Origin: Mycobacterium sp. NBC_00419
GTDB lineage: Bacteria > Actinomycetota > Actinomycetes > Mycobacteriales > Mycobacteriaceae
DNA length: 64,000 nt
Assembly: GCF_036023875.1 (NCBI RefSeq)
Contig: NZ_CP107931.1
Span: 1,674,001 to 1,738,000, forward strand
Direction of reading: 5' to 3'
This document shows, piece after piece, positions 1-64,000 of this stretch (position 1 is the stretch's first letter; each line of letters begins with the position of its first letter). The notes beneath the pieces are model-generated. The model had not been told where the DNA came from. It saw nothing but the letters and a program-made list of their open reading frames with translations, and did no database searches. The position numbers and the translations under genes were made by a program.

Positions 1-423
1 GTAGCTGATCCAGAACGGGGCGATCAGCGCGGCGAGCAGAATGCCCGCCCACCGCCCGGACAGCCGGGCCACGTAGTAGGCCACCGGGAAAGCGATCAGC
101 AGGCACAGCACGCTGGCGATCACCACGTAGACCGCCGTGCGGATCAGCGCCGGGCCGTAGGCGCCGCTCGGCCCGATCCTGGAGAGCACATAGGTGAACT
201 GGGTCGGGTCCCACTGCAGCGGGTTCCACACCGGAACGGGGGTGCGGAAGATCGGGTCCACCTGGCCGAAGACGATGGCCAGCACGACGTACATCGGCGC
301 CAGGAAGAACACCAGTAGCCAGATGACTCCCGGCATGGCCAGCGCGGGCCACAGCGAGTTGGCCCGGTTGCGCCGAGACGTCTTCGCGGGTTGCGCTGGC
401 GCCTCGGCCGTCTCCGTGGTCAG
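1..423 (-). CDS. ABC transporter permease, PotB type (3' end outside window)
   Basis: This is the N-terminal 141 residues of an inner-membrane permease of the spermidine/putrescine (PotB) type. A basic N-terminus is followed by a hydrophobic segment at about residues 25-50 and another at about 95-120, as in the first helices of this family. The gene lies directly behind the binding-protein gene on the same strand. No ATG, GTG or TTG is well placed; the reading frame begins at CTG (423-421), which overlaps the TGA of the upstream gene as CTGA, a variant of the usual ATGA coupling. An ATG about 30 codons in would delete the N-terminal tail. Family assignment is good; the substrate and exact start are inferred. 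Confidence 0.8.
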   Translation of the reverse strand, partial: MTTETAEAPAQPAKTSRRNRANSLWPALAMPGVIWLLVFFLAPMYVVLAIVFGQVDPIFRTPVPVWNPLQWDPTQFTYVLSRIGPSGAYGPALIRTAVYVVIASVLCLLIAFPVAYYVARLSGRWAGILLAALIAPFWISY

Positions 424-1664
424 GATCCCCCGGCCTTGAATGTGCGCCAAACATTGTGCCAGGCAGCATCATTGGCAGGATCGAGCTCAAGAGTCCGGTA
501 GCCGGTGTCGAAGTACTCGGGCTTGACGATCGCCGTGCGCAGGTTCTCCGGAATGAAGCCGTCGGCGACCAGGGTGTCGGGGTTGATCGACACCTGCGGC
601 GGCTGATAGCCGATCGCGGAGAAGTTCTGCTTGGCCACGTCGGGCTCGAGCATGTGGTTGATGAACAGGTGCGCGAGCACCGGGTTCTTGCCTCCGCGCA
701 GCGACACCATCAGGTCATTGTCCACCAGACCCTTGCCGTCCGCAGGGAACCAGTAGCGCAGGATGTCCACGCCGGTGCCCTCGGGCAGGTAGTTCTGGGC
801 GTTGATGATGTCACCGGACCACATCTGCGACAGGCCGATCTGCCCGGCGGGCAGGTCGCTGTACATGGTGATGGTGACCTTGGGCGAGGTGGCGGACACC
901 AGCGCCGACAACTGCTCGCCGACCTTCTTCAGGTCGTCGGCCGAGGAGGTGTTGACGTCGGTGATCCCGAGTTTGAGCAGCACCATGGCCATCGCGGTAT
1001 GCCAGTCGTCGATGACGGCGGTCTTGTTCTTGTAGGCCGGATCCCACAGCGACTCATAGGGATTCTTCAGCGCGCCGATGTCGGCGGGCACCTGATCGGC
1101 ACGCCAGCCCAGGCCGGTGGTGTACACGGTGTAGGGCACGCTGTAGCGCCATTCCCCGTCGTACCAGGGGTTGGCGAAGAACGGCCAGACGTTCTTGATG
1201 TTGGGGATGTAGCTGTGGTTGAGCGGACGCACCAGCCCGCCGGTGACCAGCCGGCCGATCTGGTCGTAGCTGGGGAAGAAGATGTCGTAGTCGACGTTGC
1301 CGCCGCGGATCTTGGTCAGGGCCTCGTCGGTGTCGTTGAATGTCGAGACCTGCACCTTGACGCCGTACTTGTCCTCGAAGGACTTGACCGCTTCGGGCGC
1401 CATGTAGTCGGCGTAGCTGTAGAGCTGCAGCGTGGCGCCCTTCTCCGGCCCGAGGCTGTCGGCGATGGCCTTGTTGTCCGCGGGGATGTCCCAGGTGACG
1501 GGGTTACCGGGCGAGGCGATCTTCAGACTGGGAGCCGAAGTCGATTGTCCGCCTTTGGAACACGCGTCCAGGAAGGCCACCAGTGCCGGAGTTCCGGCGG
1601 CCAGCAGCGCAGCCCGGGTCAGGAACTGGCGGCGGTTCGGACCGGGTCGATTGGGAACAGGCAT
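420..1664 (-). CDS. ABC transporter substrate-binding lipoprotein, PotD/PotF type
   Basis: This is an extracellular solute-binding protein of 414 residues with spermidine/putrescine-binding family character, which would deliver an amine to the adjacent permease. The N-terminus has a twin-arginine motif (RRQFL, residues 11-15), a hydrophobic stretch, and a Cys at residue 35 in a LDAC context, so it is probably a Tat-exported lipoprotein. A GTG six bases upstream overlaps the GGAGG ribosome-binding site (1670-1674), so the ATG at 1664 is the better start. It is divergent from the aminotransferase gene, with an operator in between. The ligand is not determined by the sequence; polyamine or another amine is inferred from the family and the neighbouring catabolic genes. 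Confidence 0.9.
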   Translation of the reverse strand: MPVPNRPGPNRRQFLTRAALLAAGTPALVAFLDACSKGGQSTSAPSLKIASPGNPVTWDIPADNKAIADSLGPEKGATLQLYSYADYMAPEAVKSFEDKYGVKVQVSTFNDTDEALTKIRGGNVDYDIFFPSYDQIGRLVTGGLVRPLNHSYIPNIKNVWPFFANPWYDGEWRYSVPYTVYTTGLGWRADQVPADIGALKNPYESLWDPAYKNKTAVIDDWHTAMAMVLLKLGITDVNTSSADDLKKVGEQLSALVSATSPKVTITMYSDLPAGQIGLSQMWSGDIINAQNYLPEGTGVDILRYWFPADGKGLVDNDLMVSLRGGKNPVLAHLFINHMLEPDVAKQNFSAIGYQPPQVSINPDTLVADGFIPENLRTAIVKPEYFDTGYRTLELDPANDAAWHNVWRTFKAGGS

Positions 1665-1713
1665 CCGCACCTCCGTGAGTTTTCGGGCTTGTAGCTAACT
1701 GGACTCTGACATA

Positions 1714-1729
1714 GACTGAACGCTCAGTC
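1714..1729. promoter_or_regulatory. Inverted-repeat operator, copy 1 (TetR type)
   Basis: The core is GACTGAACGCTCAGTC, with 6-bp perfect arms around 4 bp, in the divergent promoter between the binding-protein and aminotransferase genes. A 28-bp segment around it (1707-1734) is identical to 10453-10480. The TetR gene at 4349-4996 is the likely binder. Confidence 0.7.
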
Positions 1730-1787
1730 AATAGCTGGCGCGGTGCTTTTACGCAGGTCCGCACAGCATTCGAGCGGAGGTTTTCCC

Positions 1788-3164
1788 GTGGCTTCGTCGA
1801 TTATCGAGAGCCCGGTTGCAGACGCGGTCGACCAATTGATCGCCGACGAGGAGAGAGTGTTCCTGGCGCGCCAGCCGCGCAGCACCGAAATGATCGCTCT
1901 CGCACGGGAACACCTCGCCGGCGGCGCGACGTCCAACTGGCAGATCGCCCAGCCGCAGGCGGTCTGGATGAGCCACGGCGCGGGGTCCAAGGTCTACGAC
2001 GTCGACGGCACCGAGTACGTCGACATGCACGGCGGCTACGGGGCGTCCATCGCCGGTCACGCGCATCCCGCGATCGTCGAGGCGGTCAGCAGGCAGGTCC
2101 GCCGCGGGACGCATTTCGCCCAGCCCACCGAGGACGCCATCTGGATCGCCGGGGAACTGGCCCGCCGGTTCGACCTGCCGCTGTGGCGCTTCGCGAACTC
2201 CGGCACCGAGGCCACCATGGACGCCGTCCACCTCGCCCGTTCGGTGACCGGGCGCGACCTGATCATCAAGGTCGAGGGCTGCTATCACGGCCACCACGAC
2301 TCGGTGGAGGTCTCGGTGCTGCCCGAGGCCGACGAGGTCGGGCCCCGCGATCATCCGATCGGCGTCCCGGGCAACAGCGGCATCCCGGCCGCGATTCGCG
2401 ACCTGGTGGTCGTCGTGCCGTTCAACGATCCCGAGGCGGTGGCCCGCGCGCTCGCCGAGCACCGCGGCCAGGTCGCCGCGATGATCGTGGAACCGGTGAT
2501 GATGAACGCCGGCATCATCCCGCCCGCCGACGGATATCTGGCCGCGATCCGCGACCTGCTCCACGCCGAGGGCGCGCTGCTGATCTACGACGAGGTCAAG
2601 ACCGGCTTCACCACCGGCCCGGGCGGAGTCACCGCCATCTCCGGTGTGGTACCCGATTTGATCTGTCTGGCAAAGGCTTTGGGCGGCGGTATCTCGGTGG
2701 CCGCGATCGGCGGGACCGCACAGGTGATGGCGGCGATCGCCGACGGGCGCTACGAGCAGGTCGGCACGTTCAACGGCAACCCGCTGGCGATGGCCGCCAC
2801 CAGAGCCACCCTGTCGGAGGTGCTCACCGGTGATGCCTACCGGCGGATGGATCGCCTGGCGGCACGGTTGCGCGACTCTTTGGACGCGACAATCGCCGAA
2901 TACGGTTACGGTTGGCACGTGGTCAGCGTCGGGGCCAAGGGCTGTGTGACGTTCAAGAGTGAGCCGGTGCGCGAGTTCCGGGACTTCCTCACGATCGACG
3001 ACCGCCTGGGCCACCTGCACTGGCTCATGCAACACAACGGCGGTGTTTTCCTGCCGCCCTGGGGCAAGGTGGAGCAATGGTTGCTATCCGTCCAGCACGA
3101 CGAGGCCGATGTCGACCGCTTCGCCGCGAACTTCGCCCGGCTGTCCAGGGCGGTGGCGGGCTGA
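1788..3164 (+). CDS. Class III PLP aminotransferase (glutamate-1-semialdehyde aminotransferase-like)
   Basis: This 458-residue enzyme belongs to fold-type I aminotransferase subgroup III. It carries the PLP-contacting Asp (YDEVKTGF, Asp268) and the Schiff-base Lys in LAKALGGG (Lys296), plus the GCYHGHHD segment typical of glutamate-1-semialdehyde aminomutase relatives. A heme-pathway hemL role is unlikely here: the gene sits in an amine uptake and catabolic cluster and is followed 25 bp later by the transporter ATPase. It probably transaminates an amine or amino acid imported by that transporter. The GTG start at 1788 has GGAGG at 1776-1780; upstream in-frame codons lack a ribosome-binding site. 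Confidence 0.88.
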   Translation: MASSIIESPVADAVDQLIADEERVFLARQPRSTEMIALAREHLAGGATSNWQIAQPQAVWMSHGAGSKVYDVDGTEYVDMHGGYGASIAGHAHPAIVEAVSRQVRRGTHFAQPTEDAIWIAGELARRFDLPLWRFANSGTEATMDAVHLARSVTGRDLIIKVEGCYHGHHDSVEVSVLPEADEVGPRDHPIGVPGNSGIPAAIRDLVVVVPFNDPEAVARALAEHRGQVAAMIVEPVMMNAGIIPPADGYLAAIRDLLHAEGALLIYDEVKTGFTTGPGGVTAISGVVPDLICLAKALGGGISVAAIGGTAQVMAAIADGRYEQVGTFNGNPLAMAATRATLSEVLTGDAYRRMDRLAARLRDSLDATIAEYGYGWHVVSVGAKGCVTFKSEPVREFRDFLTIDDRLGHLHWLMQHNGGVFLPPWGKVEQWLLSVQHDEADVDRFAANFARLSRAVAG

Positions 3165-3189
3165 TCGGCTGCTGTCGGGACGGCCGTCG

Positions 3190-4347
3190 GTGACCGGCGG
3201 CGCGATCCGGCTGCACCAGCTGGCCAAGGCATTCGACGGCGTTCCCGCCGTCACCGGAATCGACCTGGATATCCCCGCCGGCCAGTTCTATTCGCTGCTG
3301 GGCGCATCCGGCTGCGGTAAGACCACCACGCTGCGGATGATCGCCGGCTTCGAGAAGCCCGACTCCGGCCGCATCGAACTCGACGGCCGTGACGTCGTGG
3401 CAGACCCCCCGCACAAGCGGCCGGTCAACACGGTGTTCCAGACCTATGCCCTGTTCCCGTTCATGACGGTGGCCGAGAACGTCGCGTTCGGGTTGCGCTA
3501 CCAGAAGGTGTCCAAGGACGAGACGCGACGCCGGGTCGGCGAAGCACTCGAGATGGTCCGGATGAACGAGTTCGCCAAACGCCGGCCCACTCAGCTCTCC
3601 GGCGGCCAGCAGCAGCGTGTCGCGCTGGCCCGGGCGCTGGTGCTGCAGCCACGGGTGCTGCTGCTCGACGAGCCGCTGGGCGCCCTGGATGCCAAGCTGC
3701 GCAGGCAACTTCAGCTCGAGCTGCGCTCGGTGCAGCGCGAGGTCGAGATCACCTTCGTCTACGTCACCCACGACCAGGACGAGGCGCTGACCATGAGCGA
3801 CCAGATCGCGGTGCTGGCCGAGGGCCGGGTCGAGCAGGTCGGCCCGCCCCAGGAGATCTATTCCGCCCCGGCCACCACGTATGTGGCCGGATTCCTCGGT
3901 GCGGCAAACATTTTCGACGCCGACGTGGTGGAATGCGGCGACGGTTCGGCTGTCTGCTCGGCGCTGGCGACCCGTCTCGGCGCTGCCGTCGACAACGCCT
4001 GCAGGCCAGGGCCGGCCGCGATCGTGATCCGGCCCGAACGGATCACCCTGACCGATCCGGGCGAGCCGGTGCCTGTCGGGCACAACGCCGTCAGCGGCAC
4101 AGTGGCCCAGGTCGTCTACCACGGCGCGACCACCCAGGTACACGTCGACGTCGGGCAGTCCACGGCACTGATCGTCGACGTGCCGAACCAGTTCGGGCCA
4201 CAGTCGGTCGGCTATGCGCCGGGCATGGCGGTCACCTGCGTGTGCACCTCCGACGCCGTGCGGGTGCTCACCCGCAGCGCGGCCACCTTGGTGGTCGACC
4301 CGGCAGCGCAGTTGGTGGCCAATCCGGTGGAGTCGCTGAGCGTGTGA
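3190..4347 (+). CDS. ABC transporter ATP-binding protein, PotA type
   Basis: This 385-residue ATPase energises the PotB/PotD-type importer encoded on the other strand. Walker A is GASGCGKTT (about residues 38-46), the Q-loop region is VFQTYALFPFMTV, the signature is LSGGQQQRVALARAL, Walker B is VLLLDEPLGALD, and the switch is VTHDQDEA. The C-terminal part from about residue 245 has the TOBE-like regulatory domain of spermidine/putrescine ATPases. The start is GTG at 3190, 25 bp after the aminotransferase, so the two are probably cotranscribed. The stop lies one base from the stop of the convergent TetR gene. Confidence 0.9.
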   Translation: MTGGAIRLHQLAKAFDGVPAVTGIDLDIPAGQFYSLLGASGCGKTTTLRMIAGFEKPDSGRIELDGRDVVADPPHKRPVNTVFQTYALFPFMTVAENVAFGLRYQKVSKDETRRRVGEALEMVRMNEFAKRRPTQLSGGQQQRVALARALVLQPRVLLLDEPLGALDAKLRRQLQLELRSVQREVEITFVYVTHDQDEALTMSDQIAVLAEGRVEQVGPPQEIYSAPATTYVAGFLGAANIFDADVVECGDGSAVCSALATRLGAAVDNACRPGPAAIVIRPERITLTDPGEPVPVGHNAVSGTVAQVVYHGATTQVHVDVGQSTALIVDVPNQFGPQSVGYAPGMAVTCVCTSDAVRVLTRSAATLVVDPAAQLVANPVESLSV

Positions 4348-4348
4348 C

Positions 4349-4996
4349 TCAGCGGCGGCGTCGACCCGCCGCCACCGGACGCTTGGTCTCGGCGGGCAGG
4401 TTCAGCTCGCGCTCGGCGAACCGCATCGCGATGTCGTAGGCCACATTCGAGTCGACTTCGGGGTCTTCCAGCGCAACCTGGATCGACAGACCGTCGAGAA
4501 GGGCCGAGAACTCCAGGGCGAACATCCGCGCGTCGATGTGGGAACCCAGCTCGGCGGACTCCACCGCATCGACGATCATCCGGCGCCACCGCGCGTCGAG
4601 TTCAACACGGCCGGCCTTGACCTCGTCGTGCCGGAACGCCTGGGCCCACAGGTCGAACCACAGTCCCCAGGCACCCGGGATCTCATTGTCGGCGTTGGGA
4701 ACACAGGTCCACTGGGTCAGCAGCGAAAGCCGTTCGCGCAGTGAGGGGATCTCCGCCAGCATCCGTTCGGCGGCTTCGTAGAACGACTCCTCCGAATAGC
4801 GCAGCGCATCGACGAGCAGCCGGTCGCGGGTTCCGAAGTAGTAGATGACCAGAGCGGAGCTCACGCCGGCACGCTTGGCCACGTCGGAGATCCGGGTTTC
4901 GGCGAACCCGCGTTCACAGATGAGCTCCGCTGCGGCACGCAGCATCTGGATGCGGCGACCCTCGTTGTTCTCGGTGGCGGGCGCGGGTTCGGCCAT
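4349..4996 (-). CDS. TetR family regulator of the amine cluster
   Basis: This is a 215-residue TetR repressor. The N-terminal helix-turn-helix (about residues 14-60) includes RISDVAKRAGVSSALVIYYF, the canonical recognition region, and the C-terminal ligand domain resembles BetI-like members. Its gene is divergent from the FAD oxidoreductase at 5108, and its promoter region holds copy 2 of the inverted repeat also found at 1714 and 10460. That arrangement suggests autoregulation plus control of both flanking divergent units. An amine, or a semialdehyde or acyl-CoA pathway intermediate, is the expected inducer, but nothing in the sequence identifies it. Confidence 0.92.
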   Translation of the reverse strand: MAEPAPATENNEGRRIQMLRAAAELICERGFAETRISDVAKRAGVSSALVIYYFGTRDRLLVDALRYSEESFYEAAERMLAEIPSLRERLSLLTQWTCVPNADNEIPGAWGLWFDLWAQAFRHDEVKAGRVELDARWRRMIVDAVESAELGSHIDARMFALEFSALLDGLSIQVALEDPEVDSNVAYDIAMRFAERELNLPAETKRPVAAGRRRR

Positions 4997-5056
4997 TCGT
5001 CAACTCCCATCGGCAGTACCGGCATTGGCACTTGTCCAAAGCCTAACACTTGGTTA

Positions 5057-5072
5057 GATTGAACAGTCAGTC
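5057..5072. promoter_or_regulatory. Inverted-repeat operator, copy 2 (TetR type)
   Basis: GATTGAACAGTCAGTC matches 13 of 16 positions of copies 1 and 3. It sits between the tetR start (4996) and the oxidoreductase start (5108), where an autoregulatory operator is expected. Confidence 0.6.
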
Positions 5073-5107
5073 AAAGATGCCCATCGGGCGAACGAAAGTG
5101 GGGCGCC

Positions 5108-6748
5108 ATGTCGAACACCTACGACGCCATCGTCATCGGCGGCGGACACAATGGGCTGGTTTCGGCCGCTTATCTCGCCCGCTCCGGCGCCAAGACCGTC
5201 GTCCTAGAGGCCCGCAGCTCCCTCGGCGGCGCGGCCACCACGGAGGCGCCGTGGGAAGACGCGCCGCACCTGCGGGTGACCCGGCTGTCCTACGTCATGA
5301 GCCTCATGCCGCCGACCATCGTCAACGACCTGTCCCTGGAGCGCCACGGCTACAAGGTGCATCCGATGGGCCCCTACTACCAGGCGTTTCCCGAGGGCGG
5401 CTCGCTGACCATCTACGAGGACGACCCGGCGCGCACCTACGAGCAGATCGCCAAGTGGTCGAAGAAGGATGCCGACGCCTGGCCGAAGTGGAACGCCTGG
5501 CTCGAGGGCATCGCCGACGTGATGGGCCCGCTGCTCACCCAGGTGCCGCCCAACATCGGCTCACACAAGCCCTCGGATCTGTTCGAGCTCGCGAAGCTGG
5601 GCTGGAGCCAGCGCGGGATGACCACCCGGATGATGGGCGACGTCACCCGCCTGCTCACCATGAGCATCTCCGATCTGCTCGACGACTGGTTCGAATCACC
5701 GCAAATCAAAGGCGCGCTGGCAGTCAACGGCGTGATCGGCACGTGGGCCGGGCCCTGCGAGCCGGGCACCGCCTACGTCATGGCGCACCACTCGATCGGT
5801 GACGTCGGCGACGGACAGCTCGGCAGCTGGGGCTACCCCGAGGGCGGCATGGGTGCGGTGTCCGAGGCCATCGCCCGCTCGGCGCGCAGCTTCGGTGCGG
5901 AGATCCGCACCAACGCCCGGGTGTCGAAGATGATCGTGCGCAACGGCCGCATCCAGGGCGTGGCCCTGGAGAACGGCGACGAACTGCGGGCCCCGCTGGT
6001 GGTCACGACCCTGCACCCGCGCACCGCGTTCCTGGACCAGACCCCGCGGGGCGAGCTGCCCCCGGACTTCGTCTCCGACATCGAGCACTGGAAGACCCGC
6101 AGCGGCGTGGTGAAGATCAACCTCGCGCTGTCCGAGTTGCCGAACTTCACCGCCGACCCGAGCAACGGCCTCGCCGAGCATCACACCGGCTCGGTGGAGA
6201 TGGCCCCGACCATCGACTACATCGAGACCGCCTTCCAAGACGCCCGTGCGGGCCGCCCGGCCCTGGCACCGTTCAGCGACAGCGTCATCCCGACCACGCT
6301 GGACAAGACGCTGAATCCTGATGGCACGCACATCATGTCGCTGTTCACCCAGTGGGTGCCCGCGGAGTGGGCCAACGAGCCGCACACCGAGGAGCTCGAG
6401 GCCTACACCGACCGGCTGATCGACCTCTACGACCAGGTGGCCCCCGGTTTCAAGGGTTCGATCATGTACCGCGACATCGTCGGCCCGCACGAGATGGAGG
6501 TCGAGTACGGGTTGATCGGCGGCAACATCTTCCACGGCGAGCTGTCACTGGAGCAGCTGTTCCACATGCGTCCCTCCCCCGGCTTCGCCGACTACCGCAC
6601 CCCGATCGCCGGTCTGTACAACGGCAGTTCGGCCACCCACGCCGGTGGCGGTGTCTGCGGCATTCCGGGGTGGCAGGCCGTCCGCGCCGCACTGGCTGAC
6701 AAGAAGCGCGGCGAACGCCGGCTGTTCGGACGGGGCAAGGCCTCCTGA
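5108..6748 (+). CDS. FAD/NAD(P)-dependent amine oxidoreductase-like protein (PYROXD2/phytoene desaturase superfamily)
   Basis: This is a 546-residue flavoprotein. The dinucleotide-binding motif is VIGGGHNGLVSAAYLARSGA near residue 10, followed by the acidic VVLEAR end of the second strand. The C-terminus has the FAD-contacting segment GLYNGSSATHAGGGVCG. Members are annotated as phytoene-dehydrogenase-like or PYROXD2-like oxidoreductases. No carotenoid genes are nearby, so oxidation of an amine-derived substrate is the more likely role. The next gene begins 8 bp downstream and is probably cotranscribed. The ATG at 5108 has only a weak ribosome-binding site. Confidence 0.85.
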   Translation: MSNTYDAIVIGGGHNGLVSAAYLARSGAKTVVLEARSSLGGAATTEAPWEDAPHLRVTRLSYVMSLMPPTIVNDLSLERHGYKVHPMGPYYQAFPEGGSLTIYEDDPARTYEQIAKWSKKDADAWPKWNAWLEGIADVMGPLLTQVPPNIGSHKPSDLFELAKLGWSQRGMTTRMMGDVTRLLTMSISDLLDDWFESPQIKGALAVNGVIGTWAGPCEPGTAYVMAHHSIGDVGDGQLGSWGYPEGGMGAVSEAIARSARSFGAEIRTNARVSKMIVRNGRIQGVALENGDELRAPLVVTTLHPRTAFLDQTPRGELPPDFVSDIEHWKTRSGVVKINLALSELPNFTADPSNGLAEHHTGSVEMAPTIDYIETAFQDARAGRPALAPFSDSVIPTTLDKTLNPDGTHIMSLFTQWVPAEWANEPHTEELEAYTDRLIDLYDQVAPGFKGSIMYRDIVGPHEMEVEYGLIGGNIFHGELSLEQLFHMRPSPGFADYRTPIAGLYNGSSATHAGGGVCGIPGWQAVRAALADKKRGERRLFGRGKAS

Positions 6749-6756
6749 CCGAGACC

Positions 6757-8793
6757 ATGCCCGTACGGGCCATGCTCGAGGCCCGGTCGGTGGCGCTGGT
6801 CGGTGCCAGCGCCCGCCCGGGCAGCTTCGGTGAGCGGATGATCATCGAGGCACGTCGCAGTTCCGCGCGGATGCATCTGGTCAACCCACGCTACGACAGC
6901 ATCGACGGCATCCCCTGCGCCCCATCGCTGGACGCGCTCGACGAACAGGTCGACCTGGTGCTGCTGGGCGTGCCCGACGCAGCGCTGCTCGGCGAACTCA
7001 AGACCGCCGCCGCCGTCGGTGCCCGTTCAGCGGTCATCTTCGGCTCCGCGCACGGCGCCGAACTCCGCCAAGCCGTCACCGACACCGCCACCGAAGCCGG
7101 GATGGCGGTGTGCGGCGGTGGCTGCATGGGCTTCGTCAACAACGCCACCGGCCTGCGGGCGCTCGGTTACCTGGAGCCTGATCCGCTTGCAGCGGGCGGG
7201 GTTTCGCTGATCACCCACTCCGGGTCGGCATTCTCAACGATCCTGCGCTCGCGCCGTGGGTTCGGCTTCCGACTGGCGGTGTCCTCCGGTCAGGAGCTGG
7301 TGACCAACACCGCCGACTACGTCGAATACATCCTGGAAGATCCCGGCACCTCGTTGATCGCGCTGCTGCTGGAGACACCGCGGGCGGTGGGCCGGCTGCG
7401 CGCCGGTCTGCGCCGGGCGGCCGAGGGTGACATCCCGGTGGTGATCCTGCCGGTCGGCCACTCACCGCGTGGCCGCGCCATGGTCGCCGCCCACTCCGGC
7501 GCACTGGCCGGTGACGCGGCGGGCTGGCAGGCCTTCTGCGCCGACACCGGCGCCATCCAGGTCAGCGACATCGCCGAATTCAACGACACCATCGAGCTTT
7601 TCGAGGCCAAGCGGCGCCCACGGGCCGGTGCCCACGGCATCGCGACCGTGCACGATTCGGGTGCCGAGCGAGCGCTGTGCGTCGACCTCGCCCACGATCT
7701 CGGGGTTACGTTCGCCGACCTGACATCACCCACGGTGGACCGCATCGGCGAGCTGCTCGATGACGGCCTGGAGGCCACCAACCCCCTCGACGTGTGGGGC
7801 ACCGGAGCCGACACCCGGGAACTATTCGGCGGATGCTTGCGCGCAATGGTCGACGACGCGCACGTGGCCGTCACCGCCCTGGCCATCGATCTGGTCACCG
7901 AGTTCGACGGCGACACCGCCTACGCCGACGCCGCCATCGACATCGCCGCCGCATCCGATGCACCGCTGGCCGTGCTGGCCTCGGTCGGCTCGGCGGTCGA
8001 CCCGCCGACCGCAGAGCGGCTGCGCGCCAACGGTATACCCGTTCTGGAGAACGCCCGCAGCGGTATCGCGGCGCTGGGCCACCTCGCGACCTGGCCCCGC
8101 ACTCTGGTCCCGGCGCAGGCAGACCTGGACGCCGAACGACAGCAGCGGTGGACCGCCCGCCTGGCGCAGCCGGGCTGGGACGCCCCCACCGCGTTCGACC
8201 TGCTGGCCGACTACGGCATCCCGGTGGCCCGGTCCCGCGCCGCAGGCGACCTGGCCGGGGCGCTGGCCGCCGCCGACGCCGTCGGCTACCCGGTCGCGCT
8301 GAAAACCCTTGGCGCCGCACACAAGAGCGACGTCGGTGGCGTGATCCTGAACCTCGCCGACGCGGCCGCGCTGCAGGCGGCCTACCTGCGGATGGCGAAC
8401 GTGTTGGGACCGCAGGTCAGCGTCGACGCGATGGCGCCCGCCGGGGTGGAGATCTCCGTCGGTGTGGTCCGTGACGCCAACTTCGGTCCGCTGGTGATCG
8501 TCGCGGCGGGCGGCACGCTGGTCGAGTTGCTGGCCGATCGGGCGGTGGCCTGCCCGCCGGTTACCCGCGAGTCCGCCACCGTTCTGCTGCGATCACTGCG
8601 TACCGCGCCACTGCTGGCCGGCTGGCGTGGTGCACCGCCGGTCGACATCGACGCGCTCGCCGATGTGGTCGTCGGATTCTCCCAGCTGGCAATCGAATTG
8701 GGTGAGCACATCGATGCGGTGGAGGCCAACCCGGTGATCGCCTCGCCCGGTGGTGCGGTGGCCGTCGACGCTCTCGTCGTGCCGCGGCACTGA
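6757..8793 (+). CDS. Acyl-CoA synthetase (ADP-forming), acetate-CoA ligase family
   Basis: This 678-residue protein fuses the alpha and beta modules of ADP-forming acyl-CoA synthetases. A CoA-binding Rossmann domain (VALVGASARPGSFGE, residues 10-25) comes first, then succinyl-CoA-ligase-like domains containing THSGS and AAHSGALAGD, then an ATP-grasp module from about residue 470 with the VALKTLGAAHKSDVGGV segment. It would activate a carboxylic acid to its CoA thioester. In this cluster it could activate an acid derived from the amine substrate and feed the acyl-CoA dehydrogenase at 10506; that order is inference. The gene ends at a long perfect hairpin. Confidence 0.88.
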   Translation: MPVRAMLEARSVALVGASARPGSFGERMIIEARRSSARMHLVNPRYDSIDGIPCAPSLDALDEQVDLVLLGVPDAALLGELKTAAAVGARSAVIFGSAHGAELRQAVTDTATEAGMAVCGGGCMGFVNNATGLRALGYLEPDPLAAGGVSLITHSGSAFSTILRSRRGFGFRLAVSSGQELVTNTADYVEYILEDPGTSLIALLLETPRAVGRLRAGLRRAAEGDIPVVILPVGHSPRGRAMVAAHSGALAGDAAGWQAFCADTGAIQVSDIAEFNDTIELFEAKRRPRAGAHGIATVHDSGAERALCVDLAHDLGVTFADLTSPTVDRIGELLDDGLEATNPLDVWGTGADTRELFGGCLRAMVDDAHVAVTALAIDLVTEFDGDTAYADAAIDIAAASDAPLAVLASVGSAVDPPTAERLRANGIPVLENARSGIAALGHLATWPRTLVPAQADLDAERQQRWTARLAQPGWDAPTAFDLLADYGIPVARSRAAGDLAGALAAADAVGYPVALKTLGAAHKSDVGGVILNLADAAALQAAYLRMANVLGPQVSVDAMAPAGVEISVGVVRDANFGPLVIVAAGGTLVELLADRAVACPPVTRESATVLLRSLRTAPLLAGWRGAPPVDIDALADVVVGFSQLAIELGEHIDAVEANPVIASPGGAVAVDALVVPRH

Positions 8794-8804
8794 CCACCCT
8801 CCCG

Positions 8805-8861
8805 CGAGATTGAACTCACGCAGGGCGCTTCTCGCACTTCTCCTGCGTGAGTTCAATCTCG
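8805..8861. terminator. 20-bp perfect hairpin between convergent genes
   Basis: Arms at 8805-8824 and 8842-8861 are perfectly complementary over 20 bp around a 17-nt loop. There is no T-tract. It sits 11 bp after the CoA ligase stop and 14 bp before the convergent cupin stop, so it can end transcription from both sides. Confidence 0.75.
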
Positions 8862-8875
8862 GCGGTGCAGACGAA

Positions 8876-9223
8876 TCAGAAGATTGCGTAGGCCTTACGC
8901 AGCGTCTCGTGGATCACCCAGGTACCGGTCCAGCCCAGCGGGAACACCGCCAGATCACCGGCACCGACCTCGCTGGGCTCACCGCCGTCGGGGGTCACGG
9001 TCATCCGGCCCGACACCACGTAGATGACCTCATTGGTCTCCAGTGTCCAGTGCGACGGCCCCGGCTCGCACTGCCAGATCCCGCCCGACTTGTCGCCGTC
9101 GGCCCAGACCTCCAGGCCATAGGTGGCCATCGGGTCGCCGGTGGCCTCATCGAGCGGACCCCAGTCCTCCAGTTCGGCGTCGGCGGCGTTGGCGAGGACG
9201 GTGGTCAGCACTGCAGCGGTCAT
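8876..9223 (-). CDS. Cupin domain protein (Cupin_3/EutQ-like)
   Basis: This 115-residue single-domain cupin has the segment TLETNEVIYVVSGRMTVTPD and a second strand motif GAGDLAVFPLGWTGTWVIHE, typical of the Cupin_3 (DUF861) group that includes EutQ-like proteins. The first motif has a reduced metal-ligand set, so catalysis is uncertain and a small-molecule-binding role is possible. The gene follows the FAD oxidoreductase by 20 bp on the same strand and is probably cotranscribed with it. The start is the ATG at 9223, preceded by a GAAAGG ribosome-binding site. Confidence 0.85.
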   Translation of the reverse strand: MTAAVLTTVLANAADAELEDWGPLDEATGDPMATYGLEVWADGDKSGGIWQCEPGPSHWTLETNEVIYVVSGRMTVTPDGGEPSEVGAGDLAVFPLGWTGTWVIHETLRKAYAIF

Positions 9224-9243
9224 GATGGGAAAACCTTTCGTTG

Positions 9244-10440
9244 TCAGGCGTGTTCGGGGAACGGCAGGGAGATCGGTTCGGGCGCCACGCGGCTGTTGCC
9301 GTTGGCGTCGAAGCGGTCCAGGCCGAGATCGGCGAGGTCGAGCCAGGTGCATTCGCCGGTTAGGGTCAGGTCGGTGGCCACTTCGGCCACCGCCGGGCCC
9401 CACATCATGCCGTGGCCGGCCGGGCTGGCCACCACGGTGCCGTTGATCGGCCCGTCGTCGGTCAGCAGCGGCCCGACGATCGGCAGATGGTCATTGGTGT
9501 AGTCGATCGTGGCCGCCCAGGTGCGGCGCAGACCCAGTCCGCGTACCGGTGGGAACAGCTCCTCGATGCGGGACTTCGCTTTCTCGTAGTAGGCCCAGTC
9601 GAACTCAAGTGCCACGCCCGCCGGCTCCTCGGGGTTGCTCATCCCCCACAGCACTCCACCGAATTCTCCTGGCCGCCAATAGATTCCTTCACTGACGTCG
9701 AAGACCATCGGCAGGTCGTCGATGTTCGCGCCGCGCAGCGGTTCGGTGACGACCACCTGGTGGCGGGTACCGCCGGCCGGGATTCGCCCGCCGGCGCGTA
9801 CGCCGACCTCGCCGAGGTGCGGGCCGCCGGTCAGCACGACGCGCGGGGTGTCGATCGGTCCGGCCGAGGTGTCCACACCGACCACCCGGCCACCGGAGAC
9901 CCGCAGCCCGGTGAAGGTGGTCCGCTCCCGGACGTCGACGCGGTGGGCGGTCAGCGCGGCGGTGTACGCCAGCACATTGCGCGGTGCGTTGATGTAGCCG
10001 TCGCCGGGGGCATACGAGCCGCCCAGGGTGACGCCGGGCGCCATTCCGGTGTCGCGGCCGTCGATGTCGGTGGGCGACAGCCACTCGACGTCCAGACCCA
10101 GCTGATGCTGCAGGGCGATCCGGTCGTGGGCCTGGGCGACCTCGGTCTCGGTGAAGCACGGCATCAGATAGCCCTGCCGGACGAATCCGCAGTCCAGTGG
10201 GAAGCGGTCACCGCTGGCGGCATAGAACTCCTGGCTGCGCAGCCCCAGCTTGATGGCGGTTTCGGTGCCGCCCTGGGCGCGCACCATCCCGGAGGCGCGG
10301 CTGCTCGCGCCGTCGCCGAGGGTCTGCATCTCCAGGAGCACGACATGGCCGGCCCCGCGTTCGGCGAGCTGGACCGCCGTCCACGCCCCGACGGTGCCGC
10401 CACCGATCACCACGACGTCCGCACTCTGACTGCTGGTCAT
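9244..10440 (-). CDS. FAD-dependent amino acid/amine oxidase (DAO family)
   Basis: This 398-residue flavoprotein belongs to the D-amino-acid oxidase/sarcosine and glycine oxidase family. The N-terminal motif is VVVIGGGTVGAWTAVQLAER, and the C-terminal FAD motif is in INGTVVASPAGHGMMWGPA. Such enzymes oxidise secondary or primary amines to imines with FAD. It is divergent from the acyl-CoA dehydrogenase across operator copy 3 and is probably cotranscribed with the cupin. This makes it the second flavin amine oxidase candidate in the cluster; the substrate cannot be read from sequence. Confidence 0.88.
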   Translation of the reverse strand: MTSSQSADVVVIGGGTVGAWTAVQLAERGAGHVVLLEMQTLGDGASSRASGMVRAQGGTETAIKLGLRSQEFYAASGDRFPLDCGFVRQGYLMPCFTETEVAQAHDRIALQHQLGLDVEWLSPTDIDGRDTGMAPGVTLGGSYAPGDGYINAPRNVLAYTAALTAHRVDVRERTTFTGLRVSGGRVVGVDTSAGPIDTPRVVLTGGPHLGEVGVRAGGRIPAGGTRHQVVVTEPLRGANIDDLPMVFDVSEGIYWRPGEFGGVLWGMSNPEEPAGVALEFDWAYYEKAKSRIEELFPPVRGLGLRRTWAATIDYTNDHLPIVGPLLTDDGPINGTVVASPAGHGMMWGPAVAEVATDLTLTGECTWLDLADLGLDRFDANGNSRVAPEPISLPFPEHA

Positions 10441-10459
10441 ACCTCAAGACCGTGACATA

Positions 10460-10475
10460 GACTGAACGCTCAGTC
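10460..10475. promoter_or_regulatory. Inverted-repeat operator, copy 3 (TetR type)
   Basis: The core GACTGAACGCTCAGTC is identical to copy 1, and the identity extends over 28 bp (10453-10480). It lies only 13 bp upstream of the oxidase start and 30 bp upstream of the acyl-CoA dehydrogenase start. Confidence 0.7.
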
Positions 10476-10505
10476 AATAGGTGCAACGAGCGGAGAGCAG
10501 ACCGA

Positions 10506-11681
10506 ATGTACGGGTTGTCAGCCGAAGACCTACGGATCCGGGATACCGCCCGCGACTTCGTCGAAACTCTGATCCCCTACGAGGCCGAAGCCGAAGCGGC
10601 GGGCGGTCAGCTTCCCAAGGAGATCACCGCCGCACACCACGCCCGCGCCATCGAACTGGGCCTGTATGCCACCAATATGCCCACCTCGGTGGGGGGCCCG
10701 GGATTCACTGCCCTGCAACAGGTTCTGGTGCAGGAGCAGGTCGGCCGGGTGACCAATGCGATCGCCTGGGTGGCGCACACCCCGCCGCAGTGGTGGGCCG
10801 GGGTCGCCACCGATTACCAGAAGGAACGCTGGCTGCTCCCGGCCGTGCGCGGTGAGAAGCACGAGGCCTACGCCATCACCGAGGAGTTCGCCGGATCCGA
10901 CGTCTCGGCCCTGGAGACCACCGCGCGCCGCGACGGCGACGAATACGTCATCAACGGCGTCAAGTGGCATGTGACATCGTTCAACCTGGCCGAATACTGC
11001 TTCGTGCAGGCCGTGCTCACCGACGGCCCGCACGAGGGCGACCATGTGCTGCTGGTCGTCGATCTGCCCTGGCCGGGGGTGGAAGTGGTTCGCACACCGC
11101 ACTATTCGCATAACATCCCCGACGAGCACCCGATCGTGTCGTTCACCGACGTCCGGGTTCCGGTCAGCCACCTGGTCGGCGCCGAGGGTGAGGGCATGCA
11201 GTTCACCCAGGACTGGTTCCGCTTCGAGCGCATCATGGTCGCATCCCGGTGCGTCGGCGCGGCCCAGCGACTGGTCGACGAGGTGACGGCGTTCGCGAAA
11301 GACCGGATCGTCGACGGCAAGCCGCTCGGCGAGCATCAACTGGTCGCGGGCATGCTCGCCGACAGCGCCACCGAACTGTTCGCCGCGCGCAGCCTGCTCT
11401 ACGAGGTAGCCCGCGGTATCGACGCCGGCCTGGATCGCAAGGCCCTGCACGGCCAGGCGTCGATGGCCAAGCTGTACTGCTCGGAGATGGCCGGGCGAGT
11501 CGCTGACCGGGCGGTACAGATCTTCGGCGGGCGCGGCTACATGCGCGAGAACGTCGCCGAGCGGATGTTCCGCGAGCTTCGTGTTGAGCGGATCTGGGAG
11601 GGCGCCAGCGAGATTCAGCGCATCATCATCGGCCGCCAGCTGATGCTGCGCGGCCCGCAGGCGGTTCTCGAACCGCGCTGA
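10506..11681 (+). CDS. Acyl-CoA dehydrogenase
   Basis: This is a full-length (391 residues) FAD-dependent acyl-CoA dehydrogenase, which introduces an alpha,beta double bond into an acyl-CoA. The FAD and substrate segment AYAITEEFAGSDVSALETTA and the C-terminal signature IFGGRGYMRENVAERMFREL are clear. IWEGASEIQRIIIGRQL contains the Glu at the catalytic-base position of the medium- and short-chain enzymes. Its promoter shares the operator with the divergent amine oxidase, which ties it to the amine cluster rather than to general beta-oxidation. Confidence 0.93.
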   Translation: MYGLSAEDLRIRDTARDFVETLIPYEAEAEAAGGQLPKEITAAHHARAIELGLYATNMPTSVGGPGFTALQQVLVQEQVGRVTNAIAWVAHTPPQWWAGVATDYQKERWLLPAVRGEKHEAYAITEEFAGSDVSALETTARRDGDEYVINGVKWHVTSFNLAEYCFVQAVLTDGPHEGDHVLLVVDLPWPGVEVVRTPHYSHNIPDEHPIVSFTDVRVPVSHLVGAEGEGMQFTQDWFRFERIMVASRCVGAAQRLVDEVTAFAKDRIVDGKPLGEHQLVAGMLADSATELFAARSLLYEVARGIDAGLDRKALHGQASMAKLYCSEMAGRVADRAVQIFGGRGYMRENVAERMFRELRVERIWEGASEIQRIIIGRQLMLRGPQAVLEPR

Positions 11682-11693
11682 GCGGCCCGGAGA

Positions 11694-12512
11694 TCACGCC
11701 TGCTGCAGCAGGTGTCGCGGCGGGTTCGGGAACGCCAGCCGACTGGTGATATTCAGGTCTGCATCGACGTGCACCAGCTCGCCCGGGTCCAACAGCCGCC
11801 ACCCCGGGTTGTCGTCCATCCGTTCGCTGGCGAAGACCACCGACCGCTGCCCGGCCAGATGGTCGGACCGGGCCCGGATCCGGTCGGTGCGCAGTTCGAA
11901 GGCACCCGTCTGCCCGCGCCTGTCGAGCACGTAGAGGTCGTGGGTGTCCGGGTAGCGCAGCGCCCACATGTCGGTGGCCGTGCTCAGCAGAATGTTGACC
12001 GCGTACAGCGGCAGGTTCTCGGCCACCCACCCGATCGCGTCGATGAGCCCGGCGGCCACATCTCCGTTGTGCGCGTAGATGTTCGCGGTGATCAGCGCGA
12101 ACACCCGCTCGGAATCGGTCTGCCCCTTGACCAGCTCGCGCGCCCCGAGCGCGGTCAGGCGTTCGTCGAGGTGGTCAAGTCCGTCGACCACCCCGTTGTG
12201 CGCGAACAGCCGACCGTCCTGCAGGAACGGGTGGGTGTTGACGACGTCGAGGGCGCCGGTGGTCGCGTACCGCACGTGGGCCAGGAAGGTGGTGCCGGTC
12301 ATCTCGTGTGCCTCGCACGCGAAATCGCGGTCGTGCCAGGCCGCCATCGGCTGCTTGGCGAGTTCGGGGGTGCCGTTGGCGCCGAACACGCCTAGCCCGG
12401 TGCCGTCCGGATTGCGCCGACTCTGTGCGGCCAGGTTGTCGGGTGCGTCCAGCAACCAGAACGTCGCGGTGACCAGGTTGCGGCCGGCGTGCAGGCCGAA
12501 GAGGCGACACAT
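11694..12512 (-). CDS. Class II glutamine amidotransferase (GATase_4/YafJ-like)
   Basis: This 272-residue protein begins Met-Cys-Arg-Leu-Phe-Gly, giving the N-terminal Cys nucleophile after Met removal. It also has HVRYATTG and NTHPF/AHNGVVDG motifs of the Ntn-type glutaminase domain. No synthase domain is attached, as in YafJ-like proteins and the EgtC glutamine-amide hydrolase of ergothioneine biosynthesis. No other ergothioneine genes are nearby, so the substrate remains open. It is convergent with the acyl-CoA dehydrogenase, 12 bp away, and 5 bp downstream of the SRPBCC gene, so the latter two form a unit. Confidence 0.88.
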   Translation of the reverse strand: MCRLFGLHAGRNLVTATFWLLDAPDNLAAQSRRNPDGTGLGVFGANGTPELAKQPMAAWHDRDFACEAHEMTGTTFLAHVRYATTGALDVVNTHPFLQDGRLFAHNGVVDGLDHLDERLTALGARELVKGQTDSERVFALITANIYAHNGDVAAGLIDAIGWVAENLPLYAVNILLSTATDMWALRYPDTHDLYVLDRRGQTGAFELRTDRIRARSDHLAGQRSVVFASERMDDNPGWRLLDPGELVHVDADLNITSRLAFPNPPRHLLQQA

Positions 12513-12517
12513 TGTCG

Positions 12518-12991
12518 TTAGCGCAGCAGCTGATCCGACAGCGTTTCCAGCGCCTGCTTGGCATACCCGCGCCAGATCAGCGCGAACACCGGCAGCGCCC
12601 GCGCGCTGAGCGCCGACTTGGGGTGCAGCGTCCAGCGCCAGGTCACCTTGGTGCCGGTGCCGTGCGGGGCGAAAATCCACTCCCCCTCGACATGGTCGAT
12701 CAGCGGTGCCATCGCGCCGCGGATGTCGGCCAGGGTGTAGCCGAACGAGTGCGGCGGATCGACGCTCGTCAGCGTCTCGCGCATACCCCCGCCGCCGACC
12801 AGCGCGACGTCGCGGGTCTGTCCGGCGGTGGCCCACTCACCGACCTGACCGTGCACGGCCTTGATCGGCGGGATCGGCCCGTACCAGCGCGGGAACAACA
12901 CCGGCAGCGGGATCGGCAGCGTCTTCTCGAACGCATCCTCCGGCGTGACCGGGATTGCCCTGGACTGTTCGACGACGACGGGATGAGCCAT
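12518..12991 (-). CDS. SRPBCC (START/polyketide cyclase-like) protein
   Basis: This 157-residue protein has the SRPBCC fold pattern. It opens with VVVEQSRAIPVTPEDAFEKT, where a domain-leading beta strand is followed by a helix, and later carries GEWIFAPHGTGTKVTWRWTL, the long antiparallel strands lining the hydrophobic cavity. Such proteins bind or modify hydrophobic ligands. It precedes the amidotransferase by 5 bp and is probably in one transcript with it. No catalytic residues can be assigned. Confidence 0.85.
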   Translation of the reverse strand: MAHPVVVEQSRAIPVTPEDAFEKTLPIPLPVLFPRWYGPIPPIKAVHGQVGEWATAGQTRDVALVGGGGMRETLTSVDPPHSFGYTLADIRGAMAPLIDHVEGEWIFAPHGTGTKVTWRWTLHPKSALSARALPVFALIWRGYAKQALETLSDQLLR

Positions 12992-13011
12992 GCGCCGATG
13001 CTAGTGAAGTT

Positions 13012-14070
13012 TCAGCGGCTCAGATAGGGAGCAGCGCGCCCGGTGATCGGCGGCAGGTCGAAGAACCCGGCGATGCCGGGCTGCGCCGCGCAGGTCGCCT
13101 GAATGGAGTTGACGCAGTGCGCGGCGGTGCCCACCACGCCCGGGTTGCTCTTCAGGCCTTCCTCGACGCTCTCGGGCTGCCAGCCCTTGATGGTCACGAA
13201 GGTGTTGGGGTTGCCCCGCACCTCGATCTCGTAGCGTTCCCCGGCGGGGCCGAAAGTCCATGCGGGGTCGAGGTTTTCCTCACCCATCATCCAGTTGACG
13301 GTGATCCGCACGACCAGCTTCTGGGTCACCACGGCATCCCAGTGGAACCGCCGGCCGGCCACCTGTCCCGGTTCGATGACACCCAGCGGGCTGTCGATCG
13401 GGGCCGTCGCGACGGCGATCTCCTGATGGGTGCGGATCATCGGCTCGGCCGCGAAGCCCAGCCGGTCGACGATCAGGCGCACCGATTGGAAGAAGCCGCC
13501 ATTGAGCAGCTTCTGCATGGGTCCGCTCAGCGCGCTCTCGGGGCTGCCGCCGAATCCCATCACGTGGCGCAGCACATCGGGGGCGCCGTAGGTGCGCAGA
13601 TCGGAGAACTCCTCGGCGCGCACGAACGTCACCCCGGTGGACATCACCGACAGCAGCAGCGGGAACAGTTCGGTGGCCGCGCCCGGCCCGATCCCGGCGC
13701 CGTGCAGGGTGACGCCGCCCTCGCGGGCCGCCGCCTCCAGCGGTGCGGCCTCGTTCTCGCTGGGATAGAACCAGCCCAGCGGGCTCACGACGTTCTTGCC
13801 CGAGCGCAGCAGGGCGGTGACCTCGTCGACGTTGGGCAGCAGCGGGGCGTAGATCACCGCGTCGGCGTCCAGCGCAAGGATGTCGTCGATGCTGCCGGTG
13901 GCGGTGACACCGAGAGGATCGGTGCCGATGATGTCGCCGACGTCCTTGCCGGCTTTGTCCTTGGAATGCACCCAGCAGCCGACGAGTTCGAGATCGGGGT
14001 GCTCGAGCACGCCCTTGATCGCCGCCACCCCGACCGAACCGGTTGCCCATTGGATAACTCGCAACGCCAC
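13012..14070 (-). CDS. Dihydrodipicolinate reductase-like NAD(P)-dependent oxidoreductase
   Basis: This 352-residue protein has an N-terminal Rossmann domain ([20 protein letters not shown]) and resembles the mycobacterial DapB-like, amine-dehydrogenase-type proteins often found with lipid and steroid genes. It is not the lysine-pathway DapB, which is about 245 residues. The GTG at 14070 has GGGAGG eight bases upstream; the in-frame GTG at 14079 overlaps that site and is less likely. The gene is divergent from the Ltp thiolase across a KstR-like box, so it may belong to a sterol or acyl-lipid degradation regulon. The reaction is unknown. Confidence 0.85.
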
Positions 14071-14089
14071 GGGCGCCACCTCCCAAAAC

Positions 14090-14103
14090 TAGAACGTGTT
14101 ACA
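14090..14103. promoter_or_regulatory. KstR-like operator
   Basis: TAGAACGTGTTACA fits the TnnAACnnGTTnnA pattern of KstR, the cholesterol-catabolism repressor. It lies in the divergent promoter between the DapB-like gene and the Ltp thiolase gene. Confidence 0.6.
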
Positions 14104-14222
14104 ACTACATGTACACGACCTGCCCGCGAGCAGGCGCAAACTCGCACGATTCCGGCCTCCGGTATGCGATTTTGCGGCTGCTCGGCGCGCAGTGGGTCCC
14201 GGAGAAAGTTAGGAATCACGCC

Positions 14223-15409
14223 ATGCCGAACAAGGTCTACGTCGTCGGGGTCGGAATGACCAAGTTCGAGAAGCCGGGCAGCCGGGCCGGCTGGGACTAC
14301 CCGGACATGGCCCGCGAGTCGGGAACCAAGGCGCTGGCCGACGCCGGTATCGACTACGGCCTGATCGAACAGGGCTTCGTCGGCTACTGCTCGGGTGACT
14401 CCACCTCCGGTCAGCGCGCCCTCTACGAACTCGGCATGACGGGCATTCCGATCGTCAACGTCAACAACAACTGCTCGACGGGGTCGACCGCGCTGTTCCT
14501 CGGTGCGCAGGCCATCCGCGGCGGGTTGTCCGACTGCGTGCTGGCCCTCGGCTTCGAGAAGATGAAGCCGGGGTCCCTCGGCGGCGGCTCGGATGACCGC
14601 GAGACACCGCTGGGCCGCCACGTCAAGGCGCTCGCCGAGATCGACGAGTTCGCCTTTCCCGTCGCACCCTGGATGTTCGGTGCGGCCGGCCGCGAATACA
14701 TGCGCGAATACGGCGCCACCGCAGAGCATTTCGCCAAGATCGGGTACAAGAACCACAAGCATTCGGTGAACAACCCGTACGCCCAGTTCCAGGACGAGTA
14801 CAGCCTCGAGGACATCCTGTCGGCCAAGATGATCTCCGATCCGCTGACCAAGCTGCAGTGCTCGCCGACCTCGGACGGCTCGGGTGCGGTGGTGCTGGCC
14901 TCGGAGCGCTTCGTCGAGGATCACGGGCTGGCCGGCCAGGCCGTGGAGATCGTCGGGCAGGCGATGACCACCGACTTCGCGTCGACCTTCGACGGCTCGG
15001 CCAAGAACATCATCGGCCACGACATGAATGTCCAAGCGGCGCGCCAGGTTTACGACCAGAGCGGGCTGGGCCCGGAGGACTTCCAGGTCATCGAGTTGCA
15101 CGACTGCTTCTCGGCCAACGAACTGCTGCTGTATGAAGCCCTGGGCCTGTGCGGCGAAGGCGAGGCGCCCAAGCTGATCGACGCCGGCGACACCACCTAT
15201 GGCGGGCGCTGGGTAGTCAACCCGTCGGGCGGGCTGATCTCCAAGGGCCATCCACTGGGCGCGACGGGCCTGGCCCAGTGCACCGAGCTCACCTGGCAGC
15301 TGCGCGGCACCGCCGACAAGCGGCAGGTGGACGGCGTCACCGCCGCACTGCAGCACAACATCGGGCTGGGCGGAGCAGCGGTCGTCACCGCCTACCAGCG
15401 CGCCGAACG

Positions 15410-15413
<4 letters not shown>
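14223..15413 (+). CDS. SCP-x type thiolase/lipid-transfer protein (Ltp1-like)
   Basis: This 396-residue thiolase-fold protein is of the SCP-x/Ltp group. The active-site Cys is in [15 protein letters not shown], the first His region is [15 protein letters not shown], and the C-terminal [17 protein letters not shown] carries the catalytic His. It lacks the separate SCP2 domain. Family members cleave or retro-aldol CoA thioesters, for example in sterol side-chain degradation. The close similarity to M. tuberculosis Ltp1 is from memory and untested. The start is ATG 14223. The stop overlaps the convergent fadD stop as CTAG. Regulation by KstR is suggested by the box at 14090. Confidence 0.9.
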
Positions 15414-17038
<1,625 letters not shown>

Positions 17039-17104
17039 GGCGCCAAGGCTAGTGGCGCGATTCGGCCGGCACCCCGGGATCCCCCGAGATGCGATGCTGA
17101 CGTC

Positions 17105-17437
17105 ATGACCGTCGCCAAGTCGATCCTGTTGTTCGTCGCCGCGGCGCTGCTCGAGATCGGGGGCGCCTGGCTGGTGTGGCAGGGGGTGCGCGAGCACCGC
17201 GGTTGGCTGTGGATGGGCTTCGGCGTCATCGCGCTGGGCGCCTACGGGTTCGTCGCCACCCTGCAACCGGACGCGAATTTCGGCCGGATCCTCGCCGCCT
17301 ACGGCGGGGTGTTCGTGGCCGGGTCGCTGCTGTGGGGCATGGCCGCCGACGGCTTCCGGCCCGACCGCTGGGATGTCATGGGATCGGCAGTGTGCCTGGC
17401 CGGGGTCGGCCTGATCATGTACGCACCCCGGGGATGA
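17105..17437 (+). CDS. YnfA/UPF0060 family small membrane protein
   Basis: This 110-residue protein has four predicted membrane segments, the size and pattern of the UPF0060 (YnfA) family. It has the family's N-terminal [20 protein letters not shown] and central [14 protein letters not shown] segments. The family is related to small multidrug resistance-type transporters but has no firmly established substrate. It is followed 6 bp later by a hairpin terminator and is convergent with the CsbD gene. The short spacing to the divergent fadD (66 bp) leaves room for a shared promoter region. Confidence 0.9.
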
Positions 17438-17443
17438 CAACGA

Positions 17444-17467
17444 GCCCGGCCATACTTCCGGCCGGGC
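17444..17467. terminator. Hairpin between convergent genes
   Basis: GCCCGGCC and GGCCGGGC form an 8-bp perfect stem with an 8-nt loop immediately after the YnfA stop and 17 bp before the CsbD stop. There is no T-tract. Confidence 0.65.
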
Positions 17468-17484
17468 CCGCTATCGCCACAGGT

Positions 17485-17721
17485 CTACTGGTGGGACTTC
17501 TGGCGCTGCTCTTCGGTTTTCGCTTCAGCGCGCGCCTTCTCCGCTTCGGCCTCTTTCGCTGCCGCGTCCCGCTGGGCGTCGGCCTTGTCCTGCTGGGCCT
17601 TGCCCTCTTCGGTCAGGTCGTCGCGGCCGGTGACCGTTCCCACGGCCTCCTTGGCCTTGCCCTTGACGTCTTCGACGACGCCCTTGATGCCCTCTTCGGG
17701 TCCACTGTTGTTGTCTGCCAT
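17485..17721 (-). CDS. CsbD-like stress protein (microaggregate-binding type)
   Basis: This 78-residue hydrophilic protein is rich in Lys, Glu and Ala. Its CsbD-type core is GIKGVVEDVKGKAKEAVGTV followed by TGRDDLTEEGKAQQDK, and it ends in a long charged helix with coiled-coil character. CsbD proteins are general-stress proteins of unknown biochemical role. The ATG at 17721 has an excellent GAGGAGG site. About 80-100 bp upstream, GTTT (17824-17821) and GGGAAG (17805-17800), spaced 15 bp, weakly resemble a SigF promoter, consistent with stress control but not convincing on its own. Confidence 0.88.
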   Translation of the reverse strand: MADNNSGPEEGIKGVVEDVKGKAKEAVGTVTGRDDLTEEGKAQQDKADAQRDAAAKEAEAEKARAEAKTEEQRQKSHQ

Positions 17722-17899
17722 AGGTTCCTCCTCGATTGTGAAGGATGTGCTGGATGAGGCGCCTGTGTCGTCGTTGACCGTCAACCGCCCATACCGTGTC
17801 TTCCCGGTGCGGGCGTCGCTAAACGGGCTGCAACATTTCGGTCCGCACTAGCGATACAGGAAGAGGATCATTGGGGGTCGTCAGAAGGAGGATGTGCGA

Positions 17900-18223
17900 A
17901 TGCGCACAACATGGATGCTTGCCGCCATCGCGGCAGCAGGCGCAATCGTCGCCGGACCTGCGGCGGCCGCGTGGGCGGACGACACCTCGGCACAGCAGAC
18001 CATCAGTCAACTGCAGCAGCAGGGCTACACCGTCAACATCGACCGGATCGGCACCGGGCCGATGTCACAGTGCGTGGTCACCAACGTCCGCAATCCGCAG
18101 ACGGTGACGCAGTGGGTTCCCTACGTCGGGCCGACGATCGGCAGGGGCAACGCCAACGTGCTGGTGCCGGTGATCACCAGCCAGACAATCTCGGTGTCGC
18201 TGGACTGCACCGCCCGCAACTAG
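17900..18223 (+). CDS. Small secreted protein with QGYxVxI motif
   Basis: This 107-residue protein has a clear Sec signal peptide (residues 1-30, hydrophobic core then AAAAWA before the mature DDTSAQQ). The mature part reads LQQQGYTVNIDRIG, then SQCVVTNVRN, and ends TISVSLDCTARN, with two Cys that could form a disulfide. The lipoprotein at 48364 has the same arrangement (SQGYLVQIN, SACRIT, TVFLTLSC), so the two are paralogues. The function is unknown. The ATG at 17900 is eight bases after AAGGAGG; the GTG at 17894 is too close. Confidence 0.88.
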   Translation: MRTTWMLAAIAAAGAIVAGPAAAAWADDTSAQQTISQLQQQGYTVNIDRIGTGPMSQCVVTNVRNPQTVTQWVPYVGPTIGRGNANVLVPVITSQTISVSLDCTARN

Positions 18224-18229
18224 TGATGT

Positions 18230-18268
18230 CGGCGCGGTTGTCGTCGCCCAGCGACGACAACCGCGCCG
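18230..18268. terminator. 17-bp perfect hairpin between convergent genes
   Basis: Arms 18230-18246 and 18252-18268 pair perfectly over 17 bp with a 5-nt loop (CCCAG). It lies 6 bp after the secreted-protein stop and 12 bp before the beta-propeller gene stop. There is no T-tract. Confidence 0.75.
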
Positions 18269-18280
18269 AATTCGCTGAAA

Positions 18281-19360
18281 TCAGGAGGCGAGCAGCGCCG
18301 CGTCCGTGGTGGCACCGACCTGCAGCGCGGTGATCGCGCCGGCGTAGTCGGCCGCATAGAGCCGGCCGTCCGGGCCGGAAGCCAGGCAAGCCAGCGCGCC
18401 GCCGACGGCGATGTGGTCGACGATCTCGTGCGTGACGGTGCACATCGCGGCGATCTCGTCGCGGTCGGCGAAGTAGGCCAGCTCACCGTTGTGTCCGAGC
18501 ACCAGCGAGGTGGGGATTCCGTGCACGGCGACGGTATCGACCACCCGGCCCGCGGCCACGTCGATCACGTTGATGACACTGCCCAACTCGACGTCCCAAC
18601 CGGTGGCGAAAACCATGCGCCCGTTGGGATGTGCAGCGATCTCGCCGATGGATCCGCCGAGGGCGACGGTGCGCAGCACCGAGCAACGTTTGGTGTCGAC
18701 GACGACGAGGCTGCCGCCCGACACGGTGGTCAGGCCCACGAACAGGCGCGTGCCGTCGGCACTGAGGTGAAGAGCTTCGACCGACGCACCCCCGACGGCC
18801 GAGACAGCGACGGTGCGCAGCGCACCGGTCTCGACGTCGACGACGGCGACATCAGCCCGGTCGTCACCGATGCGGGCAACGTAGAGCACGTCGCCTGCCG
18901 GGCTGACGGCCAGACCGCGTGCGGCCATCTCGAGGTTCTTCGCGGCGAAGGGGACGGCCGTGGCGGTGTCGATCGCCACGATCGCGTCATCCTCGGTGGA
19001 TGCCGAGGTGACGTAGGCGCGGTCGGCCACCACCACCGAGTACGGCTCGGTGACGCCGCGGACGGTGGCGGTCACCGACATGCTGGCGGTGTCGATGATC
19101 GACACCACGTCGGCGCCGTAGTGCGCGACGACCAGACGACGGCCATCGGGGCTGACCGCCATATCGCTCACCGGGCCGTTGGCGGCGGCGACGGTTCCGG
19201 CCGCGCTGACCATCGGGGCGGTGACGGGCTCGAGGAGAGCCTCGTCGAACAACGCGGGAAGCAGATCGCCGGAGGGTGCGCGCCGAATCGTCGGCAGCGA
19301 CGACAGCCAGAGGGAATGCGCTGCGGCGACCCGCTCGGCCACTGCTGACGTGTTTGCCAT
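18281..19360 (-). CDS. YVTN/YncE-type beta-propeller repeat protein
   Basis: This 359-residue protein is built of repeated units of about 40-50 residues such as PDGRRLVVAHYGADVVSIID and LYVARIGDDRADVAVVDVET, the pattern of YVTN/YncE seven-bladed propellers. There is no signal peptide (the start MANTSAVAERVAAA is hydrophilic), unlike the exported YncE, so it may be cytosolic. The ATG at 19360 is preceded by GGAGGAAC. It is a stand-alone gene with a long AT-richer upstream region. Function is unknown; propellers of this type usually bind proteins or ligands. Confidence 0.87.
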   Translation of the reverse strand: MANTSAVAERVAAAHSLWLSSLPTIRRAPSGDLLPALFDEALLEPVTAPMVSAAGTVAAANGPVSDMAVSPDGRRLVVAHYGADVVSIIDTASMSVTATVRGVTEPYSVVVADRAYVTSASTEDDAIVAIDTATAVPFAAKNLEMAARGLAVSPAGDVLYVARIGDDRADVAVVDVETGALRTVAVSAVGGASVEALHLSADGTRLFVGLTTVSGGSLVVVDTKRCSVLRTVALGGSIGEIAAHPNGRMVFATGWDVELGSVINVIDVAAGRVVDTVAVHGIPTSLVLGHNGELAYFADRDEIAAMCTVTHEIVDHIAVGGALACLASGPDGRLYAADYAGAITALQVGATTDAALLAS

Positions 19361-20044
19361 GATCTCGTTCCTCCGACAGCCTCGTTCAGGCTGAATTTCG
19401 TAGTGAGCGTGCGTATGACGCCAGGCGGCGTCGGCTTGTGATCAGTCTACCGAGATTGTTAACCCAGAATTTCCTTTACTTCGTTCCCAATTCACACCCG
19501 TCGCGATGGTCTCAGGTGCCGTTAAGCCAGCGATCGTTATCGATTTGTTGTAAAGCGTGAATTATCTTCAGAAATTGCTTCTGATCAGCACTGATATTCC
19601 GGGCAATTCATTCACCGGTGGCCATCGACTAAGTCGCCAGCTAAGAAATTCTCACCGGCCTTCGGGCAAAAGTTGCCAACATCACAATGCCTCAGTGGTG
19701 TCTAAATTCTTAAGGGAAGTCCTTAATAATTGCGACCGTTTCGGGGTGCGCTACGCCACAATGGCCGCGAACGCGCCGGCGGAAATACCGGAAGTTCGCT
19801 GCTCGCGAGGGTTGACGCGCAGGGCTTGACACTTCGCTAGTGGCGCAGATCACAGTGCCTGCTCGACGGTCTCCCGGCTGCGGACGGGATCGCCGCCCAG
19901 GACGCACCCGGGCTTCGGTGTAGTCGACGGTAACGCCGTCAGCGGCCCGGCGCTGCGCAGGCCGGAACTCCGGTAGCTGACCCATCGCCACGCGCCCGTG
20001 GCGGTTCGCCGGGCGAGATCTCTGCGGTGGTACCGGAGTGCGGC
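19361..20044. other. Long lower-GC intergenic region
   Basis: No convincing gene is seen in these 684 bp. The part from about 19440 to 19740 is clearly lower in GC than anything around it and precedes the beta-propeller gene, reading on the minus strand. It holds a TTAAGG-GAAGT-CCTTAA dyad at 19710-19726. An open frame at 19557-19829 lacks a ribosome-binding site and family features. The region from 19830 to 20044 looks like ordinary high-GC spacer. Confidence 0.6.
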
Positions 20045-20692
20045 TCAGCTCCCAGCGGGGCTGATCACCGCGCACGCCACCCGCTTGCCGGCGTCACCGG
20101 TGGCCATCGTCTGCTCGTCGGGGCCGGGCTTGCCGTCGACGGTGTAGCGCGGCGGGATGTTGGCGAAGTTGTCCGCACCCTCGTGGATGATCAGGGCCGT
20201 GCCCTGCGGGCCGGTCAGATCAGCCTTGGTGAAGGCCTCAGTGGTGGTGGTCAGCTTGGCCGAACCGTCGGGGCGAACCTGAAGCGAGGTCAGGTCGCCG
20301 CTGGCCGGGTGACTGGTGTGGCCACTGACCTGGAAGTGCCCGCCCGCCGAGAGGAAGTTGCCCGGCTCGCCGCCGCTCGGTGCCACCGAGTTCGGCTCGC
20401 ACTTGCCCACCGAGTGGATGTGCAGTCCGTGGAAGCCGGGTGCCAGGATGCCGCCTGCGACGGTCTCCACCGTGACCGTGGCGAAGCCGTCGGCGAAGTC
20501 GAAGGTGGCCTTGGCCACCGGCTTGCCGTCCGGCGTCTTCAGTTCGGTCACAATGCTGTCCGCGCCTGCCGCCGCCGTACCGGAGGTGGTCGACGAACTC
20601 CCCTGGTTGGTGGACTCATTCGACGAGCAGGCGGTCACGAACGCGATGGGGAGGAGTAACGCGGCAGCGCCGACGCGCATAGGTGTCAACAT
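20045..20692 (-). CDS. sodC: Superoxide dismutase [Cu-Zn], lipoprotein
   Basis: This 215-residue protein dismutates superoxide at the cell envelope. A signal peptide ends in VTACSS, giving a lipobox Cys and a membrane-anchored mature protein like mycobacterial SodC. The metal ligands are visible: [11 protein letters not shown] (Cu), [13 protein letters not shown] (bridging His and Zn ligands) and IIHEGADNF. The disulfide Cys in GKCEPNS has a partner near the C-terminus (RVACAVI). Its length fits the bacterial lipoprotein SodCs. The gene stands alone; the start is ATG 20692 with a weak site, or ATG 20680. Confidence 0.96.
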
Positions 20693-21083
20693 CTGCCGAG
20701 CCTACCCGCGGCGGCACGGCCACAAACTGGGAAAATGCCGTCAACCACGCCCCGACGGTGCAGCGAAGACCGCGGCGACACCGGCGACGATGTTGAGCAC
20801 CAGGATGGTGAGGATCGGGCCGACCACCGCGGCGTTCTGGGCGACGGCCCCGAGCGCCGCACCCAGGACGACTAGGCAAACTTTCGAAAAGCTATGCCTG
20901 GTCGGCCCCGGCCGCGGGTGGGTTGGCTGAGCTGGGTGGGCATTTCGTTGCTCACGGCAGAGAAAGCAACACGACGCCCACCTGCCCGGCGCACGTCCGG
21001 TGTGACGAACCTGTCGCCGACACGCGGCGGTGGCAATTCACCGATCGTTTGCGGTCTTGGTCTCGAAACGGTAAACACTCATC
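20693..21083. other. Spacer with possible membrane-protein remnant and dyad
   Basis: On the minus strand, 20741-20880 reads open and encodes a hydrophobic, coding-like stretch (AAVVGPILTILVLNIVAGVA) ending at a TGA, but no start codon or ribosome-binding site fits. It may be the 3' remnant of a lost gene. An imperfect 26-bp dyad (20874-20899; AGGCA, AAGTTT/CTTTTC-like centre, TGCCT) lies at its upstream edge. The rest, 20900-21083, is the alkB upstream region, with no clear promoter recognised. Confidence 0.4.
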
Positions 21084-22292
21084 ATGGCCTCACCGGCGTC
21101 CTCTTCTGCCGCGGTGGTCCCCCATTGGCGAGATCGCAAGCGTTACCTGTGGCTGTTCAGCACGATCATGCCCGGGATGGTCGGCCTGTCCTGGCTGTGC
21201 GTGTACTTCATCGGCACCCCGGCCTTCTGGTGGTTGGGCCTGGTACTGGTGTTCGCGATCGGCCCGGTGATCGATTACCTCGGCGGCTCCGACAGCGAGG
21301 GGCCGTCCGACGGCGCGCTGCTGTCGCTGGAGAAAGATCGGTTCTACCGCTGGGCGACGTATCTCTATCTGCCCTGCCAATATCTGTCGCTGGCGTTCGC
21401 GTGCTGGCTGTGGGCGGGCGGCGGCTGGCTGTCGATGAGTTGGGCGGACAAGCTGGGACTGATGCTGGCGGTCGGCATCGTCGGCGGGTGCGCCATCAAC
21501 GTCGCCCACGAGATCGGGCACACCAGCGAGCGCACTGAGAAGCGGCTGAGCAAGATCGCGCTCGCGCAATGCTGGTACGGCCACTTCCCCGTCGAGCACA
21601 ACCACGGCCATCACGTGCGGGTCGCGACTCCCGAGGATCCGACCAGTTCGTGGTTCGGCGAAAGCTTCTACCGGTTCCTGCCCCGGTCGGTGCTCGGCCG
21701 AGTGCAGACGGCATGGCGGCTGGAGGCCAAGCGGCTGGCCCGCCGCGGCCAATCGCGGTGGTCCTGGCACAACGAGGTGCTGAGCGCCTGGCCGATGAGC
21801 GCGGTGCTCTATGCGGGCTTGGCAGTCTGGTTCGGACCCGTCGTGCTGCCGTGGCTGATCGGTCAGGCCGTGGTGGGGATCTGCCTGCTCGAAATGGTCA
21901 ACTACATGGAGCATTACGGTCTGCGCAGGCAGAAGCTGGCCGACGGCCGCTACGAACGGGTGCGGCCCGCGCACAGCTGGAACAGCAACAGCGTGCTGTC
22001 CAACGTCTTCCTGTTCCACCTGCCGCGGCACTCCGACCACCACGCCAACCCGATGCGCCCCTACCAGGCACTGCGCCACTTCGACGAGGCGCCGGAACTG
22101 CCCGCGGGTTACGCGGCGATGCTCCCGCTGACGCTGGTGCCGCCGCTGTGGCGGCGGGTGATGGACCACCGCGTGATCGCGCACTACGGCGGTGACATCC
22201 GCCTGGCGGCTTTGCCGCCGAATCATCCCCTGATGGCTCACAATGAGGCCTCAGAGGAGCGGCAGCTGGCCGCTCACGCGCTCGACAGTTGA
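21084..22292 (+). CDS. alkB: Alkane 1-monooxygenase
   Basis: This 402-residue integral membrane non-heme diiron hydroxylase oxidises terminal methyl groups of alkanes. All His boxes are present: HEIGH (about residue 140), EHNHGHHVRVATPEDP, the NYMEHYGLRRQK signature and LFHLPRHSDHHANPMRPYQ. Hydrophobic segments flank them as in the six-helix AlkB topology. Mycobacterial alkB is usually followed by rubredoxin genes and a TetR gene; none is present here, and the next gene is a DUF3060 protein 4 bp later. Electron transfer must therefore come from elsewhere. The start is ATG 21084. Confidence 0.95.
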   Translation: MASPASSSAAVVPHWRDRKRYLWLFSTIMPGMVGLSWLCVYFIGTPAFWWLGLVLVFAIGPVIDYLGGSDSEGPSDGALLSLEKDRFYRWATYLYLPCQYLSLAFACWLWAGGGWLSMSWADKLGLMLAVGIVGGCAINVAHEIGHTSERTEKRLSKIALAQCWYGHFPVEHNHGHHVRVATPEDPTSSWFGESFYRFLPRSVLGRVQTAWRLEAKRLARRGQSRWSWHNEVLSAWPMSAVLYAGLAVWFGPVVLPWLIGQAVVGICLLEMVNYMEHYGLRRQKLADGRYERVRPAHSWNSNSVLSNVFLFHLPRHSDHHANPMRPYQALRHFDEAPELPAGYAAMLPLTLVPPLWRRVMDHRVIAHYGGDIRLAALPPNHPLMAHNEASEERQLAAHALDS

Positions 22293-22296
22293 GGCC

Positions 22297-23010
22297 ATGA
22301 ACCCAGAGGACGATCCCGAGAAGCGGATTCAGGAACTCGAGCGCCCGTCGACCGGTGGGCCGGGCCCGGTCGAACTGGGCACCACGCCGATGGGTCAACA
22401 GCCTCCCGCCTGGGCTCCCCCGCCGATGCCACCGCCCCCGCCGCCGGGGTACTACGGCCCACCGATCCCGACACCGCCCGTTCAGCCGCCGTCGTCGGCC
22501 GGTATGAAGGTGGGCTGGATTGTGTTGGGGCTGTTGGTGGTTGGGCTGCTGATCGGCGGTGGCGTCATCGCCATGACCTCGCTGTTCGCGACCAAGACCG
22601 TCACGTCGACGCCCACGACACCGCGTATCTCCGGGGGTGGCGGCCCGTTCAGCCCGACCACCCGGCCCGAAAACCCCACTCTGACCGCCCGGCCCGTCGA
22701 GCCGGTAACGCCCACCACCGCCGGCACGGTCGAGACCGCGGCGCCCGGGGAAACCGTCACCATCTCCGGTATCGAGGAGAACAAGGCCATCGCGTGCAAT
22801 GACAACCCGGTCACCATCAGCGGGGTGGAGAACACCGTGGAGATCACCGGGCACTGCACGCGGGTGGAAGTGTCCGGGATGAACAACACCGTGACGGTCG
22901 AGTCGACGGATGTCATCAGCGCATCCGGGATCGAGAACAAGGTCACCTATCGCACCGGCTCGCCCACCGTGGACAAGTCCGGCCTCGACAACGTCGTCGA
23001 ACAGGGCTGA
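22297..23010 (+). CDS. DUF3060 membrane-anchored protein
   Basis: This 237-residue protein has a charged N-terminus, a Pro-rich linker (PPPMPPPPPPGYYGPP) and a single membrane helix (about residues 70-95). An extracytoplasmic Thr/Pro-rich linker follows, then a DUF3060 domain with repeated strands such as VTISGVENTVEITG and VEVSGMNNTVTVES, which suggest a right-handed beta-solenoid. It is probably a surface-exposed envelope protein. It starts 4 bp after alkB and is likely cotranscribed, although no functional link is known. Confidence 0.88.
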   Translation: MNPEDDPEKRIQELERPSTGGPGPVELGTTPMGQQPPAWAPPPMPPPPPPGYYGPPIPTPPVQPPSSAGMKVGWIVLGLLVVGLLIGGGVIAMTSLFATKTVTSTPTTPRISGGGGPFSPTTRPENPTLTARPVEPVTPTTAGTVETAAPGETVTISGIEENKAIACNDNPVTISGVENTVEITGHCTRVEVSGMNNTVTVESTDVISASGIENKVTYRTGSPTVDKSGLDNVVEQG

Positions 23011-23181
23011 AAAGCACTGGCGGCCAGGACTATCTGGCGCCCCAGGCGGGACGACCTCGACGAGGCGACCACCTTTATTGACGCTTCCGTAGAACTTCAG
23101 TGTTGCCGTTACACAGCAGGACTTCCCAGCGGCTACTAGCGTGAACCGCGCCGAAACACGCAGACACAGGGAGGCCAACAT

Positions 23182-24660
23182 ATGGGAGCCGACACGTTAC
23201 GGCGGGGTCTGAGCCGATGTAGAACAAGACGGGCCCACGCCATCACCGCACTGGCGGCAGTCCTGTTCGTCACCCTGTTCGGCAGCGCACTGCTAGCGCC
23301 GGGCAAAGCCTCGGCCGACGGCGAGACGTATCTGGTCGCCACCGACACCACCTTCGCCCCCTTCGAATTCCAGGACAAGCAGGGCAAATTCGTCGGAATC
23401 GACATGGATTTGATCCGCGCCATCGCCGAGGATCAGAAGTTCACGGTCGATATCAAACCCCTGGGTTTCGACGCCGCACTGCAAGCCGTCCAGGCCAATC
23501 AGGTCGACGGCGTCATCGCCGGCATGTCCATCACCGACAAGCGCAAGCAGGTCTTCGACTTCTCCGAGCCGTACTTCGAGTCCGGCATCCAGATGGCGGT
23601 GCTCAAGACCAACGACAACATCAAGTCCTACGACGATCTGCGCGGCAAGAAGGTGGCGGTCAAGAACGGCACCCAAGGTGCCACCTTCGCCAACTCCATC
23701 AAGGACAAGTACGGCTTCGAGGTCGTCTCGTTCGCGGACTCCTCGTCGATGTTCGACGAGGTGAAGACCGGCAACTCGCAGGCGGTCTTCGAGGACTATC
23801 CGGTGTTGTTGTACAACATCGCGCAGGGCAGCGGGTTCAAGACCGTGGGGCCCAAGCAGGACCCCACCGGTTACGGGTTCGCCGTGAACAAGGGACGCAA
23901 CGCCGACCTGCTCAAGAAGTTCAACGCCGGCCTGGACAACCTCAAGAAGTCCGGCCGCTACGACGAGATCGTCAACACCTACCTCGGCGAGAAGGCCAAC
24001 ACCGACGACACCTCGTACCTCGGCCTGATCAAGAGCACCTACCCCTTGCTCCTGCAGGGGCTGAAGATGACGGTCATCCTGACGGTCGTCTCGATCGCGA
24101 TCGCCCTGGTGCTCGGCATCATCTTCGGCCTGTTCCGGGTGTCGCGGTCGATCTGGCTGCGCGCGATCGGCACCACGTTCGTCGACATCTTCCGCGGCAC
24201 ACCTCTGCTGGTGCAGGCGTTCTTCATCTACTTCGGCATTCCCTCAGCGCTGGGCTTCCAGATGAGTGCGCTGACGGCGGGCATCATCACCCTGTCGCTC
24301 AACGCCGGTGCCTATATGACCGAGATCGTGCGCGGCGGTATCCAGTCCGTTGACAAGGGGCAGATGGAGGCCGCCCGTAGCCTCGGCATCGGCTATCTGC
24401 CGACGATGCGGAAAGTGATTCTGCCACAAGCGATCCGGACGATGATTCCGTCCTACATCAACCAGTTCGTGATCACCTTGAAGGACACCTCGATCCTGTC
24501 GGTGATCGGTATCGCCGAGCTGACCCAGACCGGGCGGATCATCATCGCGGGCAACTACAAGTCGTTTGAGATGTGGCTGATCATCGGCATCATCTACTTC
24601 ATCGTCATCATGGCGTTGACCAAGCTCTCGGATCGCCTCGAGAAAAGGATCGTGAAATGA
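23182..24660 (+). CDS. Glutamine/polar amino acid ABC transporter, binding protein-permease fusion
   Basis: One 492-residue polypeptide combines a signal/anchor segment, a type-3 amino-acid-binding domain (about residues 46-270, with [20 protein letters not shown] and the [20 protein letters not shown] lobe) and a His/Glu/Gln-type permease domain (about residues 285-492). The permease coupling loop is [20 protein letters not shown]. Such GlnPH fusions tether the receptor to the translocator. The ATG at 23182 has a GGGAGG site. The ATPase gene follows with an ATGA overlap, so the pair makes a complete importer, probably for glutamine or glutamate. Confidence 0.93.
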
Positions 24661-25430
24661 GCGAACTCGTCCCCGAGGCCGCGGCCGCCGAGCCGGCCGG
24701 CACCGTCAAGATTCAGATCGAGAACCTCAAGAAGGCATTCGGTGAGCTGGTGGTGCTCGACGGCATCACCACCGACATCAAGGCGGGCGAGGTGGTGTGC
24801 GTCATCGGGCCGTCGGGCTCGGGCAAGTCGACGTTCCTGCGCTGCCTGAACAAGCTGGAGGACATCACCGCGGGCACGGTGCGGGTCGACCAGTTCGACC
24901 TCACCGACTCCAAGGTCGATCTGGACAAGGTACGTCAGCACATCGGCATGGTGTTCCAGCACTTCAACCTGTTCCCGCACATGACGGTGCTACAGAACGT
25001 CACCCTGGCACCGCTGTTGACCAAGAAGATGGACAAGGCCGCCGCCGAGAAGAAGGCGATGGAGCTGCTCGGTCAGGTCGGGCTGGCCGAGAAGGCAGGC
25101 GTCAAGCCGGCCACCCTGTCCGGCGGGCAGAAGCAGCGCGTGGCGATCGCCCGCGCGTTGGCGATGGACCCGTCCATCATGTTGTTCGACGAGGCCACCA
25201 GCGCGCTGGACCCGGAGATGGTCGGTGACGTGCTGGAGGTGTTGCGCCAGCTGGCCCAGGGCGGCATGACAATGGTGGTGGTCACCCACGAGATGGGCTT
25301 CGCCCGTGAGGTCGCCTCCCGGGTGCTCTTCATGGCCGACGGCAACATCGTTGAGGACGACACCCCCGACGAGGTCTTCGGCAACCCGAAAAGCGAGCGG
25401 CTGCAGGAGTTCCTGTCCAAGGTGCTCTAG
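24657..25430 (+). CDS. glnQ: Polar amino acid ABC transporter ATP-binding protein
   Basis: This 257-residue ATPase belongs to the GlnQ/HisP group. Walker A is [15 protein letters not shown], the signature is [17 protein letters not shown], Walker B is [14 protein letters not shown], and the switch His is in [10 protein letters not shown]. The helical-domain sequence [18 protein letters not shown] is typical of amino acid importers. The start overlaps the stop of the binding protein-permease fusion (ATGA), giving translational coupling and fixed stoichiometry. Its TAG interlocks with the stop of the convergent fucosidase gene. Confidence 0.93.
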
Positions 25431-26878
25431 AGCGGGCGCGCCCCGTGGCCGAGGTTCAGCACGTAGGCCGGTGACACCGGCAGCCGTTGCGGCAGCCGCA
25501 CTCGCAGCATGCCGTGGGTCGTCGTCGCCTCGATCGGCTCGTCGAGACCCAGCATCCGCGCCTCGGTGGCCTCGATGCCGCGGATCCCGAATTCGCGTGC
25601 GGACACGTCAAGCAGGATCGCGTACACCGACCCGTCGCGCTGGGTGAACCGCACCTCGCCGCCCTCGGTGGTGGTGGTCTGCGCGAGATGCCACGGCCGG
25701 CTGCCGAAGATGGCCTCTCCGTTGATGGTCAGCCACTGCCCCAGCCCGCGCAGGGGTGCGAGTTGCTCCTCGGGGAACCTGCCGTCCTGGTCGGGCCCGA
25801 TGCCGATCAGCAGGTTGCCGTTCTTCGCGACGATGTCGGTGAACGAGCGGACCAGCTCGGTGGCCGTGACGATGTCCTCGGGACGCTCATTGCGGTTGGC
25901 CCCGAACGAATGCCCGACACCGCGGGTGGACTCCCACTTCTTGGCCTGGATCGTGTCGAACTGCGCGTACTCGGGGGTGCGGATGTCGTAGTGATGGCTC
26001 GCCGGGAAGGTCAGCGACTTGCGCTCCTCCGGAATGATCGACCAGAACCGTTGCACCAGAGAGCCTCCGATGCGGGCGAGCCTGTCGGAGACGGCGCCGC
26101 GGTGGGCGGGCGGCTCGATCCAGCGGTCGTTGATCACCCCGTCGGGCACCGCGGTGTAGTACTCGGCGAACAGCGCGGCGAGGTCGCCGCCGGCGGGCCA
26201 GCCGATGTCGTTCCACAGCACCGACGGCTGGTAGCGGTCGATGAGATCACGCACGTGCGCGGTGGCGTAGCGCACGTAGTCGGGGGTGTGCGGGATGGCC
26301 AGGAAGCTGTCGGCGGGGTTGGCCAGCAGCGCGTCGTTATACGGCCAGTCGTAGCCGCCCGAGTAGTACAGCCCCATCCGCATGCCGGCCGCGAGCACGG
26401 CCGCGCGCAGGTCGCCGACGATGTCGCGCTTGGCGTGGTAGTGGCCCTTGCGGGGATGCACCAGTTCGGTAGGCCACAGGCAGAAGCCGTCGTGGTGCTT
26501 GGTGGTGAGCACCACGTAGCGCGCGCCGGCGTCGCGGCAGGTCGCGGCGATAGCTGCCATGTCAGCGGTGGCGGTGCCCTCGTCGAAGACCGGGACGAAG
26601 TCGTCGTAGTCGGCGGCCGGTCCGTAGATGTCGCGCTGGTGATACCAGGTGGGGCTGCCCTCGATCCGGCTGGTGTTGAGATACCACTCGGCATAGGGGT
26701 TGTCCCGCAACATCTCTGCGGGCCCGCTGTCCTTGAGCAGCTGCTGGATGTCGGGGACCTGTGGCGCCCATCCGGGTACCGAGTACAAGCCCCAGTGCAG
26801 GAAGACACCGAGTTTGGCGTCGTCATACCAGTCCGGGAGCGGATGCGAGCCGACGGACTCCCAGGTCGCTGCGTACAT
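25427..26878 (-). CDS. Alpha-L-fucosidase family glycoside hydrolase (GH29)
   Basis: This 483-residue protein has the GH29 hallmarks: [19 protein letters not shown] near the N-terminus, [17 protein letters not shown], and [13 protein letters not shown] containing the Asp expected as nucleophile. A C-terminal beta domain follows from about residue 380. No signal peptide is seen, so it would act in the cytoplasm on imported fucosides. The start is ATG 26878. It is divergent from ohrR and shares that promoter region. No other fucose genes are near, so the physiological substrate is uncertain. Confidence 0.9.
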
Positions 26879-26939
26879 GCGCCGAAGGCTACGCCGCGCC
26901 CGACGCCGTCGGCGACGATTGCCAATCCGACACATTACA

Positions 26940-26949
26940 TTGTGCACAA
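26940..26949. promoter_or_regulatory. Possible OhrR operator
   Basis: TTGTGCACAA is a perfect 10-bp palindrome within an AT-rich stretch that also repeats ATTGTG, located 27 bp upstream of the ohrR GTG. It is the likely autoregulatory site; the match to published OhrR boxes is only general. Confidence 0.45.
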
Positions 26950-26975
26950 CTGAATTGTGTCCTATAGTTATCGGC

Positions 26976-27419
26976 GTGACCGCTCCACGCCTCGACGATC
27001 AACTGTGCTTCGCGCTGTATTCGGCGTCTCGCGCGGTGACAGCGGCTTACCGGCCGCTGCTGGCTGAGCTCAACCTCACCTATCCGCAGTACCTGGTTCT
27101 GCTGGTGCTGTGGGAGGAGGGCCACGCCAACGTCAGCCGGCTGTGCGAACGGCTACACCTCGATTCGGGCACCCTCTCGCCGTTACTCAAACGGCTGGAG
27201 TCCATCGGATACCTCACCCGGCAACGGTCCGCCGAGGACGAGCGTCGTGTCGACGTCGTGCTGACGCCGGCCGGAAAGCGGCTGCGGCACAAGGCGGCCT
27301 GCATACCCGAGCGGCTGATGGCGGCCTCCGATATGAGCCCCGACGAGATTGTCGCGCTCCGCGACGCAGTGCTGCGCCTGTCCGAGGCAGTGCTTTCCAA
27401 TGAATCAGAAGGGATATGA
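26976..27419 (+). CDS. ohrR: Organic hydroperoxide-sensing repressor, MarR family
   Basis: This 147-residue MarR-type winged-helix regulator has the OhrR-specific N-terminus DQLCFALYSASRAVTAAYRP. Cys11 is the peroxide-reactive residue, and LTYPQYLVLLVLWEE follows as in characterised OhrR. The DNA-recognition part is HLDSGTLSPLLKRLESIGYL. Oxidation of the Cys by organic hydroperoxides would release the operator and induce ohr, which starts one base after its stop. The start is GTG 26976. Confidence 0.94.
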   Translation: MTAPRLDDQLCFALYSASRAVTAAYRPLLAELNLTYPQYLVLLVLWEEGHANVSRLCERLHLDSGTLSPLLKRLESIGYLTRQRSAEDERRVDVVLTPAGKRLRHKAACIPERLMAASDMSPDEIVALRDAVLRLSEAVLSNESEGI

Positions 27420-27420
27420 C

Positions 27421-27843
27421 GTGAAGGTTCTCTACACCGCTGAAGCGCTGGCCACCGGCGAAGGCCGCGATGGACACGGCCGCACCTCCGACGGCAAGGT
27501 CGATGTCGCTCTGAGCATCCCGAAGGAAATGGGCGGTTCCGGGGTGGGCACCAACCCCGAGCAGCTGTTCGCCGTCGGCTACGCCGCCTGCTACCACTCT
27601 GCCCTGCGCCTGGTTGCCCGCCAGGAGAAGGCCGACGTCTCGGATTCCTCAGTCGGAGCTCGGGTTTCGCTCGGCGCCAATGACGCGGGCGGCTTCACGC
27701 TGGCCGTCGAGCTCGAGATCACCCTGCCGAATGTCGACCACGAGACCGCGGTGGCACTCGCCGAGAAGGCTCACCAGGTGTGCCCGTACTCCAATGCCAC
27801 CCGCGGCAACATCGACGTCGCGCTGACCGTCACCGACGACTGA
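27421..27843 (+). CDS. ohr: Organic hydroperoxide resistance protein (peroxidase)
   Basis: This 140-residue OsmC/Ohr-fold thiol peroxidase reduces organic and fatty-acid hydroperoxides. The two redox Cys are in GYAACYHSAL and HQVCPYSNATRGN, and the N-terminus VKVLYTAEALATGEGRDG matches the family start. The GTG at 27421 is preceded by AGAAGG; an in-frame ATG 18 bases upstream lies inside ohrR and would add six atypical residues. It is cotranscribed with ohrR. Confidence 0.95.
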   Translation: MKVLYTAEALATGEGRDGHGRTSDGKVDVALSIPKEMGGSGVGTNPEQLFAVGYAACYHSALRLVARQEKADVSDSSVGARVSLGANDAGGFTLAVELEITLPNVDHETAVALAEKAHQVCPYSNATRGNIDVALTVTDD

Positions 27844-27848
27844 GGCGG

Positions 27849-28214
27849 TTACTGCGCGTAGTAGTCGTTGCCCCGTGAGAATTCGATGAAGGTGCAGGCC
27901 TGATTGCCGACGCTCCAGGCGTCATGCCCCGGCGGCAACAGCATGACGTCCCCGGCGGCGAAGACCTCCTCGGAGCCGTCGGCCATCCGGACCGCGAGGG
28001 CGCCGCTGGTCACCACGGCAACATGGGGCAGCTCGCACAATTCGGTGCCGGCATAGTCCTTGAGATCGTTGGACCAGCGCGCGCCCTCGTGGAACGTCAC
28101 CTCGGTGACCGACACGCCGTCGAGCTCGGCCGTCCGCTTCGAGATGAGTCCGTGCACATCGGACTCGATATCGGTGAGTCGGGCCTTCTGCATGACGGGG
28201 CTATAGCTGGACAT
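27849..28214 (-). CDS. Cupin domain protein
   Basis: This 121-residue single cupin has LPHVAVVTSGALAVRMADG and AAGDVMLLPPGHDAWSVGNQ, the two conserved cupin motifs with His residues as possible metal ligands. It resembles small cupins annotated as DNA-binding-domain-free regulators or dioxygenase-like proteins; no reaction can be assigned. The ATG at 28214 has a GAGGAG site. It converges on ohr, with 5 bp between stops. A leader hairpin lies just upstream (28227-28258). Confidence 0.82.
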   Translation of the reverse strand: MSSYSPVMQKARLTDIESDVHGLISKRTAELDGVSVTEVTFHEGARWSNDLKDYAGTELCELPHVAVVTSGALAVRMADGSEEVFAAGDVMLLPPGHDAWSVGNQACTFIEFSRGNDYYAQ

Positions 28215-28226
28215 CGCGCGTCTCCT

Positions 28227-28258
28227 CGGTTCGGGGTCGACCATTGGACCCCAAACCG
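28227..28258 (-). promoter_or_regulatory. Hairpin in the leader of the cupin gene
   Basis: CGGTT-C-GGGGTC pairs with GACCCC-A-AACCG around an 8-nt loop, giving an 11-bp stem with one mismatch. It ends directly next to the ribosome-binding site of the cupin gene, so it could be an operator or a structure affecting translation. Confidence 0.4.
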
Positions 28259-28276
28259 GCAGGCGGCACCAGATAT

Positions 28277-28298
28277 CGGATCAGGGTGATCTGATCCG
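28277..28298 (-). terminator. Hairpin after the GH2 gene
   Basis: CGGATCAG and CTGATCCG form a perfect 8-bp stem with a 6-nt loop, 5 bp beyond the GH2 stop in its direction of transcription. There is no T-tract. Confidence 0.5.
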
Positions 28299-28303
28299 GC
28301 TGG

Positions 28304-30199
28304 TCAGCGCCGGACGTCAGGCCGTGCGGTGACCGGGGTTCCGGCGGCGATCACCGCCCGATTACGTTCGGCGACAACCGGTATCGGCATCTTGACCACC
28401 CATCGGTCGTAACTCAGCAAGCCGTTGACCTCGTTCTCAACGTCGGTGGTCTGGGTGTAGATGGCACCGGAGAGCCCGCCACGGCGGACCTCCGCCTCCA
28501 GCGCCCGGCTGAGTTCGACGTAGCGGTCCGTCAGGCTCTCGGGTCGCCGCGCCATCTCGTAGGACTCGGGCCGTCCCGGCCACCGATTGCGGTCGAGGGC
28601 CAGACCCAGGCCGCCGTACTCGCCGTCGACGCGCACCCGGTGATCTCCGGGCACCGTCGTGCGCCCGGGCCCGACGTAGGTGTGGTCGTCGTAGATGTCA
28701 CCGGCCCGGCTGTCGCGCCGGGATTTGCAGCAGTTGACTCCGCTGTTGGCGTCGACCATGCGAGTCGGGTCGGCCGCCTTGACCAGGTTGGCGATCCTGG
28801 CGGTGTCGAACTCGCCCCAGCCCTCGTTGAACGGCACCCAGCCGACGATCGACGTCACGCTGCGCAACTGGTCGACCATCGCCAGCAGTTCGCGCTCGAA
28901 GTTCACCTTCGCGGCGCGCGACGGGTCCGGTGCGGGACCGACCGGGATATCCAGCGAGACGTCCAGCGATGGCATGTCCTGCCACACCAGCAATCCCAGC
29001 GTGTCAGCCCAGTAGTACCAGCGCGCCGGCTCGACCTTGGCGTGCTTGCGCACGAAGTTCATGCCGAAGTCCTTGATGCGCTGCAGGTCCGACTTCAGCG
29101 CCTCGTCGGTGGGTGCGGTGTAGATGCCGTCGGGCCAGTAACCCTGGTCCAGCGGACCGTGCAGGAAGGTGATGGCGCCGTTGAGCACGATCCGCGGCCG
29201 GCCCTTGGCGTCCCGCACGGTCCCGATGGTGCGCAGGCCGGCATAGCTGGACACCGCATCGAGCACCTTGCCCGCCGGACTCACCAGCGCGACCGTCAGG
29301 CTGTAGAGGTAAGGGTCGTCGGGGGTCCACAGCCGCGGTGCCGGTACCGCGACGCGAAGTGGCCGCCCCGCTGGTGCGGACGCGGTCGCCACCACCCGCC
29401 CGCCGCGTTCGGACACCATCGCCACCGAGCGTTCGTCGGTGGTCCCCGAGACCCGGGAGGTGACGGTCAGGCCGGTGAGGTCGGTGGTGATGTCGAGCTT
29501 GTCGATGTGGGCGGCGCGCACCGGCTCCAGCCACGCCGTCTGCCAGATGCCCGAGGCGCCGGTATAGAACAGGCCCTTGGGCTTGGTGCGCTGTTTGCCG
29601 ACCGGAAACGGGTTGGCTTCGTTGCGATCCTGGGCACGCACCACGATCTCGTGCGAGCCGGTGCGCTGCAGCGCGCGGGTGATGTCGGCGCTGAACTCGG
29701 TGTAGCCGCCCTCGTGGTGGGCCACCTGCTGACCGTTGACCCACACCGTGGCGATCTGGTCGACGGCACCGAAGTGCAGCAGCACGTGGCGGCCCCGCCA
29801 ACTGGTGGGCAGCGTGAACACCTTGCGGTACCACATCTCGTCGTCGTGGCGGGCGATGCCGGACAGCGCCGACTCCGGCGGATAGGGCACCAGGATCTGC
29901 TCGCGGTATGCGCCCGGCGGCGGTGGCGCCGGCAGTGCGGCGCGCGCCGACCGCCCGGTGTAACCCCACACTCCGTTGAGGTTGAGCCACGCGCTTCGTG
30001 CCATCTGCGGTCGCGGATAGTCAGGCAGCGCGTTGTCGGGCCCGACGAGTTTCGTCCACGGAGTGGGCAGCAGGACGGGCTTGGGGTGGAACATCACCGC
30101 CGCGTTCGCCGGTGCAGACCCGGTCACGACGACCGCGAGCACCACCACCGCCACGGCCGCGACACGGCCGATCCAGGACAGCACGACGCCACCGGGCAT
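28304..30199 (-). CDS. Secreted glycoside hydrolase family 2 protein
   Basis: This 631-residue enzyme of the beta-galactosidase/beta-mannosidase/beta-glucuronidase type has a signal peptide (WIGRVAAVAVVVLAVVVTGS, cleavage after ANA). A jelly-roll domain (RGRHVLLHFGAVDQIATVWV) and an immunoglobulin-like domain follow, then a TIM barrel. GWVPFNEGWGEFDT carries the acid/base Glu and RVDGEYGGLG the likely nucleophile Glu. The ATG at 30199 gives a clean signal peptide; upstream in-frame codons do not look coding. It would act outside the membrane on a beta-glycoside. No sugar transporter is adjacent. Confidence 0.9.
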   Translation of the reverse strand: MPGGVVLSWIGRVAAVAVVVLAVVVTGSAPANAAVMFHPKPVLLPTPWTKLVGPDNALPDYPRPQMARSAWLNLNGVWGYTGRSARAALPAPPPPGAYREQILVPYPPESALSGIARHDDEMWYRKVFTLPTSWRGRHVLLHFGAVDQIATVWVNGQQVAHHEGGYTEFSADITRALQRTGSHEIVVRAQDRNEANPFPVGKQRTKPKGLFYTGASGIWQTAWLEPVRAAHIDKLDITTDLTGLTVTSRVSGTTDERSVAMVSERGGRVVATASAPAGRPLRVAVPAPRLWTPDDPYLYSLTVALVSPAGKVLDAVSSYAGLRTIGTVRDAKGRPRIVLNGAITFLHGPLDQGYWPDGIYTAPTDEALKSDLQRIKDFGMNFVRKHAKVEPARWYYWADTLGLLVWQDMPSLDVSLDIPVGPAPDPSRAAKVNFERELLAMVDQLRSVTSIVGWVPFNEGWGEFDTARIANLVKAADPTRMVDANSGVNCCKSRRDSRAGDIYDDHTYVGPGRTTVPGDHRVRVDGEYGGLGLALDRNRWPGRPESYEMARRPESLTDRYVELSRALEAEVRRGGLSGAIYTQTTDVENEVNGLLSYDRWVVKMPIPVVAERNRAVIAAGTPVTARPDVRR

Positions 30200-30366
30200 G
30201 ACTGCTTCCCCCACACTGAAGAACCGTGCGGAGCACCCCCACCGCCACCGGATCGGATTGTCGTTGGGACTGTAGCCCCCGTCGGACCTGATTTTCACAG
30301 ATTGCGAAATATGGCTTCGCACAGTGGCTTTTCGGCGTCTCCCGGTCGCGCGTTACTCTCGCGGGC

Positions 30367-31371
30367 ATGGCGATTCCGGTCATCGCGCTCACCGGCTATC
30401 TCGGCGCGGGCAAGACGACACTACTGAACCACGTGCTGTCCACCCCGCGTGCCCGGGTCGGTGTCGTGATCAACGACTTCGGCGAGATCAACGTCGACGC
30501 GGCGTTGATCAGCGGTCAGATCGACGAACCCGCGTCAATCGCCGGCGGCTGCATCTGCTGCCTGCCCGAGGACGGCCAGCTCGATGCGGCACTGGCCCGG
30601 CTGGCCGACCCGAGGCTGCGGCTCGACGCGATCATCGTCGAGGCGAGCGGACTGGCCGACCCGGCGGCGCTGGCCCGCATCATCGGGTTCAGCGAGATCG
30701 GCGGTGTGCGCGACGGGGGTGTCGTCGACGTCGTGGACGCGGCACGGCACTTCGAGACCGTCGACTGCGGTGGCGCCGCCCCGGCCCGTTACGGCGCGGC
30801 GACGCTGGTGGTGGTGAACAAGCTCGACCAGCTTCCCGAGGACGAGCGCGCCGCGACGCTGCGGCGTATCGAAGACCGCGTGCGGGAACGCAACTCGCGA
30901 GTCCAGGTCGTCGGGGTCACCGGGGGCCGCATCGACCCCGCGCTGCTCTACGACGTCGCCGCCGCCACCGACGAGGGCGGTCAGCTGTCGTTCCGCGACG
31001 CATTCGTCGACGAACCGGTCCATCACCATGTGCACGCCGATGCGGTGACGGTGACCGCCGAGCTGCCGGTGGACGCCGAGCGGCTGCTCGACCTGCTCGA
31101 GAACCCGCCCGCCGGGGTGTACCGGATCAAGGGCCCGGTCGCGGTGCGGCAGCGTTCGGCGGTGCGCACCGTCGTCGTCAACGTCGTCGGACCCTCGGTG
31201 CACATCGCGCGCGGGGCCTCGTCGGGCGCCCGCACCGAACTGGTGGCGATCGGCATGCACCTCGACGTCGATGCCGTGCGCGCCCGGCTGATCGATGCGC
31301 TGGCGCCCGCCGCCGGGCCACCGTCGAGCGCTGCGGCGCGACGCCTGCAACGGCACCTGAGCGTGGGCTGA
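30367..31371 (+). CDS. CobW/G3E-family GTPase
   Basis: This 334-residue P-loop GTPase metallochaperone has Walker [15 protein letters not shown], the GGCICC metal-binding CxCC motif at about residue 58-63, Walker B EASGLADPA, and the NKLD specificity motif. A C-terminal CobW domain has a HHHVHAD cluster near residue 220 that could hold metal. It is shorter than the second family member at 33009 and lacks a Fur/Zur box, so it probably serves another metal or condition. The start is ATG 30367. Confidence 0.9.
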   Translation: MAIPVIALTGYLGAGKTTLLNHVLSTPRARVGVVINDFGEINVDAALISGQIDEPASIAGGCICCLPEDGQLDAALARLADPRLRLDAIIVEASGLADPAALARIIGFSEIGGVRDGGVVDVVDAARHFETVDCGGAAPARYGAATLVVVNKLDQLPEDERAATLRRIEDRVRERNSRVQVVGVTGGRIDPALLYDVAAATDEGGQLSFRDAFVDEPVHHHVHADAVTVTAELPVDAERLLDLLENPPAGVYRIKGPVAVRQRSAVRTVVVNVVGPSVHIARGASSGARTELVAIGMHLDVDAVRARLIDALAPAAGPPSSAAARRLQRHLSVG

Positions 31372-31417
31372 TCCGCTAAGCCGTGCGGCGTTGCCGCGCA
31401 GGTGAAATCATCCGGTC

Positions 31418-32914
31418 GTGGACACAGACAAACCGCAGATCGCCTACCCCTCTCCCGGCTCGCGGCCCCGCCGCCGTGAGCAGGAGCCGCTGGCTCCGCA
31501 TGTCATCGTTCTGTTCGGCGCCACCGGCGACCTGGCCAAGCGCAAGCTGCTGCCCGGTATGGCGTATCTGGTGAAGTCGGCGCTGGCGCCGTCGATCCAG
31601 GTGGTGGGGACCTCATTGGAGGACTTCTCCGTCGAGGAGTTCCGGGCGATCGCCCGCGAGGCCATCGACGACTTCGGCAGCCACAAGCTCAGCGACGACG
31701 AATGGGCGGAGTTCGCCAGCAGGGTGACCTACGTGCCGCAGAGCGCCGGGCCCGAGGCCCTGGCCGCCGCGGTGGCCAAGGCCGAAGAGTCACTGGGACC
31801 CAACGTCCGGCGGCTGCACTACCTCTCAGTGCCGCCCAAGGCCGCCCAGGCCGTCATCACCATGCTCAAGGAGGCCGACCTGGTCGCCCGCTCCCGGGTG
31901 GTCATGGAAAAGCCGTTCGGCACCGACCTGGCGAGCGCGATCGAACTCAACGACTTCGTCCACCGGACGTTCCGGGAGTCGCAGATCTTCCGCATCGACC
32001 ACTTCCTGGGCAAGGAGGCCGCCCAGAACATCCTGGCGTTCCGGTTCGCCAACGGCCTGTTCGAGCCGATCTGGAACCGCAACTTCATCGACCACATCCA
32101 GATCGACATCCCCGAGAAGCTCGGCCTGGATCACCGCGCGAACTTCTACGAGAGCACCGGCGCCTACAAGGACATGGTGGTCACCCATCTGTTCCAGGTG
32201 ATGGCATTCGTGGTGATGGAGCCGCCGACCGCGCTGGAGCCACGCGCGATCAGCGAGGAGAAGAACAAGGTATTCCGCTCCATGCTGCCCATCGACAACG
32301 CCAACGTGGTGCGCGGGCAGTACACCGGGTACCGCGAGGAGGACGGCGTGGCCCGTGACTCCGACACCGAGACGTTCATCGCGCTCAAGGTCGGGATCGA
32401 CAACTGGCGCTGGGCCGGGGTGCCGATCTATCTGCGCACCGGCAAGCGGATGGCCGAGGGCCAGCGGATCATCTCGATCGCCTTCCGGGAGGCGCCACGC
32501 ACGATGTTCCCGGCCGGCTCGGGCGTCGGGTCCCAGGGGCCAGACCATCTGACGTTCGACCTGGCCGACGCGTCGAAGGTCTCGCTGTCGTTCTACGGCA
32601 AGCGGCCCGGACCGGGGATGAAGCTGGAGAAGCTGTCGATGCAGTTCTCCACCCAGGAGACCGACTACTCCGACGACGTGCTGGAGGCCTACGAGCGGCT
32701 GATCCTGGACGCGATGCGCGGCGACCACACGCTGTTCACCACGGCCGAGGGCATCGAATCGCTGTGGGAGCGTTCGGCGGATCTGCTGGAGGATCCCCCC
32801 GCGGTGAAGATGTACGCCCAGGACACCTGGGGCCCCAACGCGATCCACCAGCTGATCGCACCCAATAGTTGGCGGCTGCCGTTCGAGCGGGTGTGGCGGG
32901 AGAAGAAGCAGTAG
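31418..32914 (+). CDS. zwf: Glucose-6-phosphate 1-dehydrogenase
   Basis: This 498-residue enzyme catalyses the first step of the oxidative pentose phosphate pathway. The coenzyme motif is [17 protein letters not shown], and the active site is [20 protein letters not shown], with the substrate His and Lys. [12 protein letters not shown] is also conserved. The start is GTG 31418, the only good codon before the Rossmann motif. It is not in an operon with transaldolase or gnd as in the main mycobacterial pentose phosphate cluster, so it may be a second, Zwf1-like copy; that is inference from context. Confidence 0.95.
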
Positions 32915-32992
32915 CCGACATGTAGGCCCTCGCCGGGCGTGCACCGACTGCGGCAGCACGCTCGGCGGCAAGGCCGGCTTGTGGGGCTTATT

Positions 32993-33011
32993 GAAAATGA
33001 TTATCGTTATG
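32993..33011. promoter_or_regulatory. Fur/Zur-type box overlapping the start of the metal GTPase gene
   Basis: GAAAATGATTATCGTTATG matches 15 of 19 positions of the classical Fur-family consensus and contains the AATGAT core of actinobacterial Zur boxes. It overlaps the likely transcription and translation start, so binding would block initiation. Confidence 0.7.
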
Positions 33012-34160
33012 CCTATGACTCAGGCGCTCCCCCACCGACCCCCCGTCACCGTGCTGTCCGGCTTCCTCGGAGCGGGCAAGACAACCCTGCTCAACCACAT
33101 CCTGGCCAACCGGGAGGGGCGCAAGGTCGCCGTCATCGTCAACGACATGAGCGAGGTCAACATCGACGCCGCACTCGTCGCCGGGCAGGGCCACCTGGAC
33201 CGCACCGAGGAGAAACTCGTCGAACTCACCAACGGCTGCATCTGCTGCACGCTGCGTGAGGACCTGATCACCTCGGTGCGAGAACTGGCCGAGCAGAACC
33301 GTTTTGACCAGATCGTCATCGAGTCGACGGGCATCTCCGAACCCATGCCGGTGGCCGCGACCTTCAGTTGGGAATTCGACGACGGCTTCAGCCTCGATCA
33401 GGTGGCCCGACTCGACACCCTGGTGACCGTGGTCGACGCCTCGACGTTCCTCACCGAAATCGCTCGCGGTGACGCACTTGCCGGCCGCGACATGGCCGCC
33501 GGGCAGGACGACGGCCGAAGCATCGCCGATCTCCTGATCGACCAGGTCGAGTTCGCCGACGTCATCCTGATCAACAAGACCGATCTGGTACCCGAGCAGA
33601 CCTGTGGTGCCGTCGAGGCGATGGTGCGCAGGATGAATCCGTCGGCGACGATCTCGCGGACCGACCACGGCATAGTTACGCTCGCGACCGTGTTGGACAC
33701 CGGCCGGTTCGACCCCATCGCAGCCGAGAACGCCCCGGGCTGGGAAGAGGAACTCGCCGCAGGCCACACTCCGGAGACCGAGGAGTACGGCATCAGCAGC
33801 ACCACCTTTCGCGCCGAGCGGCCGTTCCATCCGCAGCGGTTGAGCGACGCGCTCGCCCAGCTTCGTAGAGTGTTGCGCAGCAAGGGATTCTGCTGGATCG
33901 CCAGCAGGCCGTCGATCGCCGCGATCTGGTCACAAGCCGGCCCCAACCTGGTAATCGAACCGGCGCAGTACTGGTCGGCCACCGAGCTGGAACCCGGTCA
34001 GGAGATCGTCTTCATCGGGGTGCGCCTGGACCACGACGAGGTGCACGCCCTGCTGGGATCGGCGTTGCTGACCGATGCCGAACTCAGCGCCGGTGAGGCG
34101 GCTTGGACGACCTACCCCGATCCCCTACCCGGCTGGGGCATCACCCACAGCCACCACTGA
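33009..34160 (+). CDS. Zinc-responsive CobW/YciC-type GTPase metallochaperone
   Basis: This 383-residue G3E GTPase has Walker [15 protein letters not shown], the metal-binding [10 protein letters not shown] motif (CxCC), ESTGISEPM, and the INKTD guanine motif. The C-terminal half has the CobW_C domain ([12 protein letters not shown] and FCWIASRP), and the tail ends THSHH, a terminal metal-binding His cluster. In other bacteria YciC-type proteins are made under zinc starvation and redistribute zinc. The box at 32993-33011 overlaps the start. ATGs at 33009 and 33015 are both possible, and the mRNA may be leaderless. The small gene at 34165 probably shares the transcript. Confidence 0.92.
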
Positions 34161-34164
34161 CGCG

Positions 34165-34551
34165 ATGGACTGCGACCATCTTGATGAGATGTGCTGCGGG
34201 ACAGTCTCATTGACGGTACCCACGGTCGACGACGTCATCCAGGTCGGCATCAGCGGCACGACCGACACCGCGACGATCCTGGTGACCAGGACGCCGACCA
34301 CACTGGAGGTCCGGCGAACCGACGGCGCACCGCTGCGAGCACAGATCCTCTACGACGAGCCGCCCATCCGCCGTGACGTCTTCGGCGAGCCGATACGCCG
34401 GCTCGTGGTGTCCCGGACCGGTGGTGACGGCTGGGGGCACTGGCGGTGCGACGTACTGCAGACCCGCGGGCATCGTGACGAGGTGAACCAGTTCGTGCGG
34501 ACCGTCGCCTCATTCGCGGCCGCCAAACAACTGCGCGCGGCGCAGGTGTGA
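34165..34551 (+). CDS. Hypothetical protein downstream of the zinc GTPase
   Basis: This 128-residue protein belongs to no family I recognise. It starts only 4 bp after the zinc GTPase stop and so probably belongs to the same zinc-controlled transcript. If the ATG at 34165 is used, the N-terminus carries CDHLDEMCC, three Cys and a His that could bind metal; a TTG at 34210 would remove them. The rest is a mixed beta/alpha domain (VDDVIQVGISGTTDTATILV, then WGHWRCDVLQTRGHRDE). Neither start has a strong ribosome-binding site. Confidence 0.75.
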   Translation: MDCDHLDEMCCGTVSLTVPTVDDVIQVGISGTTDTATILVTRTPTTLEVRRTDGAPLRAQILYDEPPIRRDVFGEPIRRLVVSRTGGDGWGHWRCDVLQTRGHRDEVNQFVRTVASFAAAKQLRAAQV

Positions 34552-34582
34552 AACCCGCAGGGAATCTGGCACCATTTCGGCG

Positions 34583-35401
34583 GTGACGCGATCGTCCTAT
34601 CCCGAGGTACTGGCCACGCTGTCGCTGCGCCGCGTTGACGAGGGGTCCTTCACCGGCGACCAGCTGGCCGCTCCGTTCAATCACATCCTGGGTGGCCACG
34701 TCGCGGCGCAGGCGTTGATCGCGGCGGCGCACACCGCCCCGGGACGCACCCCACACAGCATGCACGTCTATTTCCTGCGCGCCGGTGATGCGCGCAGGCC
34801 GGTGGACTTCGAGGTGGTCGAACTTCAGGAGGGCCGTACCTTCTCGGCACGCCGCGTCACCGCCCGCCAGGACGGCCGGGTGCTCCTGGAGACGATGACG
34901 TCCTTCACCGTGGTTGCCGACGCACCCGACGGTGTCGAGTACCAGCCGGCGATGCCGCAAGTTCCTGCGCCAGAGGGCTTGCCGGAGCCGGCTCCGCACT
35001 TCGCCGAGGGGTACGAGGGCGGCTGGGCCAGCCTGAAATGGTTCGACCGCAAGGTCGTCGACGCCGGGACGGAGGCACCCGCGAGGTCGCGGATCTGGTG
35101 GCGACCCCGCGGTGCGGTGCCCGACGATCCGGCGCTGATCGCCGCGATGGTGGTGTACTTGTCGGCGGTGACGCTGGCCGAGCCGGTCAATGTGCCGCGC
35201 GGCCAGGTCGGCGAGTCGGCCCAGCGGGGCCATTCGGTGTTGTTCCACCGTCCGGCCGATATGCAGGACTGGTTGCTCTACGACCAGTGGACGCCGAGCA
35301 GCACGGGTGCCCTGGCGTTGGCCAGCGGGCAGATGTTCAACCGCACGGGCGAGTTGGTGTGCACCGTCGAACAGGAGACGTACTTCCCGCCGTCGGGCTG
35401 A
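34583..35401 (+). CDS. tesB: Acyl-CoA thioesterase II
   Basis: This 272-residue double-hotdog thioesterase hydrolyses acyl-CoA to free acid and CoA. The first hotdog has FNHILGGHVAAQALIAAAHT and HSMHVYFLRAGDA; the second has SVLFHRPADMQDWLLYDQWTP and GQMFNRTGELVCTVEQE, which match the TesB pattern. The start is GTG 34583. It follows the hypothetical gene by 31 bp on the same strand and could be cotranscribed, though no functional link is evident. Confidence 0.92.
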   Translation: MTRSSYPEVLATLSLRRVDEGSFTGDQLAAPFNHILGGHVAAQALIAAAHTAPGRTPHSMHVYFLRAGDARRPVDFEVVELQEGRTFSARRVTARQDGRVLLETMTSFTVVADAPDGVEYQPAMPQVPAPEGLPEPAPHFAEGYEGGWASLKWFDRKVVDAGTEAPARSRIWWRPRGAVPDDPALIAAMVVYLSAVTLAEPVNVPRGQVGESAQRGHSVLFHRPADMQDWLLYDQWTPSSTGALALASGQMFNRTGELVCTVEQETYFPPSG

Positions 35402-35431
35402 CGCATTGCGCGGTGCCATAGGGTTGACCCG

Positions 35432-36223
35432 ATGACCGGATGGATCGTCAGCCACACCCCGCCCGGGCTGTTGCTTGCCGCCTTGATCGTCCTGATCTCG
35501 GGCGGCGCGATTCTCCTCGCCGCGCTGGTGCGGCGCTGGTTTCCCACTCTGAGCGGCGACGAGCACAACGACGTCACCAAATTCACCTACGGCTTCATCG
35601 GCTTCATCTACGCGTTCTTCATCGGATTCGTGGTCTCCTCGATGTGGGGGCAGACCAATGCTGCCGACGCGAACGCCCGGGCCGAGGGCGCGGCTGCGGT
35701 CGAAATGGCAAGAAGCCTCGATGTTTTCGCGAAGGCCGACAGCGACCGCATCCACACCGGCCTGCTGAGGTACGAGCAGGCCGCCATCGCCGAGTGGGAT
35801 GCGGGCACCGGGATCCGCTCACCGGAAGCCGACGCCGCCCTGGCGCAGTTGACCGCCGCCTACCGGCAGGCGGGCGCGTCAACCGACCCCCAGAAGGCCG
35901 TGCTGGCGTCATCGCTGACCAATCTGGACAAGGTCAGTCAGGCGCGCACGGTCCGACTGCTCACCGCGCGGGAGGACACCGGGCCGCCCTGGCCGCTGTG
36001 GGCGGTCATCTTCCTGACAAGCGCCTTGGTGGTCGGTACCGCCATCGTCTACGGGGTCGAGAAGCCGGGGATGCACTACCCAATGGTCGCGATCGTCGGG
36101 CTGGTCGTCGCGGCCAATCTGTTTCTCATCCTCGAGCTGTCCCATCCCTTCCTGGGCGGCATCGCGACAACGTCCGATCCGCTGTACGAGGTCGTGTCGG
36201 TACTCGGCCAGCCGGGTCGCTGA
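35432..36223 (+). CDS. DUF4239 membrane protein
   Basis: This 263-residue protein has two membrane helices at the N-terminus (residues 12-35 and 52-72) and two near the C-terminus (about 192-213 and 222-243), separated by a soluble helical region of about 115 residues. This is the layout of DUF4239, a family loosely called bestrophin-like. The segment FTYGFIGFIYAFFIGFVVSSMW is a conserved second helix. Function is unknown. It is 30 bp downstream of tesB. Confidence 0.85.
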   Translation: MTGWIVSHTPPGLLLAALIVLISGGAILLAALVRRWFPTLSGDEHNDVTKFTYGFIGFIYAFFIGFVVSSMWGQTNAADANARAEGAAAVEMARSLDVFAKADSDRIHTGLLRYEQAAIAEWDAGTGIRSPEADAALAQLTAAYRQAGASTDPQKAVLASSLTNLDKVSQARTVRLLTAREDTGPPWPLWAVIFLTSALVVGTAIVYGVEKPGMHYPMVAIVGLVVAANLFLILELSHPFLGGIATTSDPLYEVVSVLGQPGR

Positions 36224-36278
36224 AGCCTGGTCCCAGCTCGCTGGCAGGGCATTCACAGCAACCAAGCTAGTGGATTTA

Positions 36279-36310
36279 ATAAAACTGACCCATTTTGATA
36301 AAACAGACCC
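36279..36310. repeat. Tandem 13-bp direct repeat upstream of the porin-like gene
   Basis: ATAAAACTGACCC (36279-36291) and ATAAAACAGACCC (36298-36310) differ at one base and are spaced 19 bp start to start, about two helical turns. They lie 67-98 bp upstream of the GTG at 36377 and could be an activator site. Confidence 0.55.
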
Positions 36311-36319
36311 TTAGTACGC

Positions 36320-36333
36320 TTACTTCGAAGTAA
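36320..36333. promoter_or_regulatory. 14-bp perfect palindrome upstream of the porin-like gene
   Basis: TTACTTCGAAGTAA is a perfect palindrome 43 bp before the GTG start. A second dyad, CTTAC-N7-GTAAG, follows it directly. It is probably an operator; the regulator is not known. Confidence 0.55.
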
Positions 36334-36376
36334 CCTTACGCGTCAGTAAGTTACCGACAAGGTTAGGGGATCTGCT

Positions 36377-37540
36377 GTGCAGGCATTACTACGTTCCAAA
36401 GTCACCGAAGGCGCGGCCCTGCTGACGGCGGGCGCCATCGCCCTGTCGCCGGTCATGGTCACGCCGGTCGCCGACCACTTGCCGGCGTTGCGCATGTCCA
36501 GTGTCGCGACGACGCTGACGGGGTCGGCCAACCCCATCACCGAGTGGGTTAACGTCCTGAACACCACTTTTGACAATATCGCGAAGCTCGGCGGCGTCGT
36601 TCAGGCTGACCCGAGCCCGATCCTGAGCCAGCTGATCACGAACCAGCTCGCCTATGCGCAGACCATCTCTACTGCCCTGTCCCAAGCCGGCGGCGGCCTC
36701 GTCGCCGGGATCACCTCGATTCCGCAGGCGTTGCTGACGGCGGGCGAGCAGCTGGCCGCCGGCCAGATCAGTGCCGCCACCCAGACCATTTTTCAGGCTG
36801 GATTGGGCCTGGTCCTGGCTCCGGTGATCAGCTTGCTGCCGGTATTTAACATCCCCGGGCAAATCGCACAGAACTTCGCCAACGTGCTCAACGCCTTGCC
36901 GAATGCGCTGCTCCCGCTCGGGTTGGCGGCGATCTCGCCGATTGCCGGAGTGGTCACAGCGGTCGGTGATACCGGCCAGGCCATTTACGACGCACTGTCC
37001 ACCGGGAACATCACCGCCGCGCTCACTGCGATCGTCAACGCACCCGCCGTCATCACCAACGCCTTCCTCAATGGGTACCCGCCCAGCTTTAGCACCGGCA
37101 TCTTGAGCGTGGGCACTGACTTCGCGGCCGGCTTGGTCAACGCGCTGCTGAACGTGCGCGACACCATCGCGAAAGCCATCGCACCGGCCCCTCCGCTCGC
37201 TGGGGCAGCACGCGCGGCGGCCACCCCGGCACCGGAGTCCTCAGCGTCCACGGTGACGGTGACGACGACCGCCCCCACGGCGGTTGCTGAGACCCAGACC
37301 GAAGCCACTGAGGCGCCGGTGACGTCGAGTGGTGGGACGAAGACCCGCGCGGCGACGACGGATCCGGCGGACACCACCGACGAGTCACCCGCAGTGACAA
37401 CGCCCAAGAGCGTTGGCGGCGTGAACCGTTCGCGTGGTGAAGCACGCGGGACCCACGACGCCAGCGGGTCTTCCGCGAAGACCGCGCATGCGGGCGCAGC
37501 GGGCGGCAGCGGCCGCAGCAGCAGCAGCGCCGGCGAGTAG
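36377..37540 (+). CDS. GjpA-like outer-membrane porin family protein
   Basis: This 387-residue exported protein has an N-terminal signal region (GAALLTAGAIALSPVMV) and a hydrophobic Ala/Leu/Ile-rich domain (about residues 50-275) with repeated amphipathic segments such as QISAATQTIFQAGLGLVLAP and NITAALTAIVNAPAVITNAF. A low-complexity Thr/Ala/Ser tail completes it. This matches the mycobacterial/Gordonia group annotated as outer membrane porin GjpA, but the assignment is by appearance. The GTG at 36377 is six bases after AGGGGA. The AT-rich upstream region has unusual repeats and palindromes, suggesting dedicated regulation. Confidence 0.75.
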   Translation: MQALLRSKVTEGAALLTAGAIALSPVMVTPVADHLPALRMSSVATTLTGSANPITEWVNVLNTTFDNIAKLGGVVQADPSPILSQLITNQLAYAQTISTALSQAGGGLVAGITSIPQALLTAGEQLAAGQISAATQTIFQAGLGLVLAPVISLLPVFNIPGQIAQNFANVLNALPNALLPLGLAAISPIAGVVTAVGDTGQAIYDALSTGNITAALTAIVNAPAVITNAFLNGYPPSFSTGILSVGTDFAAGLVNALLNVRDTIAKAIAPAPPLAGAARAAATPAPESSASTVTVTTTAPTAVAETQTEATEAPVTSSGGTKTRAATTDPADTTDESPAVTTPKSVGGVNRSRGEARGTHDASGSSAKTAHAGAAGGSGRSSSSAGE

Positions 37541-37552
37541 TCGAACAGATAG

Positions 37553-37589
37553 CATCGGGTGGGGCCTCACGGCGGGGTCCCACCCGATG
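37553..37589. terminator. 11-bp perfect hairpin between convergent genes
   Basis: CATCGGGTGGG and CCCACCCGATG pair perfectly; the stem extends to 13 bp with one bulged base. It lies between the stops of the porin-like gene and the membrane protein gene. There is no T-tract. Confidence 0.7.
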
Positions 37590-37594
37590 TGCTG

Positions 37595-38299
37595 TCAGGA
37601 TGCGGCCAGCGAATTACTCTCTCGCACAGCAGGTTCGACACTTCGCGGGCGCAGGCCGTAGTCGTCCGGGCGCAGCGAGAGGTCCGAGTAGTTGGCGGGG
37701 TCTTCCTCTGTGCCCAACGTCAGTTCGACGGCGGTCTTGGCCTGGAAGAGGGAAATCACCGCCTGCTGATGGTGTTCGGTGCCGAACGAGGTCAACGCCG
37801 TCGTGAGCTTCCGGTCGACATAGGTCAGCGAGCGCATCAGCTCGGACTCGGCCGGCTCGGTGGCCTGCCCACGGGACTCGGCCGCCCCCAGTCCGCTGTA
37901 CCAGCGGTATCCGAGAGCACCCAGGATCGCGGCGCACCCCGGGATGACGACGACCGTGCAGACCAGGCCCAGGGTGCTGTGCAACGCGATGGCGCCGACG
38001 ACGCCGAGGAGCATCAGCACGGCCGAGCCGAAGAACAGCTGCAGGGCGGGCGGCACGGCTTGGGCGGCGTGCCATATCCGCCGGATCACGCGGCCACCGG
38101 CGCGGGCGACGCCGGCGATGGACCGACCGATCGTCGCGACGGCCCCGATGGCGGCGCGGCCGAGCTGGTCGGCCTGGGTGCGGGTGACCGGGGACTTCGG
38201 CATCGACCAGGAGCGCGGCTGCGCCGGGGTTTCGACGAGTTGCTCGTCAGGCTTGGCCGCCGTCGACTCAGCCTCAGTCACATTGGTATCAGCAGTCAC
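37595..38299 (-). CDS. Hypothetical membrane protein
   Basis: This 234-residue protein has a hydrophilic N-terminus and two adjacent membrane helices at about residues 83-133 (LQLFFGSAVLMLLGVVGAIA and LVCTVVVIPGCAAILGALGY). A C-terminal cytoplasmic helical domain contains RSLTYVDRKLTTALTSFGTE. I do not recognise a family. The likely start is GTG 38299. It lies 58 bp downstream of the glyoxalase-type gene on the same strand and ends at a strong hairpin. Confidence 0.78.
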   Translation of the reverse strand: MTADTNVTEAESTAAKPDEQLVETPAQPRSWSMPKSPVTRTQADQLGRAAIGAVATIGRSIAGVARAGGRVIRRIWHAAQAVPPALQLFFGSAVLMLLGVVGAIALHSTLGLVCTVVVIPGCAAILGALGYRWYSGLGAAESRGQATEPAESELMRSLTYVDRKLTTALTSFGTEHHQQAVISLFQAKTAVELTLGTEEDPANYSDLSLRPDDYGLRPRSVEPAVRESNSLAAS

Positions 38300-38357
38300 A
38301 TCCGTATCATCGCGTCAAACAGCTGGATCACAGCCCTGGCGCGCCGAGAGACTGCGA

Positions 38358-38852
38358 TTAACCGGCGGCCGCGGCGGCGATGTCGGCGGCGCTGATGCCG
38401 GACAGGTCGGGCACGTTCTGCATGAGTTCGATGCGGGTGCCGTCCGGGTCGGTCAGGTAGATGAACCGGCCCGACGTGGGGTCCTCGACGTCGCCGAGCA
38501 CGGTGCGCGTCGACTCCACCAACTGCCCGCCGGCGGCCACGATGGCCTCGGTGAGCCCGTCGACGTCCTCGACCCGGAACGACAGATGGGTGAAGCCGAG
38601 CTCGGTCATCGGCTTGCGCTGACCGGAGCCGGTGGTCTCGACGTCGACCCACTGCAGCAGTTCGATCCGGATGTCGTCGCGGATGAGCATCGCCGAGCGG
38701 AACGTGCCCTCCTGCTCCATGGTGGCCGCGACTTCGTTGTTCTCGAAGTCGAGTTGGTAGAGCACGACGAAGCCGAACACCCCGGTATAGAAGGCGATCG
38801 ACCGGTCGAGGTCACTGACGCAGATGCCGATGTGGGAGAAGCCCTGGATCAT
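38358..38852 (-). CDS. VOC (glyoxalase/dioxygenase) superfamily protein
   Basis: This 164-residue protein has two babbab modules: FSHIGICVSDLDRSIAFYTG at the start, and LGFTHLSFRVEDVDGLTEAI with YLTDPDGTRIELMQ in the second half. The expected metal ligands of the VOC fold are present (His in SHIGI, Glu in IELLQ, His in THLSF, Glu in RIELMQ). It is a lactoylglutathione-lyase-like metalloenzyme whose substrate cannot be deduced. It is 67 bp downstream of the mycolate-type methyltransferase on the same strand. Confidence 0.88.
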   Translation of the reverse strand: MIQGFSHIGICVSDLDRSIAFYTGVFGFVVLYQLDFENNEVAATMEQEGTFRSAMLIRDDIRIELLQWVDVETTGSGQRKPMTELGFTHLSFRVEDVDGLTEAIVAAGGQLVESTRTVLGDVEDPTSGRFIYLTDPDGTRIELMQNVPDLSGISAADIAAAAAG

Positions 38853-38919
38853 CAGCGCAGTGTGACAGAGCGCAAGCGCCTAGCGGGGGTGTGTATCGAT
38901 CACCGGGAGTCCGGACCGA

Positions 38920-39783
38920 CTACTTCGCCAAGGTGAACTGACAGACATCGATCAAGCCGACGCGGAACAGGTGCGGGCAGCCGGTCAGGTACTTCATGTA
39001 GCGGTCGTAGACCTCCTGGGACTGGATGGCGATGGCCTCGTCCTCATGGGCCTTCAACGCCTCGGCCCAGAAGTCGAGTGTCGTCGGGTAGTACGGCTGA
39101 AGAGACTGCACCCGCTTGACGTCGAACCCCACCTTTCCGGCATGCTCCTCGACCATCGGGATCGACGGCAGCCGGCCGCCGGGGAAGATCTCGGTGATCA
39201 TGAACTTGCAGAACCGGGCCAGCTCGAAGGTCAGCTTGATGCCCTTCTCGAAGACGTCCTCGGGACGCAGACCAAGGATGGTGTGCAGCAGCATGACGCC
39301 GTCGGCAGGCATCGCGTTGTAGGCGAAGCTGAAGAAGTCGTCATAACGGTCGAAGCCGAAGTGCTCGAAAGCGCCGATGGACACGATCCGGTCGACGGGC
39401 TCGTCGAACTGCTCCCAGCCCTGCAGCAGGACTCGCTTGGAGCGGGTGTTCTCGGACTCGTCGAACAGGCGCTGGACGTGATCGGCTTGATTCTTGCTCA
39501 GCGTGAGCCCGACGACATTCACGTCGTACTTGTCCAAAGCCCGCATCATGGTCCCGCCCCAGCCACAGCCGACGTCCAACAACGTCATTCCGGGTTGCAG
39601 GCCCAGCTTGCCCAGTGCCAGGTCCATTTTGGCGATCTGGGCCTCTTCCAGTGTCATGTCGTCGCGCTCGAAGTACGCGCAGCTGTAGGTCTGCGTCGGG
39701 TCGAGGAACAACCGGAAGAAGTCATCGGACAGGTCGTAATGGGCCTGGACGTCGTCGAAATGGGGAGTTAAGCGCTTTGCCAT
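38920..39783 (-). CDS. Cyclopropane mycolic acid synthase-family methyltransferase
   Basis: This 287-residue SAM-dependent enzyme of the CmaA/MmaA/PcaA family modifies double bonds of mycolic acids or membrane fatty acids. The family start VQAHYDLSDDFFRLFLDPTQ, the YSCAYFERDDMTLEEAQ segment, the SAM motif LLDVGCGWGG and the lipid-channel region SIGAFEHFGFDRYDDFF, with its conserved Glu, are present. Its length equals that of the mycobacterial enzymes. The ATG at 39783 is chosen because it gives the usual short N-terminus. Which position it modifies cannot be decided by reading. Confidence 0.93.
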   Translation of the reverse strand: MAKRLTPHFDDVQAHYDLSDDFFRLFLDPTQTYSCAYFERDDMTLEEAQIAKMDLALGKLGLQPGMTLLDVGCGWGGTMMRALDKYDVNVVGLTLSKNQADHVQRLFDESENTRSKRVLLQGWEQFDEPVDRIVSIGAFEHFGFDRYDDFFSFAYNAMPADGVMLLHTILGLRPEDVFEKGIKLTFELARFCKFMITEIFPGGRLPSIPMVEEHAGKVGFDVKRVQSLQPYYPTTLDFWAEALKAHEDEAIAIQSQEVYDRYMKYLTGCPHLFRVGLIDVCQFTLAK

Positions 39784-40180
39784 AGGGGCGATGCCTTTCA
39801 GCTTGTCAGCGGCGCGAGTCGTCAGAGAGCGACAGCGAGATAGCCTGTGCGGGAAAACAACCCGCACGGCTTGGCCGAAGGAGACGGAACTCTTCGGAAG
39901 ACTTCTCTCTTCGATCACGCTAAATTCGTTGAGCTGCAGCATCACTCGGGTGATGCGGGTCGCGATTGGCAGGCAATAAGACAGAGTTGCTGCGCTCTAG
40001 ACAGTTGTGATGAACATCTGGGCGGTGATCAACAATCCAGTGCCCCGGCCCCGAGGGGCGGCGACACCGGCCCCAGGCCGGCTAGTTTCTTAACCAGCCC
40101 ATCAAACCGCCCTCTGCGGCGCCATGTCAAACACCGTGAGCAGTCATTCTTCGTGACGGACGCGTCAGATAAACACTGGT
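39784..40180. other. Upstream region of the mycolate methyltransferase gene
   Basis: No gene is recognised in these 397 bp. Just upstream of the methyltransferase start lies a GTGCGGG-N7-CCCGCAC dyad (39847-39867), which could be an operator or leader hairpin. The remainder has mixed composition and no coding pattern. Confidence 0.5.
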
Positions 40181-40705
40181 TTGGTGGGCTTCGCGGTACT
40201 GGGACTTTCGTTGCCCGCGTTGGCCTTTCCGGCGGCAAACATCTGTGCGGCGCGCAACGCAGGCTTCGGCCGTGCAGGCAGCGGCGGAGACGGCGGCGAC
40301 ACCGGCGGTGACGGCCGCGGTGGCAAAGGCGGCGGCAGCACCGGCGGCGCCATCACGGGCGACCCGGGTAGCCCCGGCGGACCTCCAAACGGCAACCTCG
40401 GCAGACCGGGCGGTGCGGTGGGATGGAGGAATCTGAGACAGGCTAACTGTCAAGACCGGGTGGCGAGCACACTGAAACGTCACTGTTTCGTCGGCGTTGC
40501 CGGTTGCCAAGTGAGCCGAAGCCGCCGAATATATTCGTGCGGCAAGAAGTGCCGCTGCTCCACCAGGGGGGAGGCGCTGCGTTGGACCGGCCCCGGACCC
40601 CCCTGCGTGTGGTGCTGGTGCGGACCAGTCGCGCCGCCGCGGTCGTGGTCCTGGTCATTGCCGCGCTGGACTGGGTGGGCTGGGCCACCGGAACCGAATA
40701 CCTGA
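40181..40705 (+). CDS. Possible secreted Gly-rich (PGRS-like) protein, doubtful
   Basis: The frame starts at TTG 40181 or GTG 40184 with a signal-like stretch (VGFAVLGLSLPALAFPAA). A Gly-rich block follows, including GGDGGDTGGDGRGGKGGG, with codon use that looks coding to about 40440. Beyond 40504 the frame runs under the diguanylate cyclase gene in a different frame and loses coding character, so the true C-terminus may be lost by frameshift or truncation. There is no ribosome-binding site. It could be a remnant of a PE_PGRS-like or other Gly-rich exported protein. Confidence 0.35.
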   Translation: MVGFAVLGLSLPALAFPAANICAARNAGFGRAGSGGDGGDTGGDGRGGKGGGSTGGAITGDPGSPGGPPNGNLGRPGGAVGWRNLRQANCQDRVASTLKRHCFVGVAGCQVSRSRRIYSCGKKCRCSTRGEALRWTGPGPPCVWCWCGPVAPPRSWSWSLPRWTGWAGPPEPNT

Positions 40706-42357
40706 CCCGGATCAGCCCGTCCTGGCCGCCGATGATGCCGTGGATCGCCCTGTCGCTGGCCGCGCTGGCAGTTTCGGTGCTCCTGCAATCAGGTCAGCCG
40801 GGACGTGGCCGGGTGTGGGCCGGCCGCGCCATCGCCACCGCGGTGGCAGGTCTGGCGGTCGCCATCCTGCTGGAGTACGCCACCGGCAGATCGTTCGGCT
40901 TCGACCGGATGTGGTTCACCGACGAGGTGTGGACGACCGCATGGCCCTGGCCGGGACGCCCGAGTTGGCAGGCCGCGGCATCGCTGCTGCCGCTCACCGT
41001 GGGTGCCGCGACGATCCGGCTGGACCGCCGCGGAACCTTCACCCTGTGGGCGGGGTGCGTCATCGGGGGTGCACTCATCCCGCTGCTGTCGGTGATGGCC
41101 TACCTGTTCGGCGCGGCAACGCTGGTGTTCGACGGCCCGAAGACCGGCGTGGCGATGGCGACCGCCGTGGCCATGCTGGTCCTTCTGGTGGCGCTGTTGA
41201 CGGTGCGCCCGGACCGGCCGCCGCTGGTGTGGCTGATCACCCGTCCCGACCGGGCGGCGCTCGTACCGCTTTTCGGTTTGGGGATCGGCTTCCCGATTGT
41301 CGTGGCGTTGCTGCGGCTGACATTCCTGGCTCTGGGCCGCAGTGAACAAGCAGCCTTCGCCTTGTCGGTGCTGATCACCACGGTCCTCACCATGGTCATC
41401 GGATTCCGCCTGCGCCGCAGCGAGCAGGACATGTTGATCAGGAGCGAGCAGTTGGCCCGGGAACGCGCCGAGGCCGAGAAGCGCTATCGGATCCTGGCCG
41501 ACAACGCGGTCGACATCATCGTCCACGTGCGGGGCAACCAGATCGACTGGGTGTCACCGTCGGTGAAGGCCGCGCTGGGATACCGGATGGACGAGTTGAT
41601 CGGCGCGGAGCTCGCCAGTCAGATCCATCCCGACGACCTTCCCGACGTCATGGCCGTGCTGCAGCAGATCAGCACCGGTGGTCCCGTCACCCAGCGGTTA
41701 CGGGTCCTCGGGGCCGATGGGGACTACCGCTGGGTCGACGGTCACGCAAAGCCCTACGTCGACGGAGACGGGCAGGCCGACGGAGTGATCGCCGCGCTGC
41801 GCATCGTGGACGACCGGGTCAAGGTCGAGCAGCAGCTCGAGCAGCTGGCGCGGTTCGACACGCTGACCGGGCTGGCCAACCGACGCGAGGCAATCAGCCG
41901 GCTGGAGTCCGCCCTCGAGCACCCGCCGGCTTTCGGTGTGCACCTGGGCATCCTGTTCTGCGATGTCGATCGCTTCAAGGACATCAACGACACCTGGGGG
42001 CACGGCTTCGGCGACACGGTGCTGTCGACGCTGGCGGCCCGAATCCGCGACTGTGTCCGGCAGTGCGACACGGTCGGGCGCACAGGCGGTGACGAGATCC
42101 TCGTGGTGCTGCCCGGGCTGAGCAGCACCGAGCAGCTGGCCCACATCAGCGAGAAGATCCGCAGTCATGCCGCCGAGCCGATCAGCGAGTACGGCAAGAC
42201 GATCCGCGCCACGCTGAGTATTGGTGCGACCCTTGCCATTCCGGGTGAGACCGTCTCCTCGGTGATGGCACGCGCCGATGCCGCGATGTACCAGGCCAAG
42301 GCCGGTGACCGAAACACCGTCGTCTTGGTGCAGTCACAGGCGGCGGGCCAGCAGTGA
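40504..42357 (+). CDS. Membrane diguanylate cyclase (PAS-GGDEF)
   Basis: This protein of about 617 residues makes the second messenger c-di-GMP. Eight or so membrane helices (about residues 30-305) are followed by a short coiled coil (RSEQLARERAEAEKRYRILA), a PAS domain (about 325-440, with WVSPSVKAALGYRMDELIG), and a GGDEF domain (about 450-605). The signature reads GRTGGDEILVVLPG, with Ile for Phe. The product-inhibition RxxD site (RQCD) lies exactly five residues before it. No EAL or HD-GYP domain is attached. The start is uncertain: TTG 40504, GTG 40537 or GTG 40549. Confidence 0.9.
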   Translation: MPSEPKPPNIFVRQEVPLLHQGGGAALDRPRTPLRVVLVRTSRAAAVVVLVIAALDWVGWATGTEYLTRISPSWPPMMPWIALSLAALAVSVLLQSGQPGRGRVWAGRAIATAVAGLAVAILLEYATGRSFGFDRMWFTDEVWTTAWPWPGRPSWQAAASLLPLTVGAATIRLDRRGTFTLWAGCVIGGALIPLLSVMAYLFGAATLVFDGPKTGVAMATAVAMLVLLVALLTVRPDRPPLVWLITRPDRAALVPLFGLGIGFPIVVALLRLTFLALGRSEQAAFALSVLITTVLTMVIGFRLRRSEQDMLIRSEQLARERAEAEKRYRILADNAVDIIVHVRGNQIDWVSPSVKAALGYRMDELIGAELASQIHPDDLPDVMAVLQQISTGGPVTQRLRVLGADGDYRWVDGHAKPYVDGDGQADGVIAALRIVDDRVKVEQQLEQLARFDTLTGLANRREAISRLESALEHPPAFGVHLGILFCDVDRFKDINDTWGHGFGDTVLSTLAARIRDCVRQCDTVGRTGGDEILVVLPGLSSTEQLAHISEKIRSHAAEPISEYGKTIRATLSIGATLAIPGETVSSVMARADAAMYQAKAGDRNTVVLVQSQAAGQQ

Positions 42358-42363
42358 GGCTCG

Positions 42364-43194
42364 CTACCAGATCCGGATCCAGTCGACGAGCATCGACACC
42401 GGGAAGTTGGTCAGGGCGGGGTCACCGCCGCCGGGCCCGCCGATGGCGAGGTTGAACATCGGCGAGAGCCAATACCCGGGATTGTTGAACGGCCAACGCA
42501 AGTCGGTGGGGTTGCCGTGGACCGGAATGGGCTTGGGCGGCACCGAGAAGTAGGGCGCCGTGCCGTCGACATAGTCCCGCCAGAACTTGAATCCGTCTGC
42601 GTCCCAGCGCATCCGCCAGGTGTGCCAGGCACCGTCGACCAACCCGGCAATCGACTTGCTCTCCCACGTCTTACCGTTCGATGCGGCGTGCACCGTGGTT
42701 CCCGGGGGCCAACTCATGTTGCCGTAGTACTCCATGACGTCGACCTCGCCGTCCGGCAGCGGATCTTCGTTGACGGCCCAGTAGGCGGGCCACGCTCCGG
42801 CAACGATGCAGTCGAGCTTGACCCGTGCTTCCCAGGTGTGGCCCATGGGGACTCGCCAGTTCCCCCGGACCTTGCCGCTGTAGTACGTGTCGTCGGCTTT
42901 GGTGGCGCGGATGACGAGGTTGGAGTTGCCGTCGACGAAGACGTTCTGCCGGTCGTCGCGGTACTGGCTGGCCACCGGTGGCCACACGTCGTCCTGCCAG
43001 TTCTGCACCGTCCAGTTCCCCCCATTGGGGGCTGATCCCGCCGGTCCGTCGAACTCGTCGACGAACAGGTAGCCGCCCGGCGGCGCTTCCGGCAGCGGCG
43101 ATGGCGTCGCCTGGGCGCTCGGGAGCGGGACCGCGGCGGCCAACAGCCCCAGGCCCGACATCAACAACATGTTTCGGCGATCAAACTCAGGCAC
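42364..43194 (-). CDS. Secreted GH16 family beta-glucanase-like protein
   Basis: This 276-residue protein has a twin-arginine-like export signal (DRRNMLLMSGLGLLAAAVPL) and a GH16 jelly-roll fold. The catalytic ExDxxE signature appears as DGEVDVMEYYG, and WEARVKLDCIVAGAWPAYWA and FNLAIGGPGGGDP are characteristic of laminarinase-like members. From memory it resembles M. tuberculosis Rv0315. It would cleave beta-1,3- or mixed-linkage glucans outside the cell. The start is GTG 43194. It is convergent with the diguanylate cyclase, with 6 bp between stops. Confidence 0.9.
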   Translation of the reverse strand: MPEFDRRNMLLMSGLGLLAAAVPLPSAQATPSPLPEAPPGGYLFVDEFDGPAGSAPNGGNWTVQNWQDDVWPPVASQYRDDRQNVFVDGNSNLVIRATKADDTYYSGKVRGNWRVPMGHTWEARVKLDCIVAGAWPAYWAVNEDPLPDGEVDVMEYYGNMSWPPGTTVHAASNGKTWESKSIAGLVDGAWHTWRMRWDADGFKFWRDYVDGTAPYFSVPPKPIPVHGNPTDLRWPFNNPGYWLSPMFNLAIGGPGGGDPALTNFPVSMLVDWIRIW

Positions 43195-43284
43195 GGCTAA
43201 ACCATAAGGTGATTGACCGTCTCCCGAGCGCCAACGCACCGAATTTATTGCGCCACTACGTGTTGTCGACGGCGTCGTACGTCT

Positions 43285-43791
43285 TCAGGGCATCGTCATC
43301 GGGGCTGCCGCGTCGGACTCGAGCACGGTCATCGGCATCGCGCCCGGCGGGAGCGTGAAGTTGTCGATCAGCCGGGCGTCGTCGGTGCCCAGGTTCACCG
43401 CGGTCATCGCGACGTCGGGGGGCATGTAGTAGCAGGTGCCTGCCGGAAATGTTCTGGGCGGCTGGCCTTCGACGTAATCGGTCAGGACGCCGGTCAGGAC
43501 GCAGGTGTATCCGCCGTAGTCATGGACGTGGATGACAGAGCGGGTTCCGGCCCGGCGGGTGCCCTGCACGACGAGCAGCCGATTGCCGTCCGGGGTGATC
43601 GTGTCCATCATCGTCGTGACGTCGGCAAGTGGCTGCAGGACTCCGGGCGGCGGGCTGCCGTTGATGGTGGTCACCGGCTCCGCCGCAGCGGTTCCCGGCC
43701 ACACCACCGCCGGCACGGCGAGGCAGGGCAGCGCCAGTCCCACGGTGATGGCGAACCGCGGTCGCCTGCGCGCGTCGACTCCCGATCTCAA
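43285..43791 (-). CDS. Secreted cupin protein
   Basis: This 168-residue protein has an N-terminal basic segment (RRRPRF), a signal-peptide core (AITVGLALPCLAVPAVVW) ending AAA, and a cupin domain. RSVIHVHDYGGYTCVLTGVL and TFPAGTCYYMPPDVAMTAVN are the two motifs, with His residues suitable for metal. The best start is TTG 43791, because it overlaps the TGA of the upstream membrane-protein gene as TTGA. The two are therefore translationally coupled. The function is unknown. Confidence 0.82.
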   Translation of the reverse strand: MRSGVDARRRPRFAITVGLALPCLAVPAVVWPGTAAAEPVTTINGSPPPGVLQPLADVTTMMDTITPDGNRLLVVQGTRRAGTRSVIHVHDYGGYTCVLTGVLTDYVEGQPPRTFPAGTCYYMPPDVAMTAVNLGTDDARLIDNFTLPPGAMPMTVLESDAAAPMTMP

Positions 43792-44039
43792 AACAGGCTG
43801 CGGCTGTCGATGTAGAGGGGAAAGCAGAACTCCCACAGCAGCACGCAGGCAAGGAACCACGCTATCGGCGTTTTGATCTCTACCGAGCCCACCGAGGAGA
43901 CAATCGGGTGGCCGCGCCCGGCGGAAGCCTTGGCGTCTGTGTAAACCCATGCCGCGGTGGCCAATACGATGGCCACCAATCCGAAGATCGGTATCAGCAT
44001 GCTGCCCGCGGTACTCACCGCCGGAAATGCGATCAGCAT
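43788..44039 (-). CDS. Small two-helix membrane protein
   Basis: This 83-residue protein has two membrane segments (about residues 10-32 and 58-76) flanking a polar loop with WVYTDAKASAGRGHPIVSSV. It resembles small mycobacterial integral membrane proteins of unknown function. The gene overlaps the secreted cupin gene by 4 bp, suggesting the two products act together at the membrane. It is divergent from the MFS transporter across a perfect dyad at 44059. Confidence 0.78.
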   Translation of the reverse strand: MLIAFPAVSTAGSMLIPIFGLVAIVLATAAWVYTDAKASAGRGHPIVSSVGSVEIKTPIAWFLACVLLWEFCFPLYIDSRSLF

Positions 44040-44058
44040 GCGCAGCCTCTCCCCGTTC

Positions 44059-44078
44059 GATGACGTTCAGCCGTCATC
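44059..44078. promoter_or_regulatory. Dyad operator in the MFS divergent promoter
   Basis: GATGACG-TTCAGC-CGTCATC is a perfect 7-6-7 inverted repeat between the small membrane protein gene (start 44039) and the MFS gene (start 44234). A further CGATCGTCA half-site follows. The regulator is not encoded next to it. Confidence 0.5.
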
Positions 44079-44233
44079 ACGATCGTCACCTTCAGGATGT
44101 GGCGCTAGGGCCGAAAGCCCCGGATCCACTAGTCGCGGTCAGCATACGTTTCCCTCCGTCAATTCTTTGGTTTCACGCGACGGATTGGTGGGAAGTCCCG
44201 GTCGGTAGCACGCCGTTTCGCGAGGAGGCGACC

Positions 44234-45748
44234 ATGGCATCACCCACCGAGGCCGACGGAACGATCCGCAGCCTGATTCCGGCGCGGATCGACCGGCTCC
44301 CATGGTCGTCCTTCCATACCCGGATGGTCGTGGCGTTGGGGGTGGCCTGGATTCTCGACGGCCTCGAGATCACCGTGGCCAGCGCCGTCGCGGACACGTT
44401 GAGCCAGCCCGAGACGCTCGGCCTCTCGTCGGCCGCGGTGGGCTTGCTCGCCACCGTCTACCTGGCCGGCGAAGTGGTCGGGGCGCTGTTCTTCGGCCGC
44501 CTGTCGGACAAGCTCGGGCGGCGCAATCTGTTCATGGTGACCCTCGGTGTCTACCTGGTCGGCAGCGGTTTGACCGCCCTGACCCTCGGCAACGGCGCCG
44601 GCTGGGTCGCGTTCCTCTATGTCACCCGGTTCATCGCCGGGATGGGCATCGGTGGCGAATACGCGGCGATCAACTCGGCGATCGACGAATTGATTCCGGC
44701 ACGCTATCGCGGGCGGGTCGACATCGCGGTGAACGGAACCTACTGGGCCGGTGCGGTACTCGGCACGCTGGGCACGTTCGTGTTCCTCAAGTCGATGGAT
44801 ATCAGCCTGGGGTGGCGGCTGGCTTTCCTGCTGGGCCCGGTGCTCGGCCTGGTGATCCTGGTGGTGCGGCGACACCTTCCGGAGAGCCCGCGCTGGCAGG
44901 TGATGAACGGCCGGGAGTCGGCCGCTGAAGAGTCGATCGACTACATCGAGCGTGAGGTGAAAGCCACCGGCGTGACGCTGCCCGAGGTCGACAAGAGCAA
45001 GGCCATCGAGCTGAGGCCCACCGAGAAGATCGGCTATGTCGCTCTGACGCGGGTGTTGTTCCGCGAGTACCCGAGTCGCTCCGTTCTGGGCGCCTCGCTG
45101 ATGATCAGCCAGTCGTTCCTCTACAACGCGATCTTCTTCACCTACACGTTGGTGCTGGGCAAGTTCTACGGCGTCGCCTCGGAGACGACGCCGCTGTACC
45201 TGATCGCCTTCGCCGTCGGTAACCTCGCCGGGCCGCTAACCATCGGGCACTTCTTCGACACCATCGGTCGCCGGAAGATGATCTCGGGGACCTACATCAT
45301 GTCCGGTGTGCTGCTGGCCATCAGTGCCGTGCTGTTCAACGCCGGTCTGCTCAACGCCCTCACCCAGACCATCGCCTGGTGCGTCATCTTCTACTTCGCC
45401 TCCGCCGGTGCGAGTTCGGCCTACCTCACGGTGAGCGAGATCTTCCCGCTCGAGGTTCGCGCCAAGGCGATCGCCGTCTTCTTCGCGATCGCCCAGTGCT
45501 TCGGCGCGCTGGGTCCGGTCATCTACGGGGCGCTGATCGGTGACGGCTCCCAGCCGTTCAAGCTGTTCCTCGGCTATCTGCTGGGGGCGGCGATCATGAT
45601 CGGAGGCGGCCTGGTCGCGTGGTTCCTCGCCGTCGACGCCGAAGGCCGGTCGCTGGAGGACATCGCAACTCCGCTCTCGGCGGCCGGTGCGGCTGCGCGT
45701 CGCGGGTCGGTGCGCGCCGAGGGTGCTCAGCTGCCGCGCTCACCGTGA
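44234..45748 (+). CDS. MFS transporter, metabolite:H+ symporter type
   Basis: This 504-residue carrier with twelve predicted helices is of the sugar/aromatic acid-type MFS. The loop 2-3 motif is GRLSDKLGRRNLF, the helix 4-5 motif is RFIAGMGIGGEYAAINSAID, and the central loop has LPESPRWQVMNGRE. SEIFPLEVRAKAIAV matches the second-half repeat motif. Related proteins carry sugars, organic acids or aromatic acids; no adjacent catabolic gene narrows this. The ATG at 44234 has an AGGAGGCG site; upstream in-frame codons are non-coding in character. Confidence 0.92.
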   Translation: MASPTEADGTIRSLIPARIDRLPWSSFHTRMVVALGVAWILDGLEITVASAVADTLSQPETLGLSSAAVGLLATVYLAGEVVGALFFGRLSDKLGRRNLFMVTLGVYLVGSGLTALTLGNGAGWVAFLYVTRFIAGMGIGGEYAAINSAIDELIPARYRGRVDIAVNGTYWAGAVLGTLGTFVFLKSMDISLGWRLAFLLGPVLGLVILVVRRHLPESPRWQVMNGRESAAEESIDYIEREVKATGVTLPEVDKSKAIELRPTEKIGYVALTRVLFREYPSRSVLGASLMISQSFLYNAIFFTYTLVLGKFYGVASETTPLYLIAFAVGNLAGPLTIGHFFDTIGRRKMISGTYIMSGVLLAISAVLFNAGLLNALTQTIAWCVIFYFASAGASSAYLTVSEIFPLEVRAKAIAVFFAIAQCFGALGPVIYGALIGDGSQPFKLFLGYLLGAAIMIGGGLVAWFLAVDAEGRSLEDIATPLSAAGAAARRGSVRAEGAQLPRSP

Positions 45749-45775
45749 GCGGTTTCCCGGCCACCGTTCGTGGGC

Positions 45776-46000
45776 ATGAGGAAGCCCATGATCAATCTGG
45801 CCCGGGTTCGGCGCGCCGAGACGCGGATCGTGAAGTATCAGCGACGGGTATGGCTGGCTCAAGTACTGATGTGGCCGACGATCGTCATCGGTGCAGTGGC
45901 GGCAGTGGGTGCGCTGGTGTGGTTCCGTCAGAGCCGGTCGCCGGGCGGGCGGCACGAGATGCCAGACCTGCCTGGAGTACACGAGGCTGCTGAGAGCTAA
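45776..46000 (+). CDS. Small single-helix membrane protein, hypothetical
   Basis: This 74-residue protein has a basic N-terminus (ARVRRAETRIVKYQRRVW), one membrane helix (about residues 28-50, with MWPTIVIGAVAAVGALVWF) and a short polar tail. It follows the MFS gene by 27 bp. The start may be GTG 45770 or ATG 45776. The positive-inside pattern and codon use support a real gene, but no family is recognised. Confidence 0.6.
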   Translation: MRKPMINLARVRRAETRIVKYQRRVWLAQVLMWPTIVIGAVAAVGALVWFRQSRSPGGRHEMPDLPGVHEAAES

Positions 46001-46021
46001 GAACCGAGGGCAGAGCGCGGA

Positions 46022-46924
46022 CTACGGCGCGACCAGTTCCGGGTGGAAGGTGGCCGCCATCCGGCGCATGCCGTCACGCCAGTCGACGTGGGTGGTGCCG
46101 ATCAGCTCGTGCATCTTGGTGACGTCCAACGGATTTCCACGCAGCGCCTGATCGCTGTCCTCGAATACCGGCTCCTTGCCGACGAGTGAGCCGAGGTAGG
46201 TGCACCACTCCTGGATGCTGACGAACTGGTCGCCGCCCCAGTTGACGGTGGTGACCGGAACTGACGCCACCGCAAGGAGTTTCGGGATCATCGCGATGAT
46301 GTCGTCTTCGTGTATCAGGTTGTAGACGGCGGGTCCGCCGGGCGGGACCGGGATAGAGATGCCGGCGAGCAGCATCTCGAACTGGAACAGCGGCCACCCG
46401 CCGTTGTCGCCGTAGGGGACGTTGAGGCGTGCGATGGTGGCCGGCACGTTCAGGGCGCGCGCCATCGTGGCGACGACGACCTCGCCGGCGATCTTGGAGA
46501 TGGAGTAGGTGGGCAGCAGGGGCTTGTGGTTGTCGCCGTGAACGGTGCGTTCGGTGCGGGGTTGGTCATCCGGCGGGTCGTAGACGGCACCGGAGGAACA
46601 ATGCAGGAAGGCCTTGACGCCGCGACAGTGCGCCATCAGCAGGCCTGCCGATTCGGCGTTGACCGCCAGGTCCTTGTCCCACCGGCCACTCTTGGCCACC
46701 GCCAGGTTGATGACGTAGTCGAAGTCAGTCGGCAGACCGGTGAAGTCGCCGGCCGCCATGTTGACGGTGTGGCAGCGGACGCCGGCCTTCTCGAGGCGCT
46801 CTCGCACGGCGGGGTCGGTGAAGCGGGCGGCGCCCCACACCTCGTTGTCGGCCGCGAAGGCCATGGCGACGGGGACGGCGACCTGGCCGGTCACTCCGGT
46901 GATAAGGATTTTCGATCCGCGCAT
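46022..46924 (-). CDS. NAD-dependent epimerase/dehydratase
   Basis: This 300-residue extended short-chain dehydrogenase/reductase has the nucleotide motif ILITGVTGQVAVPVAMAFA at the N-terminus. The catalytic YSISK (Tyr and Lys) and upstream HCSSGAVYD (Ser) are present, and the C-terminal half is substrate-specific. It could act on a nucleotide sugar or on a steroid- or lipid-type substrate; the substrate is not deducible. It is a monocistronic gene with a 222-bp upstream region in which I see no recognisable motif. Confidence 0.88.
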   Translation of the reverse strand: MRGSKILITGVTGQVAVPVAMAFAADNEVWGAARFTDPAVRERLEKAGVRCHTVNMAAGDFTGLPTDFDYVINLAVAKSGRWDKDLAVNAESAGLLMAHCRGVKAFLHCSSGAVYDPPDDQPRTERTVHGDNHKPLLPTYSISKIAGEVVVATMARALNVPATIARLNVPYGDNGGWPLFQFEMLLAGISIPVPPGGPAVYNLIHEDDIIAMIPKLLAVASVPVTTVNWGGDQFVSIQEWCTYLGSLVGKEPVFEDSDQALRGNPLDVTKMHELIGTTHVDWRDGMRRMAATFHPELVAP

Positions 46925-47146
46925 CGGCTGATGGTAGGCAGATGCCGCGGTTGGGACGGTGGTTTGTCTCAGTGCCCGACCTCACCCGCTGAGCCTGCGG
47001 TTTCAACTATCGCGCGGCGGGTATGTGAGCAACACTTGAACGGGCCGCTAACTCTGGTGGAACGACGAGTGTGCTGAACTCGCTCGAACCGATCGGATCG
47101 CGGCCCCACGCACGAGGCCACACGCACGTCGGGAACGGAGCACGAG

Positions 47147-47647
47147 TTGATCGCCCGCATTTGTTCGGTACTGTCTGCCACGCTGCTGGCTACGGCGCTG
47201 GTGTTCGCGTCCGCGCCCTCGGCTGAGGCGATCCCCGAGGCCTCGGCTGAGGCAATCCCCGGAGCAGAGGACGCCATCGCCAAGGCCGAAAGTGCGCTCG
47301 GGTCAGACATGTTCGGCCCGTACGGATGCGAGGCGTTCGTGGCCTATGCCTATAACGTGTCGCAGGCCCAGTACGGCTGGGACGGCGCCGCCGAAACCAT
47401 GTACCAGACCCTTCTTCGGCAAGGTCAACTACACACGGACATGAATGCCCCGCGCGGCGCCCTCGTCTTCAGCAAGAGCCCCTTCGGCGCCCACATCGAC
47501 ATTGCCCGTGGTGACGGGACGTATGTCTCCGGCGGTGTCCAAGGACTCAAGCGAGGGTATGGCAACGGGCACAACATCCAGATCCTGCCGAGTCCCCATG
47601 TGGGCAATGGCTGGGTTTACCGGGGCTGGAGTCTGGGCTACCCGTAG
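47147..47647 (+). CDS. Secreted NlpC/P60- or CHAP-like protein
   Basis: This 166-residue protein has a signal peptide (SVLSATLLATALVFASAPSA) and a short direct repeat (SAEAIPEASAEAIPG). The mature domain carries YGCEAFVAYAYN, a candidate catalytic Cys at the head of a helix, and GALVFSKSPFGAHIDIARGD, with the candidate His. This arrangement resembles papain-like peptidoglycan hydrolases and amidases. The family call is by motif only. The start is TTG 47147 with GGAACGGAG upstream. The gene is followed by a tRNA on the other strand. Confidence 0.72.
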   Translation: MIARICSVLSATLLATALVFASAPSAEAIPEASAEAIPGAEDAIAKAESALGSDMFGPYGCEAFVAYAYNVSQAQYGWDGAAETMYQTLLRQGQLHTDMNAPRGALVFSKSPFGAHIDIARGDGTYVSGGVQGLKRGYGNGHNIQILPSPHVGNGWVYRGWSLGYP

Positions 47648-47664
47648 TGAGTCGCGGCTCTTGA

Positions 47665-47741
47665 TGGTGCCCCCAGTCGGACTCGAACCGACACTGTGCG
47701 GATTTTAAGTCCGCTGCCTCTGCCAATTGGGCTATGGGGGC
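47665..47741 (-). tRNA. tRNA-Leu, anticodon UAA, short variable arm
   Basis: The cloverleaf is complete. The acceptor stem is GCCCCCA/TGGGGGC, the D arm is GCC/GGC with TTGG in the loop, the anticodon stem is GCGGA/TCCGC around CTTAAAA, and the T arm is GTCGG-TTCGAGT-CCGAC. Discriminator A and an encoded CCA end it at 47665. The anticodon (47707-47705) reads UAA, specifying Leu (codon UUA). The variable region is only five bases (ACAGT), whereas bacterial tRNA-Leu normally has a long class II arm. Confidence 0.93.
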
Positions 47742-47834
47742 CGTGCTGGCAAAAGGGTATTCGATGGTCTCTTCGCGTGGTCGCAGACGTCGGTAGCGTG
47801 GACTGATCACCCAAGCCCACCGCGAGGAGCGCCG

Positions 47835-48245
47835 ATGCCCGTCACCTTGATCAACCCCGACGGGCTGCCCGACGCCGGCATCTACCAGCAGGTGGCCGTG
47901 GCCAGCGGAACGCGGCTGGTGTTCATCGCCGGCCAGGTCGCGCTCAGCGCCGACGGCACCAAGGTGGGCGAGGGTAATCTGGCCGCCCAGGTCGAGCAGT
48001 GCTATCGCAACATCGGCACCGCGCTGGCCGCCGCCGGCGCCACCTTCGACGACGTCGTGAAACTGACTGTCTACCTGGTGGATTGGACTCCGGACAAGAT
48101 GGAGCCGTTCATGCAGGGCGCCGCGCGCGCCTTCGAGGCCATGGGCATCCCCGCGGCCACTCCCCCGCTGACCGGCATCGGCGTCGACGCCCTGGCCGAA
48201 CCCGACCTACTGGTCGAGATCGAAGCCACCGCCGTCATCGACTGA
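47835..48245 (+). CDS. ridA: RidA/YjgF family enamine/imine deaminase
   Basis: This 136-residue trimeric RidA-fold protein hydrolyses reactive enamine and imine intermediates released by PLP enzymes. Conserved parts are FIAGQVALSADGT, the EQCYRNIGTALAAAGATFDD helix and VVKLTVYLVD. The C-terminal PDLLVEIEATAVID carries the Glu of the signature. The critical Arg of the canonical IPxRxxxGV-type motif is not obvious (ATPPLTGIGVDAL), so it may be a non-deaminase subfamily. The ATG at 47835 has a GAGGAG site. Confidence 0.88.
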   Translation: MPVTLINPDGLPDAGIYQQVAVASGTRLVFIAGQVALSADGTKVGEGNLAAQVEQCYRNIGTALAAAGATFDDVVKLTVYLVDWTPDKMEPFMQGAARAFEAMGIPAATPPLTGIGVDALAEPDLLVEIEATAVID

Positions 48246-48270
48246 GAGTCGCTCGGAGCGCCGCACTCAC

Positions 48271-48330
48271 ATTGAGTGAGTATCCAGGACGGGATTTCGC
48301 GGCGATTCTCGTCCTGAGCGCTCACTCGAT
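48271..48330. terminator. Extended hairpin between convergent genes
   Basis: ATTGAGTGAG (48271-48280) pairs with CTCACTCGAT (48321-48330) with one mismatch, and CAGGACG (48285-48291) pairs with CGTCCTG (48310-48316). The result is a long two-part stem between ridA and the convergent lipoprotein gene. Confidence 0.6.
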
Positions 48331-48363
48331 GGCGACGCGTCGACAAACGCGCGACGACTCCGC

Positions 48364-48756
48364 TCAGTTATTGCTGTTCGGGCACGACAGCGTCAGGAAC
48401 ACCGTGGTGGAAGACGGCGGGTTGGCGCCCTTGTACCCGTCGACCGAGGTGATCCTGCACGCCGAGAGCACGCTGTTGCCCGAGTAGCCGCCACCGTTGT
48501 TGATCTGCACCAGATAGCCCTGGCTCTCCAGTGCCAGCATGGCGTCGGCGGCATTCTGGTTCTGGTTGAACGCCTTCGGCGGCATGTTGATGACGCCCTT
48601 TTCAACGGGCGACGGCGCGGCCGCCGAGGACGACGTGGTGCTCGACGGTGCCGGCTCCTTGACGTCGCGCGAGCATCCCACCGCGCCGCCGACTGCGACC
48701 AGCGTCGCACCGCCGGCCACGACGGTGATCAAACGAGTCCATCCGGTGCCGCTCAT
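48364..48756 (-). CDS. Lipoprotein with QGYxVxIN motif
   Basis: This 130-residue protein has a signal peptide with lipobox-like GGAVGC (Cys at about residue 28) and a Ser/Pro-rich linker. The mature domain contains ALESQGYLVQINNGGG, SACRIT and TVFLTLSC. The same framework occurs in the secreted protein at 17900, so these are two members of a mycobacterial exported family, one lipidated and one free, each with two conserved Cys. Function is unknown. It is a single gene converging on ridA. Confidence 0.82.
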   Translation of the reverse strand: MSGTGWTRLITVVAGGATLVAVGGAVGCSRDVKEPAPSSTTSSSAAAPSPVEKGVINMPPKAFNQNQNAADAMLALESQGYLVQINNGGGYSGNSVLSACRITSVDGYKGANPPSSTTVFLTLSCPNSNN

Positions 48757-48908
48757 CTCGTCCCCTCGTTCTGCTCACGCCAGGCCGCGCGATGCTGCAA
48801 CGAAGGCTAGCCAACGTCGACGCCGCTGTATTTCGTATTCGCCAACTGTTCACCCACACAGCACGACACCCCGGGGAAAATCGACCCGGGGTGTCGTGAG
48901 CCAAGCAC

Positions 48909-50285
48909 TCAGACGGCCACGGTCTCCTTCTTCGCGACATCGTCCGAATCCGCGTCGAGCATCGTCTGCTCGTCGAACGGATCCCGCCCGGAGAGCACAT
49001 TGTCGACCTTGGCCATGTCGACGGTCTTCGTCCACGACCCGACCAGCATGGTCGCCACCGCATTGCCGGAGAAGTTGGTGACCGCGCGAGCCTCGGACAT
49101 GAACCGGTCGATGCCGACGATCAGGCCCACTCCGTCGAGCAGGTCGGGCCGGTGCGCCTGAAGACCGCCGGCCAACGTCGCCAGGCCCGCGCCGCTGACA
49201 CCCGCTGCACCCTTGGAGGCGATGATCATGAACACCAGCAAGCCGATCTGCTGACCGACCGACAGCGGGCTTCCCATCGCATCGGCGATGAACAGCGAGG
49301 CCATCGTCAGATAGATGGCGGTGCCGTCCAGATTGAACGAATACCCTGTCGGTACAACCACTCCCACGGTGCTCTGCTGCACGCCGAGGTGCTCCATCTT
49401 GGCGATCAGGCGCGGCAGCGCCGACTCCGACGACGAGGTCGCGAAGATCAGCAGGTACTCCCGGGCCAGGTAGCGCACCAGCTTGAAGATCGACACCCCG
49501 GACACCGTGCGCAGCAGCACCCCGAGCACGCCGAAGACGAACACGATGCAGGTGATGTAGAAGCCGAGCATCAGCGTCAGCAGTTGGGTGACGGCACTCC
49601 ACCCGGTTTGGCCCACCACGTTGGCGATCGCCCCGAACGCACCGATCGGCGCCAGCCACAGCACCATCGCCAGAATCTTGAACACCAACCGCTGCAGGTG
49701 CTCGACGCCACGCAGGATGGGCTCGCCCTTGGAACCCATCGCCTGGATCGCGAAGCCGACGAGCAGCGCCACGAACAGCGCCTGCAACACATTGCCTGCG
49801 GTCAGCGCCGAGAACAGCGAGTCCGGGATGATGTGCTGGATGAACTGCATGATCCCGCCGGACTCGTGCGCCGTCTCGGCCAGCTCGGCCCCCTTGCCGG
49901 CCGTCGACTCGGTGATGTTCAGGCCATCGCCGGGGTGCAGCAGGTTGCCGACCACCAGGCCGATGGCCAGCGCGACCGTCGACATCACCATGAAGTACAG
50001 GAACGCCAAGCCACCGACCTTGCCCACCGTGGCGGCTTTGCGTACCGACCCGATGCCCAGCACGATCGTGCAGAAGATCACCGGCGTGATCATCATCTTG
50101 ATCAGGCTGACGAACATGGTGCCGAGAACGCCGACCTGCTTGCCAACCCCCGGGGCAAGCAGGCCGACGATCACGCCACCGATCACCGCCGCGATGACCG
50201 CCAGGTAGAGCCAATGGGTGCGGTCGCGACGCTTCTCGGGTACGGGGTGGTTTCCGTCGTCGCGGGGGATGGCTTCGGTGGTCAT
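48909..50285 (-). CDS. dctA: C4-dicarboxylate:cation symporter (DAACS family)
   Basis: This 458-residue symporter of the glutamate/dicarboxylate family has eight helices and re-entrant loops. It contains SLIKMMITPVIFCTIVLGIG, the serine-rich IFATSSSESALPRLIAKM hairpin, VPTGYSFNLDGTAIYLTMA, and the C-terminal MSEARAVTNFSGNAVATMLV motif with the substrate-binding Arg and Asn. It imports succinate, fumarate or malate with protons or sodium. The ATG at 50285 follows AAGGAAC. It is divergent from a DctS/DctR-type two-component system and shares a CRP-like site with it. Confidence 0.93.
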   Translation of the reverse strand: MTTEAIPRDDGNHPVPEKRRDRTHWLYLAVIAAVIGGVIVGLLAPGVGKQVGVLGTMFVSLIKMMITPVIFCTIVLGIGSVRKAATVGKVGGLAFLYFMVMSTVALAIGLVVGNLLHPGDGLNITESTAGKGAELAETAHESGGIMQFIQHIIPDSLFSALTAGNVLQALFVALLVGFAIQAMGSKGEPILRGVEHLQRLVFKILAMVLWLAPIGAFGAIANVVGQTGWSAVTQLLTLMLGFYITCIVFVFGVLGVLLRTVSGVSIFKLVRYLAREYLLIFATSSSESALPRLIAKMEHLGVQQSTVGVVVPTGYSFNLDGTAIYLTMASLFIADAMGSPLSVGQQIGLLVFMIIASKGAAGVSGAGLATLAGGLQAHRPDLLDGVGLIVGIDRFMSEARAVTNFSGNAVATMLVGSWTKTVDMAKVDNVLSGRDPFDEQTMLDADSDDVAKKETVAV

Positions 50286-50340
50286 AGTGGTGTTCCTTCC
50301 AGGCCATATGCAGGGGGTCTGCAAGGATGGTTACCCATAA

Positions 50341-50356
50341 CGTGACCCAGGTCACG
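50341..50356. promoter_or_regulatory. CRP-like site in the dctA/two-component intergenic region
   Basis: CGTGACCCAGGTCACG is a perfect palindrome with the GTGA-N6-TCAC core of CRP-family sites. GTTCATT is directly repeated at 50362 and 50371 just before the histidine kinase start, a candidate response-regulator site. Confidence 0.6.
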
Positions 50357-50390
50357 CTTTAGTTCATTTCGTTCATTCCCGGAGGTAGCA

Positions 50391-51956
50391 ATGGCGGTGC
50401 TGCCCCGCTCGCTGGCCGGGCAAGCCTTCGCCCTGCAGGCAGCGGTCATCGCGCTGGTGGTGCTGGCCGGTAGCGCAATGGCCCTCTACGACGCCAAGCG
50501 CGACGGTGACCGAGCCGCCCGCGAACAGGTGACCGCCATCGCCGTCGCGCTCGCCGATGCGCCTTCGACCGCCCAGGCGATCGAAAACCACGATGCGACA
50601 ACGGTTTTACAGCCCATGACCGAGGCGGTCCGCAAGGGCACCGACATCGCCTTCATCACGATCATGGCCCCCGACCGCACCCGCTTCACCCACACCAACC
50701 CCGCCGTCATCGGCGAGAAGTACATCGGCAACATCGAACCCGCTCTGCGCGGTGAAACCTTCACCGAGGTCTACACCGGCACGCTGGGCCCCTCGATCCG
50801 TACTGTGGCCCCGGTACGCAACGCGAGCGGCCAGGTCATCGGACTGGTCGCCGCCGGCATCACCGAACGCAGCCTGGCCCAACGCTGGCGCGCCCAGTGG
50901 CCCGCCATCGTCGGGATCGGCCTTGGTGCACTGGCACTTTCGTTCATCGGCGTCGCGGCCATCCGGCGCCGCATTCTGCGTCAGACCCGCGGCCTGGCCC
51001 CTGATGAACTGCGGGTGATGTATGACCACCACGACGCGATCCTGCACTCAATCTCCGAAGGTCTGATCGTGCTCGACCGCGACGGCGTGGCCCTGGTCAA
51101 CGACGAGGCCCGCCGGCTGCTGAGCCTTCCCCCCGGCCCCATCAAACGCCCCGACCTGCCGGAATTCCTGCGCGGCAACGATCCCGGAGTGCGCGACGAG
51201 GTTCGCGTCACCGACGAACGCGTGCTGGTGGTGAACCGCTCGGCGGTCAGCGTCTCGGACTCCGAGGTGGTCACCATCCGCGACCGCACCGAACTGCAGG
51301 GGGCCCTCGGCGAACTGAGCGCCCTGCAGATGTTCAGCGACTCGCTGCGCGCCCAGGCACACGAGTCGGCCAACAAACTGCACACCGTTATCACGCTGGT
51401 CGAAATGGGCCGACCCGACGACGCCGTAAAGTTCGCGACCAAGGACCTGGCACTGTCCCAGCAACTCGTCGACCGGCTCTCCGACTCCGTCGGCGAACCC
51501 GCGCTGATGGCCCTGCTGCTCGGCAAGACCGCCGAAGCCGACGAACGCGGCATCGCGCTGACCGTCACCGAGGAAACCCACCTGCCCTCCGACGCCGACA
51601 ATCTGGTGCTCACCGGCCAGGAGATGGTCACCGTCCTGGGCAACCTCATCGACAACGCGATGGACGCCTGCGACCGCGATGACCCGTGGATCGAGGTCAC
51701 CGTCAACCAGGACCACGAGCGGCTGCTGATCCAGGTCGCCGACAGCGGCCCCGGTATGGACGCCGCGACGTTCGGTCGCGCCATGCAGCGCGGCTACTCC
51801 ACCAAGGCCGGTAACGGGGCCGGCACGGACGCCGGCCATCAGGGCCTGGGCCTGGCGCTGATCGCCCAGATCGTCAAACGCCACGGCGGCACGCTCAGCG
51901 CGGACCTCACCTACGGGTCTGTGGTGACGGTGAGCATCGAGAAGGCCCGCTCGTGA
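50391..51956 (+). CDS. Sensor histidine kinase, CitA/DcuS/DctS type
   Basis: This 521-residue kinase senses extracellular dicarboxylates or citrate. Two membrane helices (about residues 10-32 and 167-188) frame a periplasmic PAS-like sensor domain ending RTVAPVRNASGQVIGLVAAG. A cytoplasmic PAS domain (about 215-300) follows, then a dimerisation helix with the phospho-acceptor His324 in RAQAHESANKLHTVITLVEM. The catalytic domain has LIDNAMDAC (N box), DSGPGMD (G1) and GLGLALI (G2). It starts 106 bp from dctA on the other strand. Its stop overlaps the regulator start as GTGA. Confidence 0.93.
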   Translation: MAVLPRSLAGQAFALQAAVIALVVLAGSAMALYDAKRDGDRAAREQVTAIAVALADAPSTAQAIENHDATTVLQPMTEAVRKGTDIAFITIMAPDRTRFTHTNPAVIGEKYIGNIEPALRGETFTEVYTGTLGPSIRTVAPVRNASGQVIGLVAAGITERSLAQRWRAQWPAIVGIGLGALALSFIGVAAIRRRILRQTRGLAPDELRVMYDHHDAILHSISEGLIVLDRDGVALVNDEARRLLSLPPGPIKRPDLPEFLRGNDPGVRDEVRVTDERVLVVNRSAVSVSDSEVVTIRDRTELQGALGELSALQMFSDSLRAQAHESANKLHTVITLVEMGRPDDAVKFATKDLALSQQLVDRLSDSVGEPALMALLLGKTAEADERGIALTVTEETHLPSDADNLVLTGQEMVTVLGNLIDNAMDACDRDDPWIEVTVNQDHERLLIQVADSGPGMDAATFGRAMQRGYSTKAGNGAGTDAGHQGLGLALIAQIVKRHGGTLSADLTYGSVVTVSIEKARS

Positions 51957-52639
51957 TCACCGTGCTGATCGTCGAGGACGAGCCACTGATCGCCGAAGCC
52001 CACCGGACGTATCTGGAACGCCTGGAAGGCTTTTCCCTGGCCGGGGCGGCGGCCACCGCACGCGACGCGATGCGCATCGCGTCGGAGGCCTCGGCGACCG
52101 ACACTCCCGTCGACCTGGTGCTACTCGACCTCGGGTTGCCCGACGCCAGCGGGATCGCCCTGGCGTCAGCACTCTCCGGGCTGCGCCCGGCGCCCGACAT
52201 CATCGCGATCACCTCCGAACGCGACCTGGAAATGGTGCGCGCGGCGGTGTCCCACGGCGCATTGGCCTACCTGCTCAAGCCCTTCACCTTCGCGGCGTTC
52301 CGCGACCGGCTGGAACGCTACCGCCGCTACCGAACCGCCCTGCCCGCCGGCACCGAAGCCGCCAGCCAGGCCGAAGTCGACCGCGCCCTGGCGGAGTTGC
52401 GCAGTACCGACAGATCGGCCGCACCGAAAGGTGCCGCACCGGCGACCAACGACGAAATCGCCCGGGCCGTCCGCGACCGGGCCGGTGGCGTCACCGCCGA
52501 CGAGATCGCCAAACACGTCGGGGTGTCACGCGTCACCGCCTGGCGCTACCTGGAACGACTGGCCGACGAGGGCATCGTCACGCGGCAGACTGAATACGGC
52601 AAGACCGGGCGGCCCAGTACCCGCTATCTGTGGCGCTGA
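51953..52639 (+). CDS. Response regulator, DctR/CitB type
   Basis: This 228-residue regulator has a receiver domain with Asp8-Glu9-type acidic pocket, phospho-acceptor Asp59 (LLDLGLPDAS), Thr in AITSERD and Lys in LLKPFTF. A linker leads to a C-terminal helix-turn-helix (GVTADEIAKHVGVSRVTAWR), as in CitB/DcuR-group regulators. The start is GTG 51953, overlapping the kinase stop. It is expected to activate dctA on sensing dicarboxylate. The kdp operon starts 122 bp downstream. Confidence 0.92.
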   Translation: MITVLIVEDEPLIAEAHRTYLERLEGFSLAGAAATARDAMRIASEASATDTPVDLVLLDLGLPDASGIALASALSGLRPAPDIIAITSERDLEMVRAAVSHGALAYLLKPFTFAAFRDRLERYRRYRTALPAGTEAASQAEVDRALAELRSTDRSAAPKGAAPATNDEIARAVRDRAGGVTADEIAKHVGVSRVTAWRYLERLADEGIVTRQTEYGKTGRPSTRYLWR

Positions 52640-52761
52640 GCGCCGGCGCAGTCGGAATCCGTCAAGACGCCACCACCGCCCCGTAAAGAAAACGTCAAAG
52701 CCGACGATCGCGGCTCCCCGGACTCCTAGCGTCGTTTCGTTCCCGCAGAACGGAGACAGAC
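52640..52761 (+). promoter_or_regulatory. Upstream region of the kdp operon
   Basis: This 122-bp region separates the DctR-type gene from the kdp operon and should hold the KdpE-controlled promoter. GTCAAG and GTCAAAG (near 52661 and 52694) repeat in direct orientation, a pattern typical of OmpR-type regulators. No confident -10/-35 pair was found. Confidence 0.35.
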
Positions 52762-52845
52762 ATGGGAGTCGTCATATTCATCGTGCTGACTGTGGCGATC
52801 TTCGCCCTGCTCGGCCTGGTGCAGAAGCTGGTCGAGCGACTGTGA
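52762..52845 (+). CDS. 27-residue membrane peptide at the head of the kdp operon
   Basis: The ATG at 52762 follows CGGAG by seven bases and opens a 27-codon frame: one hydrophobic helix ([18 protein letters not shown]) and a charged end (QKLVERL). Its TGA overlaps the GTG of kdpF as GTGA, so the two are translationally coupled. It is the same size and topology as KdpF but lacks KdpF's PERF ending. It may be a second small subunit or a modulator of the Kdp pump. Confidence 0.8.
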
Positions 52846-52931
52846 GCTACGAAAACGTCGTCGGTTTGGTGTTGTCGGTGCTGTTGGCGCTCTTCGTGGC
52901 CGCCGCACTGCTGTTCCCGGAGAGGTTCTAG
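52842..52931 (+). CDS. kdpF: K+-transporting ATPase small subunit KdpF
   Basis: This 29-residue single-helix peptide begins [16 protein letters not shown] after the GTG start and ends ALLFPERF, the family's hallmark C-terminus. In E. coli KdpF stabilises the KdpABC complex at the KdpA/KdpB interface. The start overlaps the stop of the preceding 27-residue gene, and its TAG overlaps the GTG start of kdpA by one base, so the first four cistrons are tightly coupled. Confidence 0.93.
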
Positions 52932-54601
52932 TGACTACGACATCGGCGGGGATCGTCTTCCTCGTCCTGCTCATCGCCGCCCTGGCGGCCGTGCACGTGC
53001 CACTGGGCGACTACATGTACCGCGTTTACAGCTCGGAAAAGGACAACCGCGTCGAGCGGGTCGTCTACCGGCTGATCGGCGCCGACCCCAAATCGGAGCA
53101 GACCTGGGGCGCCTACGCGCGCAGTGTGCTGGCCTTCTCAGCGATCAGCGTCCTGGTCCTGTTCGTCTTCCAACTGGTCCAGGGCAAGCTGCCCCTGCAC
53201 CTCAACGACCCGGCGACCCCGATGACGCCGGCGCTGGCGTGGAACACCGCCATCAGCTTCGTCACCAACACGAACTGGCAGGCCTACTCCGGCGAGTCGA
53301 CCCAGGGCCACCTGGTGCAGATGGCCGGCCTGGCCGTGCAGAACTTCGTCTCCGCCGCGGTCGGTATGGCGGTGGCCGTCGCGCTGGTGCGCGGCTTCGC
53401 CCGCCGCAATACCGCTGAGCTCGGCAACTTCTGGGTGGACCTGGTGCGTGGCACGCTGCGCATCCTGTTGCCGATTTCCGTTGTCGCAGCGATCATCCTG
53501 ATCGCCGGTGGCGCCATCCAGAACTTCCACCTGCACGACCAGGTGGTCAACACCCTGGCCGGCGCCCAGCAGACCATCACCGGCGGACCCGTCGCCAGCC
53601 AGGAAGCCATCAAGGAACTCGGCACCAACGGCGGCGGCTTCTACAACGCCAACTCGGCGCACCCCTTCGAGAACCCCACCACGTGGACCAACTGGATCGA
53701 GATCTTCCTGCTGCTGGTGATCAGCTTCTCACTGCCGCGCACGTTCGGCCGCATGGTGGACAGCAAGAAACAGGGTTACGCGATCGCCGCCGTGATGGGC
53801 ACGCTGGCCGTCATCAGCTGCTCACTGATGCTGCAGTTCCAGTTGCAGGCTCACGGCACCGTTCCGACGGCAGTCGGCTCGGCAATGGAAGGCGTCGAAC
53901 AACGTTTCGGCGTAGCGGATTCGGCGATCTTCGCAGACGCCACCACGCTGACTTCCACCGGCGCGGTGGACTCGTTCCACGACTCCTACACCAGCCTTGG
54001 CGGCATGATGAACCTGTTCAACATGCAGCTCGGCGAAGTAGCCCCCGGTGGCACCGGCTCCGGCCTCTACGGCATGCTGATCCTCGCGGTGATCACCGTC
54101 TTCGTCGCCGGCCTGATGGTCGGGCGCACCCCGGAGTACCTGGGTAAGAAGATCACGCCGCGCGAAATCAAGCTCGCGGCAAGCTATTTCCTGGTCACCC
54201 CGCTGCTGGTGCTCACAGGGACGGCGGTCGCCATGGCGATGCCCGGCCAGCGGGCCGGCATGCTCAACACCGGGCCGCACGGCCTGTCCGAGGTGCTCTA
54301 CGCATTCACCTCGGCGGCCAACAACAACGGCTCCGCCTTCGCCGGGATCACCGTCAACACCGACTGGTACAACACCGCACTCGGACTGGCGATGGTATTC
54401 GGCCGGTTCCTGCCGATCATCTTGGTGCTGGCCCTGGCGGGTTCTCTTGCCCGCCAAGGCCACACACCGGAATCCATCGGTACGCTGCCCACCCACCGGC
54501 CCCAGTTCGTCGGGATGGTCGTCGGAGTGACGCTCATCCTGGTGGCCCTGACGTTCCTGCCCGCACTCGCGCTCGGGCCCCTCGCAGAAGGAATCCACTG
54601 A
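52931..54601 (+). CDS. kdpA: K+-transporting ATPase subunit A (channel-like)
   Basis: This 556-residue membrane subunit belongs to the superfamily of K+ transporters and carries the selectivity filter. The pore-loop segments include [60 protein letters not shown] and [15 protein letters not shown], each with the Gly positions of K+ channel-like filters. About ten helices are predicted, as in E. coli KdpA (557 residues). The start is GTG 52931. It acts with KdpB, KdpC and KdpF as a high-affinity K+ pump under potassium limitation. Confidence 0.97.
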
Positions 54602-56748
54602 TGAGCACCACCACCATCGACGCGCCGCACCCGGCGGGCGAGAAGAAGAAGACCCAAGGTGGCCTGCTCGACCCCAAGTTACTGTGGAAGTCGCTGCCGG
54701 ATGCCCTGCGCAAGGTCGATCCGCGCACGCTGTGGCGTAACCCCGTCATGTTCATCGTCGAGATCGGCGCGGTCTGGAGCACGATCCTGGCGATCATCAG
54801 CCCCAGTTGGTTCGCATGGCTGATCGTGTTCTGGCTGTGGCTGACAGTGGTGTTCGCCAATCTCGCCGAGGCCGTCGCCGAAGGACGCGGCAAGGCCCAG
54901 GCCGAGAGTCTGCGAAAGACCAAGGCCGACACCATGGCCCGTCGGCTCAACGGCTGGTCACCGGGTACACCCGGCACCGAGGAGGAGATCGCCGCGCCGC
55001 TGCTGGCCCAAGGCGACGTGGTCGTCGTGGAAGCCGGGCAGGTGATCCCCGGCGACGGTGACGTCGTCGAAGGGATTGCGTCGGTAGACGAATCGGCCAT
55101 CACGGGTGAATCCGCTCCGGTCATCCGGGAGTCCGGCGGTGACCGCTCGGCAGTCACCGGCGGCACCACGGTGCTCTCGGACCGCATCGTCGTCAAGATC
55201 ACCCAGAAGCCCGGCGAGAGCTTCATCGATCGGATGATCGCCCTCGTCGAGGGCGCGAATCGGCAGAAGACGCCGAACGAGATCGCACTGAACATCCTGC
55301 TCGCGGCGTTGACGATCATCTTCATCTTCGCCGTCGCCACCCTGCAGCCGCTGGCGATCTTCTCCAAGGCCAACAACCCCGGCGTCCCGGACTCGTTGGC
55401 GCTGAATGGAAACGGCGTGTCGGGCATCGTCATGGTGGCACTACTGGTCTGCTTGATCCCGACCACCATCGGAGCGCTGCTGTCGGCGATCGGTATCGCC
55501 GGGATGGACAGACTGGTGCAGCGCAACGTGCTGGCCATGTCGGGCCGTGCGGTCGAAGCCGCCGGCGACGTCAACACGCTGTTGCTGGACAAGACCGGCA
55601 CCATCACGCTGGGCAACCGGCAGGCCTCAGACTTCGTCCCGCTGCCCGGCGTTTCTGCCGAGCAACTCGCCGACGCCGCTCAGCTGTCCAGCCTCTCCGA
55701 CGAAACCCCCGAGGGTCGTTCCATCGTGGTCTTCGCCAAGACGGAGTACGGACTGCGAGCCCGCACCCCGGGCGAGCTGACCGGGGCGACCTGGGTGGAG
55801 TTCACCGCCACGACACGGATGTCGGGCGTCGACCTAGACAACGGCCACCTGCTGCGCAAGGGCGCGGCGAGTTCGGTCGCCCAGTGGGTCCGCGACCAAG
55901 GCGGCGTCATTCCCCCTGACCTCGGCACCATCGTCGACGGCATCTCGGCCGCCGGCGGTACGCCGTTGGTCGTCGGCCAGGTCGTTGCAGAAGGAGGCGA
56001 CACGAAGGCCGAGGTGCTGGGTGTGATCCACCTCAAGGACGTCGTCAAGCAGGGCATGCGGGAGCGCTTCGACGAGATGCGCAAGATGGGCATCCGCACG
56101 GTGATGATCACCGGCGACAACCCGTTGACCGCCAAGGCAATTGCCGACGAGGCCGGCGTGGACGACTTCCTGGCCGAGGCCACCCCCGAGGACAAGCTCG
56201 CGCTGATCAAGAGTGAACAGGCCGGCGGCAAGCTGGTCGCGATGACCGGCGACGGCACCAACGACGCACCCGCGCTGGCTCAAGCAGACGTCGGCGTGGC
56301 GATGAACACCGGTACCTCGGCGGCCAAAGAGGCCGGCAACATGGTCGACCTGGACTCCGACCCGACGAAACTCATCGAGATCGTCGAGATCGGTAAGCAG
56401 TTGTTGATCACCCGCGGTGCACTGACGACGTTCTCGATCGCCAACGACATCGCCAAGTACTTCGCGATCATTCCCGCGATGTTCGTCGCGTTGTTCCCCG
56501 GCCTGGATCTGCTGAACGTCATGCGGCTGCACAGCCCGCAGTCGGCGATCCTGTCGGCGGTGATCTTCAACGCGATCATCATCATCGCGCTGATTCCGTT
56601 GTCGCTGCGCGGTGTTCGCTATACCCCGAGCAGTGCGTCGAAGTTGCTCAGCCGCAACCTCTACGTCTACGGGCTGGGCGGCATCATCGCCCCCTTCATC
56701 GGGATCAAACTCATCGATCTCGTCATTCAATTCTTGCCAGGGATGTGA
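54601..56748 (+). CDS. kdpB: K+-transporting P-type ATPase subunit B
   Basis: This 715-residue type IA P-type ATPase is the catalytic subunit. The phosphorylated Asp330 is in [14 protein letters not shown], the actuator TGES is in [14 protein letters not shown], and [18 protein letters not shown] and [20 protein letters not shown] complete the hinge. The long N-terminus (about 40 residues) is Lys- and Pro-rich. Its ATG overlaps the kdpA stop by one base, and its own TGA is overlapped by the kdpC GTG. Confidence 0.97.
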
Positions 56749-57656
56749 CCATGAACTTCTCCACGCTTGTTCGCCTGCACTGGGCGGCGCTGCGCGCACT
56801 GCTGGTGCTCACCGTCATCGTCGGTATCGGCTATCCGCTGTTCATCTGGCTGGTGGCGCAGATACCGGGGCTCAAGGACAACGCCGACGGGTCGATCGTG
56901 GACGTCGGTGGAAAGCCGGTGGCCAGTCGCCTGATCGGTCAGTCGTTCACCGACGCCGACGGCAAAGTCCTCCCGCAGTACTTCCAGAGCCGGCCGTCGG
57001 CCGCCGGTGCCGGGTACGACCCGCTGGCCACCAGCGCGTCGAACCTGGGCCCGGAAAGCATCGTCGACACGCCGGCCGACCCGTCGCTGCCGGCGGCTGA
57101 CAACGGCTACAAGGCCAGCCTGCTGACCCTGGTGTGCTCGCGCAGCAAGGCGGTGGGCGAGCTGGAGGGCGTCGATGGAAAGCGCCCGTTCTGCACCGGC
57201 GACGGCGTGGGCGCAGTGCTGTCGGTCATCGGCCCGCGCGACGCCCGCGGCAACGTGGTCAGCCCGACGAAGGTGGTCAGCATCAACGAACCGTGCCAGA
57301 GCACCGCGCGGCCGTTCCTGGATACCTACGAGGGTGTGCGGGTGGAGTGCGCCAAGTTCGGCGAGGACTACGCGATCGGTCAGATCGTGCCGATCAAGGG
57401 CGCGGTGTCGGATCCGGCCGTGCCCGCCGACGCGGTCACCGCAAGCGGCAGCGGCCTGGACCCGAACATCTCACCGGCCTACGCCGACCTGCAGATCGCC
57501 CGGGTCGCCAAGGCCCGCGGCGTCAGCGCCGAGTACATCCGACAGGCCGTCGCCGACCACACCGATGGCCGCACGCTCGGCATCTTCGGTGAGCCGCGGG
57601 TCAACGTGGTCGAGCTCAACATTGCGCTGGACCAGAAATTCCCGATGAAGAGCTGA
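56745..57656 (+). CDS. kdpC: K+-transporting ATPase subunit C with large insertion
   Basis: This 303-residue KdpC is about 100 residues longer than the usual 190-residue form. The N-terminal helix ([20 protein letters not shown]), [20 protein letters not shown] and the C-terminal [20 protein letters not shown] and [16 protein letters not shown] are standard. Between SNLGP (about residue 103) and VPADAV (about 226) lies an extra extracytoplasmic segment with four Cys (131, 150, 184, 202). The start is GTG 56745 (overlapping kdpB) or ATG 56751. KdpC assists ATP-driven K+ transport. The insert may form a disulfide-stabilised subdomain. Confidence 0.94.
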
Positions 57657-57661
57657 CGGAC

Positions 57662-60271
57662 GTGGAAGATAAGCGTGTGGACACCGTCCAACCGCCTCGT
57701 GTGACATCCGGCGGCGAACCGCCGCCGGAGACGCTATCGGAAAGTGATGGGCAGCCCGCCTCTTCCGGCGCGAAGCGGAAGCGAGGCGAGCTGCGCATCT
57801 ACCTTGGTGCGGCACCCGGTGTCGGCAAGACCTTCGCCATGCTCGGCGAAGCTCATCGCCGGATCGAACGCGGCACCGATCTGGTGGCGGCGGTGGTCGA
57901 GACGCACGGCCGTAAGAAGACCGCCGAGTTGCTCGAGGGCGTCGAGATCGTCCCCCCGCGTTACATCGAGTACCGCGGCAGCCGTTTCCCCGAGCTCGAC
58001 GTGCCCGCGGTGCTGGCCCGCCGTCCCGAGGTCGTCCTGGTCGACGAGCTGGCCCACACCAACACTCCCGGCAGCAAGAACCCCAAACGGTGGATGGATA
58101 TCGAGGAGTTGCTCGACGCCGGTATCACGGTGCTGTCCACCGTCAACGTCCAGCATCTGGAAAGCCTCAACGACGTCGTCGCGCAGATCACCGGCATTGA
58201 GCAGCAGGAGACGGTGCCCGACGAGATCGTGCGCCAGGCGTCCCAGATCGAACTGGTCGATATCACCCCGGAAGCGTTGCGCCGCAGGCTTTCCCACGGC
58301 AACGTCTACGCACCGGAGAAGGTCGACGCCGCGCTGTCGAATTACTTCCGCCGGGGCAACCTGACGGCACTGCGTGAGCTGGCGCTGCTGTGGCTAGCCG
58401 ACCAGGTCGATGCCGCGCTGGCCAAGTACCGCGCCGAGAACAAGATCACCGCGACGTGGGAGGCGCGCGAGCGGCTGGTTGTGGCGGTGACCGGCGGCGC
58501 CGAATCGGAGACCCTGGTGCGCCGGGCATCCCGGATCGCCTCCAAATCCAGCGCCGAGCTGATGATCGTGCACGTGGTGCGCGGCGACGGCCTGTCCGGT
58601 GTGTCGGCTCCGCTGATGGGCAAGGTGCGCGAGCTGGCCGCCAGCCTGGGCGCGACGGTGCACACCGTCATCGGCGACGACGTGCCAAAAGCGTTGCTGG
58701 ACTTCGCCCGCGAGATGAACGCCACCCAGCTGGTGATCGGCACGTCGCGGCGGTCCCGGTGGGCGCGCATCTTCGACGAGGGTATCGGCGCGGCGATCGT
58801 GCAGAACTCCGGCAAGATCGACGTCCACATGGTCACCCACGAGGAGGCCAAACGCGGATTCTCGGTGCGCTCGGCGACCCCGCGGGAACGCCGCGCGCTG
58901 TCCTGGGTGGCCGCGGTGGTGGTGCCGTCGCTGATCTGTGCGGTCAACGTCGTGTTCCTGGACAAGTACTTCAACATCGCCGGCGAGAGCGCCCTGTTCT
59001 TCGTCGGCATTCTGGTGGTGGCACTGCTCGGCGGCGTGGTACCCGCCGTCGTGTCCGCGGTGCTGTCCGGGCTGCTGCTCAACTACTTCCTGACCGCGCC
59101 GCGGCACACCTTCACCATCGCCGAACCCGATGCCGCCATCACCCAGTTCGTGATGCTGGCGGTGGCGGTGGCGGTGGCCGCACTGGTCGACAGTGCGGCC
59201 AGCCGCCAGCGCGAGGCCCGGCAGGCCTCCCGGGAGGCCGAGTTGCTGACCCTGTTCTCCGGGTCGGTGCTGCGCGGCGCCGACCTGGACACCCTGCTGG
59301 AGCGGGTTCGCGAGACCTACTCCCAGCGCGCTGTCAGCATGCTGCGGGTATTCGGCGACGACGAGCAGATCGTCGCCTGCGTCGGCGAGAATCCCTGTGT
59401 GACCGTCGATTCCGCTGACACCGCGATCGAGGTCGGCGACGACGAGTTCTGGATGCTAATGGCCGGGCGCAAGCTGCCCGCCCGCGACCGCCGGGTGCTG
59501 ACCTCGGTGGCCAAACAGGCTGCCGGCCTGGTGCGCCAGCGCGAGCTGACCGAGGAGGCCGGCAAGGCCGCCGCCATCGAGAAGGCCGACGAACTGCGCC
59601 GCTCGCTGCTCTCGGCGGTCAGCCACGACCTGCGCACCCCACTGGCCGGCGCCAAGGCCGCGGTGTCGAGCCTGCGCTCCGACGATATCGACTTCTCCGC
59701 GGAGGACACCGCCGAACTACTGGCCACCGTCGAGGAGTCGGTCGACCAGCTCACCGCGTTGGTGGACAACCTGCTGGACTCCTCCCGGCTGGCCGCCGAG
59801 GTGGTGCGCCCCGAACTCAAGCGGGTCTACCTCGAGGAGGTGGTGCAGCGGGCCCTGCTGTCGATCGGCCGCGGCGCCACCGGGTTCGGGCGCAGTGGGC
59901 TGGACCGGATCAAGGTCGACGTAGGTGACGCGGTGGCGATGGCCGACGCGGGCCTGCTCGAGCGGGTGCTGGCCAACCTGATCGACAACTCGCTGCGCTA
60001 CGCACCGGACAGCATCGTGCGGGTTAACGCCGGGCGAGTCGGGATGCGGATCCTGATCAACGTCGTCGACGAAGGACCCGGCGTGCCGCGCGGCACCGAG
60101 GACCAGATGTTCGAGGCGTTCCAGCGGCTCGGCGACCGGAACAACAAGTACGGTGTCGGACTTGGCCTTTCGGTGGCCAGGGGGTTCGTCGAGGCGATGG
60201 GCGGCACCATCGCTGCCACCGACACCCCCGGCGGCGGGCTCACCGTGATCGTCGACCTGGCGGCGCCATGA
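57662..60271 (+). CDS. kdpD: Sensor histidine kinase KdpD
   Basis: This 869-residue sensor controls kdp transcription in response to K+ limitation. A KdpD domain has Walker A GAAPGVGKTF (about residue 49), then DELAHTN and STVNVQHLESLNDVV. A USP-like domain (about 275-395) follows. Then come four membrane helices (DUF4118, about 410-515), a GAF-like region and the kinase core with His655 in SAVSHDLRTPLAGAK, NLIDNSLRYA, DEGPGVP and GVGLGLSVARGF. The start is GTG 57662, six bases after kdpC; GTG 57677 is possible. It is in the same transcript as the structural genes. Confidence 0.96.
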   Translation: MEDKRVDTVQPPRVTSGGEPPPETLSESDGQPASSGAKRKRGELRIYLGAAPGVGKTFAMLGEAHRRIERGTDLVAAVVETHGRKKTAELLEGVEIVPPRYIEYRGSRFPELDVPAVLARRPEVVLVDELAHTNTPGSKNPKRWMDIEELLDAGITVLSTVNVQHLESLNDVVAQITGIEQQETVPDEIVRQASQIELVDITPEALRRRLSHGNVYAPEKVDAALSNYFRRGNLTALRELALLWLADQVDAALAKYRAENKITATWEARERLVVAVTGGAESETLVRRASRIASKSSAELMIVHVVRGDGLSGVSAPLMGKVRELAASLGATVHTVIGDDVPKALLDFAREMNATQLVIGTSRRSRWARIFDEGIGAAIVQNSGKIDVHMVTHEEAKRGFSVRSATPRERRALSWVAAVVVPSLICAVNVVFLDKYFNIAGESALFFVGILVVALLGGVVPAVVSAVLSGLLLNYFLTAPRHTFTIAEPDAAITQFVMLAVAVAVAALVDSAASRQREARQASREAELLTLFSGSVLRGADLDTLLERVRETYSQRAVSMLRVFGDDEQIVACVGENPCVTVDSADTAIEVGDDEFWMLMAGRKLPARDRRVLTSVAKQAAGLVRQRELTEEAGKAAAIEKADELRRSLLSAVSHDLRTPLAGAKAAVSSLRSDDIDFSAEDTAELLATVEESVDQLTALVDNLLDSSRLAAEVVRPELKRVYLEEVVQRALLSIGRGATGFGRSGLDRIKVDVGDAVAMADAGLLERVLANLIDNSLRYAPDSIVRVNAGRVGMRILINVVDEGPGVPRGTEDQMFEAFQRLGDRNNKYGVGLGLSVARGFVEAMGGTIAATDTPGGGLTVIVDLAAP

Positions 60272-60954
60272 ACAAGATCAAGGTGCTGGTGATCGACGAC
60301 GAGCCGCAGATCCTGCGGGCGTTGCGGATCAACCTCAGCGTGCGCGGGTACGAGGTGATCACCGCGGCCACCGGTGCGGCAGCGCTCAAAGCCGCCGCCG
60401 AGCAGCGCCCGGACGTGGTGGTGCTCGACCTGGGCCTGCCCGATATGGACGGCATCGAGGTGCTCGGCGGACTGCGTGGCTGGCTGACCGCGCCGGTGAT
60501 CGTGCTCTCGGCGCGTACCGACTCCGCCGAGAAGGTCGAGGCGCTCGACGCCGGGGCCGACGACTACGTGACCAAGCCGTTCGGGATGGACGAGTTCCTG
60601 GCCCGGTTGCGCGCCGCGGTCCGCCGTGGGGCCGCGGCCTCGGAGACCGACGAGCCGGTGGTCGAAACCGACTCGTTCACAGTCGATCTGGCCGCCAAGA
60701 AAGTGGTGCGCAACGGCTCCGAGGTGCACCTGACGCCCACCGAGTGGGGCATGCTGGAGATGCTGGTGCGCAACCGCGGCAAGCTCGTCGGCCGCGAGGA
60801 GTTGCTCAAAGAGGTGTGGGGTCCGGCCTATGCCAAGGAAACCCACTATCTGCGGGTGTACCTGGCGCAGTTGCGGCGCAAGCTCGAGGACGACCCGTCG
60901 CACCCGCGTCATCTACTGACCGAAGCCGGGATGGGATATCGCTTCGAGGCCTGA
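60268..60954 (+). CDS. kdpE: Response regulator KdpE
   Basis: This 228-residue OmpR/PhoB-type regulator has a receiver domain (DDEPQIL acidic pair, phospho-Asp54 in VVLDLGLPDMDG, Thr/Ser in VLSARTD, Lys in DYVTKPFGMDE) and a C-terminal winged helix (HLTPTEWGMLEMLVRNRGKL, ETHYLRVYLAQLRRKLE). It receives phosphate from KdpD and activates the kdp promoter. Its ATG overlaps the kdpD stop by four bases (ATGA). It is the last gene of the operon, followed 8 bp later by a large hairpin. Confidence 0.97.
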   Translation: MNKIKVLVIDDEPQILRALRINLSVRGYEVITAATGAAALKAAAEQRPDVVVLDLGLPDMDGIEVLGGLRGWLTAPVIVLSARTDSAEKVEALDAGADDYVTKPFGMDEFLARLRAAVRRGAAASETDEPVVETDSFTVDLAAKKVVRNGSEVHLTPTEWGMLEMLVRNRGKLVGREELLKEVWGPAYAKETHYLRVYLAQLRRKLEDDPSHPRHLLTEAGMGYRFEA

Positions 60955-60962
60955 GCGGCCGC

Positions 60963-61018
60963 CGACAGTAACGCCACGGCGGGAAATCGGCCATCCGACC
61001 GCCGTGAGGTTACTGTCG
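60963..61018. terminator. Large two-part hairpin after the kdp operon
   Basis: CGACAGTAAC (60963-60972) pairs with GTTACTGTCG (61009-61018), and ACGGCGG (60976-60982) with CCGCCGT (60999-61005), leaving a 16-nt loop. There are 17 perfect pairs with a 3/3 internal loop. There is no T-tract. It probably ends the kdp transcript. Confidence 0.7.
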
Positions 61019-61055
61019 CGAGGCTGTTTGCGAATGTGATGCCCCGCGCGTTCGG

Positions 61056-61085
61056 CTGACACATCCGTCGGCGGGGAACTATCGT
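61056..61085 (+). promoter_or_regulatory. Candidate SigA-type promoter for the 36-residue peptide gene
   Basis: The -35-like CTGACA (61056-61061) and -10-like TATCGT (61080-61085) are spaced 18 bp. A TGAC-ATC-GTCA dyad (61085-61095) sits at the expected start of transcription and could be an operator. Confidence 0.5.
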
Positions 61086-61153
61086 GACATCGTCATATGT
61101 TGATACGTGCGCGCAGCGCCCGCCCGGCGGGCCCGCGGAGGAGATGATCTGAC

Positions 61154-61264
61154 ATGCAGGTTTCGGAAATCAAGCACACCGGTGGTTGTACCTGTCGCTG
61201 TAATGCCTGCGACGGTGGCCATCACTGCCACAACATCGGTAGCGGCTGCCGCGTCAAGCCGTAA
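61154..61264 (+). CDS. 36-residue Cys/His-rich peptide, metallothionein-like
   Basis: The ATG at 61154, preceded by a GGAGGAG site about ten bases upstream, opens a 36-codon frame ending in TAA. The peptide has six Cys (12, 14, 16, 19, 25, 32) and four His, arranged as CTCRCNACDGGHHCH followed by a lone GCR near the end. A CxCxCxxC cluster next to HHCH is what a small metal-binding (zinc, copper or cadmium) or metallothionein-like peptide would show. It has no signal peptide. It does not read like the known mycobacterial MymT. A promoter-like sequence lies upstream and a strong intrinsic terminator 16 bp downstream, so it forms its own transcription unit. Confidence 0.8.
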   Translation: MQVSEIKHTGGCTCRCNACDGGHHCHNIGSGCRVKP

Positions 61265-61279
61265 CTCTCGAATACTGCG

Positions 61280-61320
61280 ATCAGAGCGCCGGGTGACTGA
61301 CGGCGCTCTGATTGTTTTAT
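61280..61320 (+). terminator. Intrinsic terminator of the Cys/His peptide unit
   Basis: ATCAGAGCGCCG pairs perfectly with CGGCGCTCTGAT (12 bp, 9-nt loop), and TGTTTTAT follows directly. It is the only clear T-tract terminator in the window. Confidence 0.88.
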
Positions 61321-61369
61321 CTGGGCTGATCGGCGATTGACGGCGGCGTAGCAGGGGTATCCGCGAACC

Positions 61370-61852
61370 ATGCGGACCACCAAGTCCGGCAGGCTTCACC
61401 AGTCGGTCGGAATGCTCGCCGTCCAAGGTGCCGCGGTGCTCGTCGCCGCGGCATTCCTGGCTGTCGCGATCGCCGGGTTCATCCCCGGCCTGACGAGCCG
61501 CGTGGACCAGTTGCAGTGGTACGGCATGGATTCGCGCGCCCAACTCTTCGGTGTATTCGGCATCTCGGTGCTGCATAACCTGCTGCACCTGGCGTTCGGG
61601 GTGGTCGGCCTGCTATTGGCGACCAGCTACGCCAGGGCCCGGGCGTACCTCATCGGCGGGGGCGTGATCTTCCTGGGCCTGTGGCTGGCCGGGCTGTTGG
61701 CCGATCAACTCCGAAGCATGCTGCCGCTCAATCACGCTGACAGTTGGCTGCACTTCTCCATCGGTGTGGTGATGGTGCTGCTCGGTTTGACCCTGGCCGG
61801 TGCCCGGGTGCCCACCGGGGCCGGTGGTGAACCGTTGATCGACGAGGACTAG
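61370..61852 (+). CDS. DUF4383 membrane protein
   Basis: This 160-residue protein has four predicted membrane helices with the DUF4383 pattern: GMLAVQGAAVLVAAAFLAVA, then FGISVLHNLLHLAFGVVGLL with its conserved HN/HL, and a final NHADSWLHFSIGVVMVLLG. The conserved His residues within helices are characteristic of the family. Function is unknown. The start is ATG 61370. It is convergent with ppx, with only 4 bp between stops. Confidence 0.88.
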   Translation: MRTTKSGRLHQSVGMLAVQGAAVLVAAAFLAVAIAGFIPGLTSRVDQLQWYGMDSRAQLFGVFGISVLHNLLHLAFGVVGLLLATSYARARAYLIGGGVIFLGLWLAGLLADQLRSMLPLNHADSWLHFSIGVVMVLLGLTLAGARVPTGAGGEPLIDED

Positions 61853-61856
61853 AACC

Positions 61857-62798
61857 TCAGCTGATCGACAGGGCAATCCCGTCGAGGATGTCGTGCTCGC
61901 TGACGATCAGGTGGTCGATGCCGGCCCGCCGCCCCAGCGCGTCGGCCAGTTCCTCGACGACGATCGAGCCGCCGCCGATGACGTCGACGCGGCCCTCGTG
62001 CATCGGCCCGAGTGCGGCCCGCTGCTTGCGCGTCATCCCGATCAGCTGATCGCACACCGGCAGCAGTTGGTCGAACGACACCCGCGACAGATGGATGGCA
62101 TCGGAGTCGTAGGTGGTCATGTTCTGGGCCAGCGCGGCCAGCGTGGTGAACGTCCCGGCCACCCCCACCCAGGTCTTGGCCTGCTCCACGGGCACCACCC
62201 GCAGCGCCTCGCCCAGCCGCTCGCGCACCACCTCACGCGCCGCGGCCACCTCGGCGGGCGTGGGCGGATCGGAGTGCAGACACCGTTCGGTCAATCGCAC
62301 ACATCCGATATCGGCCGAGAACGAGGCCTGCACCCCGCCTGCGTCGCCCAGCACCACTTCCGTCGAACCGCCGCCGAGGTCGACGACGACGAAAGGTGCT
62401 GCCGCCGAATCCAGCTCGCCCACCGCGCCGTTGAACGACAGCGCAGCTTCCTCAGTTCCGGTGATCACCTCGGCGATGGCGCCGGGCACCACTTTGCCCA
62501 GCACCTCGGCCGTCATCTGAAAGAACACGTCGCGGTTGGCCGCATCGCGGGTCGCCGAGGTCGCCACCATCCGCACCTTGCCGACCTCGAAACGCTCCAG
62601 CAGCGCGGCGTAATCCAGCAGCGCAGCACGGGTTCTCGCCAGCGCGTCGGTGGCGAACTGCCCGGTCGCGTCGACACCCTGGCCGAGCCGCACGATCCGC
62701 ATCTCACGGTGCAGGTCGTGCAACCCGCCCTCGCCGCGGTCGGCGATCAGCAACCGGATCGAGTTGGTGCCGCAGTCGATCGCCGCCACGCGCGTCAC
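61857..62798 (-). CDS. ppx: Exopolyphosphatase/guanosine pentaphosphate phosphatase family protein
   Basis: This 313-residue member of the ASKHA-fold Ppx/GppA family hydrolyses inorganic polyphosphate and possibly pppGpp. The phosphate motifs are VAAIDCGTNSIRLLIAD at the start, ITGTEEAALSFNG and VVVDLGGGSTEVVLGD. It is the short, two-domain form found in mycobacteria (Rv1026-like). The GTG at 62798 overlaps the upstream DUF501 stop as GTGA and has GAGGA six bases upstream; the GTG at 62804 touches that site and is less likely. It is cotranscribed with DUF501 and the FtsB-like gene. Confidence 0.93.
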   Translation of the reverse strand: MTRVAAIDCGTNSIRLLIADRGEGGLHDLHREMRIVRLGQGVDATGQFATDALARTRAALLDYAALLERFEVGKVRMVATSATRDAANRDVFFQMTAEVLGKVVPGAIAEVITGTEEAALSFNGAVGELDSAAAPFVVVDLGGGSTEVVLGDAGGVQASFSADIGCVRLTERCLHSDPPTPAEVAAAREVVRERLGEALRVVPVEQAKTWVGVAGTFTTLAALAQNMTTYDSDAIHLSRVSFDQLLPVCDQLIGMTRKQRAALGPMHEGRVDVIGGGSIVVEELADALGRRAGIDHLIVSEHDILDGIALSIS

Positions 62799-63286
62799 GT
62801 CCACTCCTCTTTCGCCAGGATTCCCGCCATTGCCGGCTCGGCAGCCAACACCGCCAGTGCCTCGTCACCAAAGGGGTTGAGCCCGCGGCCTTTTGCCAGC
62901 GAATGCGCGATCAGCACGTGCAGACACTTGACCCGGTCCGGCATACCGCCACCGGTGAACTCCGTCCCCAGCGATTCGATCGCATCCCGCTCGGCCAGAT
63001 ACGACTCGTGGGCGCGCCGGTAGGCCGCGGCGATCGCCGGATCGTCAGCCAGCTTCTCGGTCATCGAACGCATCAGCCCTTCGGACTCCAGCCTGCTGGC
63101 CGCGGCCGTCAGCGCCGGATGCGTCAGGTAGTACAGCGTCGGGAACGGCGTCCCGTCCGGCAGCCGCGGCGCCGTCTTCACCACTGCCGGTTCACCATTG
63201 GGGCATCGGTATGCGACCTCGAGCACACCGCGCGGCTCCCGCCCCAGCTGCTGGGCCACTGCGTCGAGGTCTGCGGGATCAACCAC
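62795..63286 (-). CDS. DUF501 protein
   Basis: This 163-residue protein belongs to DUF501, a conserved actinobacterial family encoded between ftsB/divIC and ppx. Typical segments are VAYRCPNGEPAVVKTAPRLP, PFPTLYYLTHPALTAAASRL and GGMPDRVKCLHVLIAHSLAKG, the last with a conserved Cys-His pair. Function is unknown; the constant neighbourhood with eno and FtsB suggests a housekeeping role. The start, GTG 63286, overlaps the end of the FtsB-like gene by eight bases. Confidence 0.92.
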   Translation of the reverse strand: MVDPADLDAVAQQLGREPRGVLEVAYRCPNGEPAVVKTAPRLPDGTPFPTLYYLTHPALTAAASRLESEGLMRSMTEKLADDPAIAAAYRRAHESYLAERDAIESLGTEFTGGGMPDRVKCLHVLIAHSLAKGRGLNPFGDEALAVLAAEPAMAGILAKEEWT

Positions 63287-63938
63287 CGGGCGGCACCGGG
63301 ACCGGCTCCGGCGGAGGCGGCAGCGGAAGATTCGGATCGGTGGGCGCGACCGGCGCAGGCGGCGGACCGTGCGGTGCGTCGGCGATGGTGTGCCACAGCG
63401 CGGTGTACCAGGGGTCGTTGCTGCGGACGGCCTCGGTCTGCGGCGCCGCCCCCGGGGCGGGCACCGCTCCCGGCGGTAGCTGCACCTGATAGGGAATGTC
63501 GCCGGGCATCACGAAACCCAGGCGCTCGCGGGCCTGGGCAGCGATGTAGACCGGGTCGGCCAGCTTCTGCTTCTGCGACTCCAGGTCGGAGATCTGCTGG
63601 CGCAGCGCCGCCTCGCTCGCCGCGAGCTGCTTCATCTCGGTGCGCTGGGCGAAGTAGGTGCGCACCGGGCCGGCGATCGTCAGCGTCAGCACGCAGACCA
63701 CCGCGGCCAGGATCGCGGCACGGCGGGCGGTGAACCCCAGCCGCTGTTCGTTGCGCTGCTCGGTCGACGCGGCGATCGAACGACGCATCGGCTCGGTGAC
63801 GCTGTGCGCGGTGGGCTCGGCCTGCGGCCGCGGCTCACGCTTGGCGGCGGGGGTGGTGCGAGGGCGGGCCCGACTCGACGCCCCCGGCCGGGAGGCCGGG
63901 GAGCGTCGCTTCGGATCAGGCCGCTTGCTTTCCGCCAC
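63279..63938 (-). CDS. ftsB: Septum formation protein FtsB/DivIC family
   Basis: This 219-residue bitopic membrane protein is of the divisome. A basic, Pro-rich cytoplasmic N-terminus (about 65 residues) precedes one membrane helix (AILAAVVCVLTLTIAGPVR) and a coiled coil (RTEMKQLAASEAALRQQISD, SQKQKLADP). The DivIC signature AQARERLGFVMPGD follows, then a Pro-rich tail of about 70 residues. It corresponds to M. tuberculosis Rv1024. It would join FtsL and FtsQ at the septum. It follows eno by 15 bp. Confidence 0.92.
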   Translation of the reverse strand: MAESKRPDPKRRSPASRPGASSRARPRTTPAAKREPRPQAEPTAHSVTEPMRRSIAASTEQRNEQRLGFTARRAAILAAVVCVLTLTIAGPVRTYFAQRTEMKQLAASEAALRQQISDLESQKQKLADPVYIAAQARERLGFVMPGDIPYQVQLPPGAVPAPGAAPQTEAVRSNDPWYTALWHTIADAPHGPPPAPVAPTDPNLPLPPPPEPVPVPPGG

Positions 63939-63953
63939 AGTCTCTTTCGAGTC

Positions 63954-64000
63954 CTACTCGCCTGTCACGAACCGCGGGAAGGCCAGGTCGCCTGCATAGC
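63954..64000 (-). CDS. eno: Enolase, C-terminal end only
   Basis: The last 14 codons read YAGDLAFPRFVTGE before TAG, matching the mycobacterial enolase C-terminus; the rest of the gene lies beyond the window. Its position before the FtsB-like gene is the usual mycobacterial order. Confidence 0.85.
   Translation of the reverse strand, partial: YAGDLAFPRFVTGE

Follow-up and report, generated by a model that had tools for sequence, protein, structure and literature searches.

The question raised by this locus is whether a 36-codon frame in Mycobacterium sp. NBC_00419 is a genuine gene and, if so, what its Cys- and His-rich peptide does in the cell. The window (the whole stretch of DNA that was analyzed, 64,000 nucleotides) contains the following features in and around this frame.

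61056..61061, + strand: -35-like hexamer CTGACA (consensus scan), separated by an 18-nt spacer from the -10-like hexamer
61080..61085, + strand: -10-like hexamer TATCGT; many relatives have TATYGT or a near variant
61092..61105, + strand: GTCATATGTTGATA, a conserved element where the transcript would be expected to start (sequence comparison), with one occurrence in its own genome
61118..61132, + strand: predicted G+C-rich leader hairpin (folding); the leaders of L109 and L161 also have a hairpin here
61137..61143, + strand: Shine-Dalgarno sequence GGAGGAG (letter check); many relatives have a AAGGAGATG-like sequence
61154..61264, + strand: 36-codon gene with the product MQVSEIKHTGGCTCRCNACDGGHHCHNIGSGCRVKP, from the ATG at 61154 to a TAA ending at 61264
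61187..61249, + strand: codons of the core C12-x-C-x-C-x2-C-x4-H-C-x-N-x4-C32 (alignments A1 and A2)
61280..61320, + strand: intrinsic terminator with 12-nt arms, a 9-nt loop and a T-tract (repeat search and folding)

A small gene with its own expression signals

The initial annotation had described a self-contained, overlooked small gene with a promoter-like pair (CTGACA, 18 nt, TATCGT), a GGAGGAG site and a 12-bp terminator. Comparison letter by letter bore out the promoter-like pair, the 36-codon frame and the GGAGGAG site, which stands 10 nt before the ATG. The terminator arms (61280-61291 and 61301-61312) are paired at 12/12 positions and are followed by TGTTTTAT. The dyad that had been proposed at +1 is imperfect and was not listed by the repeat search (at least 9 nt), although the site itself is the conserved element GTCATATGTTGATA. 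The -35 region is similar (CTGACA/TTCACG) in some relatives and variable in others. The peptide has six Cys and four His in 36 residues, as had been claimed, with no two Cys adjacent and, judged by eye, no hydrophobic stretch that would indicate a signal peptide.

Scans of positions 60000-62500 found one promoter site versus 0.2 expected and one terminator site versus 0.7 expected, so that the scans alone are weak support. The peptide gene has the highest Cys-plus-His fraction among the 299 small frames (25 to 60 amino acids) of the window; Cys richness alone is a weak argument because seven of these frames have at least six Cys. It is conservation across genomes, described below, that lifts the gene above chance level.

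The terminator hairpin folds at -28.4 kcal/mol (z, -7.2; 0/200 shuffles as good), and the presumed whole transcript folds barely better than its shuffles (z, -1.46; 15/200 as good). Of the 108 unique copies for which 80 nt or more of downstream sequence was available, 18 have a terminator-like hairpin, compared to 3.0 expected from mononucleotide shuffles. The terminator is a trait of the window copy and some relatives, not of the whole family.

The gene is present as a single copy in its own genome, where the remaining matches had E values of 0.09 or worse. It is located ca. 200 nt past kdpE and 105 nt ahead of a DUF4383 gene (PF14325; E, 6.8e-36; Pfam), which is followed by a Ppx/GppA-type gene on the opposite strand; the kdpE and Ppx/GppA types were read from the sequence without a search. 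There is no metal gene among the immediate neighbors of the window copy (kdpDE, DUF4383 and the ppx-type gene). The DNA between kdpE and the peptide gene contains, at 60963-61018, an inverted repeat whose 20-nt arms are 90% complementary and enclose a 16-nt loop; the genome has similar copies at five other sites, which suggests a small repeated palindromic element.

Distribution and absence from family databases

Homologous frames exist in related species. The peptide as a query matched 190 of 396 genomes of the same genus at E ≤ 0.1, and a profile built from 24 diverse members (A1) found a relative at E ≤ 0.001 in 167 of the 396, or in 147 of 361 when the count was limited to genomes with completeness of 90% or more and contamination of no more than 5%. 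Outside the genus, matches were sparse. In a sample of the order, 22/298 genomes had an A1 match at E ≤ 0.01; 17 belonged to the same genus, the other five matches were weak, and reading of their frames found the full Cys/His pattern in L086 only. L086 (MKVQHGPCSCECPGCDQGTHC...), which belongs to another family of the order and is the only convincing match there, lies in a frame with an upstream part that looks like a mobile or phage-like region. The class sample yielded 14/296 genomes, 11 of the same genus and three weak outsiders (the frame reading left out L096 and L097), and the phylum sample yielded 4/296 at E ≤ 0.001, three of the same genus and one outsider in whose translated stretch the full motif was not seen. 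A DNA pattern for C-x-C-N-A-C-D-G-G-H-H-C-x-N matched 62 named stretches, of which 60 are titled Mycobacterium or Mycolicibacterium and the other two are uncultured Mycobacteriaceae (L122) and plain Actinomycetota (L118); the pattern is strict, so the absence of a species from this list means little.

Several forms of the peptide can be recognized: a close group (...KHTGGC[TS]CRCNACDGGHHCHNIGSGC[KR]VK), a short group (...CNACDGGHHCGNPPNCNVRR and variants), a group b (MxKDDHKISEKLxxQGCRCHCxxCxxxGHCHNIAAGC), and a group c with frames of ca. 55 residues that end in ...IACGCHCGSCSSGAHCHNMSSGCNVR.

Two trivial origins were considered. A chance frame is ruled out by the conservation across the genus. 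A phage or plasmid gene was rejected, since the 36 residues had no tblastn match (E limit, 1) among 50,697 records of phages and 72,556 of plasmids; divergent members of the L086 and L087 types matched nothing in the phage records better than E 2.

When 5.8 billion clustered proteins were searched with A3, 37 candidates yielded 31 entries at E ≤ 10, among them a viral protein (P0027) that was itself part of the alignment; because the search requires shared 5-residue words, these counts are no census. Eight entries carried a name, hypothetical protein in seven cases and EGF-like domain-containing protein in one. No family matched the peptide in Pfam (E up to 10) or NCBIfam, and the peptide family had no match in PHROGs or PADLOC. 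A1 had no match in the PDB, and the one match of A2, an alignment of 25 sequences that includes viral ones, was at chance level (E, 7.4). The literal core strings were absent from the literature searched, and among the matches listed in topic searches no title or abstract opening concerned the peptide family. The few database entries support the description of the gene as overlooked, and it matches none of the family models searched. The peptide gene thus represents a real, conserved, largely unannotated gene family that is genus-wide and not peculiar to this genome.

These searches also bear on the possibility that the peptide is a redox or iron-sulfur micro-protein whose cysteines carry a cluster or serve as a thiol reservoir. 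By ligand number, C-x-C-x-C-x2-C together with C25 and C32 would suffice for a cluster. However, no Pfam or NCBIfam model matches, iron-sulfur families included, and no iron-sulfur assembly gene is among the neighbors that could be named, many being unnamed. Thus, it seems unlikely that the peptide functions in this way.

Residue conservation and selection

C12, C14, C16, C19, H24, C25, N27 and C32 are invariant in the 24 sequences of A1, and the invariant residues are therefore mostly of metal-ligand types, as had been anticipated. All six Cys counted by the initial annotation are kept, but H24 is the sole invariant His among the four in this alignment. A2 keeps all of these residues except N27, and G22 is nearly invariant in it. 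The core C-x-C-x-C-x2-C-x4-H-C-x-N-x(2-4)-C is present in all 70 loci whose surroundings were compared. Exceptions elsewhere are P0028, with Arg at C25, P0031, in which the first two Cys are missing, and two divergent members, L087 and L086, without Asn27. One count was made on 60 distinct cores that had been chosen via a codon pattern for the core residues, so that invariance of these residues there is by construction and the other positions alone are informative.

Nonsynonymous change is far rarer than synonymous change; like the existence of homologous frames, this is an outcome contrary to what the initial annotation had named as refuting its proposal. For the 30 close loci (27 distinct DNA cores), pS was 0.472 and pN was 0.012, a ratio of 0.026. 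The pN/pS ratio was 0.278 for 44 loci with 21-residue cores (41 distinct, close group included) and 0.162 for 26 loci with 20-residue cores (25 distinct).

In the close group, non-ligand residues are also strongly conserved (NACDGGHHCHNIGSGC), which exceeds the need of a plain buffer and fits a protein with a binding partner. It is conceivable, therefore, that the peptide is a structural-metal micro-protein, in which a Cys/His knuckle would hold metal just to fold and a conserved surface would regulate an enzyme, a transporter, the ribosome or nucleic acid. No constant neighbor presents itself as the partner, however, and forms of 32 to 36 residues have only 12 to 15 residues outside the core, which leaves little surface (groups b and c have more). 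We consider this role rather doubtful.

Genomic neighborhood

The 70 loci comprised 30 close matches with 1.5-kb flanks and 40 divergent matches, hand-chosen from the results of the peptide query, with flanks of ca. 4 kb. In some clusters of neighbors one member was tested, and the remaining names were read from sequence. The first neighbors vary and none is constant. A ppx-type gene was near the peptide gene in 41 loci, DUF4383 in 32, an acyl-CoA synthetase gene in 22, a KdpE-cluster member in 14 and an NDMA-dependent alcohol dehydrogenase gene in 11; a ZIP-type gene and a Tes/TrsS-like radical SAM gene were each found in 7, and arsR with a P-type ATPase gene was found in 5. A tandem pair of DUF4383-cluster genes lies downstream in L014, L026, L035, L043 and L069.

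In the five arsR loci the peptide gene has arsR on one side and a ZIP-type gene on the other; next to arsR is a divergent P-type ATPase gene. The ArsR is a metalloregulator according to NCBIfam, and the ZIP-type match is below the Pfam cutoff (32.7 versus 35.1 bits). These loci are close relatives, not independent, and may count as one event, so that the metal neighbors are suggestive, not general. In most other loci the first neighbors that can be named are not metal genes (23 upstream and 7 downstream first neighbors of the 70 loci are unnamed). The full cluster in these five loci (L045, L047, L048, L060 and L062) reads P-type ATPase, arsR, peptide gene, ZIP-type and Lgt-like, with a Tes- or TrsS-like radical SAM gene after the Lgt-like gene in at least four of them. 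A palindrome-like, partly varied sequence (ATACATGTAT...TTGAAATGTATCAA) lies between the ATPase and arsR genes.

The initial annotation had also proposed a modified peptide precursor. The small size and Cys-rich core of the peptide, and the radical SAM gene within the examined flanks of seven loci, would be in keeping with ribosomal synthesis followed by modification. That gene, however, resembles TrsS and the lipid enzyme Tes (one member tested, both matches below the curated cutoffs) and is at least 1.5 kb away, and the other 63 loci have no radical SAM gene in the flanks examined (just 1.5 kb on each side in 30 of the 70). There is no constant maturase neighbor within these flanks, and conservation sits in the Cys/His core, where all six Cys and H24 stay and no variable core peptide is apparent. 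The proposal therefore fared poorly, and we regard it as very improbable.

The arrangement of the downstream gene raises another explanation, that the frame encodes no working protein but serves as a regulatory upstream frame, a cysteine attenuator, of the gene that follows. The window copy has an intrinsic terminator after the frame and ahead of the same-strand DUF4383 gene, the gene that follows shares the strand of the frame in 45/70 loci (DUF4383 in 31), and cysteine uORFs are known in mycobacteria. Yet in 23 loci the following gene runs in the opposite direction (none was seen in 2), its identity varies, and the frame has non-Cys amino acids under selection, no run of Cys, and a start with a Shine-Dalgarno sequence. 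Attenuation is thus the least credible of the functions considered here.

A gene-specific upstream element

Many copies share an upstream pattern, (C)GAACTATYGTGA..T.GTCATATGTTGATA, in which the -10-like hexamer is followed ca. 6 nt later by the element; the promoter-plus-leader pattern can be written TATYGTGA..T.GTCATATGTTGATA. By a score of our own, used without a shuffled control, the element reached at least 27 of 35 in 27/70 loci. Many close copies keep merely TAT[TC]GT or a near variant.

In its own genome the upstream element occurs once (up to 3 mismatches), as does the 14-mer (up to 1 mismatch). Among 108 genomes of the genus, 40 carry the peptide gene according to the profile, and 13 of these 40 have one element match each at up to 3 mismatches; all 13 matches end 28 to 78 nt before the peptide frame, and the reversed element had no match in the 108 genomes. 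A regulon search thus revealed no second target in its own genome or in the 108, and the element was absent from the DNA between arsR and the ATPase gene in the five loci. Because it occurs at the peptide gene only, the search does not name a regulator. The element is specific to this gene in the 108 genomes, and may either be bound by a dedicated regulator or belong to a regulatory RNA leader. The element strings occur in five papers; in the mycobacterial one (PMC7884335), the string is a cloning primer.

If RNA starts 6 nt after the -10-like hexamer, the predicted leaders are 24 to 87 nt long in the copies printed, and the long ones have a predicted hairpin and stretches able to pair near the Shine-Dalgarno sequence. 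Twenty mixed leaders gave no convincing consensus fold (-1.14 kcal/mol; 0/7 pairs with a double change). In 14 close leaders, a hairpin specified by us keeps 99.0% of cells paired, and its covariation score was reached by 13/500 shuffles of these related sequences; two pairs have a double change, no excess over shuffles (211/500). There is thus modest support for conservation of the predicted hairpin by covariation. By eye, TCTGCTCCC of the hairpin in the leaders of L034, L035, L037, L042, L044 and L049 could alternatively pair with the GGAG of the Shine-Dalgarno sequence, which would give two exclusive predicted folds.

A related motif in viral contigs

The pattern C-x-C-x-C-x2-C-x2-G-x-H-C matched 64 stretches in viral contigs. 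These were filtered for stop-free matches with five Cys and no more in the 14-mer, in frames of at least 25 amino acids that either have a start codon or extend beyond the end of the stretch; the filter left 30 cases (27 distinct), compared to 3/36 for the mirrored pattern and 2/70 for a pattern with HC swapped to CH, but it was written after the forward matches had been seen, and the raw counts alone (64, 36 and 70) show no difference. A further Cys follows within 10 residues in 24 of the 30. The mycobacterial peptide fits the viral motif with its further Cys (CTCRCNACDGGHHC...C; A2).

The motif occurs in viral micro-proteins (L188, L237 and L228), as an insertion within proteins of the Amidoligase_2 type (L180, identified with Pfam, and L190 and L209, judged by their likeness), in a C5 methylase (L211) and as the tail of an AAA ATPase (L193); L224 and L233 are further viral contigs with it. 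No Pfam or PHROGs model covered the motif at its cutoff or a low E value in the viral proteins tested; a subthreshold DUF5559 match (E, 0.28) overlaps it in L211. Among 198 phylum genomes, the A2 profile matched three at E ≤ 0.001, all of the same genus, and so no cellular home of the micro-domain outside the genus was found in them. Inserts and tails of larger enzymes are what a structural module would look like, which adds to the case for a partner-binding knuckle.

The viral and mycobacterial forms have the same ligand set and spacing and share G22, and most of the viral forms have the further Cys; they differ in that the viral forms mostly lack the mycobacterial Asn27 and in many cases form an insert in, or the tail of, a larger protein. 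Common ancestry would be one explanation of the likeness, and so short a motif could also arise repeatedly. We tentatively suggest that C-x-C-x-C-x2-C-x2-G-x-H-C-x(3-6)-C may define a hitherto undescribed, autonomous micro-domain for metal binding that is exchanged both in the form of tiny genes and as a plug-in loop within phage enzymes. Many mycobacteria would have kept it as a free-standing metal buffer, and the leader of its mRNA (ATATGTTGAT element, hairpin and Shine-Dalgarno pairing), not encountered at any other gene in the 108 genomes, would be a dedicated metal- or peptide-sensing switch.

Proposed function

The explanation that we favor, with a probability of roughly 0.55, is that the peptide is a cytosolic metal-binding micro-protein, a buffer or chaperone, turned on via the promoter/5'-leader element. 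C12, C14, C16, C19, H24, C25 and C32 would form one compact metal-thiolate site in a 21-residue core with variable tails, accompanied in mycobacteria by the almost invariant Asn27; one Zn site or a two-metal thiolate cluster would fit seven ligands on 21 residues. The site would most likely take one or two Zn2+, with Cu+ or Cd2+ possible; Zn is favored because the ligands include both Cys and His and because a few loci have ZIP-type and arsR genes nearby. The gene would be transcribed from its own promoter and, in the window copy, end at its own terminator, so that it would not be tied to one operon. A signal read at the promoter/leader element would switch it on, and the product would serve as an intracellular metal buffer or chaperone. 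The comparisons establish the gene, its purifying selection, the invariant ligand set and the gene-specific upstream element; promoter activity, metal binding, metal identity, the buffering role and regulation are inferred.

Consistent with the metal reading, the gene is free-standing, its neighbors vary while the -10-like region (and the leader element in 27/70 loci) stays, and the viral micro-domain keeps the identical ligand set. Against it count the lack of a metal gene adjoining the window copy and the fact that the upstream element is linked to no known regulator. A metal buffer or chaperone would be the simplest function, with the partner-binding structural knuckle as the main rival.

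Genes of this class (ca. 36 amino acids, few database entries) are largely missed by annotation and could add a thiol metal protein type to mycobacterial metal biology. Should the micro-domain prove to be a metal module, its seven ligands on 21 residues would make a very small scaffold common to phages and bacteria, and the gene-specific leader would be a new regulatory element to study.

Comparison with known systems

Three known systems are of particular interest for comparison. Mycobacterial cysteine-rich uORFs are likewise short, Cys-rich frames; they are leaderless, with a Cys run and a fixed same-strand gene, whereas the peptide gene has a Shine-Dalgarno sequence, no Cys run and no fixed downstream gene. 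Bacterial metallothioneins of the SmtA type, named Metallothio_Pro in Pfam, are also small and Cys-rich with His, and no signal peptide was seen in the peptide either. In contrast to them, it has a single fixed C-x-C-x-C-x2-C-x4-HC-x-N core and no Pfam match at E values up to 10. MymT, the mycobacterial Cu(I) metallothionein, is another tiny Cys-rich mycobacterial protein; NCBIfam, which may or may not include a MymT model, gave no family for the peptide. Thus, the peptide is probably metallothionein-like in its way of working, and by the tests run it is a member of no known family.
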